Part shown: one piece after another, positions 1 to 64,000 of the stretch | Layout of the letters: the number at the start of each line of letters is the position of its first letter | Position numbering within the stretch: position 1 is the first letter of the stretch | Source: an uncultured Bacteroidia bacterium | GTDB taxonomy: Bacteria; Bacteroidota; Bacteroidia; Bacteroidales; UBA932 | Reading direction: 5' to 3' | Assembly (NCBI GenBank): GCA_902768665.1 | Contig: CACXMA010000005.1 | Location: forward strand, 37,979-101,978 | Length of the DNA stretch: 64,000 nt | The notes under the pieces: model-generated | The model's input: only the letters and a program-made list of their open reading frames with translations | Databases searched by the model: none | Told to the model about the DNA's origin: nothing | Program-made: the position numbers and the translations under genes

Positions 1-1
1 G

Positions 2-772
2 CTCTATTTCGTGCAGAAGGGGAACCTCTCCCGCCAGCTGCAGATGAACCGCAACCTCTTCATGTTCGAGATCGGGGAGGACTGCGAGAATGCCGGCGTC
101 TCCTACATCGACGACATGTATGCCCATCCGCAGATAACCGTCAAGGTCAAGGCCCATGACGCCGACGAGGCCGCCCGGCTCGTCACCGAGAACGCCGACG
201 CCATCTACCACAAGATCGAGCTCGCCGAGATCAACCGCAACGTCCTGAGCTGCTACCGCTATGAGCTCAAGGATATTACGGAGAAGATCGAAGCTTTTGC
301 CGGCGGCTCTCCGCGCATCCCGAACACGGGCTATACCGTCGCCGCCCAGGCGCCCGGCTTCATCTGGCTCAACAACGCCACGACCTATGTCACCTCCGGC
401 GTCATCGTGACCGCCTATCCGGCTACCGGCGAGAACGATCTCGACCCGGCCGAGCTGACGCGCCGCCTCCGGGAGCAGATCAATGCCAATGTCCCCGGCG
501 GTCCGGAAGGCTCCTACATGGATATCGTCGAAACGATCTCCCCGATAGTCTCCGACATCCGCGTCAACGGCCGTCCGATCAAGCAGATACGAAGCCGCTG
601 GACCATCAACGGCGACACCATGGGCGGGCCTTATGTCAGCCATTCCTTCCTTACCCCCGACGGCAAAAAGGTCGTCACGATGATGGCTTTCCTCTTCTGC
701 CAGCGCTACGACAACCGCATCTATTTCCGCAAGGTGGAATCCATCCTTTATTCCTTCAAGTGGAAGGAGTAA
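2..772 (+). CDS. DUF4837 family protein, 5' end missing
   Basis: The reading frame is open to the left edge of the window, so the N-terminus and any signal peptide are missing; 257 residues are visible. The sequence (motifs such as ISPIVSDIRVNGRPIKQIRS and the ending YSFKWKE) matches what I know of DUF4837, a Bacteroidetes-specific family usually annotated as lipoproteins of about 330 residues. No enzymatic motif is visible and the function is unknown. It ends about 30 bases before the promoter of the tRNA-Glu/rpsT unit. The family call is from memory of the pattern, with fair confidence. Confidence 0.75.
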   Translation, partial: LYFVQKGNLSRQLQMNRNLFMFEIGEDCENAGVSYIDDMYAHPQITVKVKAHDADEAARLVTENADAIYHKIELAEINRNVLSCYRYELKDITEKIEAFAGGSPRIPNTGYTVAAQAPGFIWLNNATTYVTSGVIVTAYPATGENDLDPAELTRRLREQINANVPGGPEGSYMDIVETISPIVSDIRVNGRPIKQIRSRWTINGDTMGGPYVSHSFLTPDGKKVVTMMAFLFCQRYDNRIYFRKVESILYSFKWKE

Positions 773-800
773 AAAAAGTTCCCGAAGGAGGGAAAAATAT

Positions 801-831
801 TTTGCAGGAAGAAAATTTATTCTTACCTTTG
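801..831 (+). promoter_or_regulatory. Promoter of tRNA-Glu/rpsT/tRNA-Pro unit
   Basis: TTTG at 801-804 and TACCTTTG at 824-831 are separated by 19 bases. This fits the Bacteroidetes primary sigma consensus (-33 TTTG, -7 TAnnTTTG). Transcription should start near 836, about 35 bases before the tRNA. Confidence 0.8.
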
Positions 832-869
832 CAGTCCCTTTCGGCATTATGTCGTGTGGGGCCACAGTT

Positions 870-944
870 GGTGGGTTCGTATAACGGTTAGTACTCGGGA
901 TTTTCATTCCCGCAATAGGAGTTCGATTCTCCTACCCACTACCA
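870..944 (+). tRNA. tRNA-Glu (UUC)
   Basis: A cloverleaf can be drawn by eye. The acceptor pairs 870-876 with 934-940 (first pair G-U), followed by discriminator A941 and an encoded CCA at 942-944. The anticodon stem CGGGA/TCCCG encloses loop TTTTCAT with anticodon TTC, and the T-loop is TTCGATT. It lies directly upstream of rpsT, with only 18 bases between. Confidence 0.95.
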
Positions 945-962
945 AATATAAAAAATAAAGTA

Positions 963-1217
963 ATGGCAAACACGAAATCTGCACAGAAAGCCGTTCGCCA
1001 GAGCGAAAGGCACAGATTGCATAACAAGTATTATGCAAAGACGACGAGGAACGCGATCCGCGACCTCCGCAACACTACTGACAAGAAGGCCGCTGAGGAG
1101 TCCGCTCCGAAGGTCTATGCGATGATCGACAAGCTCGCAAAGATCGGCGTTATCCACAAGAACAAGGCTTCGAACCTCAAGAGCGGTCTCGCCGTCTACA
1201 TCAACAAGCTTTCCTAA
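963..1217 (+). CDS. rpsT: 30S ribosomal protein S20
   Basis: This is an 84-residue basic protein starting [17 protein letters not shown], the characteristic S20 N-terminus. S20 binds 16S rRNA in the small subunit body. There is no terminator between it and the upstream tRNA-Glu or the downstream tRNA-Pro, so the three are probably processed from one transcript. Length is normal for the family. Confidence 0.97.
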
Positions 1218-1247
1218 GGGAAACGTAGAGAAATAGCCGAAAGGCAT

Positions 1248-1320
1248 CGGGATGTAGCGCAGTTGGTAGCGCACTACGTTCGGGACGTAGGGGTCGCTCG
1301 TTCGAGTCGAGTCATCCCGA
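1248..1320 (+). tRNA. tRNA-Pro (CGG)
   Basis: The acceptor CGGGATG at 1248-1254 pairs with CATCCCG at 1313-1319, with discriminator A1320. The anticodon stem CTACG/CGTAG encloses TTCGGGA, giving anticodon CGG. CCA is not encoded. It sits 30 bases after rpsT and is followed directly by a terminator. Confidence 0.95.
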
Positions 1321-1325
1321 CACAG

Positions 1326-1353
1326 AAAAAGCAGGGCAAACGCCCTGCTTTTT
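1326..1353 (+). terminator. Intrinsic terminator after tRNA-Pro
   Basis: The arms AAAAAGCAGGGC and GCCCTGCTTTTT form a perfect hairpin with loop AAAC and a U-rich 3' arm. It closes the tRNA-Glu/rpsT/tRNA-Pro transcript. Confidence 0.9.
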
Positions 1354-1381
1354 CTATACCGGTTTGAGGATAGAGACAAAA

Positions 1382-1413
1382 CAAAAGAAGCGAACCTTGC
1401 GGCTCGCTTCTTT
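1382..1413 (-). terminator. Terminator of tRNA-Asn
   Basis: The inverted repeat AAAGAAGCGA...TCGCTTCTTT (one internal mismatch) lies just past the 3' end of the minus-strand tRNA. On the minus strand the stem is followed by TGTTTTGTC. It faces the tRNA-Pro terminator, so the two convergent transcripts are separated. Confidence 0.8.
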
Positions 1414-1416
1414 CTG

Positions 1417-1490
1417 CTCCTCAAGTAGGACTTGAACCTACGACCCTCTGATTAACAGTCAGATGCTCTAACCAACTGAGCTATTGAGGA
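1417..1490 (-). tRNA. tRNA-Asn (GUU)
   Basis: Read on the minus strand, TCCTCAA at 1490-1484 pairs with TTGAGGA at 1424-1418. The anticodon arm TCTGA-CTGTTAA-TCAGA gives GTT. D-loop and T-loop (TTCAAGT) are canonical. CCA is not encoded. Confidence 0.95.
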
Positions 1491-1515
1491 ATTTTCCGTT
1501 GTCGAAACGGGATTG

Positions 1516-1546
1516 CAAAGGTACAACTTATTTTTGAATCTCCAAA
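1516..1546 (-). promoter_or_regulatory. Promoter of tRNA-Asn
   Basis: On the minus strand TTTG (1546-1543) and TACCTTTG (1523-1516) are 19 bases apart, matching the Bacteroidetes consensus. They lie about 25 bases before the mature tRNA. Confidence 0.8.
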
Positions 1547-1572
1547 TAAAAAGATAAAAAAATTGCGGGTCG

Positions 1573-2406
1573 TCAGGCCCGCAGGATTTCCAGCTCTTCC
1601 GCGCTATATAATATGGTATCGAGCCAGTCGGGGGCGAAGTGCGCGGCGAGGAAGAAGGCGCCGAAGAAAAGGGCGGCCAGAGCCACCAGGATCAGCAGAA
1701 TCCGAAGCGTCCGCTTCCAGCCCCTCGACATCGGCCTCCTTTGCTTTGCCGCTTTCTCCGTCACTGCACGGCTTGTCCCTGGAATCTGCTCCCCGGCCAT
1801 CATCTGCTTTACCTGTTCGGCAACCATAGCCTGGATGTCCTCCCTGGTGACGGCAGCGGCGGGCTTCTCCTCCGCTTCCTGTCCTTCAACGGGCTCTGCG
1901 ACGGCTTCTTCAGCCTCTTCTGCTTTCCCATCCAGGATGGAAGCGAGCCCGGCCACGGCGGCGCTTACCTGCTCCGGAGTCTCCTCGTGGGTCTTCAGGG
2001 AGATGGGCTCGAGGCCGAAGCCGTCGGGGTAGATGTCGAGATCCTCGTCGGCGATGAAGAAGAAATTGTTCTCGCGGGTCGCGCGGAGGCGTCCCAGCCC
2101 CGGGAACTGGACGGACTTTTTCGTCATCAGCTCGGTCTTCAGCGTGCCGAGGAATTCGGTCAGGATCTGCAGCGCGGATTCGTAGGGGACGTCGTTGGAC
2201 GAGGCGTAGATGTCGGCCAGCAGCGTGTCCGCGCCCTCCCGCTGGGTGAAACTCAGCCTCCGGTAGGGGGGATTGATGGTATAGCCCTTGTCGGAGAAGG
2301 AGGCACCGACCAGCTCGGCCACGAAAGTGCCGATGCCGGGCAGTGTCACGGCATCGTTCTCAAGGATCAGCTCCCTGACCATCTTTGCTAGCAGCGGGGT
2401 ATCCAT
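1573..2406 (-). CDS. CCDC81-type HU-domain membrane protein
   Basis: The protein has 277 residues. The N-terminal ~130 residues carry the DNA-binding-like HU fold of the prokaryotic CCDC81 family: LPGIGTFVAEL (21-31), INPPYRRLSFTQ (44-55), then a second HU-like half with VQFPGLGRLRA. An acidic Glu/Ala-rich linker (about 150-215) leads to a basic patch and one transmembrane helix near residues 235-255, so the HU domain is probably cytoplasmic. Relatives often end in a SPOR domain that binds denuded septal peptidoglycan; here only about 20 residues follow the helix, so SPOR is absent. The role is unproven; a link between nucleoid and envelope is inference. Confidence 0.7.
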   Translation of the reverse strand: MDTPLLAKMVRELILENDAVTLPGIGTFVAELVGASFSDKGYTINPPYRRLSFTQREGADTLLADIYASSNDVPYESALQILTEFLGTLKTELMTKKSVQFPGLGRLRATRENNFFFIADEDLDIYPDGFGLEPISLKTHEETPEQVSAAVAGLASILDGKAEEAEEAVAEPVEGQEAEEKPAAAVTREDIQAMVAEQVKQMMAGEQIPGTSRAVTEKAAKQRRPMSRGWKRTLRILLILVALAALFFGAFFLAAHFAPDWLDTILYSAEELEILRA

Positions 2407-2413
2407 ATCGAGG

Positions 2414-2421
2414 CAAAGTTA
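2414..2421 (-). promoter_or_regulatory. -7 box of the HU-domain gene
   Basis: TAACTTTG on the minus strand ends 7 bases before the ATG at 2406, so the 5' leader would be only a few bases long. No clear -33 TTTG is seen at the right distance. Confidence 0.5.
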
Positions 2422-2431
2422 CGAAATATTT

Positions 2432-2462
2432 TTTGTCAATCCTTGGGGATTGCGTAAATTTG
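2432..2462 (+). promoter_or_regulatory. Promoter of acyl-ACP thioesterase
   Basis: TTTG at 2432-2435 and TAAATTTG at 2455-2462 are 19 bases apart. The -7 box ends 6 bases before the chosen ATG, which implies a nearly leaderless mRNA and argues against any more upstream start. Confidence 0.7.
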
Positions 2463-2468
2463 CATACT

Positions 2469-3236
2469 ATGATCAGTGAAGTATACAACGAAGGTTACAA
2501 GTTCTGTCAGGACATGCGCATCCCGTGCTACGAAACGGATGCGGCCTTCTGCCTCAAGCCGGCCTCTTTCATGGATATGGCGCAGGAAATTGCCTACTGG
2601 GCGGCTCAGGCGCTGGGTTTCGGCTATGACGACCTGCAGCGGCACCATACCGCCTGGGTCCTTTCCCGGATGCATTTCCACTGCGAGACCCTGCCGATGT
2701 GGCGGGACCCGGTGGTCTTGAAGACCTGGCACAAGGGTGCCGACGGCCTGTTCTTCCTCCGTGACTTCCAGCTTCTGACCCCGGGCGGCGGGAGCCTGGT
2801 CCGTGCGACGAGCTCCTGGCTCGTCATGGACATGGAGACGCGCCGGCTGGTCCGCGGCGGCGACGTGCTCCAACTGGTGGACTCCGACACCCGCGTCGAG
2901 GAAGACGCCATCGCCGAGCCCGCCCCGAAGATCGTCATCCCGAAGGACCTCCCGCTGGAGGAGAAGGGCTTCCGGACGGTGTCCTATTCCGATGTCGACA
3001 TCATCGGCCACACCAACAACGCCCGTTATATCGTCTGGGCGTTCGACTGTCTGGATTACGACCTGACTTCCCGCAGCCGCGTCCGGGATATCTACATCAA
3101 TTTCAACAAGGAGACCCGTCCCGGCGAAAAGGTGCAGCTTTTTGTCGCCGCCGCCGAGGAGGACGGCCATCCTGTTCGCTACGTCGAAGGCCTCGCCGAC
3201 GGCAAGTCCGCCTTCGTCACCAAAATCGTCTTCTAA
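2469..3236 (+). CDS. Acyl-ACP thioesterase
   Basis: This 255-residue protein releases fatty acids from acyl carrier protein. It is a double hotdog-fold enzyme: the first half carries the substrate helix segment SFMDMAQEIAYWAAQALG, and the second carries DVDIIGHTNNARYI with the conserved His-Asn/Asn-Asn cluster of the catalytic hotdog. Length fits bacterial FatA/FatB-like thioesterases (about 245-260). An in-frame start exists upstream at 2385, but it lies before the promoter, so the ATG at 2469 is preferred. The next gene begins three bases after the stop, suggesting co-transcription. Confidence 0.88.
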   Translation: MISEVYNEGYKFCQDMRIPCYETDAAFCLKPASFMDMAQEIAYWAAQALGFGYDDLQRHHTAWVLSRMHFHCETLPMWRDPVVLKTWHKGADGLFFLRDFQLLTPGGGSLVRATSSWLVMDMETRRLVRGGDVLQLVDSDTRVEEDAIAEPAPKIVIPKDLPLEEKGFRTVSYSDVDIIGHTNNARYIVWAFDCLDYDLTSRSRVRDIYINFNKETRPGEKVQLFVAAAEEDGHPVRYVEGLADGKSAFVTKIVF

Positions 3237-3239
3237 CCT

Positions 3240-4922
3240 ATGCACAACCTGTTTTTCGGCACCGGCGTCGCCCATTCGATTCTGCTTCTCGCCTTTGTCA
3301 TCGGCGTCGGTCTCTATCTCGGCCGCTTCAAGGTCAAGGGCGTGTCCCTGGGCTCGACCTGGATTCTTTTCATGGGCATCCTCATGGGCCATCTCGGCTT
3401 CCGGGCCGACGGCGAGGTGCTGCATTTCGTCAAGGAATTCGGCCTGATCCTGTTCGTCTTCTCGATCGGTCTGCAGGTCGGTCCCGGCTTTTTCCACAGC
3501 TTCCGCAGCGGCGGCGTCAAGATGAACCTTTTTGCTGCGATGAACGTCCTGCTTGCGGTCGTGATGACCTGGGGCATCGCGGAAATGACCGATACGGACC
3601 TCGGGACCATGACCGGCGTCATGTCCGGTGCCGTGACGAACACCCCCGGGCTCGGTGCCGCCCAGCAGACCTATGTCGACGTCGCCACCTCAGCCGGCGG
3701 AGATCCCGTCCTGGCGAGTCAGGAGGCCGGTTCGCTGGCTTCCGGTTATGCCGTCGCCTATCCGATCGGCGTACTCGGCGTGATCCTCGCCATCCTGCTC
3801 CTGCGGCCCCTTTTCCGGATCAACCCCAAGAAAGAACTGGAAACGCTCAAGGCTGCGGAAGATGCCGTCGGAAAGGCCCGCCGGATGCATGTTGCCGTGG
3901 AGAATCCCGCCATTTTCGGGCGCAAGCTCTTCGACGTGTCCCGCGAGTTCGGCGGTGACTTTGTCGTTTCCCGCGTCATGAAGGGCGAAAAGATCCTCTT
4001 CCCGGCTTCGGATACCGTGCTGGAAGAGGGCGACAAGCTCCTTGTCGTCACGAGCCAGGAGGAGGTGGACCGCATCCGCATCCTCTTCGGGCAGGAGGTG
4101 CCGATGCACGTGCAGGACTGGGTCGAGAAGGACCACAATCTCGTGACGCGCCGCATCGTCGTCACCAAATCTTCCCTGACCGGCAAGCGGCTCAAGCAGC
4201 TGCAGTTCCGCGGCGCTTACGGCGTCAGCGTGACCCGTGTCGTCCGCGCCGGCGTCGAGCTGGTCGCGAGCCCGGACCTCTACCTCCAGATGGGCGACGG
4301 CCTCGTCTGCGTCGGTACGGAGAAGAACATCGACCATCTCGCCGAACGCGTGGGCAATTCCGCCGACGCGCTGAACAAGCCGAACCTCGTCCCGATCTTC
4401 CTCGGCATCGTGGTCGGTATCATCTTCGGTTCGATCCCCATCCATTTCCCCGGCATTCCGCAGGCCATCAAGCTCGGCCTGGCCGGCGGTCCGCTGATCA
4501 TCGCCATCCTTCTCGGCCACTTCGGCCCCAAGTATAAGATTACGACCTACACCACCGCCTCAGCCAACCTCATGGTCCGCGAAATCGGCATCTCGCTCTT
4601 CCTCGCGGCTGTCGGTATCGGCGCGGGCGGCAACTTCTGGTCTTCCATCACCGGCGGCGGTTACTGGTGGATTCTCTACGGCGCCCTGATCACGCTGGTG
4701 CCGGTGTCGCTGACCTTCATCCTGGCCCGGACCCTCGGGAAACTCAATTTCTACCAGATCTGCGGTCTCATCTCCGGTTCCTGCACCAACCCGCCCGTGC
4801 TCGCTTTCGCCCAGGGCATGTACGGCAGCGATTACGCCAGCGTCAATTACGCCACGGTCTATCCGCTGTCGATGTTCCTCCGCGTGCTGGCGGCCCAGGT
4901 CCTCATTCTGATCGCCCTCTGA
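3240..4922 (+). CDS. YidE/AspT-type putative transporter with two TrkA_C domains
   Basis: This 560-residue inner membrane protein has the layout of the aspartate:alanine exchanger (AAE) family: hydrophobic helices at about 1-190, two cytoplasmic RCK_C/TrkA_C-like regulatory domains at about 210-290 and 295-375, then more helices at about 380-560. Both membrane halves carry the YidE/YbjL duplication pattern (for example SGAVTNTPGLGAAQQ and SGSCTNPPVLAFAQG). Substrate cannot be read from sequence; known members exchange aspartate and alanine or are orphans. It starts 3 bases after the thioesterase stop, and its own stop overlaps the next start. Confidence 0.85.
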   Translation: MHNLFFGTGVAHSILLLAFVIGVGLYLGRFKVKGVSLGSTWILFMGILMGHLGFRADGEVLHFVKEFGLILFVFSIGLQVGPGFFHSFRSGGVKMNLFAAMNVLLAVVMTWGIAEMTDTDLGTMTGVMSGAVTNTPGLGAAQQTYVDVATSAGGDPVLASQEAGSLASGYAVAYPIGVLGVILAILLLRPLFRINPKKELETLKAAEDAVGKARRMHVAVENPAIFGRKLFDVSREFGGDFVVSRVMKGEKILFPASDTVLEEGDKLLVVTSQEEVDRIRILFGQEVPMHVQDWVEKDHNLVTRRIVVTKSSLTGKRLKQLQFRGAYGVSVTRVVRAGVELVASPDLYLQMGDGLVCVGTEKNIDHLAERVGNSADALNKPNLVPIFLGIVVGIIFGSIPIHFPGIPQAIKLGLAGGPLIIAILLGHFGPKYKITTYTTASANLMVREIGISLFLAAVGIGAGGNFWSSITGGGYWWILYGALITLVPVSLTFILARTLGKLNFYQICGLISGSCTNPPVLAFAQGMYGSDYASVNYATVYPLSMFLRVLAAQVLILIAL

Positions 4923-5518
4923 TGTTCGACCTGGTCTATCCTTCCGAGCCGGCCCCGATCCTGCCGCGGCCGACCGTCGACGCCCCCGGCGAATTCCGTC
5001 CCCGCCCCGGGGATGAGATGCTTCCTGTCGTGGAGCCGAGCGGCCTTGTCATCGGCCAGGCTACCCGCCACGCCTGCCACAGCGGCACGCACCTGCTGCA
5101 TCCCGTCGTCCATCTCCACATCATCGACCGCGAGGGCAGGATCTGGCTCCAGAAAAGGTCCATGACCAAGGATCTCTGGCCCGGTCGCTGGGACACGGCC
5201 GTCGGCGGCCATATTTCCTACGGCGAGCAGGTCCGCGACGCCCTCGCCCGCGAGGCTGCCGAGGAGACCGGCCTGACGGATTTCAACCCCGAATTCATCG
5301 AAGCCTATACCTGGGAGACCGAGCGCGACAGCGAGTTTGTCGTCGTCTTCGCCATGGTCGGGCACCCGGATCTCCGTCCCGACAACACCGAGGTGACGGA
5401 AGGGAAGTGGTGGACACAGGAAGAAATCCTCCACGCCTGCAAGGCCCACCGTCTCCTGACGCCGAATTTCGAAAGTGAGTTCCTCCGCGTGCGGAGTGCG
5501 CTGCAGTCTTTGTTATAA
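4922..5518 (+). CDS. Nudix hydrolase
   Basis: The protein has 198 residues. A perfect Nudix box lies at 96-118 (G-x5-E-x7-REAAEETGL), which binds metal and cleaves nucleoside diphosphate-linked substrates. The preceding segment (WLQKRSMTKDLWPGRWDTA) resembles the YfcD/isopentenyl-diphosphate isomerase-like branch, but the substrate is unknown. The start is set by translational coupling: the ATG shares its A with the transporter TGA. The promoter of the downstream peptidoglycan operon overlaps its stop codon. Confidence 0.85.
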   Translation: MFDLVYPSEPAPILPRPTVDAPGEFRPRPGDEMLPVVEPSGLVIGQATRHACHSGTHLLHPVVHLHIIDREGRIWLQKRSMTKDLWPGRWDTAVGGHISYGEQVRDALAREAAEETGLTDFNPEFIEAYTWETERDSEFVVVFAMVGHPDLRPDNTEVTEGKWWTQEEILHACKAHRLLTPNFESEFLRVRSALQSLL

Positions 5519-5540
5519 ACGGTTTTTTTTCTTATCTTTA
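5509..5540 (+). promoter_or_regulatory. Promoter of HIT-like/SpoIID operon
   Basis: TTTG at 5509-5512 and TATCTTTA at 5533-5540 are 20 bases apart. The -7 box ends 7 bases before the ATG at 5548, again implying a very short leader. Confidence 0.65.
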
Positions 5541-5547
5541 CGGAGTT

Positions 5548-7833
5548 ATGGCCACGCAGCAGGAAATAGACAAGTTCGTACATGACCAGCTCTCCGTCTG
5601 GCCCGAGATGGCGGCGTCCTTCCGAACGCTCAAGGGCGTGCGGGTGCGCCAGATGCCCCTCGGCGGCCTGCTGGTGAATGTCCAGTGCAATCCGGAACGC
5701 ATCAGCAGCACCACGGCCGATGTTTCCCCCGAGGTCATCGCCGCCCGTCCCTGTCCGATCTGCGCGGACCATCGCCCCGAAAATCAGCACTTCATCAAGC
5801 TGGAAGGCCGAAAAGGCCGTAAATACGACCTCATCGTCAACCGTTTCCCGATCTTTCCGCAGCATTTTGTCATCGTGCGGGAGGTCCACGAGCCGCAGTC
5901 GATATGGAACCGCTACGTCGATATGCTCGACATGACCGGGCACCTTCCCGGCTGCGTCATTTTCTATAACGGCCCCGAGTCCGGCGCATCGATTCCGGAC
6001 CACCTCCACTTCCAGGCCGCCCGCAAGGGATATATGCCCCTTGAGCGCTCGGTGGACCGTCTGCTGAGCCTCGTCTCGCAGGCTGAGGGCCATACCGTCC
6101 CGGAGAGCATTGCGGCGGACCTCGAGTATGTCGCGTCGGTCCAGGACGCCCAGCTCTTCCATTACAAGCACTTTACGCGCGGCGTGTTCGCCCTTCGCGC
6201 CACGACATCCAAGTCGATGGCCAAGATGTTCTACCGTCTGCTGGACTGCGCGCCCTTCCTGCCCGGGGAGGGGGAGCCGCGATTCAACGCCCTTTCCTGG
6301 CGCACGGACAGCGAGTACAGGGCCGTCGTGGTCCTTCGCAGCGAGAGCCGTTCGCGCCACTATTTCGCGACCGGCGAGGAGCATTTTACCATCGGCCCCG
6401 GCTGCGCCGACATGGCCGGCTGCTTCATCCTGCCGGACCCGGCCGATTTCGACCGCCTGACCCCGGAAATCCTGCGTGAAGTGGTCGACGAGGTGTCCAT
6501 CTCCGAGGAGACGGAAAAGCTGATCCTGTGGCGCCTCGTGCGGCAGCAGCCTAAGATTGAGGTCGGCATCCTGTCCGGCCCCGAGATCACTTTCGAGATC
6601 ATCTCCGATGGCGCCGGGCCGCAGAAGGTCAGCTACCGCGAGGGCAAGATCGACTACGGCGGGACGCTCTACGATGAGCTCTATTTCGAGGCCCAGACGA
6701 TCTCCACCCTTTTTGCCGAGCCGTCGTTCAAGCTCCACGGCGTCCGCATCGGCAAGGACTTCCACTGGGAGCGCCTGCAGGAGCAGACTTTTGCCGGCAC
6801 CCTCAAGTTCATCGTCGACAACGGCGCCGTGACGGCCGTCAATATCATCGGCTTGGAGGATTACCTGCTCAGCGTCATTTCTTCCGAGATGCGCGCCAGC
6901 GCGAGTCTCGAGTTCCTCAAGGCGCACGCCGTCATCTCTCGTTCCTGGGCCGTCGCCCAGCTCCGCTCCCGCCACGCCCATCCCGGCGAGATCCCCTTCG
7001 CCGCCCCCGATACCCCCTCGCTGGTCACCTGGCTTGAGAATGCTGCCTCCAGCCTCCGGGCAGGGCTTTTGGGTACCTCTGCCACTACGGCTTGCGGCAG
7101 CAAGCGGATTGTCAAGTGGTTCGACCACGATGACCACAAGCGCTACGATTTCTGCGCGGACGACCATTGCCAGCGGTATCAGGGCCTGACGCTCGCGATC
7201 GGCGAGAATGTCCGGACGGCCATCGACGCGACCTGGGGCGAGGTGCTCAGCTTCGGGGGAGAGGTCTGCGACACGCGCTTCTCCAAGTGCTGCGGCGGCC
7301 TGACGGAGCGCTTCTCGACCTGCTGGGAGGACAAGGACCTCCCGTACCTTCCCGTCAAGGAGGATCCCTGGTGCAATACCGACGACAAGGCCGTCCTGTC
7401 GCAGGTGCTGAACGATTACGACCTCGAGACGACGGACTTCTACCGCTGGACGGAAGAATACACCGTCCAGGAGCTGTCGGACCTCGTCCGGGAGCGCAGC
7501 GGCATCGATATCGGCACGCTGACGGGCCTCGTCCCGCTCGAGCGGGGCGGTTCCGGCCGCATCAAACTCCTCCGTTTCGAGGGCACGAAAGGCTCTTTCG
7601 AGGCTGGTAAGGAGCTGATTATCCGCCGTTTCCTGTCAAAGAGCCACCTCAAGTCCTCCGCATTTGACGCGGAGTTCACCGCCGACGGGCGGGTCATCCT
7701 CCATGGCTCCGGCTGGGGCCACGGCGTGGGCCTTTGCCAGATCGGCGCCGCCAACATGGCCGCCCACGGCCACTCCTACAGGGAAATCCTTTCTTTCTAT
7801 TATCCCGGATCCGAGCTGACTCATGGAGAATAA
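5548..7833 (+). CDS. DUF4922 (HIT/GalT-like) and SpoIID/LytB fusion protein
   Basis: The protein has 761 residues. Residues ~20-320 look like DUF4922, related to GDP-sugar phosphorylase/HIT enzymes: CPIC at 69-72, NRFPIFPQHFV at 98-108, and the HIT-like triad H152-x-H154-x-Q156 in IPDHLHFQ. Residues ~400-755 are a SpoIID/LytB domain: the core with YLLSVISSEM (the Glu at 447 matches the residue needed for SpoIID transglycosylase activity) and the signature GWGHGVGLCQIGA at 722-734. SpoIID cleaves glycan strands denuded of stem peptides. No signal peptide is visible, which is odd for a wall-acting domain. The AmpG-like gene overlaps the 3' end and NamZ follows, pointing to muropeptide metabolism. 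Domain calls are confident; the joint reaction is not known to me. Confidence 0.8.
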   Translation: MATQQEIDKFVHDQLSVWPEMAASFRTLKGVRVRQMPLGGLLVNVQCNPERISSTTADVSPEVIAARPCPICADHRPENQHFIKLEGRKGRKYDLIVNRFPIFPQHFVIVREVHEPQSIWNRYVDMLDMTGHLPGCVIFYNGPESGASIPDHLHFQAARKGYMPLERSVDRLLSLVSQAEGHTVPESIAADLEYVASVQDAQLFHYKHFTRGVFALRATTSKSMAKMFYRLLDCAPFLPGEGEPRFNALSWRTDSEYRAVVVLRSESRSRHYFATGEEHFTIGPGCADMAGCFILPDPADFDRLTPEILREVVDEVSISEETEKLILWRLVRQQPKIEVGILSGPEITFEIISDGAGPQKVSYREGKIDYGGTLYDELYFEAQTISTLFAEPSFKLHGVRIGKDFHWERLQEQTFAGTLKFIVDNGAVTAVNIIGLEDYLLSVISSEMRASASLEFLKAHAVISRSWAVAQLRSRHAHPGEIPFAAPDTPSLVTWLENAASSLRAGLLGTSATTACGSKRIVKWFDHDDHKRYDFCADDHCQRYQGLTLAIGENVRTAIDATWGEVLSFGGEVCDTRFSKCCGGLTERFSTCWEDKDLPYLPVKEDPWCNTDDKAVLSQVLNDYDLETTDFYRWTEEYTVQELSDLVRERSGIDIGTLTGLVPLERGGSGRIKLLRFEGTKGSFEAGKELIIRRFLSKSHLKSSAFDAEFTADGRVILHGSGWGHGVGLCQIGAANMAAHGHSYREILSFYYPGSELTHGE

Positions 7834-9106
7834 ACGTCACATATCGCCCTGGGCATGGGTCCCGACCCTGTATTTCGCGGAGGGACTGCCGTATTTCATC
7901 GTCAACACGATTTCCGTGATCATCCTCAAGGATCTCGGGATGGACAACGGCTCTCTCGCCCTTGTGACCAGTCTCATCGGGCTGCCCTGGCTGATCAAGC
8001 CGCTGTGGAGCCCGCTCGTGGATATCTTCAAGAGCAAGCGCTGGTGGATTGTGACCATGCAGCTGCTGATGACCCTTACCGTCGCCCTGCTGGCCTTTAC
8101 GCTCCCCGATTCTTCTCCCTTTACCTGGACGCTGCTGTTTTTCGTCATCACGGGATTTGCGTCCGCGTCCCATGACATCGCGGCGGACGGCTTCTACATG
8201 ATTGCCCTGGATCCCGGAAAGCAGTCGGTGTTTATCGGCATCCGCAATACCTTCTACCGGATCGCCATGGTTTTCGGGCAGGGAGTGCTCGTCGTCCTGG
8301 CAGGCTGGCTGGAAAGGCACACCGGGAGCGTGTCGCGCGCCTGGTCCCTGACCCTCGCGATTACCTCCCTGATCCTGGCCCTCGTATCCCTCTGGCACCT
8401 GCTTCTTCTCCCGCGCACCGACGATGACCGGGTGGCCGGGAAGAAAGACCTCCGGACCGTCCTGGTTGAGTTCTCAGAGGCTTTCGTGAGTTTTTTTAGG
8501 AAGCCCGGAATCTGGATTCTGATGCTTTTCCTGCTGCTGTACCGTCTTCCCGAGGCGTTCTCTGTCAAGCTGCTCTATCCTTTCTTCAGTGACCCGAGCG
8601 GCGTCGGCGGTCTGGGTCTCGGCAAGGAAGAGTTCGGCATGGTCTACGGCACGGCGGGTGTGATCGCCCTCCTCGCCGGAGGCATTCTCGGCGGCTGGCA
8701 TATCTCGCGGCAGGGACTGAGGAAGTGCCTGCTCCCGATGGCGCTCAGCCTGGCCCTGCCCTGCGCCGTGTATCTCTATCTCGCCCTCGCGCAGCCCTCT
8801 TCGGTCTGGGTTGTCGGCGGCTGTGTCGTGTTCGACCAGTTCGGCTATGGCTATGGCTTCACGGCCTATACCATGTATATGATGTATTTCGCGGACGGTC
8901 CGCTCAAGACCTCCCATTACGCCATCTGCACGGGCTTCATGGCCATGTCCATGCTGCTGCCGGGTGCCGTCGCCGGCTATCTCCAGCAGTGGCTGGGGTA
9001 TTCGGGCTTCTTCGTCCTGGTGATGATCTGCTGCCTGGCCACGGTCGCCGTGACCCTCAGTGTCCGTCCACGGATCCCCGCTTCCTATGGCCGCGCCCTT
9101 AAATAA
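7823..9106 (+). CDS. AmpG-like MFS permease (probable muropeptide/amino-sugar uptake)
   Basis: This 427-residue inner membrane protein has about 12 hydrophobic segments. The N-terminus (YFAEGLPYFIVNTISVIILKD) and the motifs GLPWLIKPLWSPLVD and ASHDIAADGFY are hallmarks of the AmpG branch of the major facilitator superfamily, which imports peptidoglycan fragments into the cytoplasm. It overlaps the preceding gene by 11 bases and is followed 15 bases later by a muramidase of the NamZ family, so muropeptides or MurNAc-containing sugars are the likely cargo. In Bacteroidetes such permeases have been linked to MurNAc salvage; exact substrate is inferred. Confidence 0.85.
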   Translation: MENKRHISPWAWVPTLYFAEGLPYFIVNTISVIILKDLGMDNGSLALVTSLIGLPWLIKPLWSPLVDIFKSKRWWIVTMQLLMTLTVALLAFTLPDSSPFTWTLLFFVITGFASASHDIAADGFYMIALDPGKQSVFIGIRNTFYRIAMVFGQGVLVVLAGWLERHTGSVSRAWSLTLAITSLILALVSLWHLLLLPRTDDDRVAGKKDLRTVLVEFSEAFVSFFRKPGIWILMLFLLLYRLPEAFSVKLLYPFFSDPSGVGGLGLGKEEFGMVYGTAGVIALLAGGILGGWHISRQGLRKCLLPMALSLALPCAVYLYLALAQPSSVWVVGGCVVFDQFGYGYGFTAYTMYMMYFADGPLKTSHYAICTGFMAMSMLLPGAVAGYLQQWLGYSGFFVLVMICCLATVAVTLSVRPRIPASYGRALK

Positions 9107-9121
9107 AACCGATCCGCTACG

Positions 9122-10414
9122 ATGTCCCTTCGATTCATATCCACGCTGACAGCCGTCCTGACGCTGCTTTCCTGCTCTTCCAAGGCTCCGGCCCGGGCGG
9201 TGCAGGAAGAACGCCCTGCGCCCGCTACCGTCAAGCCCGGCATCGAGGTGCTGGCTGAGCGCTGCTTCGAGGGGCTGCAGGGCAAGCGCGTGGGGCTGGT
9301 GACCAACCCGAGCGGCGTGGACCATCTTCTTCGCGCGACCATCGACATCCTCTTCGAGGCCCCCGAGGTCAAGCTGGTAGCCCTTTTCGCCCCGGAGCAC
9401 GGCGTCCGCGGTGATGTCTATGCCGGCGGTAAGGTCGAGGACTACACCGACCCGGCAACCGGCCTGCCGGTCCATTCCCTCTACGGCTCCCAGCGTGAAC
9501 CGACCGACGCCATGCTCCAGGGCATCGACGTCATGGTCTATGATATCCAGGATGTCGGCACCCGCAGCTATACCTTCATCAGTACCCTCGGCCTCGTGAT
9601 GCGCGCCTGTGCCCGGAACGGCATCGAAGTCATGGTCCTCGACCGTCCGAACCCTCTCGGCGGCCGCAAGGTAGAGGGCCCGCTTGTCGAGCCCGGCTTC
9701 TTCTCCTTCGTCAGCCAGTATGCGATCCCGTATGTCTACGGCCTGACGGTAGGGGAGTTGGCGCGGCTGATCAACGAAGAGGGCCTGAACAGGGGGCAGA
9801 AAGGCGATCTTCCGCCCGTAAAATGCCGCCTGAGCGTCGTCCCGATGGAGGGATGGAACCGCGACATGCTCTATACGGATACCGGTCTTCCCTGGATCCT
9901 TCCGTCCCCGAACATTCCGTCGCCGCGCTCTGCCGTCTGCTATCCTTCCGCAGGAATAGCCGGCGAGCTGAGCGGCTATCTCAATATCGGCATCGGCTAT
10001 AACATCCCCTTCGAGACCTTCGCGGCCGAATGGATAGACGCCAAGGCCCTCAAGGCGCGTCTCGACAGCTACGGCCTTCCCGGGGTCGCCTTCCGCACCA
10101 TCCACTACAAACCCTTCTACGGCGCGGCGAAGGACGTCCTTCTCCACGGGGTCCAGTTCTTCTTTACCGACTATGCCGCCGCATCCCTTTCCCTGACCCA
10201 GTTTTACGTCATGCAGGCCATCCAGGAGCTGTTTCCGGACCACAATCCCTTCCTCACTAAGGACCGTCTCCGGATGTTCGATCTGGTGTGTGGCACGGAT
10301 TATGTTAGAAAGGAGTTCGGAAAGCGCCTCGAAGTCGAGGACATTCTCGGACGCTGGACCAGGGATGTGGACGGATTTAAGACGCTTTCTCAAAAATACT
10401 ATTTATACGATTAA
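9122..10414 (+). CDS. namZ: NamZ-type exo-beta-N-acetylmuramidase (DUF1343), lipoprotein
   Basis: This 430-residue protein has a lipoprotein signal (hydrophobic stretch then LLSC, acceptor Cys18), so it is anchored to an envelope membrane. The DUF1343 core shows VGLVTNPSGVD, LFAPEHGVRGD, YDIQDVGTRSYTF and DRPNPLGG, typical of the family. Characterised members (Bacillus YbbC/NamZ, Tannerella NamZ) release MurNAc from the non-reducing end of glycan chains. Here it would process wall fragments outside the cytoplasm, with the upstream AmpG-like permease importing products. It probably belongs to the operon starting at 5548. Confidence 0.88.
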   Translation: MSLRFISTLTAVLTLLSCSSKAPARAVQEERPAPATVKPGIEVLAERCFEGLQGKRVGLVTNPSGVDHLLRATIDILFEAPEVKLVALFAPEHGVRGDVYAGGKVEDYTDPATGLPVHSLYGSQREPTDAMLQGIDVMVYDIQDVGTRSYTFISTLGLVMRACARNGIEVMVLDRPNPLGGRKVEGPLVEPGFFSFVSQYAIPYVYGLTVGELARLINEEGLNRGQKGDLPPVKCRLSVVPMEGWNRDMLYTDTGLPWILPSPNIPSPRSAVCYPSAGIAGELSGYLNIGIGYNIPFETFAAEWIDAKALKARLDSYGLPGVAFRTIHYKPFYGAAKDVLLHGVQFFFTDYAAASLSLTQFYVMQAIQELFPDHNPFLTKDRLRMFDLVCGTDYVRKEFGKRLEVEDILGRWTRDVDGFKTLSQKYYLYD

Positions 10415-10432
10415 CTTAAAAATGCTTCTATC

Positions 10433-12106
10433 ATGAGACGGATTCTTCAACTCTCGGCGGCCGGCGCAGTAGCCCTGATGCTCCTGCTCAGTGTCGATGC
10501 AATGGCACAGAGCCGCAATTCAGGAAGCAGTCGCCGCTCGACGACAACTTCTTCCTCATCATCAACCCGTTCCTCCGGAAGCACCTCCACGAGCAGTGCA
10601 ACCCGGAGCAGCAGTAGCAGCAACAAGCAGTCGGGCAGCACTTCATCGTCCTCGACCCGCAGCAGCCAGAACGGCGGTACCAGCGCATCCAGCTCCACCC
10701 GCAGCAGTGGCAGCAGCTCCCGCAGCAGTGGCAGCAGCTCCCGAAGCAGCGGCAGCAGCTCTTCCAGCAGCTCCAGCAGCGTACGGAGCGGCAGCTCCTC
10801 CAGCCAGAGCGGCAGCACCTCCCGTAGCAGCGGCAGCAGCTCTTCCAGCAGCTCCAGCAGTGTAAGGAGTGGCAGCTCCTCCAGCCAGAGTGGAAGCACC
10901 AGCGCGACCCGCAGCAGCCAGAGCGGCAGTACCCAGAGCGGCAGCACCCGCAATAGCGGTACCTCCAGCAGCTCTTCCAGCAGCGTTCGCAGCGGAAGCT
11001 CGAGCAGCCAGAGCGGCAGCAGCAGCTCCACCCGGAGCAGCAGCACCAGCACCCGCAGCGGCTCTTCCAGCTCCAGCGCGGTCCGGTCCGGCAGTTCTTC
11101 CAGCAGCGCGGCCCAGAGCGGCAGCAGCTCCACTGTTTCCCGCAGCTCTTCGGCAGACCGCAACAAAGCAGGTGTTTCCGTGGTTTCTTCCGGTGACGGC
11201 ACCGTCCGTTCGAACAGCAACGTGACCAAAGCCGGCCTTGGATCCTCCAACGGCAAGGATATCGAGCCTGCCGACGGCGGATACAAGAAGGACCAGTACG
11301 GCAACTATCGCGACCAGTACGGCAACTACCGCTACGGTGACGGCTGGGGATACAGGATGGACGATCGCGGACGTGACCTTTACAGGATCCATCCGAGAGA
11401 GCGTGACTTCATGCCTTACCACCGTCCGGGCAGCTTCTACGCCGCCGCGCCGCACTACTTCGGCTACCGCGTGAGCTATCTGCCTTCCTCCAGATATGTA
11501 ACCGTCTACACCCGCTTCGGTGTGACCTACTATATCTACAACGGCGTTTACTACAGGCCTTGGCATGACTGCTACGTCGTCTGCCGTCCTCCGTTCGGCA
11601 TCGTGCTCGACCGGGCCGTCAGCTACTACGACTTCAGGCCGATCCGCTTCTCCTACTACACCAACTATTACAGGACCTATGATGCCATCTATGACAACAT
11701 TTCCTATATAGCGGAACAGAACCGGATCATCGCCCAGAACAACGCCACCATCGCTGCACAGAACGCGGCTATCGCCCTGAACAGCGCCCGCGCCCTGGAT
11801 GCATACACCCTGGCGAACCGCCTCGGTCTCGTACAGAGCTATGCATACTCGGACCGCAACTACTACTATCAGGACGGCGTGTTCTACATCATCAACGGCA
11901 ACGGCCGCTATGAGGTCATCATCCCTCCGGCAGGCGCCCTGGTGAGCTCCCTCCCGGATGACTACGAGACCATCACCATCGGTGACCTCGAAGTCTACAG
12001 AGTGGATGATACCGTTTACCGCCTCGTCCTCGTGGAAGGACAGCCTTGCCTCGAGGTCCTCGGACAGATGTACGGCAGCCTGGCCAGCCGGTACAGTATT
12101 TACTAA
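10433..12106 (+). CDS. Secreted serine-rich repeat protein with DUF6515-like C-terminus
   Basis: The protein has 557 residues. A signal peptide covers residues 1-26 (cut after AMAQ). Residues ~27-245 are almost entirely Ser with Arg, Gly, Thr and Gln, built from imperfect repeats; at DNA level the stretch at 10748-10779 recurs at 10829-10860, an 81-base (27-residue) period. A short linker with a doubled DQYGNYR leads to a Tyr-rich C-terminal half ending in YYYQDGVFYIING and VIIPPAGALVSSLP, which recalls the Bacteroidetes DUF6515 family. It lies 18 bases after namZ, so it may be the operon's last gene, and it meets murI tail to tail with a 4-base overlap. Function unknown; a surface or matrix role is a guess. 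Confidence 0.65.
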   Translation: MRRILQLSAAGAVALMLLLSVDAMAQSRNSGSSRRSTTTSSSSSTRSSGSTSTSSATRSSSSSNKQSGSTSSSSTRSSQNGGTSASSSTRSSGSSSRSSGSSSRSSGSSSSSSSSSVRSGSSSSQSGSTSRSSGSSSSSSSSSVRSGSSSSQSGSTSATRSSQSGSTQSGSTRNSGTSSSSSSSVRSGSSSSQSGSSSSTRSSSTSTRSGSSSSSAVRSGSSSSSAAQSGSSSTVSRSSSADRNKAGVSVVSSGDGTVRSNSNVTKAGLGSSNGKDIEPADGGYKKDQYGNYRDQYGNYRYGDGWGYRMDDRGRDLYRIHPRERDFMPYHRPGSFYAAAPHYFGYRVSYLPSSRYVTVYTRFGVTYYIYNGVYYRPWHDCYVVCRPPFGIVLDRAVSYYDFRPIRFSYYTNYYRTYDAIYDNISYIAEQNRIIAQNNATIAAQNAAIALNSARALDAYTLANRLGLVQSYAYSDRNYYYQDGVFYIINGNGRYEVIIPPAGALVSSLPDDYETITIGDLEVYRVDDTVYRLVLVEGQPCLEVLGQMYGSLASRYSIY

Positions 12107-12879
12107 TGAATCAATAACGTCTGGAAGAGACGTTCCAGATTGGCGGATGCGCCGGAGGACAGCAACTTGACCTTCGGCGCTTCTTTTGTGCCGGCGGGCT
12201 CGGGAAGAGGGGCCGGCAGCAGGCCGCGCTGCTGCATCACGTTGACGGTCTGGCGGGCGACGGCGGGGGCCGGGTCGATGACCGTGACGTCGTCGCCGGC
12301 GATGCGCTGGATGACGGGCGCGAGGAAAGGATAGTGCGTGCAGCCGAGGACGATCGTGTCGGCGCATTCGGCGAGAAGGGGAGTGACGCTCTCACGGACA
12401 ATCTCCTCGGCCTTCGGTGAATCGAGGTCACAGGCCTCGACGAGCTCGACGAAGCCCTGGCCGACATGCTCGACGATCTTGACGTCGTCCTCGTATTTTC
12501 CTTTGGTATTCAGGTACTTCGAACCCTTGAGGGTGCCGGCGGTGGCGAGGACGCCGATGACGCCGGTGCGGGTGCCGATAGCGGCGGGCTTGACAGCCGG
12601 TTCCATGCCGATGAAGGGGATGTCGGGATAGCTCTCGCGTAGGTCGGCGATCGCCGCGGCCGTGGCTGTGTTGCAGGCGACGACGATGATCCCGGCGCCC
12701 TCGGCGAGCAGGCGGTCCGTGATGACATGGGCACGGGAGCGGATCTCGGCGGCTGTCTTCTCGCCGTAGGGGCAGAAGGCGTTGTCAGCAAAGTATACAT
12801 ACTGCTCGTCCGGCAGGAGCCGGATGATTTCCTTCAGGACCGACAGCCCGCCGCTGCCGCTGTCAAAAACGCCGATCAT
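12103..12879 (-). CDS. murI: Glutamate racemase
   Basis: This 258-residue enzyme makes D-glutamate for peptidoglycan. The N-terminus MIGVFDSGSGGLSVL is diagnostic, and both catalytic cysteines are present in VVACNTATA and VLGCTHYPFL. Length is normal for the family. It starts 4 bases after prfB, making it the last gene of a glnA-prfB-murI unit on the minus strand. Glutamine synthetase in the same unit ties it loosely to glutamate metabolism. Confidence 0.97.
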   Translation of the reverse strand: MIGVFDSGSGGLSVLKEIIRLLPDEQYVYFADNAFCPYGEKTAAEIRSRAHVITDRLLAEGAGIIVVACNTATAAAIADLRESYPDIPFIGMEPAVKPAAIGTRTGVIGVLATAGTLKGSKYLNTKGKYEDDVKIVEHVGQGFVELVEACDLDSPKAEEIVRESVTPLLAECADTIVLGCTHYPFLAPVIQRIAGDDVTVIDPAPAVARQTVNVMQQRGLLPAPLPEPAGTKEAPKVKLLSSGASANLERLFQTLLIH

Positions 12880-12883
12880 CCGT

Positions 12884-14026
12884 CTAAATGTCTTCGTCGT
12901 CGGTGACGGCCGCTCCTTTCCCCATCAGGAAGGTTTTCATGAACTCATTGATATCGCCGTCGAGGACGCCCTGCGTGTCGGCGGTGCTGTAGCCTGTGCG
13001 GAGGTCCTTGACCAGCTTATAGGGGTGCAGGACGTAGTTGCGGATCTGGGAGCCCCACTCGATCCGCTTTTTCTGGCCCTCGAGCTCGGCCTGCTTCTCC
13101 TGGCGTTTCTTCAGCTCGATGTCGTAGAGGCGGGATTTGAGGATGCGTAGGGCATTCTGGCGGTTGTCCTGCTGGGAGCGGGTTTCCGTATTCTCGACCA
13201 TGATGCCGGAGGGGATGTGGCGCACACGGACGCCGGTCTCGACCTTATTGACGTTCTGGCCGCCGTGGCCGCCGGAGCGGAAGGTGTCCCACTCGAGGTC
13301 GCCGGGGTTGATCTCGATATTGATGCTGTCGTCGACGAGCGGATAGACAAAGACCGACGAGAAGGTCGTCTGGCGCTTTCCCTGGGCGTTGAACGGGGAG
13401 ATGCGCACGAGTCTATGGACGCCGTTCTCGGCCTTGAGGTAGCCGTAGGCGTAGTCGCCCTCCACCTCGATGGTGCAGGACTTGATGCCGGCCTCTTCCC
13501 CTTCCAGAAGGGCCGTAACATTCGTCTTGAATCCGTTTCGTTCCGCCCAGCGGAGATACATGCGCATCAGCATAGCCGACCAGTCATTGGCCTCCGTTCC
13601 GCCGGCGCCCGAGTTGATGGTCAGCACGGCACCGAGGTTGTCGCCCTCGTTTCCGAGCATATTCTTCAGCTCAAGGGCCTCCACGGCGCTCTCCGCCGCA
13701 TGGAAGGACGCTTCCAGCTCCCGGGTCTCGTCCGTTTCGACGGCTTCGGCGTCGTCAGTCCCGGAAATGCTTTCCTTGGCGAACTCGTAGAGCACGTCGA
13801 GGTCGTCGGCGAGGGAGGCGGCCTTGTCGTAGTCGCTGACCCAGGCCTTGAGGCCGGAGAGTTTTTTGAGGAAGGCTTCGGCTGCCTTGGGGTCGCCCCA
13901 GAAATCCGGCGCGAGGGTCTGCTCCTGACGGGCGGCCACATCGCGCCGTTTTCCGGCGATGTCCAGGCATTTCTCGAGGACCGAAAGCCGTCCCCGGAGG
14001 TCTTTGATCTGTTCGGCTGTAATCAT
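12884..14026 (-). CDS. prfB: Peptide chain release factor 2, without frameshift site
   Basis: The protein has 380 residues. The stop-codon reading tripeptide SPF is at 210-212 and the peptidyl-transferase motif GGQ at 255-257, so it terminates at UGA and UAA. Many bacteria make RF2 through a +1 frameshift at an early in-frame UGA; here the equivalent stretch (codons for EKCLD, residues 18-22) reads straight through with no UGA, so that autoregulation is absent. The ATG overlaps the glnA TAA by one base (TAATG), indicating translational coupling. Confidence 0.95.
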   Translation of the reverse strand: MITAEQIKDLRGRLSVLEKCLDIAGKRRDVAARQEQTLAPDFWGDPKAAEAFLKKLSGLKAWVSDYDKAASLADDLDVLYEFAKESISGTDDAEAVETDETRELEASFHAAESAVEALELKNMLGNEGDNLGAVLTINSGAGGTEANDWSAMLMRMYLRWAERNGFKTNVTALLEGEEAGIKSCTIEVEGDYAYGYLKAENGVHRLVRISPFNAQGKRQTTFSSVFVYPLVDDSINIEINPGDLEWDTFRSGGHGGQNVNKVETGVRVRHIPSGIMVENTETRSQQDNRQNALRILKSRLYDIELKKRQEKQAELEGQKKRIEWGSQIRNYVLHPYKLVKDLRTGYSTADTQGVLDGDINEFMKTFLMGKGAAVTDDEDI

Positions 14027-15540
14027 TATCCGCAGTAGAAGTATTCGTCAACAAGGCGGCGCATCAGGTCGGGATCCTTGCGGGCGGCCTCGTGGAGGTC
14101 GCTGTCTCCGTATTTGCGGAGTCCCTTGAGGATACCGTCGATCATGCGCGGCTGGAAGACACCGGCAGCCTCGTAAATCGCGCGCTGCTTTTCGAGGCAG
14201 TCGGCGGACTCGGCGCAGCAGGCCGGGAGGCAGTCGAGCGTCGCGAGTTTCGCGGCGGACTCGGCGCGGTGGATATCCATGTTGACATATTTGTCGGCGG
14301 CCAGCTTCAGCGCCTCATCCTCAGGCATATTGAGGCCATATCGGGCGGCGACGCAAAGGCCGGCCATGAGCTGATAGATGTCGGCGGAGCAGTCCGGAGA
14401 GCGCATCTCGAAGGTCTGCTTGCCGCGGGTGTCGTGTTCGGTGGAGGCCATCTGCGGGTTCGCCGCATGGCACATGTCGGTACCGCTGGACCAGCCGAGC
14501 GGAACGCGGACGAGGGCGCTGCGGTTGCAGTCTCCCCAGCAGACGTTCGTCGGGGCTTCCTGGTGCGGTACGAGACGGAAGTAGGAGGTAGGATTCTTGT
14601 TGCCGAAAGCGGTGATGGACGGAGCGAGGACCATCATGCCGGCGATGGCGCGGCGGGCGATGTCGCTGAGTTTGTTGTCCGTGCCGAGGGTGACATTCGT
14701 GCCGTCCTTCATCAGACGCATGTGGATGTGCATGCCGCTGCCGGCCTTGCCCACGGTGATCTTCGGGGCGAAGGAGACGTCGAGACCCCACTGCCAGGCG
14801 AGGTTGCGGATGACCCATTTGGCCAGCAGGAGCTGGTCCGCGGCGGTATCGACCGGGTTGGGCAGGAACTCGATCTCGTTCTGCTCGTAGATCTTGCCGT
14901 CGAGGGTGAAGTTGCCGACCTCGGAGTGGCCGTACTTGATCTGACCGCCCGTCTTGGCGACATGGTCCATGCAGGCGCGGCGGAAGTCGTTCAGCTTGGC
15001 GAACGGCTCGCTCTCGTGGTAGCCGCGCTGGTCCGTGGCCGGGAAGAGCGGGTCGGCGTCGGTGATGACGTAATACTCGAGCTCGCCCATTGCCTCGAAG
15101 GTCATGCCGGTCTCCTTATAGAAAGCGTCCTCGGCGCGCATCAGCGTGGCATAGGGAGCGCAGTCGAAGGGCTCGCCGCTCTTGGTGAAGAAGCTGCAGA
15201 GGAAGCACAGGGTCGGAATCTCGGTGAAAGGATCCACGAAGGCCGTGCGGTAGCGCGGGATGACATAAAGGTCGCTGTTGCCGGCCTCGATGAAGGACGG
15301 GAAGAGGCTGGAGCCGTCCACGCGCTCGCCCTCGGTGAGGATGGTCTCGGCATAGGCGAGGGAGTTGACGGTGAAGTTCAGCGTCTTGACGCGGCCGTCC
15401 TCGGCAGGGTACATGAAGTCGATCATGCGGATGCCGTTGTTGATGATGAAGTCCAGCAGGTCCTCGCGGGTAAAGTTCTTCGGATCTTTCTCCAGATAAG
15501 CCACGACTTGGTTCGGGCTCAGTTCCAATTCTTTTTTCAT
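14026..15540 (-). CDS. glnA: Glutamine synthetase
   Basis: This 504-residue enzyme forms glutamine from glutamate, ammonia and ATP. A beta-grasp N-terminal domain (through RVDGSSLFPSF) is followed by the catalytic barrel with GELEYYVI, GSGMHIHM and NPTSYFRLVPHQEAP, which holds the metal and substrate ligands of the GS family. It is longer than the E. coli enzyme (469) but similar to Bacteroidales GlnA proteins. It heads an operon with prfB and murI. The start is the ATG at 15540, in an A/T-rich leader 14 bases downstream of the L,D-transpeptidase stop. Confidence 0.93.
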   Translation of the reverse strand: MKKELELSPNQVVAYLEKDPKNFTREDLLDFIINNGIRMIDFMYPAEDGRVKTLNFTVNSLAYAETILTEGERVDGSSLFPSFIEAGNSDLYVIPRYRTAFVDPFTEIPTLCFLCSFFTKSGEPFDCAPYATLMRAEDAFYKETGMTFEAMGELEYYVITDADPLFPATDQRGYHESEPFAKLNDFRRACMDHVAKTGGQIKYGHSEVGNFTLDGKIYEQNEIEFLPNPVDTAADQLLLAKWVIRNLAWQWGLDVSFAPKITVGKAGSGMHIHMRLMKDGTNVTLGTDNKLSDIARRAIAGMMVLAPSITAFGNKNPTSYFRLVPHQEAPTNVCWGDCNRSALVRVPLGWSSGTDMCHAANPQMASTEHDTRGKQTFEMRSPDCSADIYQLMAGLCVAARYGLNMPEDEALKLAADKYVNMDIHRAESAAKLATLDCLPACCAESADCLEKQRAIYEAAGVFQPRMIDGILKGLRKYGDSDLHEAARKDPDLMRRLVDEYFYCG

Positions 15541-15554
15541 GTGATTATGTGTAG

Positions 15555-16094
15555 TTAGTTCTTTTGGTTTGCAAGCCAGTCCGCCCAGATGTCCGCCAGG
15601 CCGGGGACGACCTTGACCTTCATGCCGGCATGGGCATAGGGCAGGACGACCATCAGGTCCTCGTTGTGGAGGCGGATGCAGCCCTTGCTGTCGCGGGAGC
15701 CGATGCGGTCGTCGCGCTCCGGGCAGGTGCCGTGGACACCGATATACTTGAATCCGGGCGTATCGAAATAAATGAAGTAGGGACCATAGGCCTCGACGGG
15801 GCCGAGTCCGTCGTGGTAGTCATACTTGACGCCCTTGACGTTCTTGATGTTCGTGACGGGGAAAACGCCCTCCGGGGTCTTGCAGTCGCCGCTTTTGGTC
15901 TTCTGGCCGAAGTTCTCGCCGATGGCGACGGGAAAGGTGTGAACGGCCTTTCCTTCGGCATCGAGGACGCTGAGGCTGAAGGTGCCTTTGCAGATCAGGA
16001 AGCTGTATCCCTCATAGGGGCTTTTCGCCTTCTGGGCGAGCGCCGCTCCGGCGAAAGAGAGCAGAAGGGCGAGTATGACGGTCCATCTTTTCAT
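15555..16094 (-). CDS. Secreted L,D-transpeptidase (YkuD family)
   Basis: The protein has 179 residues from the ATG at 16094. This start gives a clean signal peptide (1-20, cut near ALA-Q) and lies just after the promoter; a longer in-frame version starting at 16148 would begin upstream of that promoter. The YkuD catalytic site is intact: H121-G-T and S133-RDSK-G138-C139-I-R141. Such enzymes crosslink peptidoglycan via meso-DAP residues or attach proteins to it, in the periplasm. It sits just upstream of glnA-prfB-murI and may be co-transcribed with them. Confidence 0.9.
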   Translation of the reverse strand: MKRWTVILALLLSFAGAALAQKAKSPYEGYSFLICKGTFSLSVLDAEGKAVHTFPVAIGENFGQKTKSGDCKTPEGVFPVTNIKNVKGVKYDYHDGLGPVEAYGPYFIYFDTPGFKYIGVHGTCPERDDRIGSRDSKGCIRLHNEDLMVVLPYAHAGMKVKVVPGLADIWADWLANQKN

Positions 16095-16102
16095 AGTAAC
16101 CT

Positions 16103-16136
16103 CAAAGATACGATTTTTCTGCGGACTATCAACAAA
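16103..16136 (-). promoter_or_regulatory. Promoter of L,D-transpeptidase
   Basis: On the minus strand TTTG (16136-16133) and TATCTTTG (16110-16103) are 22 bases apart. The -7 box ends 8 bases before the ATG at 16094, implying a leader of only a few bases. Confidence 0.65.
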
Positions 16137-16173
16137 GTTCGGGAGCAAAAAGAGGGTCTTTCTACTCCCGAAC
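16137..16173 (-). terminator. Inverted repeat between GH18 gene and L,D-transpeptidase promoter
   Basis: GTTCGGGAG (16137-16145) pairs perfectly with CTCCCGAAC (16165-16173) across a 19-base loop. It lies about 20 bases beyond the stop of the minus-strand GH18/phosphatase gene, so it may end that transcript, although no long U-run follows. It also abuts the -33 box of the next promoter, so an operator role is possible. Confidence 0.45.
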
Positions 16174-16195
16174 AGGGATGGCTGTCGAAAACGGC

Positions 16196-18355
16196 TTAAT
16201 GCAGCATGATGGCCCGCAGGTCATCAATGTCCTGCTGCGGGACACCGATATCCAGCAGATACCTTGCGATGCACTCCTGGTAGGTGCCGGTGCGGCCTGT
16301 GGTGATGGTCTTCTTCAGGGATGTGTAGCTATAGCTGGTCCGGACGTGTTTGTAGACATAATTGCCGTCGTCATCCTTGGACATGCCCCAGTCGGTCGGG
16401 GTGAAATAGGTCAGCTCGTAATCCTTGGCCATGTCACTTTCGCTCACGCCCAGGACGCCTTCCAGCAGGACGGCCAGGGTGGCGGTGCGGTCGCGTCCGG
16501 CGGCGCAGTGGAAGTAAACGGGCTTGTTCTCCCGCAGGCGGGCCACTACCCAGCAGAAGGTATCCTTGACCTTGGTCGGATTGTCCCGGACCATGGTGTT
16601 GTAGCCACTGTCGAAGCCCGGCGCATAGAAGGCGATGTTGTCACCGAGCGGGGATTTGGACGGGACATCGCTTTCTTCGCGTAGGTCGACTTCGGCGAGG
16701 ATGCCTTCCGCGAGCATTTCCTTCCGGCCGTTCTCGTTGCAGTATTTCTTGTCGATGCGGCCGCCGCGGTAAAGCTTATGGTAGGCGACGGTCTTGCCTC
16801 CCAAGCCCTTGTAACCGCCGAGGTCGCGGCCGTTACGGACGTTGGGCTCGTAATAGACCTGGTGAAGATGACCGCGGGTGGCGAATTGGCCGCTTGCCAC
16901 GGTGGCATGGTCGGAGGTGGTGGTCACCTGCCAGTGGTAGGTGGTGTTGGGCACTAGGTTGGTGATGTCCTGCTGGCCGACACCTCCCGCCAGTTCATAT
17001 TCGCGACTCCAGTCGTTCTTCCAGACTTGCAGCAGCTGACTGCCGGAAGCAGCCGTCCAGGTGATGGAATAGACCGGAGGCAGCTCTTCGTTGTTGTCGC
17101 TGGGACCGCCGCCCGGGTATCCGATGATGCTGGAATAGGTGTATTCGGAAGAGCCGTAGTCGACTTCTTCCAGGAACTTTTCGATATACTGGTTCGTGGC
17201 GAGGAAGGCGTTCTCGTCGGGGGTTCCCGCGGAGGACAGCAGCCGGGAGGCGACGGCCTTGCCGAGGGTCCATTCGGCGTCATCGGCCTCGATATCCCAG
17301 TACATTGCTCCCAAAAGGCCTTTTTCCTTTACGTAGTCAGCCTTCAGTCCGATAGAGGTTTCGTCATCATAGCTCAAGACCATTGTTCCGGAAGCGTCGG
17401 TCAGGTAAGGGACCTTGGCTTGGTCGTCCCAGTTTCGGTTGTATCCTGTCAGGCGGATGATTTCGTTGTAGTCGAGCTCGTCACCCTGGAGGATATTGCG
17501 GTCTACGCGGCCGAAAAAGGCCATACCGAGGGTCATCTTATCATAGGGAACCCCCTTTGCGAAGTGCTTGGCTACAGCTTCATCGCAGCTCATTTTGGTC
17601 TTGGAGGACGGGTAGAGAGCGGCGTTGTGGGTCGGCGGGCGGCCCATATCGTAGCTCATTACGTTCACGAAGTCGAGATATTCGAGGGCACTGCTCCAGT
17701 CGACATAATGGGCACTTGCCTCGGATGCCATGGTGATGAGTTTCTCCGGCCCCAACACTTCCCGCAGGTCCTTCAGAAGGAGGGTGAAGTTGCGGGTGTC
17801 GTTCGGAGAGGAACTGATGCCGGCCGAACTGCTGGTCGGGTACTCCCAGTCGAGGTCGATGCCGTCGAGACCGTACTCGTTGACGGCATTGAGGCAGCTC
17901 TGGCAGAAATTCTTGCGGTGGGTCTCATCTGCGGCCATTTCCGAGAAATTGCCCGCGCCCCATCCGCCGACGGAGAGCATCACCTTCAGTGAGGGCTTCT
18001 GTTCCTTGAGTCCGACGATCTGTTTGAGGCGTTTCTGCTTCGAGCTTCGGATATAGATGGTCTCGAAGTCGTCGTTGATCTTGGCGAAGGAGAAGTTGAT
18101 GTGGGTCAGCAGGGACGGGTCCGGCAGCGGGCCGCTGTCGGCGTAGGCGTAGCCCACGATGATGTAGCCGCCTTCCGGCTCCGGCGTCGGCGTCGGGGTT
18201 GGGTCGGGAGGAGTCGGCCCCGGGGGTGTAGGGGTCGGAGTTTCCTTCCCGTCCGGCGGCGGGGGCAGGGTAGAGTCGTTCTCCGTTTTATCACAGGAGA
18301 GCATGATCAGCGGCAGTGCCAGCAGGCTGAACAGGGTAAGGATGAAGCGTTTCAT
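16196..18355 (-). CDS. Lipoprotein fusing GH18 chitinase-like and tyrosine-phosphatase domains
   Basis: The protein has 719 residues from the ATG at 18355, which gives a lipoprotein signal (IMLSC, acceptor Cys21). A Pro/Thr linker (30-62) leads to a GH18 domain (about 64-385) with SVGGWG at 128-133 and the catalytic motif DGIDLDWE at 164-171 (acid Glu171), plus the C-terminal barrel Trp in GAMYWDIEAD. A fibronectin-like segment (about 425-495) precedes a tyrosine/lipid phosphatase domain (about 500-719) with NGRDLGGY at 508-515 and the P-loop HCAAGRDRT at 616-624 (nucleophile Cys617, Arg623). Both active sites look intact. GH18 enzymes cut beta-1,4 GlcNAc glycans; the phosphatase target is unknown. 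I know of no characterised protein with this pairing. Confidence 0.85.
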   Translation of the reverse strand: MKRFILTLFSLLALPLIMLSCDKTENDSTLPPPPDGKETPTPTPPGPTPPDPTPTPTPEPEGGYIIVGYAYADSGPLPDPSLLTHINFSFAKINDDFETIYIRSSKQKRLKQIVGLKEQKPSLKVMLSVGGWGAGNFSEMAADETHRKNFCQSCLNAVNEYGLDGIDLDWEYPTSSSAGISSSPNDTRNFTLLLKDLREVLGPEKLITMASEASAHYVDWSSALEYLDFVNVMSYDMGRPPTHNAALYPSSKTKMSCDEAVAKHFAKGVPYDKMTLGMAFFGRVDRNILQGDELDYNEIIRLTGYNRNWDDQAKVPYLTDASGTMVLSYDDETSIGLKADYVKEKGLLGAMYWDIEADDAEWTLGKAVASRLLSSAGTPDENAFLATNQYIEKFLEEVDYGSSEYTYSSIIGYPGGGPSDNNEELPPVYSITWTAASGSQLLQVWKNDWSREYELAGGVGQQDITNLVPNTTYHWQVTTTSDHATVASGQFATRGHLHQVYYEPNVRNGRDLGGYKGLGGKTVAYHKLYRGGRIDKKYCNENGRKEMLAEGILAEVDLREESDVPSKSPLGDNIAFYAPGFDSGYNTMVRDNPTKVKDTFCWVVARLRENKPVYFHCAAGRDRTATLAVLLEGVLGVSESDMAKDYELTYFTPTDWGMSKDDDGNYVYKHVRTSYSYTSLKKTITTGRTGTYQECIARYLLDIGVPQQDIDDLRAIMLH

Positions 18356-18443
18356 GGCGGCAAGATACGCAATAATCTTTATTATTGGATGCGCATTCTG
18401 CGAAAATATCCCCACAATTGTCGCGGAAGGTCAAAAAATGCTG

Positions 18444-18451
18444 TATCTTTG
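18444..18451 (+). promoter_or_regulatory. -7 box of LOG gene
   Basis: TATCTTTG ends 17 bases before the ATG at 18469. The -33 position holds only a weak ATTG. Confidence 0.55.
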
Positions 18452-18468
18452 TGGAGAAAACAACGGGA

Positions 18469-18993
18469 ATGAAAAAGATTGTCATATTCTGCTCTTCCAG
18501 CGAAGGAATCGATCCTCGCTACACCGCCGCGGCCGGGGAACTCGTCGAGGGACTCTGCCGGAAAGGATATGGCATCGTCTCCGGCGGGTCTTTCCGCGGA
18601 ACGATGGGTGTGGTCGCCGATACGGTAAAGGCCTGCGGCGGGTACCACAAGGGCGTACTGCCCGCCTTCATGACCGGCTTGGTCTATGACGGACTCAGCG
18701 AAACGGTCTGGACGCCTACCATGTCAGAGCGCAAGCAGGAAATGCGAAGGGACACCGTGGCTTCCATCGCCCTTCCCGGTGGCATCGGCACGCTCGACGA
18801 GCTCATCGAGACGCATGTCCTCATCAAGCTCAAGCAGTACCACGGCCGGTTGATCCTGTTGAATACCGCCGGCTTCTATAAGCCGTTCAAGGCGCTTCTC
18901 GACCACTATGTCGCCACGAAGATGCTGACCCCGGCCGACCGTTCCCTCATCGAATTCTTCGACTCTCCGGAGCAGCTTCTGGCAACGTTTTAG
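18469..18993 (+). CDS. LOG family protein (cytokinin riboside phosphorylase-like)
   Basis: The protein has 174 residues. The nucleotide-binding motif LPGGIGTLDELIE is the PGGxGTxxE signature of the LOG family, whose members hydrolyse nucleoside 5'-monophosphates to free base and ribose phosphate. The N-terminus KKIVIFCSSSEGIDPRY matches the family Rossmann start. The ATG at 18469 follows a -7 box and gives the usual length; upstream in-frame codons precede the promoter. The deacylase gene follows after 7 bases, so the two likely form an operon. Confidence 0.85.
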   Translation: MKKIVIFCSSSEGIDPRYTAAAGELVEGLCRKGYGIVSGGSFRGTMGVVADTVKACGGYHKGVLPAFMTGLVYDGLSETVWTPTMSERKQEMRRDTVASIALPGGIGTLDELIETHVLIKLKQYHGRLILLNTAGFYKPFKALLDHYVATKMLTPADRSLIEFFDSPEQLLATF

Positions 18994-19000
18994 GAAGCCC

Positions 19001-19534
19001 ATGTTTAAAGTAAGCGATATCCTCACTGCGCCGCCGGCAACGTTCTCTTCACCGCTGCAGCGGAAGGTCTATGAGACGTTTTCCGCACTCGGCATCAAAT
19101 ACGGCCGGGTCGATACCGATCCGGGCCTGACGATGGAGGACTGTCAGCACATCGATGCGAGAATCGGCGTGCGGATCGTCAAGACCGTTTTTCTCTGCAA
19201 CCGGCAGCAGACGGAGTTTTACCTGTATGTCACGACGGATGACAAGCCTTTCGTTACCCGTGATTTCTGCGGTGCGCTGGGCATTCCCCGCGTGTCCTTC
19301 GCCCCGGCGGAAAAGCTGCAGGAGCTGACCGGCGTACGGGTTGGTGCCACGACCATCCTCTCCTCCATCCTGTCATCCTGCGCCGGAGTCCACCTGGTGA
19401 TGGACCGGCGTGTTGCCGAAAGCGAATGGTTTGCCTGTACGGACGGTACCGCCACCTGCTTTGTCAAACTACGTACGGAGGACCTGCTGAACAAATACCT
19501 GCCCGCTTCCGGGCACCGTATCGTTTTTATCTAG
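19001..19534 (+). CDS. YbaK/EbsC-type aminoacyl-tRNA deacylase
   Basis: This 177-residue protein has the YbaK/ProX fold used to hydrolyse mischarged tRNAs such as Ala-tRNA(Pro) in trans. Supporting segments are RIVKTVFLCN (the family has a conserved Lys at this place), a Gly-rich stretch near TGVRVGATTILSS, and the strand order. It resembles the PrdX subgroup in length. Cytoplasmic. It follows the LOG gene by 7 bases and ends just before a convergent minus-strand pair. Confidence 0.8.
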   Translation: MFKVSDILTAPPATFSSPLQRKVYETFSALGIKYGRVDTDPGLTMEDCQHIDARIGVRIVKTVFLCNRQQTEFYLYVTTDDKPFVTRDFCGALGIPRVSFAPAEKLQELTGVRVGATTILSSILSSCAGVHLVMDRRVAESEWFACTDGTATCFVKLRTEDLLNKYLPASGHRIVFI

Positions 19535-19537
19535 AAA

Positions 19538-19948
19538 TCAGAAGAAGAAAAACCAGGCGGCCCAGGCCCTGGGAATGCCCGGGGCGTGTCCGATCGTCCG
19601 GTAATTGGCGTCCTGCACGGTGCCGTCATCGCGGATGTGGCCTACGGTGCGGTAATTGGCGTCCTGGATGGTCCCGTCGTTACGGATGTGGCCGATGGTG
19701 GAATAATTGGCATTCTGCACGGTGCCGTCACTGCGAAGATGGCCGACCGTCCGGTAATTGGCGTCCTGCACGGTTCCGTCGTCGCGGATGTGGCCGATGG
19801 TCCGATAACCAGCGTCCTGGATGGTCCCGTCGCTACGGATGTTGGCGACCGTCGCATAATTGCCGTCCGTCACGCGCTGGGCATAGGCGTTTCCGCCTGC
19901 CATCCCAAGCAGGAGCACGAACAGCAGGAAAAGGAATAAACGTTTCAT
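19538..19948 (-). CDS. Secreted protein with tandem 17-residue repeats
   Basis: The protein has 136 residues: a signal peptide (1-23, cut after AYA), then about five copies of a 17-residue unit of type DGTVQDANYRTIGHIRD, corresponding to a 51-base tandem DNA repeat across roughly 19580-19860. It ends in WAAWFFFF, an unusual aromatic C-terminus. The units alternate DGT and YRT-I/V-GHI, suggesting a repeating beta structure; similar repeat proteins occur in other gut Bacteroidales, and there is some likeness to beta-flower repeat proteins. Its ATG overlaps the stop of the PAS gene (ATGA), so they are translated together. Function unknown. Confidence 0.7.
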   Translation of the reverse strand: MKRLFLFLLFVLLLGMAGGNAYAQRVTDGNYATVANIRSDGTIQDAGYRTIGHIRDDGTVQDANYRTVGHLRSDGTVQNANYSTIGHIRNDGTIQDANYRTVGHIRDDGTVQDANYRTIGHAPGIPRAWAAWFFFF

Positions 19949-20283
19949 TTTCTGACTCTGTGCGGCATGTTTTCCGGGAGTACCATGGACAACTCCATGA
20001 ATCCGGCGTACTCTTCCCCGTCATACCACGGACACTGGAAAATGAGTTTCTTCAGTCCCTCCTTTTCGACGGTGTAGACATTGGTGCGGGGATTCTCGAG
20101 CATATCTGCCAGCATAGACCGTGCCGGCTCGGGATGGCAGTCCAGCACATTCTGGCCGATGAGTTCCGGGCGGCCGGGCTTCAGGAAGGTCTTGCGGGAT
20201 TTTTGGTTCATGTCGAGGATGGTTCCATCCTTTGCGCAGACGGTCACGGCGACATCCGCGCCTTCAAAATAGTCTCGTTTCAT
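19945..20283 (-). CDS. Small PAS-domain protein
   Basis: The protein has 112 residues from the ATG at 20283, chosen because a clear promoter lies just upstream; an earlier in-frame ATG at 20313 precedes it. The fold is a single PAS domain: VTVCAKDGTILDMNQKSRKTF, then IGQNVLDCHPEPA, and a closing sheet WYDGEEYAGFMELSM. The CHPE segment is typical of PAS domains seen in redox or haem sensors, but no output domain is present. It is paired with the 17-residue-repeat protein by a 4-base overlap, an odd combination of a cytoplasmic sensor and a secreted repeat protein. Confidence 0.75.
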   Translation of the reverse strand: MKRDYFEGADVAVTVCAKDGTILDMNQKSRKTFLKPGRPELIGQNVLDCHPEPARSMLADMLENPRTNVYTVEKEGLKKLIFQCPWYDGEEYAGFMELSMVLPENMPHRVRK

Positions 20284-20299
20284 TCGGTTCGCTTTTTCG

Positions 20300-20331
20300 C
20301 AAAGATAATCCAAATGCCCCGCTAAAGCAAA
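20300..20331 (-). promoter_or_regulatory. Promoter of PAS gene
   Basis: On the minus strand TTTG (20331-20328) and TATCTTTG (20307-20300) are 20 bases apart, a full consensus match. Confidence 0.75.
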
Positions 20332-20344
20332 TGGAAAAAATGCT

Positions 20345-20352
20345 TATCTTTG
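20345..20352 (+). promoter_or_regulatory. -7 box of macrodomain-like gene
   Basis: TATCTTTG lies 11 bases before the ATG at 20364, diverging from the PAS promoter only about 40 bases away. Confidence 0.55.
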
Positions 20353-20363
20353 AAAAAAAGACG

Positions 20364-20978
20364 ATGACTATGGAAAGAGACGCTCGGCCGGTCTATACCC
20401 CGGAATACATTACGCAGCTGCGGCCGGATGAGGTTTTTGTCTTCGGCTCGAACCTCGCCGGGATGCACGGCGGCGGTGCGGCATATATTGCCTGGCGCCG
20501 GTTCGGCGCGGTTATGGGGCAGGGCGTCGGCCTTCAGGGGCAGAGCTACGCCATTCCGACCATGCAGGGAGGGGTGGAGACCATCCGTCCCTATGTAGAC
20601 GAGTTCATCGCTTTCGCCGGGGAGCACCCCGAAAAGTTCTTCTATGTGACACGCATCGGCTGCGGCATCGCCGGATTCCGGGACGACGAGATTGCGCCGC
20701 TCTTTGCCGGCGCGCTGGATATGGACAATGTCTGCCTGCCCGAAAGTTTCAGCCGCATCGCGAGGATTTGCCGCGTGCAGGAAATGGAGGAGCGATTCGA
20801 TCGGGCGGACAGCGAGGATCTGGCCGTGCTGCGCGAGTATATGGATTCAGGCCGGTGGAAGGCCGATTTCGAGGCGGACGAACGGGGTGAAATCCCCTCT
20901 GGCCTCAAGCGCGGCGTGCTGTCTGAAGACGGCTTGTATGATTTGCTGCAGGAACATAATCCCGAGAACCCATGCTGA
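20364..20978 (+). CDS. Macrodomain-like protein (FVFGSNLAGxHGGGAA type)
   Basis: The protein has 204 residues. It carries VFVFGSNLAGMHGGGAA near the N-terminus, then QGQSYAIPT and VTRIGCGIAGF, the pattern of macrodomain-like ADP-ribose-binding proteins sometimes listed with phage protein A1S_2505. The Gly-rich loop would contact a phosphate-ribose. The C-terminal ~80 residues have no recognised motif. Two closely spaced ATGs (20364, 20370) are possible starts; both follow the -7 box. The next gene overlaps by 7 bases. An ADP-ribose-related role is inferred from family likeness only. Confidence 0.6.
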   Translation: MTMERDARPVYTPEYITQLRPDEVFVFGSNLAGMHGGGAAYIAWRRFGAVMGQGVGLQGQSYAIPTMQGGVETIRPYVDEFIAFAGEHPEKFFYVTRIGCGIAGFRDDEIAPLFAGALDMDNVCLPESFSRIARICRVQEMEERFDRADSEDLAVLREYMDSGRWKADFEADERGEIPSGLKRGVLSEDGLYDLLQEHNPENPC

Positions 20979-22072
20979 ACCTCAAAAGCACCCTTTTTTC
21001 CGTCACCCTGTCTCTCGCCCTGGCCGCTTCGGCCCAGGGGCAGGCGCTGCGTCTTCTGGTCGGAACCTATACGGAAGGTACGCCGGCAGAAGGCGTTTAC
21101 CTCTATTCCTTTGACGGGGCTACGGCCGAAACGGCCCTTCTCGGCGTTGCCCCAAGCGGCAATCCTTCCTTTGTTATCCCGGATCCCCGCGGCGGCATCG
21201 CCTATGCCGTCAACGAGTACAGCGACGGTCGGGAGGCGGTCAGCTCCTATGAGGTCCGGGGGGATAGTATTCAGCTCCTCAGCAGCGTTCCCATCCCCGG
21301 TGCGGAAGTGGACGGCGCGGACCCTTGCAACCTCCTTTTTACCGGCGGGGCTCTCGTCACCGCCAATTATACGGGCGGCAGCGTCACGGCTTTCCCCATT
21401 GCCGGGGACGGCCAGGTCGGCGCCATGTCGCAGTCTTTCTCGAGTGCGGCGGGGATTTCCCATATGCACTGCGCGGTCCTGTCGCCGGACGGGCGGTATA
21501 TCTTTGTCACCGACCTCGGCAGGGACAATATTCTTCGTTTTGTGCGTGAGGAGGGGGAGAAGCCCCTCGGTGAAAGTTCCGTCGCCTGGCAGTCGACAGC
21601 GGAGGAGCCTTTCGGGCCCCGGCATATGGTCTTCAGCGCCGACGGCCGCTATGCCTATCTCCTGTGCGAACTCGGTGACAAACTCGTCGTCTTTTCCTAC
21701 GCCGACGGTCTTTTGAGCCCGATCCAGACGCTGACGGCCTATGACGGAGAAGGCCATGGCAGTGCCGACATCCACCTCTCTCCGGACGGCCGTTTCCTTT
21801 ATACGAGCCATCGCCTGAAGGAGGACGGGATCGCCATCTTCTGCGTCGATCCGGTAAGCGGTGTGGTCCGTCGGATCGGCTACCAGCCCACCGGAAGGCA
21901 TCCGCGTAACTTCGCGGTTTCTCCCGGCGGAAAGTTCCTTCTCTGTGCCTGCCGGGACGAGAATGCCATAGAGATTTATGCCATCGATCCCGACACAGGC
22001 CTGCTGAGCCTTACCGGCAAAACCATTTCCGTAGGTGCACCGGTTTGTGTCCAGTTCGTTAGCGCCAGGTAA
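20972..22072 (+). CDS. Secreted 7-bladed beta-propeller lactonase (6-phosphogluconolactonase-like)
   Basis: The protein has 366 residues, with a signal peptide at about 1-24 (cut near AQGQA). Repeated blade motifs such as LSPDGRYIFVTDLG, FSADGRYAYLLCE and LSPDGRFLYTSHR mark the lactonase family of beta-propellers (YbhE/Pgl-like). Cytoplasmic relatives hydrolyse 6-phosphogluconolactone; exported homologues in Bacteroidetes are common and their substrate is uncertain. It overlaps the macrodomain-like gene by 7 bases and the convergent ABC gene by 14 bases. Confidence 0.8.
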   Translation: MLNLKSTLFSVTLSLALAASAQGQALRLLVGTYTEGTPAEGVYLYSFDGATAETALLGVAPSGNPSFVIPDPRGGIAYAVNEYSDGREAVSSYEVRGDSIQLLSSVPIPGAEVDGADPCNLLFTGGALVTANYTGGSVTAFPIAGDGQVGAMSQSFSSAAGISHMHCAVLSPDGRYIFVTDLGRDNILRFVREEGEKPLGESSVAWQSTAEEPFGPRHMVFSADGRYAYLLCELGDKLVVFSYADGLLSPIQTLTAYDGEGHGSADIHLSPDGRFLYTSHRLKEDGIAIFCVDPVSGVVRRIGYQPTGRHPRNFAVSPGGKFLLCACRDENAIEIYAIDPDTGLLSLTGKTISVGAPVCVQFVSAR

Positions 22073-22694
22073 AGAGGCGGTCGAGGACGGCTTCGCGGTC
22101 GGAGGTGCCGGAGAGGAGGAATTGACCTTCCTTCGTGATGCCGGCGACGCGGTCGGCGATTTCCAGGGCCTCGCGCAGGTCATGGGATGAGAAGAGGACG
22201 GGAAGGCCGCTCCGGCGGCTCATTTCCCGGATTGTCCGAAGTGTCGCCCGGCGGCCTTCCGCATCGAGGAAGGCGGTCGGTTCGTCCAGGAGCAGGAGGT
22301 CGGCCCGGCGGGTCAGGGCGATGGCGAGGCAGGCTTTCTGGAACTGCCCGTCGCTGAGGGTGCTGAGGTCGCGGCCGTCCAGATCGGCGATGCCGAGGGC
22401 GGTCAGCGCTTCGGCGATGCGGCCTTCCAGGCCCTCCGAACGCTTCCAGCGGCTCTCGCGGAAGCAGCCGGTACGGATGAATTCCCGGACCGTAAATCCC
22501 TTTACTTTCGGAATGCCGGTCGGCAGGAAAAGGGCCTCCGGGTGCTGCCGGGAGAGGGCTCTCAGCAGCGTTGTCTTGCCGCAGCCGTTGGCGCCGGCGA
22601 GGAGAATGCACTCGCCCCCGGCGATGTCCAGACGGATATCGCGGGCCAGCTCGTGACTGCCGTAGCCGATGGAGGAGAGAGCAATCCGGATCAT
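22059..22694 (-). CDS. ABC transporter ATPase (FecE-like)
   Basis: The protein has 211 residues, somewhat short for FecE/BtuD ATPases (about 250). Walker A is GANGCGKTT, the signature loop is LSDGQ (variant of LSGGQ), Walker B is LLLLDEPTAFLD and the switch His is in FSSHD. It overlaps the 3' end of the FecCD-like permease by 4 bases, and together they would form a siderophore, haem or cobalamin-type importer. No substrate-binding protein is encoded next to them. It is the last gene of a long minus-strand run. Confidence 0.88.
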   Translation of the reverse strand: MIRIALSSIGYGSHELARDIRLDIAGGECILLAGANGCGKTTLLRALSRQHPEALFLPTGIPKVKGFTVREFIRTGCFRESRWKRSEGLEGRIAEALTALGIADLDGRDLSTLSDGQFQKACLAIALTRRADLLLLDEPTAFLDAEGRRATLRTIREMSRRSGLPVLFSSHDLREALEIADRVAGITKEGQFLLSGTSDREAVLDRLFTWR

Positions 22695-23629
22695 TTCTTC
22701 AGCAGGATATAGAGGATGACGGGTATGCCGACAAGGGCCATCGTGCTGCCGACGGGAAGCGGGACAGGCCCCAGGAAGGAGAGGATGTCGGCCAAAAGGG
22801 CGATGGCGGCCCCGCAGAGGGCGCCGAGGGAGAGAACAGAACGGGCGGAAGAGCTGCGGCCGATCCAGCGGGCGACATGCGGTGCGGCTATGCCGACAAA
22901 GCCGACGGGACCGCAGAAGGCTGTCGCGGCGCCGGTCATCAGGCAGACGCCGAGGATGGAAACGGTCCGGATGCGACGGATCTGCCCGCCCGCTGCCTGT
23001 GCGAAATCATCCCCGAAAAGGAGAAGGTCCAGCCCGCGGGCGTTGAGGCCGGCAAGCAGAGCGCCGATGCCCAGAGAGGCCGCCAGTACCCACAGCTCCT
23101 GTGTCCCGTTACCGACAAAACTGCCCGCTGCCCAGCTGTAGAAGCGCTTGAGGCTTTCCTCGTCGGCCGTATACTGCAGCGTGGCGCTGACGGCGCTGAG
23201 GATGAATCCGAGCATGATGCCAAGCAGCAGCAGCGTGGCGGTACTGCGGGTCTTTCCGGCGGCGGCTATGACCACGAGCGAGGTCAGCAGGGCGCCGAGG
23301 ACCGCTCCGGCGGGAATGCCCAGGGCTGCGGACGGAATGGCAAGCACGGCGACGGCCGCTCCGAGGCCCGCACCGGAGGAAATGCCCATGATGTGGGGGT
23401 CGGCGAGGGGATTGCGGAAAACGGCCTGCATCTCGGTGCCGCCAAGGCCGAGTGCCGCGCCGACGAGAAGGGCCGTCAGCACGCGCGGCAGGCGGATCTG
23501 CCTCAGCAGTACGCCGTCGGCGGGGCCGAAACCGCTGTCCCCGCTGAGAAGATCCAGCACAAGCAGACCTGCCGTCACCGCTGTGACCAGCAGTAACGGC
23601 AGAATCGCTTTATGCGGCTTTGCGGCCAA
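22691..23629 (-). CDS. FecCD/BtuC-type ABC permease
   Basis: This 312-residue polytopic protein has the family pattern LRQIRLPRVLTALLVGAALGLGGTEMQAVFRNPLADPHIMGISSGAG in three successive short blocks, and the ATPase-coupling helix near the C-terminal third (GPVGFVGIAAPHVARW). These permeases import iron-siderophores, haem or vitamin B12. It starts 3 bases after the upstream peptidase stop and overlaps the ATPase gene, so all three are probably one operon. Cargo is not evident. Confidence 0.88.
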   Translation of the reverse strand: MAAKPHKAILPLLLVTAVTAGLLVLDLLSGDSGFGPADGVLLRQIRLPRVLTALLVGAALGLGGTEMQAVFRNPLADPHIMGISSGAGLGAAVAVLAIPSAALGIPAGAVLGALLTSLVVIAAAGKTRSTATLLLLGIMLGFILSAVSATLQYTADEESLKRFYSWAAGSFVGNGTQELWVLAASLGIGALLAGLNARGLDLLLFGDDFAQAAGGQIRRIRTVSILGVCLMTGAATAFCGPVGFVGIAAPHVARWIGRSSSARSVLSLGALCGAAIALLADILSFLGPVPLPVGSTMALVGIPVILYILLKK

Positions 23630-23632
23630 GGT

Positions 23633-25072
23633 CTATTCTTCCGGAAGGAACATCGGGTCCCAGGACGGCAGGAGGGTCGGTTCCTGGTCCATCAGCGACA
23701 GGATGCGGCCGGGGACGTATTTCTTCTCGACGACGAGGCGGAACATATATTCGTCGAACCACTCGTCGGTCATGATGATGTTGCCTTTGTAGCCGCTCGT
23801 GGCGCCCCAGCTGTTCTCCACCATCCACTTGACCGGCTTTCCGTCCCTGATGTCGACGGCGATGAGGGTCATGGCGTGGGAGGAACCGCTGGCGTGGGTG
23901 CGGATGCGCTCCTCCTTGTTCATGCCGAAGGTGACGCCCATCAAGGAGTCGTAGTCGAAGTTCGCGAGGTCGGCGACGCCCGTCTTGCGGTTGAGGAACT
24001 TGCCGACGTCGCAGGAGAAATACAGGGCGGTGTTGTCCTTGATGGAGGCGATGGCCATCTCCTTGATATCCTCGATCGGGAGGTTGAGGTAGAGCCAGTT
24101 CTCGCCGTCATAGACGTGGCGGTCGTACTGGATCTCGTAGGTTTTGTAGAATTCGCGGGTGGGGTCGTTCATGACCATGATATAGCCGCCCTCGAGGTCC
24201 TTGCCGACGTATTTGTCGTAGAAGGACTTGGGGGTATAGGTCTCCGTGCTGACGGCTTTCCCTTCCTTGTCATAACGGGTCCACTCGAACTCCTGCGGCG
24301 GCACGCCGAGGCAGAGGGCGAGGATGTGGTAGACCTCGGCGAGATAGTCCGCCTTCATCTTCATCAGCTGCGGCAGTACGGCGGCATCGGCCTTTTCGGC
24401 CTTCTTGCCCTTGGCCTCACCGACGGCCTTGGCGTAGGCGTCGCGAAGGCGCAGGCCGTCCTCGCGGAGCTTGGTGGCGATCTGCGTGCGCATGGCGGCG
24501 GTATTGTTGGCGGCAAGGGTTTCGGGCATGACCTCGGAGGGGACCAGGCCGTACTTCGTGACGAGGTTCGATACACCGGTGAACTGGCCGCCGTCACCGA
24601 TCGGGTTCGAGAAGAGCCAGTCGACCTGCCGGTCGTCGTCGGGTAGGGCGCGGGTGTCGATGATGCCCTGGAGGAAGAGGTTCGACTTCTCGAGCTGGTC
24701 ATAGAAGAAGATGTAGTTCTGCGAGAAGGTGAAGCTTCCGAGGTTGTGCTCGGCGATCATCTTGCTGCGGAGAACGTTCAGCCCGGTGAAAAGCCAGCAG
24801 CGGCCGGAGGACTGCTGATCCGTGCGGCCATAGGTCTTGACCTCGTCGGAGAAATGGGTGTCGATCATCGCGAGGTTCTCCGCGGAGGCGGCGAGCGTCG
24901 TGATGGAGGCGGCGTTCAGGGCGTTGCGAAGGGCCTTGTCGGCCGCATCGCCCTTGTAGCCCTTCCGGCTGATCTGCTGCAGGAGTTCGGGGGAAATGCC
25001 GCCCTGGGGATCCTGGGCGGAGAGCTGCAGGCCGGTCAGCGCGGCTGCGAGGAGAATGGCGATACGTTTCAT
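23633..25072 (-). CDS. Secreted C1-family aminopeptidase (PepC/bleomycin hydrolase-like)
   Basis: The protein has 479 residues from the ATG at 25072, which yields a signal peptide (1-19) and overlaps the upstream gene's stop (ATGA). The papain-type triad is intact: Cys92 in SSGRCWLF, His399 in GSSHAMTL and Asn420 in VENSWG. Bleomycin hydrolase/PepC members are usually cytoplasmic hexameric aminopeptidases; an exported version implies peptide breakdown in the periplasm or outside. It sits between a small coiled-coil membrane protein and the ABC importer. Confidence 0.88.
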   Translation of the reverse strand: MKRIAILLAAALTGLQLSAQDPQGGISPELLQQISRKGYKGDAADKALRNALNAASITTLAASAENLAMIDTHFSDEVKTYGRTDQQSSGRCWLFTGLNVLRSKMIAEHNLGSFTFSQNYIFFYDQLEKSNLFLQGIIDTRALPDDDRQVDWLFSNPIGDGGQFTGVSNLVTKYGLVPSEVMPETLAANNTAAMRTQIATKLREDGLRLRDAYAKAVGEAKGKKAEKADAAVLPQLMKMKADYLAEVYHILALCLGVPPQEFEWTRYDKEGKAVSTETYTPKSFYDKYVGKDLEGGYIMVMNDPTREFYKTYEIQYDRHVYDGENWLYLNLPIEDIKEMAIASIKDNTALYFSCDVGKFLNRKTGVADLANFDYDSLMGVTFGMNKEERIRTHASGSSHAMTLIAVDIRDGKPVKWMVENSWGATSGYKGNIIMTDEWFDEYMFRLVVEKKYVPGRILSLMDQEPTLLPSWDPMFLPEE

Positions 25073-25335
25073 TGGCGGTCGATTTTGTCTTTGAGGTTCT
25101 TGATGGGTTCGAGCTTCTTCTCGATGATCTGGTTGAACTCCTCCTTCATGCGGAGGTTGTCCTTCTGCCACTGCACCTTGGCTTCCTGGAGCTCCTGCTC
25201 GAAGCGCTCGTTCTTCTGGCTCTCGTAGTAGCGGATGAGCTCCTCCCTCTTGTGGGAGGCGAAGAACACGTGAAGCAGCAGGGCGACAAGGCTGAGTGCC
25301 GTGGTGATGATGAAGATGATGGTCAGCGTAGTCAT
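25069..25335 (-). CDS. Small membrane protein with coiled coil
   Basis: The protein has 88 residues: an N-terminal transmembrane helix (about 4-26), then a highly charged helical tail (EELIRYYESQKNERFEQELQ onward) likely to form a coiled coil in the cytoplasm. No family is recognised. It lies 4 bases downstream of the LolC/E-like permease and overlaps the peptidase start by 4 bases, so it is translationally embedded in the operon. Confidence 0.6.
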   Translation of the reverse strand: MTTLTIIFIITTALSLVALLLHVFFASHKREELIRYYESQKNERFEQELQEAKVQWQKDNLRMKEEFNQIIEKKLEPIKNLKDKIDRQ

Positions 25336-25339
25336 ACGG

Positions 25340-26560
25340 CTATCGTGTTAGGGGATGGATGGATCGGGAGGAAAGGAAGGCGATGAGAAGGCCGACGGCG
25401 GCCACTCCGCCCGTAACGGCGGCGAGGTCCCCCCAGCGGAGGACGACGGGGTAGTATTCGATGGCGAAGTTGCCGGGCATGCGGACAAGCCCCACATATT
25501 GCTGCAGGAGCGTCACGCCGACCCCGAGCAGCAGACCGATGACAAGGCCGGTGCCGCTGACGAGCACTCCTTCCGTGAAGAAGATGCGGCGGACGAGGCT
25601 GCGGTCGGCGCCGAGGCTGCCGAGCGTGGCAATATCGGGCTGTTTCTCGAGGATGAGCATCGACAGCGAGCCGAAGATGTTGAAGGCGACGATAATGACG
25701 ACAAAGAGCAGGATCAGGAAGATGGCGCCCTTTTCGTAGTTCAGCATCTTGAAGAGGGAACGGTTTTGCGCGACGCGGTCCCGGACGGTGTAGTCGCCGC
25801 CGAGGCGCTCCGTGAGTTCTTTCTCAATGCGGGCCTTCTCGGCGTCGGAAACGCCGGAAGCGAACCTGAGTTCGTAAGCGGAGCAGGCGGTCTCATAATC
25901 AAGCAGTTCCTGCATGGCGGACAGCGGAACGATGACGAGGCGGCCGTCATAGTCGCTGCCGGTAGAGAAGACGGCGCCCGGCCTGAGCGTGACGCTTTCC
26001 AGCGAGGCGGCGGGGTTCTGGAGGGAAACGGGCTTGGTGCGGCTGGGGAAGTAGAGCCGGATTTCCTTGCCGAGACGGGGATGCAGGCCCAGTTCCTGCG
26101 ACAGCTGGATGCCGGAGGCCATACGCTCATTCCCCAGCTGGAGATTGCCGGCGGTGACTTTGTCCTTTAAGGGACTGGCAGCCAGCCAGCTGTCGTCTAC
26201 GCCGCGGGCGAGCACAAGGGTCTGGTGGCCTTCGCAGAGGAGATAGACCTGCTCCTCGATGATGCCGGAGAGGCTTTCGACGGCTTCCTCAGCTTCGGCC
26301 CAGTCCGCCGCGGCGACGAAGGCCGGATCGCCCGGATCAAGGGCTTTGCCGCTTGCCGGCGTGATCTTGAGATCCGGATCGATACTGTCGATGCTGCTGC
26401 GGATCAGACCGTCGAAGCCGTTGAAAACGGACAGGATAATCACCAGAACAGCCGTTCCGATGGCGATGCCGGCTGCGCTCACGGCCGAGATGATGCCGAT
26501 CGCCCGGTGGGTTTTCCGGGCGAAAAGATATCGTCGGGCTATGAGCAGCGGGACGTTCAT
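25340..26560 (-). CDS. LolC/LolE-family ABC permease
   Basis: This 406-residue protein has one transmembrane helix near residues 20-45, a large periplasmic domain (about 50-265) and three C-terminal helices, the MacB/FtsX-type layout. The start IARRYLFARKTHRAIGIISAVSAAGIAIG and the EKQPDIATLGSLGA segment are typical of LolC/E. Lol permeases extract lipoproteins from the inner membrane for delivery to the outer membrane. The cognate LolD ATPase is not nearby. It overlaps rbfA by 4 bases. Confidence 0.85.
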   Translation of the reverse strand: MNVPLLIARRYLFARKTHRAIGIISAVSAAGIAIGTAVLVIILSVFNGFDGLIRSSIDSIDPDLKITPASGKALDPGDPAFVAAADWAEAEEAVESLSGIIEEQVYLLCEGHQTLVLARGVDDSWLAASPLKDKVTAGNLQLGNERMASGIQLSQELGLHPRLGKEIRLYFPSRTKPVSLQNPAASLESVTLRPGAVFSTGSDYDGRLVIVPLSAMQELLDYETACSAYELRFASGVSDAEKARIEKELTERLGGDYTVRDRVAQNRSLFKMLNYEKGAIFLILLFVVIIVAFNIFGSLSMLILEKQPDIATLGSLGADRSLVRRIFFTEGVLVSGTGLVIGLLLGVGVTLLQQYVGLVRMPGNFAIEYYPVVLRWGDLAAVTGGVAAVGLLIAFLSSRSIHPLTR

Positions 26561-26904
26561 TGTCTGAGCAGCTCGTCAATGTGCTCGGCGTAGTCGAGGG
26601 TCGTGTCGAGGTAGAAGACCAGCTCAGGGACGATGCGCAGCTGCTTGCCGACTTTCCGGCCGAGCTCGCCGCGGAGGGCCTTGATGTTGTCCTGGATGAT
26701 GCCCATCGCCGTGTCCTGCTTGTCGGAAGGGAATACGCTGACGTAGACCTTGGCGACGGACAGGTCCGGGGAGATGCGCACTTCGCTGACGGTGACCATG
26801 GCGCCGCCCATGGCGGCCATGCCCTTGGCGCGGATGATCTCCGCCAGGTCCTTCTGGATCTCGCGGGATACCTTCAGCTGTCGGGTGGATGCGGGTTTTT
26901 CCAT
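26557..26904 (-). CDS. rbfA: Ribosome-binding factor A
   Basis: The protein has 115 residues from the ATG at 26904. The KH-like fold shows STRQLKVSREIQKDLAEI and VRISPDLSVAKVYVSVF, diagnostic of RbfA, which helps mature the 16S rRNA 5' end. A second ATG at 26916 lies inside a palindromic repeat element, so the downstream start is preferred. It is followed by the LolC/E-type permease with a 4-base overlap. Confidence 0.9.
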   Translation of the reverse strand: MEKPASTRQLKVSREIQKDLAEIIRAKGMAAMGGAMVTVSEVRISPDLSVAKVYVSVFPSDKQDTAMGIIQDNIKALRGELGRKVGKQLRIVPELVFYLDTTLDYAEHIDELLRQ

Positions 26905-26910
26905 ATCTTT

Positions 26911-26938
26911 CGTCATTCCCGGCTTGACCGGGAATCTA
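26911..26938. repeat. REP-like palindrome, GTCATT...AATCT type
   Basis: ATTCCCGG and CCGGGAAT form a perfect inverted repeat around CTTGA, framed by GTCATT and AATCT. A differently filled element with the same frame occurs at 37725-37751, suggesting one dispersed repeat family. Confidence 0.6.
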
Positions 26939-28225
26939 TAATACCTTTATAATGAAATAGTTCTTCTTTCCTTTCTGGGCGAGGATATACTTCCCGTCGA
27001 GGATGTCCTTCTCACCGACCTGATAGTCGATGTCGCCGATCTTGTCCTTGTTGACGGACACGCCGCCGCCCTGGACCATCTTCCGGGCTTCGCCCTTGGA
27101 GGGGAAGACGGCCGTTTTGACCGCGAGAAGGTCGAGCAGGCCGCAGGGAAGTTCCTCCTTGCTGATTTCGAAGGTCGGGACGCCGCTGAAAACGGCGAGG
27201 AAGGTGCGTTCGTCGAGCTTACGCAGGGCCTCGGAGGTGGCGTTGCTGAAGAGCATCTGGGAGGCGGCTACGGCATTGTCGTATTCGGCCTGGCCATGGA
27301 CCATGACGGTGACTTCGCGGGCGAGGACCTTCTGGAGTTTGCGCTGGCCGGGGTCCTCGCGGTGCTCGGCGATGAGGCTTTCGATGGTCTCGCGGTCCAG
27401 CATCGTGAAGATCTTGATGTAGCGCTCGGCGTCGTCGTCGGCGACATTGAGCCAGAACTGGTAGAACTCGTACGGGGAAGTCCTTTCGGCGTCGAGCCAG
27501 ATGTTGCCCTTTTCGGTCTTTCCGAACTTCGTGCCGTCGGCCTTGCGGATCAGCGGGCAGGTCAGGGCGAATGCCTCGCCGCCGTCCATGCGGCGGATGA
27601 GCTCGGTGCCGGTGGTGATGTTGCCCCACTGGTCGGAGCCGCCGAGCTGCAGGACGCAGCCCTTGTGCTTCCACAGCCAGTAGAAATCATAGCCCTGCAT
27701 GAGCTGGTAGCTGAATTCCGTGAAGGACATTCCCTCCGAGGAGTCGCGGGAGAGGCGCTTTTTGACGGAATCCTTGGCCATCATATAGTTGACGGTGATG
27801 TGCTTTCCGATGTCGCGGATGAAGTTGATGAAACTGTAGTCCTTCATCCAGTCGTAGTTGTTGACGAGCTCGGCTTTGTTCGGCGCGTCGGAGTCGAAAT
27901 CGAGGAAGCGGGCGAGCTGGGCCTTGATGCAGGAGACGTTGTGGCTGAGCGTCTCCTCGTCGAGGAGGTTGCGCTCGGCGCTTTTCATCGAAGGGTCGCC
28001 GATCATGCCGGTCGCTCCGCCGACAAGGGCGAAGGGCTTGTGGCCGCAGTTCTGGAAGTGCTTGAGGATCATCACGCTCACGAGGTGGCCGATGTGCAGC
28101 GAGTCGGCCGTCGGGTCGATGCCGACATAGGCCGCCTGCGGCCCCTGCATCAGTTTTTCTTCCGTCCCGGGCATGATATCCTGGATCATGCCTCTCCAAG
28201 AGAGTTCCTGTACGAAATTCTTCAT
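26936..28225 (-). CDS. tyrS: Tyrosyl-tRNA synthetase
   Basis: The protein has 429 residues from the ATG at 28225 (an alternative ATG at 28252 adds nine residues). The class I signature is DSLHIGHL and the KMSKS-like loop is KFGKTEKG. Tyrosine-binding residues lie in the usual [21 protein letters not shown] region, and an S4-like RNA-binding domain ends the protein. It diverges from tpiA over a shared promoter region. Confidence 0.96.
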
Positions 28226-28263
28226 TGTATCTTGAGTATCTTGATTATACATGCATATTCATG

Positions 28264-28292
28264 CAAAGATACGCATTTTTTTTGTATCTTTG
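28264..28292. promoter_or_regulatory. Overlapping divergent promoters of tyrS and tpiA
   Basis: TATCTTTG occurs on the minus strand at 28271-28264 (for tyrS) and on the plus strand at 28285-28292 (for tpiA). Together they make a perfect 9-base inverted repeat CAAAGATAC/GTATCTTTG with an 11-base centre. Each -33 region would fall on the opposite promoter's -7 box, so the two polymerases should compete. Confidence 0.6.
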
Positions 28293-28324
28293 CGACTTGA
28301 AAAATCATTAACAAACGCTATAAA

Positions 28325-29080
28325 ATGAGAAAATTCATTGTCGCCGGGAACTGGAAGATGAATACCACCGTTCCCGAAGGTGTAGAACTCGCAAAGGCCG
28401 TTGTCGAAAAGGCCAAGGAACTCCCCGCAAACGTTGAACTCGTCGTCGCTCCGCCGTTCACCCACCTCGCCTCCGTCGCTGAGGTCCTCAGGGGCAGCAA
28501 GGTCGCTCTCTCCGCGCAGAACTGCGCAGACCATGAGAAGGGCGCCTACACGGGTGAGGTTTCCGTCGCGATGCTCTGCTCGCTCGGCTGCAAGTATACG
28601 ATTCTCGGCCACTCCGAGCGCCGTCAGTACTACGGCGAGACGGATGCGAAGCTTGTCGAGAAGACCAAACTCGCCTTGGCCGCAGGCCTGAAGGTCATCC
28701 TCTGCGTCGGCGAGAACCTCGACGAGCGTGAGGCCGGCAAGCACTTCGACGTCGTCAAGGCACAGACCGAGGCCGTCCTCTACAACTTCTCCGCCGAGGA
28801 CATGAAGCATATCGTCATCGCCTATGAGCCTGTCTGGGCCATCGGTACCGGCAAGACCGCCACGGCTGCCCAGGCCGAGGAGATCCACGCCTGCATCCGA
28901 AACGTCATCGAGGCGAAGTTCGGTGCTCAGGTCGCCGATGACATGACCATCCTCTACGGCGGCTCCTGCAAGCCGTCCAACGCGAAGGAACTCTTCGCCG
29001 AGAAGGACATCGACGGCGGTCTCATCGGTGGCGCCGCCCTCAAGGCCGACGACTTCATCGGTATCGCCCTTTCTTTCTGA
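28325..29080 (+). CDS. tpiA: Triosephosphate isomerase
   Basis: This 251-residue glycolytic enzyme interconverts dihydroxyacetone phosphate and glyceraldehyde 3-phosphate. Catalytic Lys is in GNWKMN, His in LGHSERR, and Glu in [11 protein letters not shown], followed by the phosphate loop [11 protein letters not shown]. Length is standard. The -7 box at 28285-28292 gives a leader of about 28 bases. Confidence 0.97.
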
Positions 29081-29098
29081 TACAGAGGAAATTATAAC

Positions 29099-29126
29099 AG
29101 AAAAGCCGACATCGATGCCGGCTTTT
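29099..29126 (+). terminator. Terminator between tpiA and convergent lipoprotein gene
   Basis: AAAAGCCG and CGGCTTTTT form a hairpin around a 10-base loop, with A-run and T-run on either side, so it can work in both directions. Confidence 0.85.
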
Positions 29127-29127
29127 T

Positions 29128-29541
29128 CTATTTCTGCAGGACCTGGACGACGAGTCCGATGCCTTTCTTTTTGTTCCAGAGCCAGATGCGGCCGTCGTCG
29201 CCGATCTGCTTGACCGAGAAACTGATGCCGGATTCCTTGTGGATGCTGCCGCCGGAGGAGGACCACTCCAGGTCTGCGGTGATGGATTCGCCGACCCTCG
29301 TGGGGAGTGTCTTGCAGCTCAGGATGTAATAGGATGACTGGTCGTCCGAGAAGACGCGGAATTCCCTGCGATCGGCGCTGTAGGCGAGTTGCCAGGAGAG
29401 GGGATCATACCGGAGGACCGTCTTGCCGCCGGACTGGAGGTAGAGCCCGTCGCCTCTGACAAAGGACGGGTCCATTTCCTTGGAACTGTGGCAGGCGCTG
29501 AGAAGCAGGGCCGCGAAGAGGATGGGGAGAATTCTTTTCAT
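29128..29541 (-). CDS. Small lipoprotein, function unknown
   Basis: The protein has 137 residues. The lipoprotein signal ends LLLSACHSS (acceptor Cys17). The remainder is beta-rich with a GDGLYLQSGGKTVLRYDP segment and no motif I recognise; similar hypothetical lipoproteins occur in Bacteroidales. It overlaps the 3' end of the upstream M6 protease gene by 4 bases, so it is the second gene of that unit. Confidence 0.65.
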   Translation of the reverse strand: MKRILPILFAALLLSACHSSKEMDPSFVRGDGLYLQSGGKTVLRYDPLSWQLAYSADRREFRVFSDDQSSYYILSCKTLPTRVGESITADLEWSSSGGSIHKESGISFSVKQIGDDGRIWLWNKKKGIGLVVQVLQK

Positions 29542-31682
29542 CGGACCGTAATCGTTTTCAGGATAATGTCTTCGCTGCCGTCCGGCGCGATCAGGATGGC
29601 CTTCAGCGTGCCGCTGTGCCCCGGGGTGAAGTAGCCGTCGGTGCCGGGCATGACTTCGGCGCCGTCAAAGCGCCAGCTGACGCTCACGCCCGCCGGGAGG
29701 TGGTAGATGCGGAGGGGGAGTTTCGCCCCGGCGGAGAAGCTTCCGTCGGCGTTCCTGCCCTCGGAGGGGAGCCAGATGAAGGGACGGCTGCCGGCATTGA
29801 CCGACTTGGTGGTGAAGTTGAAATTCCGCCCGTTGACGGGGCTGCCTCCGGATTTGAAGCAGGCCTTGGCGGTGTAGGCTTTCTTGGGATCCAGGCCTTC
29901 GAGGGTCACGCTGTAGTGGCCGGGGGACCAGGGTCGCACCTCCAGCTCCTGCTGCTCCTTACCGGCAGGCCCCCAGATGAGCCAGGAGCTGCCGTAGTAT
30001 TCGTCAATATCCGAGGTCCAGCTGATGATGGCGGCGTCCTGGAAGACATCGCCGGAGATGGCGGCGATCTCGGGGACGCGCATGGTCTCGGAGCCCGTGA
30101 CGCTGAAAAGAATGTCCTGCCCGTCCATGCGGATGTCCGTCAGGGACAGGCCGGAGCCCGTGCCGCTCCAGAAAACGAAGGAGGGCTGGGTGTTCGGCGT
30201 GAAGGAGACGCGCTCTTCCTGCGGGAAGAATACGCGGGGGATGAGGTCCCGGAGCGTTCCACTGGCGCGGGCGCTGGCGAAACGGCTCACCACGGCGGGG
30301 TCCGCTTCGACGAGGTCGACGCAGGGATGCACCGGTGCGCAGTTGAGGGTATTGTCCTTCCAGCGGGCTGCCGCTGTCTTGTCGCCCGCCGTGTTGTCCG
30401 AGCGGTCGATATGGTAGATCAGCAGGCCCTCTCCGCCGATGAAGGCGTCCCAGTTCTCCTGTGCACGGCACTCGAAGATGTAGTATTCGCCGGCTTTGTC
30501 CGTCTGCATGATGAGGCAGTCGCCTTCCTTATGAACAGGGGAGAGGCGCTGCTCGCCTTCCGTGAGCGGGCGCGGCACGCTCAGGCCGAGGAGCCAGCGC
30601 TCGACGGCATTGTAATAGGGGGGAGTCATGCTGCCGTCGTTGCGGTTTCCGTTGTCCATAAGAGACAGCGACCCCCAGAGGCCCTCGGAGATGCCTCCGC
30701 TGCCTTCATAGTCGGTGTCGTAGAAGTCCGGAAGGCCGAAGGTGTGGCTGTATTCGTGGCAGAAGGTGCCGATGCCGGTCAGTTTTGTCGTTCCGCGGGC
30801 GGTGTACATCAGCTCGGATGTGGTCGCGTATTTGTTGATGAGCATGCCGTCGAGCGTAAGCGTGATGCCGGCGCCGTCGCGAAGGTACCACTGATGCGAC
30901 CAGATGTGGTCGTCCCCGGCGCCTTCGGACTCGTCCGCGCCGGCATAGACGACAAAGACATTGTCCACGGTGCCGTCGGCATCGTCGTCGTACAGCGAAA
31001 AGTCCACCTCCGGATCCGCCAGCTGACAGGCGTCCCGGATCATCAGGTGGGGGTTCGTGTCGTTGCCTTCCGTGTCGTTCTTGCCGTAGTAGGAATAGCG
31101 GTTCGGCAGCGTGACGATGGACGTTACGTCGAAGCTGAACTGCGTGCCGACGGAGGCGAACTGATCCTCGAAGTATTGTTTCGCGCGGGTGTTGAGCAGC
31201 TGGTCGAAGTCCTCGCGGCTGTAGCGGAACTTCAGGTCGGAGAACTGCGCCAGGATGACGAGGATGCGCCGCTCGGCCGGGAACTGTGCCCTGGGGACGG
31301 AAACGTCGAGGCTGCGCGCCCGCAGATCGGAGGCGATGCGGCGCCTTTTCGCGGCGAGACGGGCCATGGCCTCGTGCGGGATGACGCGGCTGGCGGCGAG
31401 AACGGACGGGGGCGTCGCGGGGTCGTTGACCCGCCAGGGCGTCTGCTCCCTGTAGCCCTCGGGCGTATAATAAATATAATGGTAATAGCCATCCTCACCC
31501 AGGGCGATGGCGCAGCCGTCCTCTGTCGTCAGGAGTTTGTGGAATTCGTCACCCCGGAGGATGGCGCGCACCTCCGACCCGTCCGGCTGGCGGAACACGA
31601 CGCGGCTGCGTCTCGCGGGCGAGGCGGCGGCAAGAAGGCTCAGCAGCAGGAAAAACGTCAGGAGAAGGCTTCTTTTCGGCAT
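29538..31682 (-). CDS. Secreted M6-family metalloprotease
   Basis: The protein has 714 residues with a signal peptide (about 1-20). The M6 (immune inhibitor A-like) zinc site is HEYSHTFGLPD with His309, Glu310 and His313. An N-terminal propeptide-like region (about 25-130) precedes the catalytic domain (about 135-430), and beta-sandwich or Fn3-like modules fill the C-terminal third (EIAAISGDVFQDAAIISWTS begins one). It is probably an exported protease that degrades proteins outside the cell. It lies upstream of a small lipoprotein gene with 4 bases overlap. Confidence 0.87.
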   Translation of the reverse strand: MPKRSLLLTFFLLLSLLAAASPARRSRVVFRQPDGSEVRAILRGDEFHKLLTTEDGCAIALGEDGYYHYIYYTPEGYREQTPWRVNDPATPPSVLAASRVIPHEAMARLAAKRRRIASDLRARSLDVSVPRAQFPAERRILVILAQFSDLKFRYSREDFDQLLNTRAKQYFEDQFASVGTQFSFDVTSIVTLPNRYSYYGKNDTEGNDTNPHLMIRDACQLADPEVDFSLYDDDADGTVDNVFVVYAGADESEGAGDDHIWSHQWYLRDGAGITLTLDGMLINKYATTSELMYTARGTTKLTGIGTFCHEYSHTFGLPDFYDTDYEGSGGISEGLWGSLSLMDNGNRNDGSMTPPYYNAVERWLLGLSVPRPLTEGEQRLSPVHKEGDCLIMQTDKAGEYYIFECRAQENWDAFIGGEGLLIYHIDRSDNTAGDKTAAARWKDNTLNCAPVHPCVDLVEADPAVVSRFASARASGTLRDLIPRVFFPQEERVSFTPNTQPSFVFWSGTGSGLSLTDIRMDGQDILFSVTGSETMRVPEIAAISGDVFQDAAIISWTSDIDEYYGSSWLIWGPAGKEQQELEVRPWSPGHYSVTLEGLDPKKAYTAKACFKSGGSPVNGRNFNFTTKSVNAGSRPFIWLPSEGRNADGSFSAGAKLPLRIYHLPAGVSVSWRFDGAEVMPGTDGYFTPGHSGTLKAILIAPDGSEDIILKTITVR

Positions 31683-31725
31683 AGGTCGGCACGGTTTCGG
31701 ACGGCAATTTAGCCGAAAAAAGGGA

Positions 31726-31766
31726 GAAAAACAAGAAGCCGGCCCCGAAATCGGAAACCGGCTTCT
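31726..31766 (-). terminator. Terminator of the Hc1-like gene
   Basis: AGAAGCCGG (31734-31742) pairs with CCGGCTTCT (31758-31766); on the minus strand a T-rich tract (TGTTTTT) follows. It lies about 120 bases beyond the Hc1 stop and just before the M6 gene start, so it separates the two transcripts. Confidence 0.8.
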
Positions 31767-31889
31767 AAACGTGTACTAAAACCTAAACCTGCTCTATAGA
31801 TGCAAAGCGTTTTGGAAACGTTGCACGAAAGTTGAAAAAATTTTCAAAAAAAGTGTTCGGCTCAGGTTTCGTACCTCGAAATTGCGAAA

Positions 31890-32063
31890 TTACTTCGCAG
31901 CCTCGACGGAGACTTTGCGGAACTCCTTGAGGTCCTTCATGAGGTTGAGAGCGGCCTTACGGGCGCGGGCGCCAGCGGCTTTGTTACCCTTAACTACCTG
32001 AGCCTCAGCGTTCTTCGCAAATTCGGCGAACTCGGCGTTGATTTTTTCAACAAGTGCTTTCAT
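31890..32063 (-). CDS. Histone H1-like protein (Hc1 family)
   Basis: This 57-residue basic protein starts MKALVEKINAEFAEFAK and has KGNKAAGARARKAALN in the middle. It closely matches the small Hc1-like proteins conserved in Bacteroides, thought to bind DNA. Lys/Arg and Ala dominate. The ATG at 32061-32063 and stop at 31890-31892 give the usual family length. It has its own terminator downstream; an A/T-rich leader precedes it. Confidence 0.85.
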   Translation of the reverse strand: MKALVEKINAEFAEFAKNAEAQVVKGNKAAGARARKAALNLMKDLKEFRKVSVEAAK

Positions 32064-32168
32064 TTCTTTGGTTATTTATAGTTCGTTAAACGTAAGTATA
32101 TGCGTAAGTGCAAAACTTTGTGCAAGTTAGGGAAATAAAAACAAAAAACAAATTTTTTTGTGAAAAAA

Positions 32169-32744
32169 TCAGCTTTTATGCTTGCTGTTCAAGGAATTCA
32201 TGGCCATGTCGGGACCTGCGAGCGCAAAAATCTGGATCCCTTCCGCGATCCGGAGTCCCGTCTCGTGAATTTCGGCCTTTTCCTCCGCCGTCAGTTCTCC
32301 GAGCACGAAGTCAATTTGGCCGCCGCGCTGGAACTCGTTGCCGATGCCGACGCGGATGCGGGCCCACTGGTCGCTGCCGAGTACCTGGGTGATGTTCTCC
32401 AGGCCGTTGTGGCCTCCGGAAGAGCCGCTGCGGCGCATCCGGACCGTCCCGAACGGGAGATTGAGGTCGTCGGAGACGACGATCAGGCGCTCGAGGGGGA
32501 GATTGAGCTTACGCAGCCAGAACCTCACCGCGTTCCCGCTGAGGTTCATGTAGGTGGATGGCTTGAGCAGGGTGAATTTCCGGCCTTTGACGCTGATTTC
32601 GGCGATGTCGCCGTAGCGTTTGGATGAAAAAACGGCATTGGATGCCTGAGCCCAGGCATCCAATACCATAAATCCTACATTGTGACGGGTACCGGCATAC
32701 TCGCTGCCGATGTTGCCGAGCCCGACGACAAGGAAACTGTCCAT
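32169..32744 (-). CDS. pth: Peptidyl-tRNA hydrolase
   Basis: This 191-residue enzyme recycles tRNAs from drop-off peptidyl-tRNA. The motifs are LVVGLGNIGSEYAGTRHNVGFM (catalytic His in RHNVGF, within a region read as two blocks), KPSTYMNLSG and GSSGGHNGL. Length is standard. It follows rplY by 9 bases, the same pairing (L25 with Pth) seen in many bacteria. Confidence 0.96.
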   Translation of the reverse strand: MDSFLVVGLGNIGSEYAGTRHNVGFMVLDAWAQASNAVFSSKRYGDIAEISVKGRKFTLLKPSTYMNLSGNAVRFWLRKLNLPLERLIVVSDDLNLPFGTVRMRRSGSSGGHNGLENITQVLGSDQWARIRVGIGNEFQRGGQIDFVLGELTAEEKAEIHETGLRIAEGIQIFALAGPDMAMNSLNSKHKS

Positions 32745-32753
32745 GGGACTCCG

Positions 32754-33338
32754 TTAAGCCTCGGCCTCGGCCTTGGCGGCGGCGAGCATCTGGCGGGTGG
32801 ACTTCACGCGGCAGATGACGGTCGTCTTCGGGGAGAGGATGGTGACGTTCTCGTAGTGGACGTCGCCGGCGGAGATCGCTTTGTCGAGCTGGAGGTTGGT
32901 GATGTCGACGTTCAGCGTGTCCGGGAGGTTCTCCATGAGGGCGCTGACGCGGAGCTTGCGGCTCACGAGCGTGAACTTACCACCGGCCTGGACACCCGCG
33001 GCGTGGCCCGTAATCGTGATCGGGACGTCGATGGCGATCGGCTTGTCGGCGCTGACGGCCAGGAAGTCGATGTGGAGGCAGTTGTCGTCCACCGGGTGGA
33101 ACTGGAGCTCGTGGGTCACGGCGGTGTAGGTCTTGCCGTTGGAGAGCTTCAGGTCGACGATGAAGGACGCGGGGGTATAGAGGAGACCCTTCAGTTCCTT
33201 TTCCTTGACAGTGAAGAGAATGTTGTCGATGCCTTTGCCATAGAGGTTGCAGGGAACGAGGCCCTGGCGGCGGAAGGCTTTGATGACGGCCTTGTTTCCG
33301 ACCTCGCGGATCTGGCCTTCAAGCTGGAAATGCTGCAT
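32754..33338 (-). CDS. rplY: 50S ribosomal protein L25/Ctc
   Basis: The protein has 194 residues: an L25 5S rRNA-binding domain (about 1-90, with GLVPCNLYGKG) and a C-terminal TL5/Ctc beta domain ending in an Ala/Glu tail. It is the long Ctc type. It is transcribed from a promoter near 33430 with an ~85-base leader that begins with a stem-loop, and leads directly into pth. Confidence 0.95.
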   Translation of the reverse strand: MQHFQLEGQIREVGNKAVIKAFRRQGLVPCNLYGKGIDNILFTVKEKELKGLLYTPASFIVDLKLSNGKTYTAVTHELQFHPVDDNCLHIDFLAVSADKPIAIDVPITITGHAAGVQAGGKFTLVSRKLRVSALMENLPDTLNVDITNLQLDKAISAGDVHYENVTILSPKTTVICRVKSTRQMLAAAKAEAEA

Positions 33339-33400
33339 TGTTTTTTGTTTTAAAATGTGTTACTCAGTCCTTCTTGCGAGGACCCCATTGCACCAAAAGC

Positions 33401-33434
33401 CGCTGACCGGCTTTTATTTGCGGGCGCAAAGATA
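33401..33434 (-). promoter_or_regulatory. rplY promoter and leader hairpin
   Basis: TATCTTTG lies on the minus strand at 33434-33427. Just downstream, AAAAGCCG and CGGCTTTT pair around a 5-base loop at about 33402-33421, at the very start of the ~85-base rplY leader. It could be a stabilising or autoregulatory structure; on the plus strand it would resemble a terminator, but no gene reads into it from the left. Confidence 0.5.
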
Positions 33435-33445
33435 GGAAAAATATT

Positions 33446-34723
33446 TTATTTGACAAGCGCCGTGGCGTCGTTCCAGGAAATATTTTCCCGGTACCATGTC
33501 TTCAGGAAGTCGCTGCCGTTCGACGGCAGGAACATGGACAGGCCGCTGAAATGATCGATGGGGATGGAGAGGAAATAGGGGGTCGCAGCCTTGTAGATGA
33601 TGCATTTGTCCAGCGCGGCCGTCAGCTCCGCCTGCTCCTCGGCCGTGATGCCGGCGTGCAGCAGGATATCCTCCAGGTCATAGAACCAGTGCTTGTTGAA
33701 GCGGAAGTAACGTTGGACGGGATTGTGGTTCATCGTGGCGATGACGTCCCGGTATTTTTCGAAAAGCCGGGCGCAGACTTCCGCAAGGGGATCCATCTGC
33801 CTGAGGTCGAGAAGCGATACGGTGGCGGAGCGGTCCTGCCCCGTCTTGGAATCATACTGGATGAAAAAGTCCTGCGTCGCACCCAGCACGCCTTCCTCGC
33901 CGGGGACGAGCAGGCGCCGGGCCATCTTCTCGTAGTCGAATCCGTATGCGAGCGTCTCCGTCTGCGTAAAGGCGATGGTGTCGACAACCTCGCGGAGTTC
34001 CCATGCCACCTCGACACCGCCCATCAGACAGGCGTCGAGGATCAGATAGTTGAGGCGCATCGGAATCGCGTCGCGGACGTCCTTGAGGGACATTTCGTGG
34101 CTGGTCGTGCCGACAAGGTCCTGCCCGAGGCTTCTTTTCTGCACCGTCCAGATGTCGTCGCCGCCGCCGTCGAATTTCTCCGGAGAGGTGAAGTACCCTT
34201 CGGGAAGCCAGCCGGTGCCGTGCGAGGAGAAGACCATGCCGTAGGTGCTGCCGGGATAGGTGTTCTTGACGAAGGAGAGGACGCCATTGAGCGTCTCGGG
34301 AGAACTGGCCAGGGTTTCAGGTCCGATGCCCGGGACGCTGAGCGTGTCGCGGACGACCTCGCCGCGGCTGTTTTTGGAGAGGCGGAAGAGGGCCGGGGCC
34401 GTCGGTGTCGTGTAATTCCCGCCGTGAACTGGGAAGCGGCTGAAAACGAGGAGGATGTTGTCGCCGACTTTGTTCCCGGGCACGAAATCTCCGTTGGAGA
34501 GGTCCTCGATATCGTCCCGGAGATAGCCGCTGAGGCTGTTGTAGCCGGCGGAATACAGGAGCATGACGCGGCGGTGGATGGGCTCGGTGACGCGTCCGGC
34601 CGTGGAGCCGCGGCGCTGATCTTCCATGTCGCCGGTCCGGAATTCTTCCTTGCGGCAGGACACGCCGAGCGCCAGCAGCAGGAGTGCCGCTGAAAGGAGC
34701 CTGTATGCGAAGCGTCCGGACAT
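33446..34723 (-). CDS. Clostripain-family (C11) peptidase, lipoprotein
   Basis: The protein has 425 residues from the ATG at 34723, chosen because it gives a lipoprotein signal (LGVSC, acceptor Cys23); a longer frame extends upstream without a better start. The caspase-like dyad is present: His168 in FSSHGTGW and Cys232 in LDACLMGG. C11 peptidases cut after Arg or Lys and are common on the surface of gut Bacteroidales. It diverges from the DPP3 gene. Confidence 0.88.
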   Translation of the reverse strand: MSGRFAYRLLSAALLLLALGVSCRKEEFRTGDMEDQRRGSTAGRVTEPIHRRVMLLYSAGYNSLSGYLRDDIEDLSNGDFVPGNKVGDNILLVFSRFPVHGGNYTTPTAPALFRLSKNSRGEVVRDTLSVPGIGPETLASSPETLNGVLSFVKNTYPGSTYGMVFSSHGTGWLPEGYFTSPEKFDGGGDDIWTVQKRSLGQDLVGTTSHEMSLKDVRDAIPMRLNYLILDACLMGGVEVAWELREVVDTIAFTQTETLAYGFDYEKMARRLLVPGEEGVLGATQDFFIQYDSKTGQDRSATVSLLDLRQMDPLAEVCARLFEKYRDVIATMNHNPVQRYFRFNKHWFYDLEDILLHAGITAEEQAELTAALDKCIIYKAATPYFLSIPIDHFSGLSMFLPSNGSDFLKTWYRENISWNDATALVK

Positions 34724-34744
34724 GCTTTTCTTCTTTTCAACTTG

Positions 34745-34752
34745 CAAAGTTA
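34745..34752 (-). promoter_or_regulatory. -7 box of C11 peptidase gene
   Basis: TAACTTTG on the minus strand lies 21 bases before the ATG at 34723. No clear -33 TTTG is seen. Confidence 0.45.
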
Positions 34753-34799
34753 GCAAAGTTTTCCCAAATTTGTCATCCATTGACTGATTGACTATCGAT

Positions 34800-36800
34800 A
34801 TGAAAAGATTTTTAGGAATGATGCTTTTGCTGGCAACCCTGCCTTCCGTGCTGTCCTGTTTCGGCCCCCGGAAGAATCCCGACCCCGATTTCAAGTACCA
34901 GATCGACTCCTTCGCGGACCTCAAGGTCATGCGCTACAAGGTCCCCGGATGGGAGAACCTGTCGCTGCAGCAGAAGGCCTATGCGTACCATCTCGCCGAA
35001 GCGGCGAAGTATGGCCGCGACATCCTCTGGGACCAGAACTGCAAGGACAACCTCCGCGTCCGCCATGCCGTCGAGGCGATCATTGACGGCTATGAAGGCG
35101 ACCGCCAGTGCGCCGATTACGCCGCTTTCGAGGTTTACGCCAAGCGCCTTTTCTTCTCCAACGGCATGCACCACCACTACGGCGAGAAAAAGTTCCTCCC
35201 GGAGTGCCCGCGGGCCTATTTCGCTTCGCTGATGGAGGCCGTCGGCTGTGCGGACGAAGGCCTGCTGGAGATTATCTACAATCCCGATATCTATCCCTGG
35301 CGCCGCACGCCGGAGACCTCCGGAGACATCGTCGCCGCTTCCGCCGTCAATTTCTATGAGGGCGTGACCCGCGACGAGGTGGAGCGCTACTATGCGTCCA
35401 TCATGGACCCGAAGGACCCGACCCCGATTTCCTATGGCCTCAATACGAAGGTCGTCAAGGGAGAGGACGGCGTCATCCGGGAGCTGCCCTGGAAGGTCGG
35501 CGGCATCTATGGCCCCGCCATCGAGAAGATCTGCGGCGAGCTGGAGCTGGCCCGCGGCTTTGCCGAGAACGAGATCCAGAACCGCGCCCTCGGCCTGCTG
35601 ATCGAGTACTATGAGACCGGCGACCTCCGCAAGTGGGACGAGTTCAACATCGAGTGGGTCAAGGACACGCTCGGTACGGTCGATTTCATCAACGGTTTCA
35701 TCGAGGATTACAACGACCCGCTCGGCCGCAAGGCGTCCTGGGAGGGTTATGTGAATATCAAGGACTTCGCCGCTTCCGAGCGCACGGAGACCCTTTCCGC
35801 CAACGCCCAGTGGTTCGAGGACCATTCTCCGGTGGATCCGCGCTTCCGAAAGGCTACGGTCAAGGGCATTTCCGCGAAGGTCATCAACGCCGTCTGCCTC
35901 GCCGGCGACAGCTACCCGTCCACGCCGATCGGCATCAACCTCCCGAACGCGGACTGGATCCGCAAGGAGCATGGTTCCAAGAGCGTGACCATCGCCAACA
36001 TCACCCACGCCTATGATTATGCCGCTCAGGAACTTCCGACCTCGACCCTGACGGAATTCGCCTGGTCGCAGGAAGAGATTGACCGCTACCGCAAGTGGGG
36101 CGGCATCACGGATGAAATCCACACCGACCTCCACGAGTGCCTCGGCCATGGCTCCGGCCAGCTGCTCCCCGGCGTCTCTACGACCGCCATGGGCGAGTAT
36201 GCCTCTGCACTGGAAGAAGCCCGCGCGGACCTGTTCGGTCTTTACTACACCGCCGACCCGAAGATGGTCGAGCTCGGCATCATGCCCGATCCCGAGGCGT
36301 ACAAGGCTGAGTATGAGAACTATATCCGCAACGGCCTGATGGTCCAGTTCACTCGCGTCAAGCTCGGCGATCTCAATACCGAGGCCCACATGCAGAACCG
36401 CAAGCTCATCGCCGAGTGGTGCTACGAGAAGGGCGGGGACCGCAATGTCATCGAGCGCAAGGAGCGGGACGGAAAGACCTATTTCGTCGTCAACGACTTC
36501 GAGGCCCTGCGCGGTCTGTTTGCCGAGCTGCTCGGCGAAATCCAGCGCATCAAGTCCGAGGGGGACTATGAGGCCGGAAAGAACCTTATCGAGACCTATG
36601 CCGTCCACATCGACTCGGCCCTCCACAAAGAGGTGCTGGAGCGCTATGAGAAGCTGAATCTCAAGCCTTACGGCGGTTTCATCAACCCGGAGATCGTGCC
36701 TGTCGAAAAAGATGGCGAGATCGTCGACTACGAAATCGTCTATACCGACGACTATCTCGGCCAGATGATGCAGTACGGCAGGAAGTACGGCACCCTCTGA
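34800..36800 (+). CDS. Dipeptidyl-peptidase 3 (M49), lipoprotein
   Basis: The protein has 666 residues. The signal MKRFLGMMLLLATLPSVLSC has a lipobox (acceptor Cys20). The M49 zinc site is HECLGH at 445-450 with the second Glu motif EEARAD at 472-477, so the metal centre is complete. DPP3 releases dipeptides from peptide N-termini; lipid-anchored forms occur in Bacteroidetes. The xerC/D-type recombinase gene follows after 4 bases, so both probably share a transcript. Confidence 0.9.
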   Translation: MKRFLGMMLLLATLPSVLSCFGPRKNPDPDFKYQIDSFADLKVMRYKVPGWENLSLQQKAYAYHLAEAAKYGRDILWDQNCKDNLRVRHAVEAIIDGYEGDRQCADYAAFEVYAKRLFFSNGMHHHYGEKKFLPECPRAYFASLMEAVGCADEGLLEIIYNPDIYPWRRTPETSGDIVAASAVNFYEGVTRDEVERYYASIMDPKDPTPISYGLNTKVVKGEDGVIRELPWKVGGIYGPAIEKICGELELARGFAENEIQNRALGLLIEYYETGDLRKWDEFNIEWVKDTLGTVDFINGFIEDYNDPLGRKASWEGYVNIKDFAASERTETLSANAQWFEDHSPVDPRFRKATVKGISAKVINAVCLAGDSYPSTPIGINLPNADWIRKEHGSKSVTIANITHAYDYAAQELPTSTLTEFAWSQEEIDRYRKWGGITDEIHTDLHECLGHGSGQLLPGVSTTAMGEYASALEEARADLFGLYYTADPKMVELGIMPDPEAYKAEYENYIRNGLMVQFTRVKLGDLNTEAHMQNRKLIAEWCYEKGGDRNVIERKERDGKTYFVVNDFEALRGLFAELLGEIQRIKSEGDYEAGKNLIETYAVHIDSALHKEVLERYEKLNLKPYGGFINPEIVPVEKDGEIVDYEIVYTDDYLGQMMQYGRKYGTL

Positions 36801-36804
36801 GCCT

Positions 36805-37716
36805 ATGATTGACCGCATCCTCCGGGATTACGGCTCGTACCTGACCATCGAGCGTGGGATGTCACCGAACACGGTGGCATCCTACGTCCGTGATGTGACG
36901 GCTTTTTTCGAGGCCCATCCCGGGATGCAGGCCGCGGACGTGCAGTCGGAGGACATTATCAATTATCTGAAGGACCGGGCGGACCGGCGTGGCGGGGCGG
37001 GGAAGTCCCGCGACCGGGACGAGGGCCTTTCCAAGCGCTCGCAGTCGCGTCTTCTGAGCGCCCTGCGGTCCTTTTTCAGCTGGTGCATCCTGGAGGGGGA
37101 ACGGAAGGACGACCCCTGCGACGGGGTGGATATGCCGAAGATCGGGCGCTATCTACCCGATGTGCTGTCGGTCGAGGAGGTGTCGAAGATTCTCGACTCC
37201 GTGGACCTGTCCCGGCCGGGCGGCCTCCGGGACCGGGCGATTCTCGAAATCCTCTACGGATGCGGCCTTCGCGTGAGCGAGCTGACGGCGCTCCGGATCA
37301 GTCAGGTCTATCTGGAAGAGGGCTTTGTCCGCGTCATCGGAAAGGGTGACAAGCAGCGGCTCGTTCCGCTCGGGGACATGGCCGCGGACGCGGTCCGCGC
37401 CTACCTGCCGGCCCGGCCTGAGCCGCAACGGGGCTGTGAGGACATTCTCTTCCTGAACCGTTCGGGAACGGCCCTCAGCCGGGTGTCCGTTTTTAAAATG
37501 GTGCAGAACCAGACGATGCTTGCCGGCATCTACAAGAAAATTTCCCCGCATACATTCCGTCACTCTTTCGCCACGCACCTGGTGGAAAACGGCGCGGACC
37601 TTCGCGTCGTGCAGGAAATGCTGGGCCACGAAAGCATCCTCACCACCGAAATCTACACCCACATCGACTCCGCCACCTGGCAGGCCGACATCCTTTCGCA
37701 TCATCCGCGGGGCTGA
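36805..37716 (+). CDS. XerC/XerD-type tyrosine recombinase
   Basis: The protein has 303 residues. The N-terminal SAM-like core-binding domain (1-105) has a small hydrophilic insertion at about 59-75 (Gly/Arg/Asp-rich). All catalytic residues are present: Arg156 (GLRVSEL), Lys180 (GKGDKQR), His249 and Arg252 (HTFRHSF), His275 (LGHES) and Tyr284 (IYTH). Size and sequence fit the chromosomal dif recombinases, so it may be the housekeeping XerD. It sits exactly at the left border of the accessory island, so a part in the island's rearrangements is possible but unproven. Confidence 0.88.
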
Positions 37717-37724
37717 CCGGTTTT

Positions 37725-37751
37725 GTCATTTCGAGCGAAGTCGAGAAATCT
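37725..37751. repeat. REP-like palindrome, GTCATT...AATCT type
   Basis: GTCATTTCGAGCGAAG followed by TCGAGAAATCT is an imperfect palindrome just after the recombinase gene and 2 bases before a promoter. It shares its frame with the element at 26911-26938. Confidence 0.55.
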
Positions 37752-37752
37752 G

Positions 37753-37784
37753 TTTGCAATTATCAGAAAAACCAACTACCTTTG
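37753..37784 (+). promoter_or_regulatory. Promoter of candidate small RNA
   Basis: TTTG at 37753-37756 and TACCTTTG at 37777-37784 are 20 bases apart, a full consensus match. No plausible coding start follows before the terminator at 37828-37857. Confidence 0.75.
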
Positions 37785-37787
37785 CAG

Positions 37788-37857
37788 TAGCTTTTAAAGC
37801 TAGAGGGCACCACGGTGCGCCTCCTTGCAGGAATCCGAAAGGGTTCCTGTATTTTTT
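37788..37857 (+). ncRNA. Candidate small RNA of about 70 nt
   Basis: A consensus promoter and a strong intrinsic terminator enclose about 70 bases with no useful reading frame. Three stem-loops fill the unit: TAGCTTTTAAAGCTA at 37788-37802 starting at the predicted first base, a bulged stem at 37804-37822 (AGGGCAC with GTGCGCCT), and the GAAA-capped terminator stem at 37828-37849. It lies between the recombinase gene and a convergent minus-strand gene. I do not recognise it as a known RNA family; alternatives are a decayed leader of a lost gene. Confidence 0.55.
37828..37857 (+). terminator. Intrinsic terminator of the small RNA unit
   Basis: CAGGAATCC (37828-37836) pairs with GGGTTCCTG (37841-37849) around a GAAA tetraloop and is followed by TATTTTTT. 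Its tail overlaps the stop codon of the convergent gene. Confidence 0.85.
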
Positions 37858-38308
37858 ATGGAAAGATATCTATAACGCTGTCACCATCGTAAACCCACAC
37901 TTCTTGAATCTGAGCATTAATATTAAGTCGTGCTCGAATACTCCGAATGATTTGTCGGAACGATGTCCCGTCTCTGTTGTCAAGAATAATTCTGTCTGAT
38001 TGGCGTAATCCATCTGTAATCATATTCGACAGTTTCCTTTTTGCCCAGGGTCGAACATAGCTCTCATATTCATAATAAAACCCGTCAATAAGTAAATCGG
38101 GGCATTTCCGCTCATATTTAGTTCCAATCAGAGGACCATAAACAAGAGCATACTCAGGAGACTTGAAATGGACTGGGTGCAATATTGTAACCTCGCAGCC
38201 CATTCGTGCGAAGCATCCTGCAATATGAATCAAATCTGTTGTGTCCGGCTTGGCCATGTCAAGGTCGCTCATTATCCTCACAGTGCCAGTGACATCTGCT
38301 TTTTTCAT
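37856..38308 (-). CDS. Unknown protein, possibly a CdiA-CT-like nuclease fold
   Basis: This 150-residue protein has lower GC than the neighbouring core genes. The central segment (DLLIDGFYYEYESY, then RKLSNMITDGLRQSDRIILDNR) resembles small tRNase-type toxin domains seen at CdiA C-termini and in integrative elements, where a short helix-strand core carries Asp, Glu, Lys and Arg residues. No immunity gene is next to it, and the N-terminal 50 residues are not recognised. The likeness is from pattern memory and weak. It is the first gene of the accessory island. Confidence 0.5.
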   Translation of the reverse strand: MKKADVTGTVRIMSDLDMAKPDTTDLIHIAGCFARMGCEVTILHPVHFKSPEYALVYGPLIGTKYERKCPDLLIDGFYYEYESYVRPWAKRKLSNMITDGLRQSDRIILDNRDGTSFRQIIRSIRARLNINAQIQEVWVYDGDSVIDIFP

Positions 38309-38803
38309 TTCACGTCCCTCTTCCTTACTTGATTAATTGATGGGAGAACAGTTTGCAATCATAGATTACAAACAACAATAATTCGATATTCTTTGTGAAG
38401 GGAGCAGCCTCCAGAATGGAGGACTTACCATACTCCTGATTTCATTACCGGCCGATTCGACGACCATTGCCGGTACAAATATAGATTATTTCCTGTATAA
38501 CTGCAAACAGAGAATCCGTATGCCCGATCCGGTCGGGCATACGAGCGTGGCTGCTCTCCCGAATAATAGTGTGCATTCCCTCCCTGTTTAGCCAGAGGGA
38601 AAGCACGCTTCATTATGGCATGCCGCATTGGCCCATGCCAGGCGCGTTTGCAGCTGGAAGGCCTCGAAACGCACGATTTTGTGCAGGAGCGGGGGTTTTA
38701 TTTTGAAGTCTCTCTCAATTAATGTATTTTTGTATTGATTATAAGAAGGGCCTCGGCCTCTCTGTGGACCGGGAAGTTAATTCTTTGTAAAACGACCTGT
38801 CAA
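38309..38803. other. Palindrome-rich intergenic spacer
   Basis: No convincing gene is seen in these ~500 bases. Inverted repeats include CGTATGCCCGA with TCGGGCATACG (about 38517-38543, 5-base loop), TGCATTCCCTC with GAGGGAAAGCA (about 38573-38605), and CCTCCA-GAA-TGGAGG near 38410. A TATTTTTG near 38728 could be the -7 box for the membrane-protein gene at 38804. A short minus-strand frame at 38425-38628 runs through the palindromes and is probably not coding. Confidence 0.6.
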
Positions 38804-39394
38804 ATGAAACAGCTAAAAACCTATTCCCTCGTTCTCTTTGTACTAACCATTCTATTCCTTGCCTTTGATCTCTGGTTGATTGACCGTTCTCATGCAATGG
38901 ACCCCTCTGAGTCATTGATACTTGGAAGAAGTGTTTTTGTGGCGTATGCGTTGGCTGTATCTGCCTTTTTCTTCTGGATTGCATTTGTTTCGCAAAAGGG
39001 TTCGAAGCTCATCCCTCCCGCGCTAATAGGCGGCATCGGCTATCTGATTGTCATTGCCGGCTATGTCATGAATGCTGCCCTTATCCTAAAGCTTTACAAT
39101 TCATTTGAAATGGATGGGAAAATGTTGTCACTGTCAATTACTATAATACATATTGGCTTTATTCTGTTCGCATTGGCAATAGGATGGCTGTCCTTCTATT
39201 TCAAGAAGCTGTCTATACAGCAGATACTCGGTTTTCTCGTAGCCGTAATCTTGATTGCCGTAATCGCATGCGTAAATTGTTTTCCCGCTTACGGTAGTGA
39301 TTGGGATTATCAGGTAGTCGCTTTCGTGGAGGATACCCTGACGTATTCCTCCTATGCCGCCTTCTTCTATGCCTTTTCACGAATCAAAGTATAA
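38804..39394 (+). CDS. Integral membrane protein, function unknown
   Basis: This 196-residue protein has about six hydrophobic helices (for example LVLFVLTILFLAFDLWLI near the start and LGFLVAVILIAVIACV near 150). The start MKQLKTYS at 38804 is preferred because upstream in-frame residues are poor coding sequence. No family is recognised. GC is lower than core genes, in keeping with the island. The next gene, also membrane-associated, begins 7 bases after the stop, so the two form a pair. Confidence 0.65.
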   Translation: MKQLKTYSLVLFVLTILFLAFDLWLIDRSHAMDPSESLILGRSVFVAYALAVSAFFFWIAFVSQKGSKLIPPALIGGIGYLIVIAGYVMNAALILKLYNSFEMDGKMLSLSITIIHIGFILFALAIGWLSFYFKKLSIQQILGFLVAVILIAVIACVNCFPAYGSDWDYQVVAFVEDTLTYSSYAAFFYAFSRIKV

Positions 39395-39401
39395 ATTCAT
39401 T

Positions 39402-39779
39402 ATGGAAGAGAATAAGAACACTCAAGACCCCTTTGTCTCCGCCATGCAGGGCACTCAGCCTGTAACAACGGAGCAGCATTCAAATGAAGGAGCCCCTACT
39501 TCTCCCGTACAGGAGAAATATCCCGTCAATCCCAACGCTGAAAAAGTCGTTGACGTCATTGCGGAAATCATCAAATACCTCGGTATATTTGTAGGCCTGC
39601 TGTGCTTCTTTATCGGTCTTATCTACAGCTTCGGCAAGGATTCTGGCGGTGGAGCCCTCATTGTTATCGGCCTCTCTATCGCTTTCTCCGGCATCGTCAG
39701 TTGGGCTTTCTTTAAGCTCATTGTCAACATCTCCCGCAACCTCTTCCTCCTCAACGAAAGGGTGAAGAAACTGGAATAG
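39402..39779 (+). CDS. Small two-helix membrane protein, function unknown
   Basis: The protein has 125 residues. The N-terminal ~60 are hydrophilic (Gln, Thr and Pro-rich), followed by two transmembrane helices (about 63-83 and 90-112) and a short charged C-terminus. The ATG at 39402 is 7 bases after the upstream stop. No family recognised; likely partner of the preceding membrane protein. Confidence 0.6.
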   Translation: MEENKNTQDPFVSAMQGTQPVTTEQHSNEGAPTSPVQEKYPVNPNAEKVVDVIAEIIKYLGIFVGLLCFFIGLIYSFGKDSGGGALIVIGLSIAFSGIVSWAFFKLIVNISRNLFLLNERVKKLE

Positions 39780-39795
39780 AAATAGCGCCCAGCCG

Positions 39796-40167
39796 GTGCG
39801 TTTGCGGCTAGTTCAGGCTGCGGATCGCGGCCTCGACGAATCCCGCCTCAACATCCCCGAATGGTTCCAGGTCATCTCCACCCTCCGCCGCCCGGTCAAG
39901 GGCAGCGTCATCACCGCCAAACTCAACGCCTACCTCTCCGGCCTCGCCGAGAACGGCGATTACCCTCGCGACATCGTCCGTCCCGGCTTCCGCTTCCTCT
40001 ACGACTTCACCTACTACATCCTCCCGTCTCTCCGCCGCCTCGGCGCCACCGAGCACCTTGCCTACCTCGCCCGCCTCGAATCCCGCGCCGCCGCCAAAGC
40101 CTCCCGCCAGCCCCTCGACAAGCGCATGGCCTGCTTCCTGGACTACATCCACTTTGTAGTTTCCTAG
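39796..40167 (+). pseudogene. Probable gene remnant
   Basis: A 123-codon frame starts only at a GTG, with a stop just upstream (about 39784). Its codon use is strongly GC-ending like core genes, unlike the A/T-richer genes on both sides, and the translation (IPEWFQVISTLRRPVKGS, FRFLYDFTYYILPSLRRLG) looks like real protein. I see no recognisable family. The simplest reading is the 3' part of a larger core-type gene cut by island insertion. It could also be an intact small gene. Confidence 0.4.
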
Positions 40168-40282
40168 CATTGTTGGAAGAGCCGTTCCTTGTTCCGCCTG
40201 TTCCGTTCCGGTACGGGCGGAACGGATATATCTTCGGGAAATCGACAAGGAACGATCACACCGCCGTTCATCGACAATTCAT

Positions 40283-40304
40283 TACAAGCCTTGTACGGAT
40301 TTCG
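40283..40304. repeat. Direct repeat, left copy (TACAAGCCTTGTA core)
   Basis: TACAAGCCTTGTA (itself an inverted repeat, TACAAG/CTTGTA) is followed by C-GGATTT-CG. The matching copy is at 41284-41306, about 1,000 bases away, and the pair brackets the tRNA-like gene and one unknown gene. Confidence 0.6.
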
Positions 40305-40341
40305 TAAAGTCAGGAATTATGAAGATATTTGACACGCAATT

Positions 40342-40414
40342 GCCGATGTAGCTCAGTTGGTAGAGCAATGCACCTGTACTGCAAAGGTCGTGGGGTCGAT
40401 TCCTACTATCGGCT
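40342..40414 (+). tRNA. Atypical tRNA-Thr (UGU), possibly a pseudo-tRNA
   Basis: A full 73-base cloverleaf is drawn: acceptor GCCGATG with TATCGGC, T8, A14, G18-G19, A21, T55, C56, A58 and C61 all present, anticodon TGT at 40375-40377. Two near-universal bases differ: position 33 is C (40374) rather than T, and position 54 is G (40395) rather than T; the 27-43 pair is A-A. It stands alone inside the accessory island. It may be a decayed or element-borne tRNA. Confidence 0.65.
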
Positions 40415-40491
40415 CTCTTTATAGCTCCGCCCAATCGAGCTGCCTTGCGCCAAAGGGAAAGAATCGCTTGCGAAACGATTTCGGAGCTTTA

Positions 40492-41232
40492 TTATCCCTC
40501 CCACTCCACCAGCGCCCGGTCAATGCTGATGCTCTTGACGCCACCCTGAGGGCCTTGGATGTAGTAGTTTCTGGCGATTCGTTCAGGCATTTCTTTCAAG
40601 AAGGCCAGTTTCACCGCAGCGCACTTCTCGCTGAAAGAGTTGCCAACGGGATTCACCAGCGCGTCGATGCTGGCCTCAACCTGTTTCTGGTCATCACTGA
40701 TGGTGAGCTTCCGGTAGATGGCTAGCAGCTCATCCCGATGGTCGCCCAGGTCCTTAAGACGGCATCCCTCCCGGTGCCTGAGGAAGAAGAAGTACAGTGT
40801 CTTTGGCAGCTGACGCATCTTGATCTCCTGATCGTAGTCCGTCAGGAAGATTCTATAGTCGGCCGTCACCTTGACGCGGCTCAGCTTCACCGCCTTTTGC
40901 AGCCAGTTCTCAATAGTTTCTACGGGGTATCCGCCCTTCACAAGCTGCTGGATCTTGCTCTCAACCTCTGCGGCCAGATTATTCAGATCACCGTCCTCCT
41001 CGGCAAGGTAAGGAGTACTAGTATTCTCCACAACCCAATCGACGGCCTCAATCTCCCGCTTGACTTTGGAGAATCTGATACCGCCACCATCCCTATCACG
41101 TAGGAACGAGTCATAGGCGCTTCCTACCTCTTCAACCAGGTTATCCCACGCATCCGCATCTACCGGCGCATTCACGCCGGTAAGCAGCCGGAAATACTTC
41201 CGCAGATCCGTATGGGGAAGACTGTCGCTCAT
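40492..41232 (-). CDS. Conserved hypothetical protein of Bacteroidales
   Basis: The protein has 246 residues from the ATG at 41232, which follows a promoter; an upstream in-frame ATG at 41274 precedes it. The C-terminal half (KTLYFFFLRHREGCRLKDL, then NSFSEKCAAVKLAFLKEM and NYYIQGPQGGVKSISIDRAL) resembles hypothetical proteins I have seen in other Bacteroidales, and the KTLYFFFLRH...LKDL stretch looks like a winged-helix arrangement. No function is known to me. It lies inside the TACAAGCCTTGTA repeats. Confidence 0.6.
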   Translation of the reverse strand: MSDSLPHTDLRKYFRLLTGVNAPVDADAWDNLVEEVGSAYDSFLRDRDGGGIRFSKVKREIEAVDWVVENTSTPYLAEEDGDLNNLAAEVESKIQQLVKGGYPVETIENWLQKAVKLSRVKVTADYRIFLTDYDQEIKMRQLPKTLYFFFLRHREGCRLKDLGDHRDELLAIYRKLTISDDQKQVEASIDALVNPVGNSFSEKCAAVKLAFLKEMPERIARNYYIQGPQGGVKSISIDRALVEWEG

Positions 41233-41250
41233 TTGAATTGCTAGCGAAAG

Positions 41251-41258
41251 CAAAGATA
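41251..41258 (-). promoter_or_regulatory. -7 box of the conserved hypothetical gene
   Basis: TATCTTTG on the minus strand lies 18 bases before the ATG at 41232. Confidence 0.6.
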
Positions 41259-41283
41259 CACATTTTCCCGCCAATTCCGGTCA

Positions 41284-41306
41284 TACAAGCCTTGTAAGGA
41301 TTTGCG
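41284..41306. repeat. Direct repeat, right copy (TACAAGCCTTGTA core)
   Basis: TACAAGCCTTGTA is followed by A-GGATTT-GCG, matching the copy at 40283-40304 in 19 of about 22 positions. Confidence 0.6.
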
Positions 41307-41515
41307 TTCATCAGAAAAAGGGGCCATATTCGCATGGGTCTGTGCATTCCCCGTTGCAGGGGCACTTACGTACCCTTTGCGGCAAGTGCATCGCCCGCCT
41401 TAGGGCCACATATTGCCGCCAGGAATGCCGGATGTACGGCCGGAAAGGGCTCCGGCCTCTTCCGCTTCGGCTGAAGGATGTATGAGGGGTTGCCCGTCCT
41501 CCCATCCGGTATTCC

Positions 41516-41545
41516 TTTGTATCTGAATGATTTTTTGTAACTTTA
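41516..41545 (+). promoter_or_regulatory. Promoter of zinc-ribbon/nuclease pair
   Basis: TTTG at 41516-41519 and TAACTTTA at 41538-41545 are 18 bases apart, 14 bases before the ATG at 41560. Confidence 0.5.
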
Positions 41546-41559
41546 ACCCACGAAAGCGT

Positions 41560-41811
41560 ATGGACCAGCAAACCACAAACATCACCGACGTATTCCGCAA
41601 GCCCCGCAAGTGCCCTCACTGCGGCGGCAAAGTTGTCCCCATCATCTACGGCGAACCCCGTAACGAAGTCTTTGAGAAGGCAGATCGTGGCGAAGTCGTC
41701 CTCGGCGGCTGCTGTATTACAGCGCATATGCCCCAATGGCAATGTACCGGCTGCGGCCACCAGTTCATCAGAGTTATACTAATACGTGACGCCAAAATAC
41801 CAAACGAATGA
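41560..41811 (+). CDS. Small zinc-ribbon protein
   Basis: The protein has 83 residues. Two Cys pairs, CPHCGG near residue 18 and CTGCGH near residue 68, make a treble-clef or zinc-ribbon site. The start MDQQTTNI at 41560 follows a promoter; upstream in-frame residues lie inside it. It overlaps the next gene by 4 bases (ATGA), so the two are translated together. The middle (GEPRNEVFEKADRGEVVLGG) resembles short conserved hypotheticals. A nucleic-acid or partner-binding role is inference. Confidence 0.65.
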   Translation: MDQQTTNITDVFRKPRKCPHCGGKVVPIIYGEPRNEVFEKADRGEVVLGGCCITAHMPQWQCTGCGHQFIRVILIRDAKIPNE

Positions 41812-42536
41812 AAGAGTTCCTCCAAACAGTATTCGACACTTATTGCAAGAAATACTGCTTCATCCTCCGGGAGAATGAATTTAAGCCGCTGAACGAAAGG
41901 CGCGGTACCCTCCACGAATCCAACCAGGTCCGCTTCTTCCTCAACGCTTATGAGCAGCAGGGAGGGAACGTCATCACCTGGACCGAGCTGCCGGTAATCC
42001 AACTCCGTCACCGCACCAGGGCAAAGACTGCCCATATCGACGGCTTTATTGTCGATCTTGACCGAAAAGCCATCATCTTCGTGGAGGCCAAGCGCTTCTC
42101 TAGGGAAATCCGCATCGACGAGCTGAAAAGTGACATGAACCGACTCTTCGACATACGGAACGAATACTACATAAAGGAAGAGAAGTTCAAGGGCCTCGAC
42201 CTGCTGGCATTCGACGCCTATGCCGTGGCTCTTGCCGACCTCTGGATGGATGACGAGAAATGGAAGGAAAAGGTCTTCCCTTGCTGGGAAAAGAAAGCCA
42301 GTATCCTTGAAAACGCCGAAGCGTCCACACTGCTTGCCAAAGAAAGGGAAGTAATTCCGGACTACCACCTGCTATTTGCCGTCCAGCCACTGTTCAAGGC
42401 AGAGAAATATCTGGCTCTACGAAAGGAACATCTGGAGAAAGGGACTGAACCCGCTTCTCTAGATCTTCTGCCCTGGGCCGATGAATTCGGCTTCGAGAAC
42501 TGCCTGGCCGAGGTCCGTCTGAGCCTTTCCAAATAA
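41808..42536 (+). CDS. PD-(D/E)XK-like predicted nuclease
   Basis: The protein has 242 residues. The segment HIDGFIVDLDRKAIIFVEAK (about 75-94) gives the Asp...Glu-x-Lys arrangement of the restriction-endonuclease fold (Asp77, and EAK at 92-94), preceded by a helix with an acidic residue. The C-terminal half has no recognised domain. It is coupled to a zinc-ribbon protein by a 4-base overlap. Such two-gene units inside islands are often defence modules, but the family cannot be named from sequence alone. Confidence 0.6.
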   Translation: MKEFLQTVFDTYCKKYCFILRENEFKPLNERRGTLHESNQVRFFLNAYEQQGGNVITWTELPVIQLRHRTRAKTAHIDGFIVDLDRKAIIFVEAKRFSREIRIDELKSDMNRLFDIRNEYYIKEEKFKGLDLLAFDAYAVALADLWMDDEKWKEKVFPCWEKKASILENAEASTLLAKEREVIPDYHLLFAVQPLFKAEKYLALRKEHLEKGTEPASLDLLPWADEFGFENCLAEVRLSLSK

Positions 42537-42539
42537 CCC

Positions 42540-42628
42540 GCACCTCATCTAATAGCACCCGCAGAGTAGCTGTGTCATTCTGCCCGCCCGCAAAGGTCTC
42601 ATCAGTGCCTGTCCTATTGATGAGGTGC
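42540..42628. repeat. Bulged inverted repeat after the nuclease gene
   Basis: GCACCTCATCTAATAG (42540-42555) pairs with CTATTGATGAGGTGC (42614-42628) over 15 base pairs with one unpaired T (42550) on the left arm. The 58-base centre has no obvious structure. Confidence 0.6.
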
Positions 42629-42658
42629 TATTATTATATCTTCTCCTGTTAGCCAGCA

Positions 42659-42725
42659 CCACCATCGCACCCCCAAATAGCGGTATCGCGGAGCCCTATG
42701 CTCCGCGATTTTTTCCTTATCCCGC
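42659..42725. repeat. 67-base direct repeat, copy 1, with terminator hairpin
   Basis: It shares about 90% of its bases with 44870-44935. Inside, ATCGCGGAGC (42685-42694) and GCTCCGCGAT (42700-42709) form a terminator stem followed by TTTTT. The conserved block also includes a 5' part, CACCCCCAAA and AGCGGT, before the hairpin. Confidence 0.75.
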
Positions 42726-42754
42726 AATAAGTCTCATATTCCCCAGAAAAAGCC

Positions 42755-42762
42755 TATCTTTG
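42755..42762 (+). promoter_or_regulatory. -7 box of 674-residue secreted protein gene
   Basis: TATCTTTG lies 29 bases before the ATG at 42792. No -33 TTTG is obvious. Confidence 0.5.
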
Positions 42763-42791
42763 TAATTATAGACCCGATAACACCAGCATCA

Positions 42792-44816
42792 ATGAGAAAG
42801 ATATCTACAATCGCCTTAGCCATGTTTGCCTTTACGGCATCTTTGTTCGCTCAGAGCAATCCATACGATTACTATTATCCAATGGGAGTTCAATTAATTG
42901 AAACAGAGTATTACAATGGGTATGAGGCGCGCTATCGTTATATCATGTACGATTTCATCAACTTGACGAAGGTCGTAGATAGACGAGTCGTGGCCAACCG
43001 AAGTTTTAATGGATACTCATACAGGGACCTTGATGTTGACTACGTAAAGAACTATACTTTGTACGTAAATCGGATACGGGCAAACAATCTCACCGATTCC
43101 CAGATCAATGACTATATCATATACAAGTGCCCCAAAGGAACAGAGACCACCACTTGGGTAAACTCCGGTAAAAGCAGTTTGGGTGTGTACTATTATAATA
43201 ACGGCGAGGCAACCAAAGTATCCATTTCATATAACGGGCGGACATTTCAGGCGTTGAGGGTAATCAACTGGGAAGAATGGGGAGATGGTGCCAAAGCCGA
43301 GACAGTATTCTGGGTGCGCAATTGGGGCGATGCGCTCAAGATAGAAGCGGATGGATCTATAACATGGATGAACACCGCCCTGTTCGCTGCTGATGTCCAG
43401 AATACAGCGGCTTTCAAGAATGCCATGGCCAGAATGAAAGCCATCGATGACGAGCAAAGGGCGACGAAAGTCTACAATGGAGGGAAAGTCTCGTTCAAAC
43501 CGACCACCATCCCGGCAGATCTTCTGGCCTATGCCAATGAGTTCAAATCTGCGATAAGGGCCCGGCAGGATCTGACGTCTTACCTCGGTGGAGATTTACT
43601 GGTGAATTATAAGATGGACAGGGCCGTAAAAGATAACGACACTGAGGCTTTCGCCTACTATATGAAGGACCCCTATTTCTCTGGACTGGACGCTCTTGCA
43701 GCGTACCTTGATGAGATTGAGAGCACTTGCACTTTGGAGAAACGCGGCCCCGGAGGCCGGACTGTATGTTATGTCCTGCCTGGTTACTCAACTTGTATAG
43801 ACCAGTTCAAGGGGAAGGAGGAAGTACACAGAGGCGTGCTGATTGAACGGGCAGAAGAAGGAGTTAAGCTTGGCGTGATATATAAGCCGCTCAAAGCATA
43901 CAAAGAGAGGAATACGAATTCCAAGGTCAATTATCAGGCTGACCCTTATCGCCTGCTGATTCTGAGCAACGGACAATGGGATAATGGGGTCTATTGGTAT
44001 CGTGCCTCCACCTTGGATGATAAGAAGATGGGTTATGTCCGCGATGGTGAGGTGTTCCTTGACGAGCATTATCAGTTCATATTCACCAAGGAAGAGAATG
44101 GATATAAACTCACGGATGTCTACTCCTGCCATATGACCGATAAACAATTCAATGAGGAGCAGAGGAAGCGTGAACAAGAGAAGGCGGAATTCGCCGCCGC
44201 CCACGAAAATGACAGCTTCAGCATCAACGAAGAGTTCCCGGGGGTAAGCAATACGTTAAAGGGAATTATCCACACCAACGTAGTCAACTCCGTCAAGGAC
44301 TACTCATCTTTCGTCAGGGGGCTGGAAGAAGATGATTATACACTGCGTGTTGAGGCGAAATGTTATTCCCAAGACCGGATAGAGGTGAAGAATAAGGGCG
44401 ATATCACGATCGATAAAATCTTCGTAAAGAATGCAATTGCCGGATTGTATGAGAAGGGTATTATGCGCCCTTCTACGCTCCTGTTTAAGAAGTACAACTA
44501 TGAAATTCCATTCCCTGGAAAATATGAGTATCACACGAACCTGACGATCAAGCACCACATGGCAACGATGATTCTCAAGAAAGGACAGTGGATTCCGGAC
44601 AAGAATTCCGTCGATACGTACAATGGCAATAAAGCAGTATGCGATGCACTAGTATCTGAATTGTCAGCCAAGGATGCGAAGGCAAAGAAGCTTGTGCTGG
44701 AATGGATGAGCCTTGATACTCCGGAGGGATTAAAGTATGCAAAAGTGGCGGAGACAGTCAAAGTTAAGAAGCAACGCGACAAGTTCATTCTCGGACCAGA
44801 GATTGTGTTGGAATAA
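42792..44816 (+). CDS. Large secreted protein of unknown function
   Basis: The protein has 674 residues. A signal peptide covers 1-20 (cut after LFA-Q). The rest is rich in Tyr, Asn and Lys with no recognised domain; a charged helical stretch (DKQFNEEQRKREQEKAEFAA) lies near 455-475. Base composition is clearly more A/T-rich than core genes, a sign of foreign origin. It has its own promoter and is enclosed by the 67-base direct repeats at 42659 and 44870, so it behaves like a self-contained cassette. Confidence 0.7.
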   Translation: MRKISTIALAMFAFTASLFAQSNPYDYYYPMGVQLIETEYYNGYEARYRYIMYDFINLTKVVDRRVVANRSFNGYSYRDLDVDYVKNYTLYVNRIRANNLTDSQINDYIIYKCPKGTETTTWVNSGKSSLGVYYYNNGEATKVSISYNGRTFQALRVINWEEWGDGAKAETVFWVRNWGDALKIEADGSITWMNTALFAADVQNTAAFKNAMARMKAIDDEQRATKVYNGGKVSFKPTTIPADLLAYANEFKSAIRARQDLTSYLGGDLLVNYKMDRAVKDNDTEAFAYYMKDPYFSGLDALAAYLDEIESTCTLEKRGPGGRTVCYVLPGYSTCIDQFKGKEEVHRGVLIERAEEGVKLGVIYKPLKAYKERNTNSKVNYQADPYRLLILSNGQWDNGVYWYRASTLDDKKMGYVRDGEVFLDEHYQFIFTKEENGYKLTDVYSCHMTDKQFNEEQRKREQEKAEFAAAHENDSFSINEEFPGVSNTLKGIIHTNVVNSVKDYSSFVRGLEEDDYTLRVEAKCYSQDRIEVKNKGDITIDKIFVKNAIAGLYEKGIMRPSTLLFKKYNYEIPFPGKYEYHTNLTIKHHMATMILKKGQWIPDKNSVDTYNGNKAVCDALVSELSAKDAKAKKLVLEWMSLDTPEGLKYAKVAETVKVKKQRDKFILGPEIVLE

Positions 44817-44869
44817 TCACCATTCCCACCAACGAGGACGTGTCGGTTCCATGTTATGTGGCACTAGAA

Positions 44870-44935
44870 CCACCGTCGCACCCCCAAACAGCGGTATCGC
44901 GGAGCCTTAAGCCCCGCGATTTTTTCTTAGCCCGC
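44870..44935. repeat. 67-base direct repeat, copy 2, with terminator hairpin
   Basis: This is the partner of 42659-42725. The stem ATCGCGGAGC (44896-44905) with GCCCCGCGAT (44911-44920) has one mismatch and is followed by TTTTT. It lies 54 bases after the 674-residue protein's stop. Confidence 0.75.
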
Positions 44936-45930
44936 CCGGCGCGTTGCGCCACCCACCCCTAGCGGTCTCGGCAGTCAGCGAAGAGGAAGCGGGCCCCTTC
45001 AGCGAGGCCTGTCGGCTCGCTCTTCCCCTTCCTCCTCGCTGCCTCGCCGAGCTGGTCTGTGCCCCTCCGGCTCCCCGAGGGGAGGGAATGAACGCCCGGC
45101 CGATCCCTCCGACCAACCGCCATCCCGAGTTCGCCAGAGCATAACATAATCCGAGTCTTGATTGTGTAAACGGGGCGAGAGTCGCCCCGTTACACAATCC
45201 GGATTATGTTAAGCACTTCCGTGAGCCCTTTGTAGGACTCTTTCCCTCCGGCCGGTCGAGTCGGCGTCAGGAAGGGGTTTCGCTCAGGGGCCGTACCCCG
45301 GCCCCGGCCCGTCGCGAAACCCCGCCTCTCGTGGGTCCCCGCCCGCGAGAGGCCGCTCCGCAAAAGCATCACTGCGAGTTCGACTGCCATCTCCCGCCCG
45401 AGGGTTGCTCCTGACGCCTCCGCGGCAGAGCCGCAGGGTCGGCCTCCCTCGAAAGCCAGCAGGCACTTGCCCTGATCCGGGTCTCACGCCCCGGGGTCAA
45501 GTGCCTGCTCGCTTTCTCCTTCCGTCCTCCTCGGTAAGGCGGCCTGCTCCGCTTCGCTTCTCCCGCCGCCTTGGTTCTCTCCGGCTGCTATGCCTTCGGG
45601 CAGCCGGAGGAGGGCAGTGCCAGCTCTACTGCCTTACCTCCGTTCCAGGGCATCGAGCCCTCCGTACCTCCGGGCTCGTGCCGTCGGGACATCACCGCCT
45701 GTTCTACCAATCGAGCACCCGTGCTCCCTCCGGCAGCCTCCGCTATCGCTCCGGCGCCCTGGCAGCCGGGATGGTTTCGCCATCGAGCGCCGTACCTCCG
45801 ATCCAAAGACACCCCGGGCGAAAACCTCCCCGCCAGCCAGGTCCGAATCCTGGACGCCCGCCCCCAAACCCGTGCATCCTGGAGGAACGGGCTACCCCGC
45901 TCGGGGGCTCGGTGCCCGGGCTAAGAAAAT
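44936..45930. other. GC-rich non-coding block of consecutive palindromes
   Basis: About 1 kb without a believable gene; every frame gives short Arg/Pro/Gly-rich products. It is built from successive inverted repeats: 44976-44989 with 45028-45041; 45139-45214; 45274-45283 with 45314-45323; 45324-45331 with 45346-45353; 45459-45469 with 45498-45508 (extended by 45451-45456 with 45511-45516); 45536-45543 with 45565-45572; 45579-45588 with 45600-45609. TACCTCCG recurs at 45635, 45665 and 45793, twice preceded by CATCGAGC. It could be a large structured RNA, or DNA that acts as folded single strand. No known family is recognised. Confidence 0.6.
45139..45214. repeat. Long bulged palindrome, attC-like in form
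   Basis: GCATAAC (45139-45145) and GTTAAGC (45208-45214) close a stem that continues ATAATCCG/CGGATTAT, GATTGTGTAA/TTACACAATC and CGGGGCGA/TCGCCCCG around loop GAG. Unpaired bases (AGTCTT and one A) all lie on the left arm. GTTAAGC fits the integron core consensus GTTRRRY; the left end fits RYYYAAC except at its third base. No integron integrase is present in the window. Confidence 0.5.
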
Positions 45931-46008
45931 ATATAATTATTTGATTTTTAGCTTGTTATCGTCGTGGATTTTTCGTATCTTGTATACAGAAACAAAGACG
46001 AAAGCGAT

Positions 46009-46260
46009 ATGAAAAAGCAACTTCACAACTGGCGAGTTCTCGTAGAGCTCATGGAAAAGCAAATCTGGTTTTACATCGATGCGCGCAACCTTTTCCCGAA
46101 GGGCGCGAAGATCTGGGTGGATGCTCCGAAAGGTCTTGTCAACCTGGAGCAAAATGGGAAATCCTTCTCTGGTGAGGGATTGCCGGCTTGCCTGTTTGTT
46201 TACACGGATGTGGAGAAAGGGGAGCGTCCTGATCTGGACTATAGAGGAGTATGCTGCTGA
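46009..46260 (+). CDS. Small hypothetical protein
   Basis: The protein has 83 residues from the ATG at 46009, starting MKKQLHNWRVLVELMEKQ. TATCTTGT about 30 bases upstream may be a -7 box. The product is mixed alpha/beta with a Cys-Cys C-terminus (RGVCC) and no family match. It lies between the GC-rich block and the first 51-base repeat. It may be a fragment. Confidence 0.45.
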   Translation: MKKQLHNWRVLVELMEKQIWFYIDARNLFPKGAKIWVDAPKGLVNLEQNGKSFSGEGLPACLFVYTDVEKGERPDLDYRGVCC

Positions 46261-46550
46261 AAAGTTTGGCCTACTTGCTACGGCCTCTTAGAAATACCGG
46301 TGTCTTCCGCAGTGTTTTTGGGAGCAGTTTTGCCACACGGAGATAGAGACTTTGAAAACTTGCCACAAAAAAGGGAGCCTTTCGAGCTCCCTTTGATTTA
46401 TTTACATGCCCAAGACTTCCGCTACGATAGATTTGGAAATACCGATAAAAATTATGACCTTTGATAAGAAATTAAATCGCTCGGCTCGTTTTATCCGTTT
46501 TATATGATGACGGGCAAACGATTTGATAGAGTTAACGTAATAGCAAACAA
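46261..46550. other. Intergenic stretch with 51-base repeat
   Basis: Apart from the repeat at 46370-46420 and an A/T-rich leader before 46551, nothing coding is seen. Confidence 0.5.
46370..46420. repeat. 51-base perfect direct repeat, copy 1
   Basis: Identical over all 51 bases to 47495-47545. It opens with a hairpin, AAAGGGAGC and GCTCCCTTT around TTTCGA, which can terminate in both directions, and ends with CCCAAGACTTCC. Confidence 0.85.
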
Positions 46551-47432
46551 ATGAAAAAACCTTTGTTATTGTTCGCGTTGTGCCTGATGTCGCTGACGAT
46601 GCAGGCGCAACGTTGTGCTGTGCTTGAGTTTAGGGCAGGTGTCGGAATATCGCAGGCTGATGTAGATGGGTTGTCGGCCATATTTATTACCTATTTCCGT
46701 CCTGCTGGTTACACAATGGTTGAACGAACCCAGATTGACAAGGCAATTGACGAGCAAGGGTTCCAACGTTCAAGTATGACAGAAAACCAGATGGTACGCA
46801 TTGGGCAAATACTAAATGTATCAAAAGTGGTTGTGGGTGACGTGAATATTGTGATGGGGCAGTATAATGTTGACACCCGTGTAATAAATGTTGAGACAGG
46901 CACTATTGCCGCCACTGAAGGAACCTCTTTTACCGGTTCGTCTTATAGAACCACGATGCAGAGTTTGGCTGAACGATTAGCGGCAAAGATTGCAATTGCC
47001 CCTGGAAGCACAGTTCCTTCACCAACGGCAACTCAGGGGTATACCGATCTTGGCTTGCCTAGCGGCACCCTGTGGAAAAATTTCAACGCCGCTGGGTTTT
47101 ATACATACGACGAGGCTGTCTCGCAGTTTGGCAGCCGTCTACCTTCCAAAGCTCAGTGGGAGGAGTTGAAGGCGGAATGCCAATGGTCGTGGACTGGCAA
47201 CGGCTACATTGTTACAGGGCCTAACGCTAATTCCATTTCCTTGCCCGCCTCCGGCTTTCGTAGCATTGATGGCCATCTCTACCAAGACACTGTAGGAATA
47301 AGTGGAGCCTATTGGTCGTCTACGTCCAACAGTTCCGAGAACGCCTGGTACATTTACTTCTACGAGGACGGTGTGGACATGCTCAACTTCTACCGTGAAG
47401 CAGGGTATTCTGTCCGGTTGGTCCAAAATTAA
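46551..47432 (+). CDS. CsgG-like and FISUMP-type two-domain secreted protein
   Basis: The protein has 293 residues. A signal peptide covers 1-19 (cut near MQAQ). Residues ~20-155 resemble the CsgG/FlgO-type fold: MVERTQIDKAIDEQGFQ followed by VGQILNVSKVVVGDV-like strands that in CsgG relatives bind the cell envelope. Residues ~165-293 carry GYTDLGLPSGTLWKNFN and SGAYWSSTSNSSENAWYIYF, the pattern of FISUMP/DUF1566-like domains, which have a lectin-like fold. It lies between two identical 51-base repeats and is A/T-rich. The function is unknown; an envelope-anchored binding protein is inference. Confidence 0.65.
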   Translation: MKKPLLLFALCLMSLTMQAQRCAVLEFRAGVGISQADVDGLSAIFITYFRPAGYTMVERTQIDKAIDEQGFQRSSMTENQMVRIGQILNVSKVVVGDVNIVMGQYNVDTRVINVETGTIAATEGTSFTGSSYRTTMQSLAERLAAKIAIAPGSTVPSPTATQGYTDLGLPSGTLWKNFNAAGFYTYDEAVSQFGSRLPSKAQWEELKAECQWSWTGNGYIVTGPNANSISLPASGFRSIDGHLYQDTVGISGAYWSSTSNSSENAWYIYFYEDGVDMLNFYREAGYSVRLVQN

Positions 47433-47494
47433 CGATTGCGCTCTTTCGCGCATAATCGTGGCATTTCTGCTTTGTCTAACTCTTGGCAGGAAAT

Positions 47495-47545
47495 AAAGGG
47501 AGCCTTTCGAGCTCCCTTTGATTTATTTACATGCCCAAGACTTCC
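47495..47545. repeat. 51-base perfect direct repeat, copy 2
   Basis: Identical to 46370-46420. It lies between convergent gene ends (47432 and 47554), where its hairpin can stop both transcripts. A partial third copy is at 48697-48715. Confidence 0.85.
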
Positions 47546-47553
47546 TGGGGTAC

Positions 47554-47922
47554 TTATCTAAATTCTATGATATCGGCGCTCACTGTCGTTTCGACGACTA
47601 TGATAATACCAAATAGTATCTTTTGTGTATTGACGACAGATACATTGGTTAAGGCCTGATTGTCTTTTAGGTTTGCTTTTTTCTTTGCTTCTTCAATTGC
47701 TTTCCCTGTGTTATTGCCACCAAACAGACCAAAGAGATACGTACTGGAAGCAGAGCCTTCAACAGAGCCGATGTAATGGAAATTCGCGGCAGTTACCGCT
47801 GTCCCCGTATCAATCGCATTTAATGACGAGAACGTAGCGCAGCTGGAGACTACGACACTGATCAATGCCGCTACCAGCAATGGAACAATTTTCATAGTTA
47901 CCCAATTTTTCATCTTTTTCAT
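47554..47922 (-). CDS. Small TRL-like lipoprotein
   Basis: The protein has 122 residues. The signal ends in VVVSSCATF (acceptor Cys28). The mature part has YLFGLFGGNNTGKAIEEAKKKA and ALTNVSVVNTQKILFGII, which recalls the TRL/DUF6567-like family of small bacterial lipoproteins of unknown function. The start could also be the later ATG (MKNW or MKIV). It ends 9 bases from the second 51-base repeat. Confidence 0.6.
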   Translation of the reverse strand: MKKMKNWVTMKIVPLLVAALISVVVSSCATFSSLNAIDTGTAVTAANFHYIGSVEGSASSTYLFGLFGGNNTGKAIEEAKKKANLKDNQALTNVSVVNTQKILFGIIIVVETTVSADIIEFR

Positions 47923-48007
47923 TGCTTTTGTTATTATTGTTTAGTCTTCCCGTTGCCGCCTTCGTCAACCTGCTGCCAGTCGGCAATATTGATTTCCCAG
48001 TGGCACA

Positions 48008-48631
48008 TTACAGTAATTTCTTAAGACTCCAGTTTCCCATGGTTTGACCGTTATGGGTTATTTCATACTCATGGAACACCTCGTAGCCGCGTTTTGTGTA
48101 GAAACTTAGGTTCTCCCGGTTGTTGGTGAACAGCACCATAGTCTTGCCTCCGTGCTGGCGTACATAATCCTCCAGATAAGACAGGAACTGAGTGCCTATG
48201 CCTTGATTGTGAAACGGCGGATCTACCTCAATCATACTCAGGTACCATACATCAGGATTGTTCTTCTGATAATCATGACAAGGGGTGCCGGCCTCCTGGT
48301 CCTTTGCTAAGAAAGCATGCAGGTGGTTCCAGTTTGTAAGGAAATACATCTTTAGATAACCGCAAAGAATGAACTTGAGTACCGATGGCTGCTTGTAACC
48401 TGGTGGCTCAAGTGCCGCCTCAGCCACCATTCGGCCATCCAAACGTGCGGTCAACATATGTGAGCCCTTAAAGTTTCCTTTCCTGTTTATGGCCAGAAAT
48501 CGGGCCAACCCCCTTTGCCGCTCCTTAAGATCAAAAAAGATGGTTATGTAGATATAGTCAAAATATGCTCTGGCGGCCAGTTCTGAAGCCTCCTTGATAT
48601 CCTCCTTTTTTAATTTCTCAAATTGTAACAT
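48008..48631 (-). CDS. GNAT-family N-acetyltransferase
   Basis: The protein has 207 residues. The acetyl-CoA loop is FHNQGIGTQFLSYLE (Q-x-x-G-x-G variant), preceded by the strand YLSMIEVDP and followed by VLFTNNRENLSFYTKRGYEV, the standard GNAT order. Substrate unknown. It lies in the island and is A/T-richer than core genes. About 85 bases separate it from the downstream lipoprotein gene on the same strand. Confidence 0.85.
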   Translation of the reverse strand: MLQFEKLKKEDIKEASELAARAYFDYIYITIFFDLKERQRGLARFLAINRKGNFKGSHMLTARLDGRMVAEAALEPPGYKQPSVLKFILCGYLKMYFLTNWNHLHAFLAKDQEAGTPCHDYQKNNPDVWYLSMIEVDPPFHNQGIGTQFLSYLEDYVRQHGGKTMVLFTNNRENLSFYTKRGYEVFHEYEITHNGQTMGNWSLKKLL

Positions 48632-48696
48632 AACCTAATCCTTTTTATGATGATTTGCCTATTCCAAGGGTATTCGGTATTACTGTATATTACCTT

Positions 48697-48715
48697 TTTA
48701 CAGCCCAAGACTTCC
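48697..48715. repeat. Partial copy of the 51-base repeat's 3' end
   Basis: TTTACAGCCCAAGACTTCC matches the last 20 bases of the 51-base repeat with one base missing. It lies 5 bases from the end of the gene at 48720. Confidence 0.6.
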
Positions 48716-48719
48716 TTTG

Positions 48720-48920
48720 CTATTCTTTTGTAAAGATGTAAACGGCCACTGTCGGCAGAATGACCAATAGAAGCAGCGAGATTTCCACCAAAGCGTATGA
48801 TCCGAAATAGTCGACCAAGGTTTGGAATTTCAGGATTCCGTCAACCAGCAGGACTAGGAGGGCAAACCAGCAAACTCCAAATATCGCTGCGAATTTGAGT
48901 TTTCTTTTCTTCAGTTTCAT
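48720..48920 (-). CDS. Small two-helix membrane protein
   Basis: The protein has 66 residues: a basic start (MKLKKRKLK) and two transmembrane helices (about 10-28 and 43-62). No family is recognised. Its 3' end abuts the partial repeat at 48697-48715. Confidence 0.5.
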   Translation of the reverse strand: MKLKKRKLKFAAIFGVCWFALLVLLVDGILKFQTLVDYFGSYALVEISLLLLVILPTVAVYIFTKE

Positions 48921-48976
48921 CTTGTCTTTATTGATGTGGCGAATTTAATAAAATATTCTTATAACCACATACGAAA

Positions 48977-49002
48977 ACCCCGCCGGAATTCCGACGGGGC
49001 CC
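48977..49002 (-). terminator. Terminator of the CHB_HEX_C-domain gene
   Basis: On the minus strand CCCCGTCGGAATTCCGGCGGGG is a near-perfect stem (in two halves) followed by TTTTCG, about 25 bases after the stop at 49027. It marks the return to core sequence. Confidence 0.75.
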
Positions 49003-49026
49003 AAGAACAAATGCAAGATAAGAGAC

Positions 49027-49773
49027 CTATTCGCTCTTGGTGAAGGTCTTCTCCGCGACGGAGCTGGAGACGCCGTCCTTGATGGCGATGGCCTTCACGG
49101 TGGCGGTGGCGCTCAGGGTGAAGGCGGCGCTGTACTGGGTGCTCTCCGCGGTCGGAGTGCTGCCGTCTGTAGTGTAGCGGATGGTCGCGCCGTCAGGACC
49201 GGTGATGGTCACCTGGGTGGACTCGGTGAACGGAGTGGTACCGCTGATCTCCGGAGCCGCGACGGAGGCCGGGGCGATCCACTTGGTCTCCGCCTGCATG
49301 GTCGCGGACTTCTCGCCGGTGTCCTTGTTGACGAAGTAGTAGCAGAAGAAGATCTTCGGAGCCGCTGCGCTCGGGGCGCCGTGGCGTGCTACGTAGGCGG
49401 CGCGGATGTCCTCGACGGAGGTGTCGGGTTCGTCGACCATGGTGATGGCGACGGCCTTGGCGTGGGCGCGGGAGACGCCGTTGCTCTGGCCTTCGGAGGC
49501 CTCGATGACGAGCTCGATGCCGCCGTTGTCGGTGAGGGGCTGGTCCAGCTTGAAGGTGAAGGTGTCACCCTGGCAGACGATCGTCGCGGTAGACGGAGTC
49601 TCGACGCCGACGAGGGTCGGGGGTTCGGTGAGAGGATTGCCGCCGCAGGCTACGATCCAGTAGTTGAGGCGTGTGTAGAGGTTGGCGCCGGAGATCTTGG
49701 CGGAGGAGCCAAGGACGGAGCGTCCCTGCTGGGAGAGAGCGAGCTTGTTCCAAGCCAGGATCTGGTCGGGCAT
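49027..49773 (-). CDS. Protein with chitobiase/hexosaminidase C-terminal-type domain, possibly 5' truncated
   Basis: The protein has 248 residues from the ATG at 49773. The C-terminal ~75 residues (ISGTTPFTESTQVTITGPDG and IRYTTDGSTPTAES) form a CHB_HEX_C-type beta domain often used as an accessory module. The N-terminal part (QILAWNKLALSQQG, KISGANLYTRLNYW) resembles Bacteroidetes phage- or element-type hypotheticals that normally have about 80 more residues before this point. The frame stays open to 50061, but the upstream translation is Pro/Arg/Ser-rich and unlike protein, so the true 5' end may be lost. Confidence 0.5.
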   Translation of the reverse strand: MPDQILAWNKLALSQQGRSVLGSSAKISGANLYTRLNYWIVACGGNPLTEPPTLVGVETPSTATIVCQGDTFTFKLDQPLTDNGGIELVIEASEGQSNGVSRAHAKAVAITMVDEPDTSVEDIRAAYVARHGAPSAAAPKIFFCYYFVNKDTGEKSATMQAETKWIAPASVAAPEISGTTPFTESTQVTITGPDGATIRYTTDGSTPTAESTQYSAAFTLSATATVKAIAIKDGVSSSVAEKTFTKSE

Positions 49774-50044
49774 GACGGGGAAGAGCTCTGCATACGATGT
49801 GTATGGCGGTCCCTGGAGCGGGTGGTTGGGGCTGCGGTGAGGGCTCGTTGGTGAAAACGGAAATGTGCGGGGGGACGTGCAGGGGACGGTGACGCGAAGC
49901 GGCAGGACGGCGTGTGTCTGACGACTGTTAGGCGGGCTCGCCCCGACTAAAAAGGAGGAGTTAGCCGTCCAGTCCCCGGTGCCGCTCCGTTTTCGCCTTC
50001 CGAGCCTGAGCCGCAGTCCCGACCGGCCGCGGAAGGGGATGGGG

Positions 50045-50503
50045 TCAGAGGGTTCGGACAAGGCGGTCGACGTCGTCGTAGTCGTAGCCGCGGGAGAGGC
50101 CGAATTTCAGCAGTTTCAGCCGGAAGGCGGGATCGCCTTCGAGCGTACGGGCCTTGGCCTGCAGGAGCTTCTCCAGCCGCGCCGAGGCCTTTTCCGCGTC
50201 GATTTCCGTGAGGGCGTCGGCGATGACGTCGCGGGAGATGCCCTTGCCGGCGAGCATGAAGCGGAGTTTGGCCTCGCCCCAGCCCTGGAGGGCGGATTTC
50301 TCCCGGACGAAGGCGCCGGCGTAGCGGCGGTCGTCTACGAAGCCGTCCTTTACGAGCGAGGCGACGATCTTCTCCGCGGCATCAGCGTCCCCGCCGAGCG
50401 CCTTGAGGGCCTTGCGGCGGATGTCTGAGCTGCAGTATTCCATGCGGGCGCACTGGCGCTCGTAGCGCTCCAGGATCTTTTTCGGGTCCGGATCAGAATT
50501 CAT
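50045..50503 (-). CDS. recX: Regulatory protein RecX
   Basis: This 152-residue protein has the three-helix repeats of RecX: YCSSDIRRKALKALGG, VKDGFVDDRRYAGAFV and LRFMLAGKGISRDVIADAL. RecX limits RecA filament growth. Here recA lies 3.6 kb away on the other strand rather than adjacent. The gene start overlaps the end of the patatin gene by 11 bases, so it is translated from that transcript. Confidence 0.88.
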   Translation of the reverse strand: MNSDPDPKKILERYERQCARMEYCSSDIRRKALKALGGDADAAEKIVASLVKDGFVDDRRYAGAFVREKSALQGWGEAKLRFMLAGKGISRDVIADALTEIDAEKASARLEKLLQAKARTLEGDPAFRLKLLKFGLSRGYDYDDVDRLVRTL

Positions 50504-52904
50504 AGCCGAGGGAGAGATAGAATCCGGGACTGCCGGTCAGGCTGTTCCAGGTGAGGTTGGCCTTGATCGGCCCGAAGAAGGAATTGTATCCATAGCCGAG
50601 GGCCGCGCCGAAAAGGGAGCGGCCGCTCTTGAAGGTATCCAGCTCCGTGAAATCATACGAAGCCCCGAGAGCGCCGGTGAAGAAGTGGTCCTTCGCGAGG
50701 TTGTAGCGCAGGGCCAGCTGGGCGACGCCGAGATACTGCCCGGTCAGGGCGATGTTGTCGAGCCCGGCGAAGGGAATCTGCCAGTCGAAGTAGCGGCCGG
50801 CGAACTCGCCGCCGAGATAGTTTGCGTGGGTCAGGGGAACCTCGTCTCCGATGACCATCCTGGCATTCACGGAGGGCAGCAGGTCCCATTGCTCGGCCAG
50901 GGGGAAGACCTGGCGCCAGGAAGCGGACACGGTCGTGAAATTGGGAAGCGAGCCGTCCGACACGGTCAGGACATGGTCTACGTCGATGCCGAGCGTGAAG
51001 CCCGACTTCGGGAAATAGGCGTGGTCCAGCGTGTTGGCACGGAAGCGGAAGAAGAAGGCGACATTGTCTCGGATCTTGCGGTCCTGGGGGAGAGCAAGGT
51101 CCATATCGTTTTCGGGTACGAAGGTCCGGACGCGGGTCAGTTCATTCCTCAGGCCGAGCCGGAAGTCGATGGTCGACCATTCGAGGTTCGAGAGGTAGAA
51201 CTGCTGCGACAGTGACCAGGAAGACAGCAGATAAGGGTCTTCTTCAACAAAGACCCGGTCCCGGAGGTTCTGTTTCCAGTCCACGAGGATGTTGAGGGTC
51301 GGCCATGCCGGGGCGTCGAAGGAATAGAGGGACGAAATCATCGGATTCTGCCCGACCTTGGCCGTGAAGTCGAATTTCTGGCCGCTGAGTTTGTTGACCC
51401 CGAGGCCGACGTTGAACAGGACGGAGACCAGCTCTTCCGTGTCGAGGCGGCCGCCGATGCCGATGCGGCTCACGGGGGCCCGGCGGCAGCGGATGCGCAG
51501 GCTGTAAGGATCACCTTCCCCGAGGAGGTCGTAATTGACGTATTCGAAAGCCCGCGTGCTGAAGATACGGGTGACGGCGTCCTCGATCTGAAGCTTGCTG
51601 ACGGGGCTTTCCGTCAGGTAGGCGATGCGGTGGCGGATATAGTTGGCATCCGCGCGGGATACGCCCGAAACGAGGATGGTATCGATCCGGATGGACTCCT
51701 GGCTGAGGTCGACGGCCTTCCGGGCAGGTTTCCGGGCATGGGCATTCCCCAGCCGCTCGCGGATCATCTGCAGCGAATCGGCCTTGGCCTCGGCGGCCTC
51801 GTAGCCGCGGGCGATGATGGTTTCGATGGACGCGGCGTCGAAACTGAGCATGTCGAATTCGTGGAGGTCCGGCTTGATGGTCACCGTCGGGATGGAGAGC
51901 GTCCGCTCGTAGGCGTCGTTGGAGAGCATGTCGATGCCCTTGTAGAGGATGTCGCCGAGGTTGTAGATCTCTTCATAGCCCTTGACGGCGTCGGAAAGCT
52001 CGATGCCGATGATGATGTCCGCCCCGATGTCCCGGGCGAGGTCTGCCGGGAAATTGTTGCGCATGCCGCCGTCGAGAAGGATCTGGTTGCCGATGCGCAC
52101 GGGCTTGAACATGCCCGGGATGGACATCGTCGAGCGCATCGCGGTCGTCAGCGGACCGTCATGCCAGACCTTGGCCTTGCCGCTCACCACGTCCGTCGCG
52201 ACACAGATGAAGGGAATCGGCATGTCGAGGAAGTGGAGGTTGTCCTTCTGGTAACCGACGGTCAGCGAGGAGAGCAGGTTGCAGACGTTGTAGCCGCTGT
52301 AGAGGCCGGAAGGAAGGCTGTTGAGGACGTTGCGGCGCTTGAAGGAGGTGGCGGAGGAGCCGGAGGACAGGTTGAGCCGGCCGGTGCCGTTGCCGCCGAG
52401 GTCGACGCCGAGGCTGTCCGTGACGCTCTGCTGCTCGAGATCGGCCGTGCGGTAGAAAAACGGGAAGGAAATACCGTACTTGCGCTTGTACTCGGCTTCC
52501 TGCACGGTGATGTATTCGCGGGCGATCCGGTCCGACAGCAGCAGATCCCAGTTCGCCGTCCGGAAAAGGCTGTCGAGGTATTCCGGGGTGTAACCGACGC
52601 TGTAGAGGCCGCCGACCAGGCCGCCGATGCTCGTGCCGATCACCACGTCGACGGGAATGTCGAGCTGCTCCATAAAGCGCAGGGCGCCGACATGGGCTGC
52701 TCCCTTGGCACCGCCGCCGCTGAGGACGAGGGCGACGGAAGGGCGGCTCCGGTGGATCCGTTTCATGTAGGAGCGCAGCTCCCGGAGCGCTTTCTCGTCG
52801 CTCTGGCCGTCGAGGCCGAAGCCCGAGGAAGAAGAGGCCTGGGCCCCTGCCAGCAGCGGCAGGAGCATCAGCAGCACCGATATGAGGAGGTACTTACGCA
52901 TCAC
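50493..52904 (-). CDS. Patatin-like phospholipase with Omp85-type barrel
   Basis: The protein has 803 residues. A signal peptide (1-21) precedes a patatin domain (about 55-345) with oxyanion loop SGGGAKGAA (62-70), nucleophile Ser92 in GTSIGG, and catalytic Asp in LDGGMRNNFP (near 275). A POTRA-like segment (about 395-475) and a C-terminal outer-membrane barrel ending in FYLSLGYEF follow. This is the type Vd (PlpD-like) layout, in which a phospholipase is tethered to or moved by its own barrel. It overlaps rlmN and recX by 11 bases each. Confidence 0.88.
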   Translation of the reverse strand: MMRKYLLISVLLMLLPLLAGAQASSSSGFGLDGQSDEKALRELRSYMKRIHRSRPSVALVLSGGGAKGAAHVGALRFMEQLDIPVDVVIGTSIGGLVGGLYSVGYTPEYLDSLFRTANWDLLLSDRIAREYITVQEAEYKRKYGISFPFFYRTADLEQQSVTDSLGVDLGGNGTGRLNLSSGSSATSFKRRNVLNSLPSGLYSGYNVCNLLSSLTVGYQKDNLHFLDMPIPFICVATDVVSGKAKVWHDGPLTTAMRSTMSIPGMFKPVRIGNQILLDGGMRNNFPADLARDIGADIIIGIELSDAVKGYEEIYNLGDILYKGIDMLSNDAYERTLSIPTVTIKPDLHEFDMLSFDAASIETIIARGYEAAEAKADSLQMIRERLGNAHARKPARKAVDLSQESIRIDTILVSGVSRADANYIRHRIAYLTESPVSKLQIEDAVTRIFSTRAFEYVNYDLLGEGDPYSLRIRCRRAPVSRIGIGGRLDTEELVSVLFNVGLGVNKLSGQKFDFTAKVGQNPMISSLYSFDAPAWPTLNILVDWKQNLRDRVFVEEDPYLLSSWSLSQQFYLSNLEWSTIDFRLGLRNELTRVRTFVPENDMDLALPQDRKIRDNVAFFFRFRANTLDHAYFPKSGFTLGIDVDHVLTVSDGSLPNFTTVSASWRQVFPLAEQWDLLPSVNARMVIGDEVPLTHANYLGGEFAGRYFDWQIPFAGLDNIALTGQYLGVAQLALRYNLAKDHFFTGALGASYDFTELDTFKSGRSLFGAALGYGYNSFFGPIKANLTWNSLTGSPGFYLSLGYEF

Positions 52905-53934
52905 CGTGGGAATGGGTCCCGGCCAGCAGCCCGCAGGCGGCGAAGATGTCTTCTCCGCGGGAAGTACGCACGGTCGCCGTCACGCCGCGGCGTTCGAGCC
53001 GCTCTCGGAAAGCTTCCATGGCTCCGGTGTCGGAGGTGCTGTAAGGGAAGTCGGGAATCTGGTGGAAACGGATGAGGTTCACGCGGCACTCCAGGCCCTT
53101 CAGCATGCGGGCGAGCTCGTCGGCATGGCGGGGGGAGTCGTTGTAGCCGGAAAACATGGTGTATTCGAAACTGACACGCCGCTGGCCGGTGAAGTCGTAC
53201 CGGCGGATCAGCTCCAGTACGTCGCGGATCGGGTAGGCCTTTTCCACCGGCATCAGCGCGAGGCGCTCGGCGGGGAACGGGTCATGGAGACTGACGGCGA
53301 GGTGGCAGCGGGACTCGTCGAGGTATTTCTTCAGGTTCGGAAGGACGCCGATGGTGCTGAGGGTGATGCGCTTCGGGCTCCAGGCAAAGCCCCAGTCGGC
53401 GGTGAGGACGGTAATGACCCGGGAGACTTCCTCCCAGTTGTCGAGCGGCTCGCCCATGCCCATGAAAACCGTGTTCGTCAGGCCGTCGGATTCCTCGACG
53501 GCGAGGTACTGCGAGAGGATCTCCGCGGCGGTCAGGCTGCCGTGGAAACCCTGGCGGCCGGTCATGCAGAAGCGGCAGCCCATCTTGCAGCCGGCCTGGG
53601 AGGAGACGCAGAGGGTCTTGCGGTCCCCGTCCGGAATCATGACCGTCTCGATGCTGTCGAGCCCGCCTTCCTTTGCGCGCGCGAAAGGGAAGAGGTATTT
53701 GCGCGTGCCGTCCCGGGAAGTCTGCACATCCAGCGGGAGGGTCATTCCGACCTCGTACTGCTCCCCGAGCCGCGCCCGGCCTTCTTTGGAAAGGTCGGTC
53801 ATGGCGTCGATGTCCCGGACTTTTTTCTGGTAGAGCCAGCGCGCGATCTGCCCGCCGGCAAAGCCGGGAAGGCCGCAGGAAAGGGCGATTTCCTTCAGCT
53901 CTGCGGGGGTCTTTCCAAGGAGAACGGTTTTCAT
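52894..53934 (-). CDS. rlmN: 23S rRNA (adenine2503-C2)-methyltransferase
   Basis: This 346-residue radical SAM enzyme has its cluster motif CKMGCRFC (Cys-x3-Cys-x2-Cys) in the family context SSQAGCKMGCRFCMTG, and the VFMGMGEP block. It methylates A2503 of 23S rRNA and also tRNA. The second conserved Cys used for the methylene intermediate lies near the C-terminus (FAACGL). A TATTTTTG box lies 23 bases before the ATG. It is first in the rlmN-patatin-recX unit. Confidence 0.95.
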   Translation of the reverse strand: MKTVLLGKTPAELKEIALSCGLPGFAGGQIARWLYQKKVRDIDAMTDLSKEGRARLGEQYEVGMTLPLDVQTSRDGTRKYLFPFARAKEGGLDSIETVMIPDGDRKTLCVSSQAGCKMGCRFCMTGRQGFHGSLTAAEILSQYLAVEESDGLTNTVFMGMGEPLDNWEEVSRVITVLTADWGFAWSPKRITLSTIGVLPNLKKYLDESRCHLAVSLHDPFPAERLALMPVEKAYPIRDVLELIRRYDFTGQRRVSFEYTMFSGYNDSPRHADELARMLKGLECRVNLIRFHQIPDFPYSTSDTGAMEAFRERLERRGVTATVRTSRGEDIFAACGLLAGTHSHGDA

Positions 53935-54000
53935 CGGCTGGGCGGTTTAATTTTCTACAAAAATAAGCAAAAAAATGGTTCCCTTCACCCGAAATTTTTA

Positions 54001-54008
54001 TATCTTTG
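54001..54008 (+). promoter_or_regulatory. -7 box of recA
   Basis: TATCTTTG lies 60 bases before the recA ATG at 54069, leaving a leader of about 55 bases. No -33 TTTG is obvious, and no LexA-like operator was recognised. Confidence 0.55.
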
Positions 54009-54068
54009 TCAAGTCTGCTCCAAAGGGACAGACAAGACTACATTTTTATAATAGTAAACGACAACATT

Positions 54069-55103
54069 ATGGCTAAAGAAGTTGTAGAGAAGACCGCGGC
54101 CGACATCAATGCAGCGAAGCTGAAGGCGTTGCAGGCTACGATCGACAAGATTGAGAAAGATTACGGAAAGGGCACGATCATGAAGTTGGGGGATCAGCCA
54201 CAATGGGACGAATCACAGGTCATTCCGAGCGGCAGCATCGCGCTCGACCATGCCCTCGGCATCGGCGGCTATCCGCGCGGAAGGATCATTGAAATCTACG
54301 GCCCCGAGTCCAGCGGCAAGACTACGCTCGCGATCCACGCGATTGCCGAAGCGCAGAAAAAGGGCGGCATCGCGGCGATGATCGACGCCGAGCACGCTTT
54401 CGACAGGACCTATGCCAAGGCTTTGGGTGTGGATCTCGAGACGCTGCTGATTTCGCAGCCGGACAACGGCGAGCAGGCGCTCGAGATCGCCGACAACCTC
54501 ATCCGCAGCGGTGCGGTGGATATCGTGGTGATCGACTCGGTCGCCGCGCTGACCCCGAAGGCCGAGATCGAGGGCGAGATGGGCGACAACAAGGTCGGCC
54601 TCCAGGCCCGCCTGATGAGCCAGGCCCTCCGCAAGCTCACGGCCAACATCTCCAAGACCAACACCTGCTGCATCTTCATCAACCAGCTCCGCGAGAAGAT
54701 CGGCATCATGTTCGGCAATCCGGAGACGACAACCGGTGGCAACGCCCTGAAGTTCTATGCTTCCGTGCGTCTGGATGTCCGCCGTACGACCCAGATCAAG
54801 GACGGCGAGGAAGCCCTCGGCAACCGCACCCGCGTCAAGGTCGTCAAGAACAAGATGGCCCCGCCGTTCCGCAAGGCGGAATTCGACATCGTCTTCGGCG
54901 TCGGCATCTCCCGCATCGGCGAGATCGTGGACCTCGGCGTCGAGCTCGGCGTGATCGCCAAGAGCGGCTCCTGGTTCAGCTACAATGAGGCGAAGCTCGC
55001 ACAGGGCCGCGAGGCGACCAAGCAGCTGCTCGCCGACAACGCCGAGCTCTGCGAGGAGATCGAGGCCAAGATCCGCGAGGCCCTCAAGAAGGTCGACGAC
55101 TAG
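54069..55103 (+). CDS. recA: Recombinase RecA
   Basis: The protein has 344 residues. Walker A is GPESSGKTT at 78-86; loop L1 is [21 protein letters not shown]-type and L2 includes [17 protein letters not shown]. RecA forms filaments on single-stranded DNA and drives strand exchange and SOS cleavage. The C-terminus is short, lacking a strongly acidic tail beyond KKVDD. The ATG at 54069 matches the family start; frame extending upstream to 54006 overlaps the promoter. Confidence 0.98.
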
Positions 55104-55123
55104 GGCGCCGGATCAGCAGTTAC

Positions 55124-55213
55124 AAAACGGGCACGAAAACGCGTTGTTTCGTGCCCGTTTCCTGTTATTTGATGCATTTGGGCACGAAAACAGCCTTTTT
55201 CGTGCCCGTTTAT
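55124..55213. terminator. Two tandem near-identical terminator hairpins
   Basis: AAACGGGCACGAAA with TTTCGTGCCCGTTT (55125-55161) and GGGCACGAAAA with TTTTCGTGCCCGTTT (55180-55212) repeat the same stem twice between the convergent recA and tdk genes. Each can work in both directions. Confidence 0.85.
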
Positions 55214-55221
55214 TGCTGACG

Positions 55222-55800
55222 CTATTCCCCGCGGTCTTCGGCCAGGGCCTTGTTGTAGCAGTCGCGGCAGAGGGGTTCGTAGATGTCCTTCTCGCCGAGG
55301 ACGACGAGTTTCTTGCTCTCGGAGAGACGGTGGGAGTGGTTGGCCAGCGCGCCGCAGCGGACGCAGATGGCGTGGACCTTCTGGACGTCTTCGGCGATGG
55401 CGAGAAGGCCCGGGATGGGGCCGAAAGGCTTGCCCATGTAGTCCGTGTCCAGTCCGGCGACGATCACGCGGACGCCGCGGTTGGCGAGTTCCTGGCAGAC
55501 CTCAATGATGCTTTCATCGAAAAACTGGGCCTCGTCGATGCCGACGACCTGCACGTCCGGGTCGATCTGGAGCATCCGGGCGGGCGTCTTGATCGGCGTG
55601 CAGGAGATGCTGTGGGAGTCGTGCGAAACGACATCGAGATCGGAGTAGCGCTTGTCGATCGTCGGCTTGAACGTCGCGATTTTCTGCTTGGCGAACTGGG
55701 CTCTTTTAAGACGGCGGATCAGTTCCTCGGTCTTGCCCGAGAACATCGAGCCGCAGATGACCTCGATGCAGCCCGTTTTTTTTGTAGTTTCTGAAAACAT
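55222..55800 (-). CDS. tdk: Thymidine kinase
   Basis: The protein has 192 residues from the ATG at 55800. The P-loop is [11 protein letters not shown], the Walker B-like DEAQFF follows, and the lasso/zinc site shows CVRCGA and CRDCYN, so this is the tetrameric TK1-like type. It phosphorylates thymidine for salvage. Upstream in-frame residues fall within the predicted leader, so the later ATG is preferred; a -7 box TATCTTTG is on the minus strand at 55850-55843. Confidence 0.95.
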
Positions 55801-55842
55801 TCTTAATTTTGTACTTGCTCCGGGAACGGAATTATCTGTCCA

Positions 55843-55850
55843 CAAAGATA
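55843..55850 (-). promoter_or_regulatory. -7 box of tdk
   Basis: TATCTTTG on the minus strand, 42 bases before the ATG at 55800. Confidence 0.55.
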
Positions 55851-55893
55851 GTGAATCCGCCCCGTCCCGTCAATTTTTTTTATCAACGCGTTT

Positions 55894-56535
55894 ATGAACA
55901 AAGACACGACCCGCCTTCTTCAGCAGCTCCGCAGCGACCTGGACGCCCTCCGCCAGCGGATATCCACGATGGAAACCAGCCTGGACGAGCTCCAGCGCCA
56001 GCTCGAAAGCGAAGCCGCCGCCCCCGAAGCGGCCGAGACGGAGGCCGTGGACCTCAGCGCCGTCGCCGTCGGTGCGTTCTCGGAGCCGGAAGCCGCTCCG
56101 AAGCCGATCGCTGAGCCGGAACCGGTCGCGGAAGAAGCCCCGGTGGAGGATTTCCCGTTCCCGGAACCGGAAGTCGCGCCGGCGCCTGTGCCGGAACCCG
56201 AGCCGGAACCTGTGCCGGCGCCCCAGCCCGCCCCGAAGCCGTCGCCGAAGGCCGCCATTCAGGAAAGCACGGACCGTTACGCCTGGCGGAAGGACATGCC
56301 GGGTCTGGCCGTCCGGGATATCCGCAGCGCCATCGCCCTCAATGACCGGGTCCTGTTCATCAACGTCCTGTTCCAGCAGGATGCCGTCCGTTTCCAAAGC
56401 GCGCTGAACGATCTCAACGGTTTCGAGACTTTCCCGCAGGCGGAGGACTATCTCCGGACGAATTATCCGCAGTGGAACTATGATTCCGAAGTGGTCTACC
56501 GCTTCATGATGGCCGTCCGCCGCAAGCTCCGTTAG
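55894..56535 (+). CDS. Conserved Bacteroidetes protein with coiled coil and Pro/Glu linker
   Basis: The protein has 213 residues: an N-terminal coiled coil (about 4-42), a long Pro/Glu/Ala linker (about 45-125), and a conserved C-terminal domain (about 135-213; DIRSAIALNDRVLFINVLFQ, then FMMAVRRKLR). The C-terminal domain is familiar from hypothetical proteins in other Bacteroidales, but I know of no function. It starts opposite tdk and ends 4 bases before rsmI. Confidence 0.65.
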   Translation: MNKDTTRLLQQLRSDLDALRQRISTMETSLDELQRQLESEAAAPEAAETEAVDLSAVAVGAFSEPEAAPKPIAEPEPVAEEAPVEDFPFPEPEVAPAPVPEPEPEPVPAPQPAPKPSPKAAIQESTDRYAWRKDMPGLAVRDIRSAIALNDRVLFINVLFQQDAVRFQSALNDLNGFETFPQAEDYLRTNYPQWNYDSEVVYRFMMAVRRKLR

Positions 56536-56539
56536 CGAG

Positions 56540-57283
56540 ATGGCCGGTATCCTTTATATCGTGCCGACGCCTGTCGGCAACCTCGACGACATGAGCTTCC
56601 GGGCGGTGGAGGTTCTCCGCTCGGCCGACCTTGTGCTCGCGGAGGATACACGGACGACTTCCGTCCTGTTCAAGCATTTCGATATCCATACCCCTCTCCA
56701 GTCGCACCACAAGTTCAATGAGCACCAGAAAGTCGCCGTCATCCGCGAAAAGATTCTCGCGGGGGCGGACGTGGCCCTGGTCAGCGACGCGGGGACTCCG
56801 GGCATCTCGGACCCGGGCTTCCTGCTCGTGCGGACTTGCGCCGAAGAGGGCATAGAGGTCCGGACACTGCCCGGCGCGACGGCCTGCATCCCCGCGGTCG
56901 TTTCCTCGGGTCTGCCCTGCGACCGCTTCTGCTTCGAGGGCTTCCTGCCGCTGAAAAAGGGCCGTCAGACGCTCTTGCAACAGCTTTCGACCGAGACGCG
57001 GACGATGGTCTTCTACGAATCGCCCTACCGTCTCGTCAAGACACTGGAGCAGCTCTCCGCCTTTTTCGGCCCCGACCGCCTGTGCTCCGTAGCCCGCGAA
57101 ATCTCCAAGATCCACGAGGAACACCGCCGCGGCCCGCTCGCCGAGGTGGCCGCGTGGTATACCGCCCACCCTCCGAAAGGCGAAATCGTCATCGTCGTGA
57201 AGGGAGCGGAATCCGTCAAACCAGAAGGGAAGGGAAAAAGGAACCGCCATGCCGGCGACAGCGACCCCGAAGAAGAAATCTAA
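56540..57283 (+). CDS. rsmI: 16S rRNA (cytidine1402-2'-O)-methyltransferase
   Basis: This 247-residue tetrapyrrole-methylase-fold enzyme has VPTPVGNLDDMS at the start, EDTRTTSVLFKHF and SDAGTPGISDPGF, all diagnostic of RsmI. It makes the 2'-O methylation at C1402 in the decoding centre. Length is slightly short (E. coli 286), because the usual C-terminal extension is brief. The helix-hairpin-helix gene starts 35 bases before its end. Confidence 0.95.
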   Translation: MAGILYIVPTPVGNLDDMSFRAVEVLRSADLVLAEDTRTTSVLFKHFDIHTPLQSHHKFNEHQKVAVIREKILAGADVALVSDAGTPGISDPGFLLVRTCAEEGIEVRTLPGATACIPAVVSSGLPCDRFCFEGFLPLKKGRQTLLQQLSTETRTMVFYESPYRLVKTLEQLSAFFGPDRLCSVAREISKIHEEHRRGPLAEVAAWYTAHPPKGEIVIVVKGAESVKPEGKGKRNRHAGDSDPEEEI

Positions 57284-58178
57284 GAAACCGTCCCCATCCT
57301 TTGTCACAGGCGTCATCGCCTTTGTTTTTCTGATCATCGGCTACCAGGCCGCGCTCTTTGTCACGAGGGCGGGGGAGCTCCGCCTTGTCAGCAACCGTGA
57401 CCGCCCCGATACCGTCTATCTCATTGACCGGGATCTGGCGGAGGCCTTTCTTGCCGGGATGGCTCCGCAGGAGGCCGAAGCCCTGCTGGAAGCGTCTCCG
57501 GCAGGCTCCCGCCGGGTCAGCGTCCGCCGGGAGGCCCCGCATTCTCCGGCGGCGGAGCGCATCGTCCGTCAGTCCCGGGGGCGGAAGACGGAATCCTTCC
57601 GCTTCAACCCGAACACCGTCTCCGTCGAGGATCTTATCCGACTCGGCTTTTCCGAGAAGCAGGCACAGGCCATTGACAATTACCGCAAAAAGGGAGGCCG
57701 TTTCCGGCGCCCATCCGACTTTGCGAGGAGCTATGTCGTGGCGGATTCCGTCTTTGCGCGGCTGGAGCCGTTTATCGATATTCCCAGGCTGGATCTCAAC
57801 AAAGCCGATTCCGCCGCGCTGACGGACTTGCCGGGCATCGGACCCTATTATGCCAAAAAGATTCTGGAGCACCGGAAGGCCCTTCACGGTTTCTCCTACA
57901 AGGAGCAGCTGCTGGATCTGCCGCGCTTCGAAAAGGAAAAATACGACGGACTCTCGGACCTTGTCTTTGTCAGCGAGCCCGCGCCTTATCCGCTCTGGAC
58001 CCTTCCGGAAGATTCCCTGAAACGCCATCCCTACATCGGCCGGGCAGCCCACAGCCTGATTCTTTACCGCAATTCCATGCCCCGCGACGCCTGGACCGTA
58101 GAGGGCCTCCGCTCCGAAGGCGTCCTCTCCGCCGCCGATGCCGACCGCCTCTCCCGCTGCCGCATTGCGGGACCGTAA
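57249..58178 (+). CDS. Membrane-anchored helix-hairpin-helix protein (ComEA-like)
   Basis: The protein has 309 residues. One transmembrane helix (about 18-36) follows a basic start, so most of the protein is probably periplasmic. Two HhH units are seen: FRFNPNTVSVEDLIRLGFSE (about 118-137) and LDLNKADSAALTDLPGIG (about 181-198), the latter a classic ComEA/Uup-type HhH that binds DNA backbone. ComEA proteins receive DNA in competence; Bacteroidetes homologues are longer and unproven. The start overlaps rsmI by 35 bases. Confidence 0.75.
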   Translation: MPATATPKKKSKKPSPSFVTGVIAFVFLIIGYQAALFVTRAGELRLVSNRDRPDTVYLIDRDLAEAFLAGMAPQEAEALLEASPAGSRRVSVRREAPHSPAAERIVRQSRGRKTESFRFNPNTVSVEDLIRLGFSEKQAQAIDNYRKKGGRFRRPSDFARSYVVADSVFARLEPFIDIPRLDLNKADSAALTDLPGIGPYYAKKILEHRKALHGFSYKEQLLDLPRFEKEKYDGLSDLVFVSEPAPYPLWTLPEDSLKRHPYIGRAAHSLILYRNSMPRDAWTVEGLRSEGVLSAADADRLSRCRIAGP

Positions 58179-58209
58179 GGGAAAAAGGAAAGGGAAAGGG
58201 ATAAAAAGA

Positions 58210-58240
58210 TTTGGAAATCAAGGAAAAAGTGTTACCTTTG
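58210..58240 (+). promoter_or_regulatory. Promoter of rplU-rpmA
   Basis: TTTG at 58210-58213 and TACCTTTG at 58233-58240 are 19 bases apart, a full consensus match. Confidence 0.8.
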
Positions 58241-58245
58241 CAGTC

Positions 58246-58335
58246 CCAAATTTTGAAATGACCGCTAAGCCTGGTTAAGACCGGCTGCAAGATGCCGGCG
58301 CTTACGGTTCGAAACTTTAAGAGTTTTGTTTTACA
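58246..58335 (+). promoter_or_regulatory. Structured leader of rplU
   Basis: The ~90-base leader contains ACCG-C-TAAGC (58261-58270) pairing with GCTTACGGT (58300-58308 region) around an inner CCGGC/GCCGG hairpin. Ribosomal protein leaders often bind their own product, so an L21 autoregulatory leader is plausible, but this is inference from position and folding. Confidence 0.5.
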
Positions 58336-58647
58336 ATGTACGCAATTGTTGATATTGCAAGCCAGCAATTCAAGGTTGAAGCTGGAATGGAAATCTTTGT
58401 CAACCGCCTCAAGGCTGCCAAGGATGAGACTGTCGAGTTCGACAAGGTGCTCCTCATCGAGGACAACGGCGCCGTCAAGGTCGGTACTCCGTATGTAGAA
58501 GGTGCTGCTGTCAAGGCTACCGTCATCGACGACGACGCCAAGGCAAAGAAGGTGCTTGTTTTCAAGAAAATCCGTCGCAAGGGCTTCCAGACCCTCAATG
58601 GTCACCGTCAGAAACTGACGAAGATCCGTATCGACGCTATCGCTTAA
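58336..58647 (+). CDS. rplU: 50S ribosomal protein L21
   Basis: The protein has 103 residues. [15 protein letters not shown] is the typical L21 start, and [20 protein letters not shown] near the C-terminus is the RNA-binding part. It binds 23S rRNA with L20. rpmA follows after 19 bases as in nearly all bacteria. Confidence 0.97.
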
Positions 58648-58666
58648 TTCTCAGGAGGACAACATT

Positions 58667-58927
58667 ATGGCACATAAGAAAGGTCAATCCAGTTCCAAGA
58701 ACGGCCGCGAGTCGCAGAGCAAGCGTCTTGGTATCAAGAAATTCGGTGAAGAGGCCGTGAAGGCCGGCAACATCATCGTCCGTCAGCGTGGCACCGTCCA
58801 CAACCCGGGCCGCAACGTCGGCATGGGCAAGGACCACACCCTTTACGCTCTCGTAGACGGTACTGTCAAGTTCACCCGCAAGAAAGAGGACAAGTCCTTC
58901 GTCTCCGTCGTTCCGTTCGAGAACTAG
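58667..58927 (+). CDS. rpmA: 50S ribosomal protein L27
   Basis: The protein has 86 residues. [22 protein letters not shown] is the conserved L27 start, whose N-terminal tail reaches the peptidyl-transferase centre. No cleavable leader like that of Firmicutes is present. It is the second gene of the rplU unit and is followed by a terminator. Confidence 0.97.
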
Positions 58928-58959
58928 GCGGAGGGGATCCCTCATTTGTTTGGAAAGAG

Positions 58960-59000
58960 AGGACCTGCGCTCCACCGGATCGCATGTCCTTTTTTGTTTT
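58960..59000 (+). terminator. Terminator after rpmA
   Basis: AGGACCTGCG (58960-58969) and CGCATGTCCT (58981-58990) pair with one mismatch and are followed by TTTTTTGTTTT. serS starts only 14 bases later, so its promoter may be inside this region, or read-through supplies it. Confidence 0.8.
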
Positions 59001-59013
59001 AAATCGAATAACT

Positions 59014-60285
59014 ATGCTTACGCTGAAATTGCTTCATGATGATCCGGAGTATGTGATCAGGAAGCTTGCCGTCAAGAATTTTGACGCCAGGGAAATCGTT
59101 GAGAGAGTCATCGCCCTCGATGACCGCAGGAAGGCCCTCCAGACGGAGTCCGACGCCCTCCTCGCCGAGCAGAAGAAGGCTGCCGCCGCGATCGGCCAGC
59201 TGATGAAGGAAGGCAAGAAAGCCGAGGCCGAGGCGGCCAAGGCCGAAGTCGCGTCCCTCAAGGCCCGCTCTACGGAGCTTCTCGCCGAGGCCGACCGCAA
59301 CAACACCGAGCTGCAGGCGCAGATCGTGCTCCTTCCGAACCTTCCCTGCGACCTCGTTCCGGAAGGAAAGAGCGCCGAGGACAACCTCGTCGTCAAGATG
59401 GGCGGTGAGGATCCGAAGCTGCCCGAGAACGCGCTTCCGCACTGGGAACTCGCCAGGAAATACGACATCATCGATTTCGACCTCGGTGTCAAGATCACCG
59501 GCGCCGGTTTCCCGGTCTACAAAGGCAAGGGTGCGAAGCTCCAGCGTGCGCTGATCAACTACTTCCTCGACCGCAACACGGCCGCGGGCTACCAGGAGGT
59601 CGAGCCGCCGGTGATGGTGAACGCCGCCTCCGGTTTCGGTACCGGCCAGCTGCCCGACAAGGAAGGCCAGATGTACCACGCCACGGTCGACGACTTCTAT
59701 ATGGTCCCGACCGCCGAGGTCCCGGTGACGAATATCTTCCGCGACGTCATTCTCGGCGCCGACCAGTTCCCGCAGAAGCTGACGGCCTATACGCCCTGCT
59801 TCCGCCGCGAGGCCGGCAGTTACGGTAAGGATGTACGCGGTCTGAACCGTCTCCACCAGTTCGACAAGGTGGAAATCGTCCGCATCGAAAAGCCGGAGAA
59901 CAGCTACGCCGCCCTCGACGAGATGGTCGCCCATGTGGAAGGCCTCGTCAATGAACTCGGCCTGCGCTACCGCATTCTCCGCCTCTGCGGCGGGGACATG
60001 AGTTTCACTTCCGCCATCACCTATGACTTCGAGTTGTGGAGCGCCGCCCAGGGCCGCTGGCTCGAGATCTCCAGCGTCTCCAACTTCGAGAGCTACCAGG
60101 CCAACCGCCTGAAATGCCGCTACAAGGACGAAAGCGGCAAGACCCAGCTCGTCCATACGCTCAACGGCAGCTCGCTGGCTCTCCCGAGAGTCGTGGCCGC
60201 CCTGCTCGAGGACAACCAGAAGGACGGGTACATCGAGATTCCCGCCTGTCTGCGCCCGTACACCGGCTTTGACCGCATCGACTAG
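59014..60285 (+). CDS. serS: Seryl-tRNA synthetase
   Basis: This 423-residue class II synthetase has an N-terminal coiled-coil arm for the tRNA-Ser long variable loop (about 25-100), then catalytic motifs, with TPCFRREAGSYGKDVRGL as motif 2 and the C-terminal NGSSLALPRVVAALLE as motif 3. The ATG at 59014 matches the family start (MLTLKLLHDDPE); upstream in-frame codons lie in the terminator. ruvC follows with a 1-base gap. Confidence 0.97.
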   Translation: MLTLKLLHDDPEYVIRKLAVKNFDAREIVERVIALDDRRKALQTESDALLAEQKKAAAAIGQLMKEGKKAEAEAAKAEVASLKARSTELLAEADRNNTELQAQIVLLPNLPCDLVPEGKSAEDNLVVKMGGEDPKLPENALPHWELARKYDIIDFDLGVKITGAGFPVYKGKGAKLQRALINYFLDRNTAAGYQEVEPPVMVNAASGFGTGQLPDKEGQMYHATVDDFYMVPTAEVPVTNIFRDVILGADQFPQKLTAYTPCFRREAGSYGKDVRGLNRLHQFDKVEIVRIEKPENSYAALDEMVAHVEGLVNELGLRYRILRLCGGDMSFTSAITYDFELWSAAQGRWLEISSVSNFESYQANRLKCRYKDESGKTQLVHTLNGSSLALPRVVAALLEDNQKDGYIEIPACLRPYTGFDRID

Positions 60286-60286
60286 C

Positions 60287-60844
60287 GTGGAAGACGGCAA
60301 GATCATTCTCGGCATCGACCCCGGAACCCTGCTTTTGGGTTTCGGGGTCATCCGTGCCGTCGGGAAGAAGGCCGAGTATGTCGACATGGGCGTGCTGGAC
60401 CTCCGCAAGGAGAAGGACCCCTATGCCAAGCTCCAGGCCATCTACGACTGCATCTCCGAGGTCTGCAAGTCCTATCACCCCGACGAACTCGCCATCGAGT
60501 CGCCTTTCTACGGCAAGAACGCCCAGGTCGTGCTGAAACTCGGCCGGGCCCAGGGCGCCGCCATCATCGCCTGCCTCGAGTCCGGGGTCCGGAGCGTCAC
60601 GGAGTATGCTCCCCGTAAGGCCAAGGAAGCGATTGTCGGCAACGGCGCCGCCTCCAAGGAACAGGTCGGCCTGATGCTGGAAAAGACGCTTGGCGTCAAG
60701 CTGGAAGCCCGCCATCTTGATGCGACGGACGCCCTTGCCATCGCGCTGTGCCACCATTTCGAAAGTACGAAACCGATCAGCGCTGCCAAGGGAAAAGGGG
60801 GCTGGGAAGCCTTCCTGAAAGAGCACCCCGACAGAGTGAAATAA
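60287..60844 (+). CDS. ruvC: Holliday junction resolvase RuvC
   Basis: The protein has 185 residues from a GTG at 60287, one base after the serS stop; an upstream TTG at 60269 would add six residues. The four acidic catalytic residues are in LGIDPGT (Asp), LAIESPFYG (Glu), and HLDATDALA (two Asp). RuvC cuts Holliday junctions with RuvAB. The C-terminus extends a little beyond E. coli RuvC (173). Confidence 0.95.
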   Translation: MEDGKIILGIDPGTLLLGFGVIRAVGKKAEYVDMGVLDLRKEKDPYAKLQAIYDCISEVCKSYHPDELAIESPFYGKNAQVVLKLGRAQGAAIIACLESGVRSVTEYAPRKAKEAIVGNGAASKEQVGLMLEKTLGVKLEARHLDATDALAIALCHHFESTKPISAAKGKGGWEAFLKEHPDRVK

Positions 60845-60911
60845 TTTTTTAGTAAAACGATTTTGCGGCCCGATATTTGCATTATTGAGCCGTTCGTTTT
60901 TATTGAGTATA

Positions 60912-63881
60912 ATGAGATTACAGATTTCTTCCACGTGGATTTCCGCCCTGGTTGCCGGCTTTTTCTCCCTGGCGTTCGCCCTGCCGGCCGCGGCGCAGAG
61001 GCACAACGTTTCTCTGGTCCTCGAAGACGCCTCGAGCGGCGAGACCATTCCTTTCGCTACGGTTTCCATCGCCCCCAAGGGCAATTCTGCGGCCAAGCCG
61101 ACTTATATGCTGACCGATGCCGACGGCAAGGCCATCTTCGAGAAGGTGCGTCACGGAAGCTATACCGTAACGGCTGAAATGCTTGGATACCAGACGTTTA
61201 CAAAGGAATTTAAGCTGGAAGACAAGGATGTCGATCTCGGCGTCCTCAAGATGGACGTGGATCTTCGCGTGCTCGATGCCGCGACGGTCTCCGCGACGGG
61301 AAATCCCATTATCGTCAAGAAGGACACGATCGAGTACAACGCCTCCTCCTTCAAGATCAGCGACGACAACATGCTTGTCGACCTGCTGAAGAAACTCCCC
61401 GGCATCGAAGTCGAGTCCGACGGCACCATCACCTCCGGCGGCGAGACGGTCTCCAAGATCACCATCGGCGGCAAGACCTTTTTCCTCGACGACCCGCAGC
61501 TCGCTTCCCAGAACATTCCGGCGAAGCTCATTGAGAAAGTCAAGGTCGTCAAGAAGAAATCCGAACAGGCCGAATTCACCGGCATTGACGACGGCGAGGA
61601 GGAAACCGTCATCGACCTGACCGTCCAGCGGGGCATGATGAACGGCCTCTTCGGCAATGCGATGGCCGGAGCCGGCCATGACCTCCCGAAGGACGAGAAC
61701 GGCAACAACGACTGGCGTTACCAGGGCGCCTTCATGGGCGGCCGCTTCACCGACAAGAGCCAGGTCAGCGTCATCCTCAACGGCAACAACACCAACAACC
61801 GCGGTTTCAACGATCTCGCCGGCAACATGATGAGTGCGATGGGCGGCGGCGGAATGGGCCGTGGCGGCGGCATGGGTGGCGGCTGGGGCCGCACCAACGG
61901 CATCCTCACGAGCTGGATGGGCGGCGTCAACGGCAACTGGGACCTCCTCGGCGACAAGATGGACCTCGGCGGCAATTACCTCTATAATGGAACGGAAACG
62001 GATGTCGTTGAGGATTCCTACAAGGAGACCTACCTTGAGGACGGATCGACGCTCATATCGGACAAAGAGGGTCTGAGCAACCGTCGCACGGACGGTCACC
62101 GGCTGGGCTTTCGCATCGAGCACAAGTTCAGCGAGAACACCTCCATCCTCTTCCAGCCGCAGTTCAACATCGGCAGCGGCAGCTACAACGAGTTCTCGCA
62201 GTTCGACACCAAGACCCTCGCCGGCGATGTCCTGAGCAATACCAACCAGGGCTTCTCGAGCAACAACGGCGATTCCCGCTCGATGCAGACCAACGGTTTC
62301 TTCCTCTTCCGCCAGCGCCTCGGTATGCCGGGCCGTACGATTTCCGCGAACCTGACCTGGAACTTCTCCCGCAACGAGCTCGATTCCTGGAACCAGTCCA
62401 TTACCGATACGTACAGCGGCACGCCCGACATCATCAACCAGCGCATCGACCAGACGTCCCTCTCCCGCAGCCTCGGCTCCCGCATCGTCTACACGGAGCC
62501 CCTCGGATGGAACCTCTATCTCGAGGCGAGCTACCAGTACCGCTGGAATCAGAACAATACCGACAAGTTCGCTTTCAACAGCGGCGCCGGATTCGACTAC
62601 AATGTGGCGGAAGCCTGGATGAAGTATCTTCGCGACGGCGAAACCCCGGATGCGGACTATTCCAACGAGATTCTCAACCGCTACATCAACCAGAGCGCCG
62701 GCCTCGCCCTCATGTATCAGGAAGGCAAGACCCGCGCCCAGATCGGTGTATCGGCCAACCCGACCAACACCCACAACGAGACCAACGGTCAGAGCTACGA
62801 CGACAAGAGGGTCAATTGGGCCCCCCGCGCGATGCTGTTCTACGATTTCAACGACAACAGCAACGTCCGCCTCTTCTACTGGGGTCGCAGCGCCCAGCCG
62901 TCGACAAGCCAGCTCATGCCGGTGCTCGACAATTCCAACCCGCTTGCCATGGCCCTCGGTAACCCTTACCTGACCCCGTATTTCAACCACGGCCTCCGCA
63001 GCGACCTGGAGTTCTCCAACAAGAAGACCTTCTTCACGATGCGGCTCCATGTCGAGGGCGACTACACCGACAACCCCATTGTCAGCGCCCTCTGGTACGA
63101 CAAGGGCGTCCAGTATTCCATGCCGCTCAACGGCAAGGATTCCTACAGCGCCAATGCCCGCCTCATGATCAACGCCCCGATCGCAAAGTCCAATTTCTCG
63201 ATCTCCAATGTCAGCCGTGTCAGTTATTCCAGCAGCGGCAGCTACATCGGAACGGCGGCGGCGACGGGGGTCGCGGACAACTATTTCAACGATGACCGCA
63301 GCTCCTTCGATTACGCGAAGTTCCACAGCGAGGTGGATCTCGACGATATCTTCGTCCGCAACTCCACGCAGAACCTGACCCTGATGGAACGCCTTCGCGG
63401 CACCTACCGCAGCGACAAGCTCGAGATTGTCCTCGGCGGCCGCGTTCGCTTCAGCAAGCCCTGGTACAGCCTTGAAACGGCTAATGCCAACGCGACCTGG
63501 GCCAACCAGATCGACGGCTCCTTCAACTGGACCGTCGGAGAGACCGGCTTTGAGCTCAAGACCGACGCCCAGTACAACTGGTACCGCGGTTATACGACCG
63601 AGCAGCCCTCCGAGTTGGTCTGGAATGCGCAGATTTCCAAGACCATCCTGAAGAAGCAGGCTACCCTGGCGCTGCGTGCCTACGACATTCTCGACAAGGC
63701 CAAGAACCTGACCGTCACGGATGCCTCCAACTACCACAGCGAGGTCCGCAACAACACGCTCGGCCGCTACATCATGCTGTCCTTTACCTGGCGTTTTGGC
63801 AACTTCGGAAAGGCCGGCGAGCAGATGCGCTCCCGCATGGGCGGCGGTCCCGGCGGCCCCGGCGGACGGCGTCCGTTCTAG
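60912..63881 (+). CDS. TonB-dependent receptor-like outer membrane barrel protein
   Basis: The protein has 989 residues from the ATG at 60912, giving a signal peptide (cut near AAAQR at about 29). A carboxypeptidase-regulatory-like domain (about 31-110) and a plug-like region (about 125-230, with LLKKLPGIEVESDG) precede a large outer membrane barrel of the OMP_b-brl_3 type. The tail is Gly/Pro-rich (GGGPGGPGGRRPF), unusual for a barrel end, which normally closes in an aromatic strand. It is not followed by a SusD gene in the window. Substrate unknown. Confidence 0.85.
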   Translation: MRLQISSTWISALVAGFFSLAFALPAAAQRHNVSLVLEDASSGETIPFATVSIAPKGNSAAKPTYMLTDADGKAIFEKVRHGSYTVTAEMLGYQTFTKEFKLEDKDVDLGVLKMDVDLRVLDAATVSATGNPIIVKKDTIEYNASSFKISDDNMLVDLLKKLPGIEVESDGTITSGGETVSKITIGGKTFFLDDPQLASQNIPAKLIEKVKVVKKKSEQAEFTGIDDGEEETVIDLTVQRGMMNGLFGNAMAGAGHDLPKDENGNNDWRYQGAFMGGRFTDKSQVSVILNGNNTNNRGFNDLAGNMMSAMGGGGMGRGGGMGGGWGRTNGILTSWMGGVNGNWDLLGDKMDLGGNYLYNGTETDVVEDSYKETYLEDGSTLISDKEGLSNRRTDGHRLGFRIEHKFSENTSILFQPQFNIGSGSYNEFSQFDTKTLAGDVLSNTNQGFSSNNGDSRSMQTNGFFLFRQRLGMPGRTISANLTWNFSRNELDSWNQSITDTYSGTPDIINQRIDQTSLSRSLGSRIVYTEPLGWNLYLEASYQYRWNQNNTDKFAFNSGAGFDYNVAEAWMKYLRDGETPDADYSNEILNRYINQSAGLALMYQEGKTRAQIGVSANPTNTHNETNGQSYDDKRVNWAPRAMLFYDFNDNSNVRLFYWGRSAQPSTSQLMPVLDNSNPLAMALGNPYLTPYFNHGLRSDLEFSNKKTFFTMRLHVEGDYTDNPIVSALWYDKGVQYSMPLNGKDSYSANARLMINAPIAKSNFSISNVSRVSYSSSGSYIGTAAATGVADNYFNDDRSSFDYAKFHSEVDLDDIFVRNSTQNLTLMERLRGTYRSDKLEIVLGGRVRFSKPWYSLETANANATWANQIDGSFNWTVGETGFELKTDAQYNWYRGYTTEQPSELVWNAQISKTILKKQATLALRAYDILDKAKNLTVTDASNYHSEVRNNTLGRYIMLSFTWRFGNFGKAGEQMRSRMGGGPGGPGGRRPF

Positions 63882-63895
63882 ACAAAAAAGTCCGG

Positions 63896-63931
63896 CTGGT
63901 CGGGAGGGCACTGAAAAAGGTGCCTAACCAG
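63896..63931 (+). other. Stem-loop after the receptor gene
   Basis: CTGGT with ACCAG and, inside, GGCAC with GTGCC form a two-part stem about 15 bases after the stop, with no U-run. It may be a 3' stabiliser or part of a double terminator with the next hairpin. Confidence 0.4.
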
Positions 63932-63956
63932 AAGGCCTCTGACAATTAAGACAATC

Positions 63957-63995
63957 GAAGGATATCGAGATATTTCGGTATCCTTCATTTTTTTC
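63957..63995 (+). terminator. Terminator after the receptor gene
   Basis: GAAGGATA (63957-63964) pairs with TATCCTTC (63979-63986), followed by ATTTTTTTCG. Confidence 0.85.
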
Positions 63996-64000
63996 GATTC

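Follow-up and report, generated by a model that had tools for sequence, protein, structure and literature searches.

The window, that is, the whole 64,000-nucleotide stretch of DNA analyzed here, contains between positions 44936 and 45930 a block whose GC content amounts to 67%, compared with 46% in 2 kb of its flanks. The block contains nine perfect stems that do not overlap, each 8 bp or longer and with no more than 60 nt between its arms, while 100 dinucleotide shuffles gave 1.3 such stems on average and five at most, and the folding z-score reached -9.3 for the plus strand and -8.8 for the minus strand (60 shuffles each). Reading frames of 179, 140, and 117 aa cross the block, and a Pfam search of the 179-aa frame, the sole one searched, gave no match. 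These results bear out the sequence-only reading of the locus, which had described a GC-rich run of palindromes without a gene and with only implausible translations. Of the repeated words that it had pointed out, TACCTCCG is indeed confined to the block, where it occurs three times, while CATCGAGC is present twice in the block and six times in the whole window and is therefore less special as a block word. Since a 16-nt inverted repeat closes the block at both ends, its limits are better placed at 44919-45932 (cf. Table 1), and this gene-free, GC-rich folded block was confirmed as a genuine feature.

The sequence-only reading had also proposed a comparison with Rfam, having GOLLD, ROOL, HEARO, and OLE in mind. 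In a search of the entire library, which covers these RNAs insofar as they are included, no family reached its gathering score within the block in the window copy, and at E ≤ 1 no family fell on the element in the window copy and five other loci. A known Rfam RNA was hence rejected as a candidate; the weak match to a plastid UTR seen in locus L003 scores under its cut-off and does not fall on the element. Furthermore, no similar phage or plasmid DNA was found at the search sensitivity used. As to the surroundings of the block in the window, a 37-bp repeat (86%), which by eye extends to about 60 bp, occupies positions 42689-42725 and 44900-44935; it carries a terminator-like hairpin, CGCGGAGCC...GCGATTTTTTC, and flanks a 674-aa gene (42792-44816) on both sides. 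A lipoprotein-like gene with a weak CsgG match is found at 46551-47432.

Table 1 Features of the element and of its neighborhood, in window coordinates
Feature	Position	Strand	Remarks
Whole folded element	44919..45932	- (presumed folded strand)	about 1.0 kb here, about 1.5-1.7 kb in several relatives
Closing stem, 3' arm (minus-strand reading)	44919..44934	-	16 nt, 94% complementary to 45917-45932
Xer-type hairpin	45138..45221	-	two inverted dif-like sites, 6-nt bulge; ssDNA z -10.2 (-), -11.0 (+)
dif-like site 1	45142..45169	-	XerD-type arm 45142-45149, 12-nt center 45150-45161, XerC-type arm 45162-45169
dif-like site 2	45190..45212	+	XerC-type arm 45190-45197, 6-nt center 45198-45203, XerD-type arm 45204-45212
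Large hairpin adjoining the Xer-type hairpin	45274..45323	-	10-bp perfect stem; by eye, counterpart of helix 19 in the family alignment
Closing stem, 5' arm (minus-strand reading)	45917..45932	-	partner of 44919..44934
Small c9-cluster ORF to the right of the element	46009..46260	+	homologous ORFs beside two other copies (three stretches including the window)
Gene of the c0 family, usual neighbor of the element	49027..50061	-	here 3.8 kb away, with Fn3-associated domains

Copies of the element and their gene neighborhood

The block is one copy of a dispersed family of elements. DNA and core searches revealed three copies in its own genome, namely that in the window and those at G000:C9 and G000:C14. 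When one mismatch was allowed, a 19-nt core, ACAATYCGGATTATGTTAA, was detected in 46 of 400 genomes of the genus; across the order, 5 of 198 genomes carried it, including that of the window. The covariance model R1, which describes a domain lying some 700 nt away from the core, detected the family in 39 of 232 genus genomes, each at least 85% complete, and across the order in a single genome out of 247, again the window's own; since R1 misses both the window copy and the G000:C14 copy, this census is a lower bound. The window copy is a divergent member, and the family profile matches only 77 nt of it (45252-45328, E 8.4e-5), a segment that covers the large hairpin next to the Xer-type one. A scan of named genome contigs yielded 57 stretches, 11 of which were dropped as they had neither an inverted partner nor a GC-rich element. 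Nearly all of the 46 stretches kept belong to uncultured Bacteroidales or Bacteroidia assemblies, many of them with rumen-sample names. The copies are GC-rich, span in many cases about -620 to +1050 relative to the core, and mostly have unrelated flanks, a few of them having flanks in common. The core was also found in one IMG/VR contig, of which 1.3 kb was inspected. The family profile did not match loci L093, L097, and L102, which have the hairpin alone in common with the family, plus a c0-type gene in L097, while Sanguibacteroides massiliensis has, in series, the hairpin, a distantly related c0-type gene (22% identity), and a gene for a tRNA, the remainder of the profile being unmatched. 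Searches of open-licence papers on Xer elements and large noncoding RNAs in Bacteroidetes, on ornate RNAs, on structured RNAs of the rumen, on attP1/attP2, and on dif-like hairpins gave no title or abstract in which the element family is described.

Of 24 stretches, among which two pairs represent the same place, 22 have a gene of the c0 protein family no farther than about 4 kb from the core. Apart from the window member, the c0 proteins tested gave no match in Pfam, NCBIfam, or named PHROGs, and a confident structure prediction for c0 (pLDDT 86) resulted in only unspecific matches in PDB and BFVD. Several c0 paralogues form a cluster whose orientation with respect to the element is inverted in L132 and L139 as compared with L134 and L082. 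The small c9 ORF belongs to no Pfam or PHROGs family. A related tyrosine recombinase accompanies the element in six stretches, corresponding to five places, with an HTH gene in some of them; together with the mostly unrelated flanks, these genes were counted as a mobile context. The neighboring recombinase matched the integron-integrase model weakly (E 0.0099, 15 bits, with a cut-off of 265), and no IntI-type integrase was recognized beside the element. No phage replication or capsid family appeared among the neighboring ORFs searched, and one neighboring cluster includes a phage-type endolysin gene. Defense-type genes stand to the left of several copies: at eight loci picked by appearance, 7 of 10 proteins matched PADLOC models, comprising Argonaute in two loci, Vsr, type IIG and type II restriction-modification, and two candidate systems. 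The two prokaryotic Argonaute genes are located at L084:2489-4579 (-), near what by eye is a methylase-like gene, and at L114:930-3185 (+), near the gene of the Vsr endonuclease. Other copies adjoin ordinary genes, e.g. dnaB.

A conserved multi-branched fold

The relatives were aligned in two sets, A3 with 23 full-length sequences in minus-strand reading and A2 with 34 sequences, both picked for completeness and, in part, for being different. A3 contains 152 pairs in 19 helices, with standard pairing at 95.1%, and two-sided changes occur at 76 of the 152 pairs. The cells with two-sided changes number 363, compared with 113 in shuffles and no more than 70 in slid controls. This level of covariation was approached by none of the 500 shuffles and by none of the six slid versions, the helices being favored in the slid control because they were taken from the same alignment. 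The helices are nested across up to about 290 columns, conserved stretches are present outside them as well, and the alignment consists of distinct domains, not of tandem repeats. The two-sided changes at half of the pairs in 23 relatives indicate that a single strand folds, and the dispersed family has a conserved multi-branched fold. The sequence-only reading had suggested a large structured RNA or a DNA element functioning as folded strands, and it had named compensatory changes in homologues as the thing to look for; since the homologues do covary, its suggestion gains support. The Xer-type hairpin, the other copies, and the gene neighborhood are additions to it.

At about columns 229-244 of A3, which correspond to the right end of the element in the relatives, a conserved AT-rich near-palindrome, GTATAAATATATAC, is followed by a GCAGCGGC hairpin. 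This stretch sits between the element and the c0 gene and could be a promoter or a binding site.

Two inverted Xer-type sites in one hairpin

The hairpin within the element comprises two inverted Xer-type sites; their arms equal those of the host dif candidate or come close to them, and by this resemblance they are predicted to bind XerC and XerD. The dif candidate, GTTATACAA-TTTATA-TTATGTTAA, is located at G000:C13:64766-64785, where the GC skew changes sign, and its 20-mer is present in 37 of 150 genus genomes. The pattern AA-N6-TTATGTTAA has only four matches in the window's own genome, i.e. the three element copies and the dif candidate. The XerD arm of the element, TTATGTTAA, is identical to that of the candidate. 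Its XerC arm, for which dif has GTTATACAA, reads GTTACACAA in most relatives at site 1 and in the window at site 2, and it varies more in other copies; in L008, L009, and L010, it is TTATACAA, as in dif.

Site 1 was present in 46 of the 50 copies that had been selected by site 2; among the remaining four, contig ends truncate three, and L106 shows a palindrome at this place. Its center measures 11 nt in 43 of these 46 copies, 10 nt in two, and 12 nt in one, that of the window. Site 2 with its 6-nt center served as the search key, and the constant length of that center is thus a product of the selection. The last three bases of center 1 pair with the first three of center 2, as GGA-TCC or GAA-TTC, in 42 of 46 copies, the pairing being incomplete in L093, L102, L117, and the window. 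When pairs were counted in 34 sequences, one pair of the hairpin was seen to switch from GC (19 sequences) to AU (14), and the XerD-arm helix, which provides 11 of the 22 hairpin pairs, was invariant. Two copies found independently of the core, through the distant domain, have TCTAGA centers, in which both sides are changed and the pairing is kept. Three copies were found by means other than the core: L008 and L010 carry the long center on the other site, and in L009 (G124:C98) both dif-like sites have 7-nt centers. The two sites are spaced by 89-91 nt in most copies and by 36 nt or less in others, with 23 nt in the window. In 150 genomes, about 21 of which carry the core, the XerC arm of dif was never found joined to the element center, so there is no trace of integration at dif; of the three bases on the XerC side, the centers TCCGGA and TTCGGA (TYCGGA) share one or two with the dif center TTTATA. 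Moreover, since both flanks of the hairpin consist of element sequence, the copies did not insert through it.

Several variants of these sites were seen. L193 (G013) keeps the XerD-type arms and has lost the XerC arms and the loop, leaving TAACATAATCC-CATCA-GGATTATGTTAAG. At the end of L020 and near the start of L106, palindromes at contig ends fall exactly in the Xer hairpin, which may reflect an assembly artefact or a rearrangement. Dif-like sites with other centers occur in G068:C73, G095:C3, and G211:C108, possibly as marks of other Xer-using elements, and G068 and G095 have a dif-like site on another contig as well.

The arrangement was compared with known systems. Some viruses have docking sites with which they hijack the recombinases that separate the chromosomes of their host. 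The attP of the filamentous phage CTXphi is outlined in PMC4246890 as having inverted sites, attP1 and attP2, with 12-bp and 5-7-bp centers, 90 bp apart. The hairpin of the element is like the attP of this integrative mobile element exploiting Xer (IMEX) in its two inverted dif-like sites, in their mostly 11-12-nt and 6-nt centers, in their spacing of mostly about 90 nt, and in arms that resemble the host dif candidate. It differs in that (i) it lies inside a kilobase-scale conserved fold, (ii) no copy of the element was seen at dif and its center matches dif poorly, and (iii) no phage gene set was recognized in the neighborhood searched. For the Bacteroidetes microvirus proviruses BMV4-6, an additional dif-like sequence is mentioned and called reminiscent of CTXphi (PMC3091885). 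They share Bacteroidales hosts and dif-like sites with the element, whereas their capsid and rolling-circle replication genes, placed between dif-like repeats, had no counterpart recognized among the element ORFs searched. In integrons, the attC site is a folded strand that is recognized by a tyrosine recombinase and has extra unpaired bases on one side. A folded strand as the site and unpaired bases on one side would also apply to the element; in contrast to attC, its arms match the host dif candidate, and an IntI-type integrase, which belongs to integrons together with a cassette array, was not recognized.

Folded DNA strand or RNA

We infer that the minus strand is the one that folds, as several signs favor it. 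When helices of A3 were detected by Watson-Crick pairs only, the wobble-type cells of the minus strand amounted to 59 GT versus 30 AC, in the same direction as in the RNase P control from the same genus (59 versus 16). An earlier alignment gave 108 GT versus 53 AC, a bias that shrinks to 323 versus 234 at the looser threshold of 0.5. Isolated mismatches of the minus strand are mostly G-A, T-T, G-G, and G-T, its unpaired bases are rich in A and G, like those of RNase P, and it provides the more stable fold in 35 of 37 copies. As base composition has a share in each of these signs, they support the minus strand rather than prove it. The Watson-Crick-only detection combined with the RNase P control replaced a first mismatch test, which was dropped because base composition could explain its result and the events in its rRNA control were too few.

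RNase P of the same genus also served as the control for loops and wobble, with the same script and, for wobble, equal thresholds. With stems of at least 5 bp, GNA loops were found in 25 of the 87 unique triloop hairpins of the element versus 1 of 17 in RNase P, while GNRA made up 7 of 81 tetraloops versus 7 of 16. If stems of at least 4 bp are admitted, the triloop contrast fades (36 of 203 versus 4 of 30) and the GNRA contrast stays (13 of 195 versus 13 of 50). About four homologous hairpins account for most of the GNA loops, and the favored C-G closing pair was seen in 44 of 94; d(GNA) is described as a family of stable DNA triloops with a C-G preference (PMC5815330). At a threshold of 0.65, there were 59 G-U per 3094 Watson-Crick cells in the element and 38 per 961 in RNase P. 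All five equal thresholds put the G-U share of the element at about half the RNase P value, the contrast being about twofold under these conditions and about threefold at unequal thresholds. The ratio of transition to transversion changes was 0.65-0.73, as opposed to 1.7-4.0 in RNase P, in a set more diverged than that of the control (69% versus 79% identity). No promoter or U-tract terminator was recognized by eye. Scarce wobble and GNA triloops, relative to RNase P, make us lean toward single-stranded DNA, whereas the multi-branched nested fold taken alone would make us lean toward RNA.

With confidence and doubt about evenly balanced, we propose that the block is the single-strand-folding recombination module of a small mobile element that has a CTXphi-like Xer hairpin, and we favor this folded-ssDNA module over a giant ornate RNA. 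Somewhat more tentatively, the element may represent a kilobase-scale, evolutionarily conserved, multi-branched ssDNA fold, in which the strand of a mobile element acts as a folded machine presenting a docking hairpin to XerC/XerD. We know of no precedent for kilobase-scale conserved ssDNA folds. Further points against the proposal are the lack of hybrid junctions at dif, the poor fit of the centers to that of dif, the deviating sites of L009, L193, and L106, the copies whose centers pair incompletely, and the fading of the triloop contrast once 4-bp stems are admitted. We infer both a single-stranded DNA stage and Xer activity of the element. On passing through such a stage, the minus strand would fold, and the hairpin would rebuild a XerC/XerD binding site with a 6-nt center on one strand and 11-12 nt on the other, as in the attP of CTXphi. 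XerC/XerD of the host could join this folded strand to a Xer site, while in the double-stranded form the unequal centers would bar recombination between two such sites, which would make the reaction one-way. The remaining hairpins might protect or condense the strand, or expose it for partner proteins.

A giant ornate noncoding RNA of the GOLLD, ROOL, or OLE kind, read from the minus strand within a mobile or phage-like gene cluster, is a serious competitor, though on balance we doubt it. The Xer hairpin would then be a helix of this RNA that doubles, or in the past doubled, as an attachment site. The element resembles these RNAs in its size class, its multi-branched covarying fold, and its mobile or phage-like neighborhood, and an RNA would agree well with the long-range nested helices and their strong covariation, the conserved stretches outside them, the RNase P-like direction of the wobble bias, the greater stability of the minus strand, and its A- and G-rich unpaired bases. 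The endolysin gene in a neighboring cluster points the same way, GOLLD and ROOL being presented as residents of phages and prophages (PMC12286853). However, the halved G-U share, the fewer transition-type changes, and the fewer GNRA loops are not what the RNase P of the same genus displays, and the deficits in wobble and GNRA loops were counted as a difference from GOLLD, ROOL, and OLE, as was the lack of an Rfam match. Besides the promoter and U-tract terminator that were not recognized by eye, such an RNA leaves a DNA recombination site inside the fold unexplained.

We consider it unlikely that the family is a DNA-level recombination platform, on which XerC/XerD act on the dif-like sites of different copies and exchange flanks, cargo, or halves of the element. 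By eye, hairpins appear to have been swapped as modules between copies, and transversion-type pair replacements prevail, unlike in RNase P. The defense-type genes left of several copies would be suitable cargo, but their eight loci were picked by appearance. Nine of 47 contigs break off no more than about 150 nt from the core (47 of the 53 core places entered), a signal that we judged non-specific because hairpins, GC content, or repeats may cause such breaks. Finally, decayed coding sequence or a cluster of simple REP-type repeats, to which the short repeated words and stems of the window copy could be ascribed, is highly improbable in view of a nested fold conserved in 23 relatives (a property of the family, to which the window copy is tied by the profile match and the hairpin only), the distinct domains in place of tandem repeats, and a 179-aa frame without a protein family; for the family, a decayed gene was rejected by the covariation.

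If the fold is one of DNA, functional nucleic-acid folding in bacteria would extend from short hairpins, such as attC and the attP of CTXphi, to a kilobase, and the family would add a new group of likely Xer hijackers; an ssDNA fold of this kind would give DNA an equivalent of the giant ornate RNAs. If it is one of RNA, the family would constitute a new class of giant RNAs, so far mainly from one Bacteroidales genus, with a recombination site inside the gene. The unnamed protein family c0, the recombinases, and, in places, the defense-type genes offer entry points to the function of the element.
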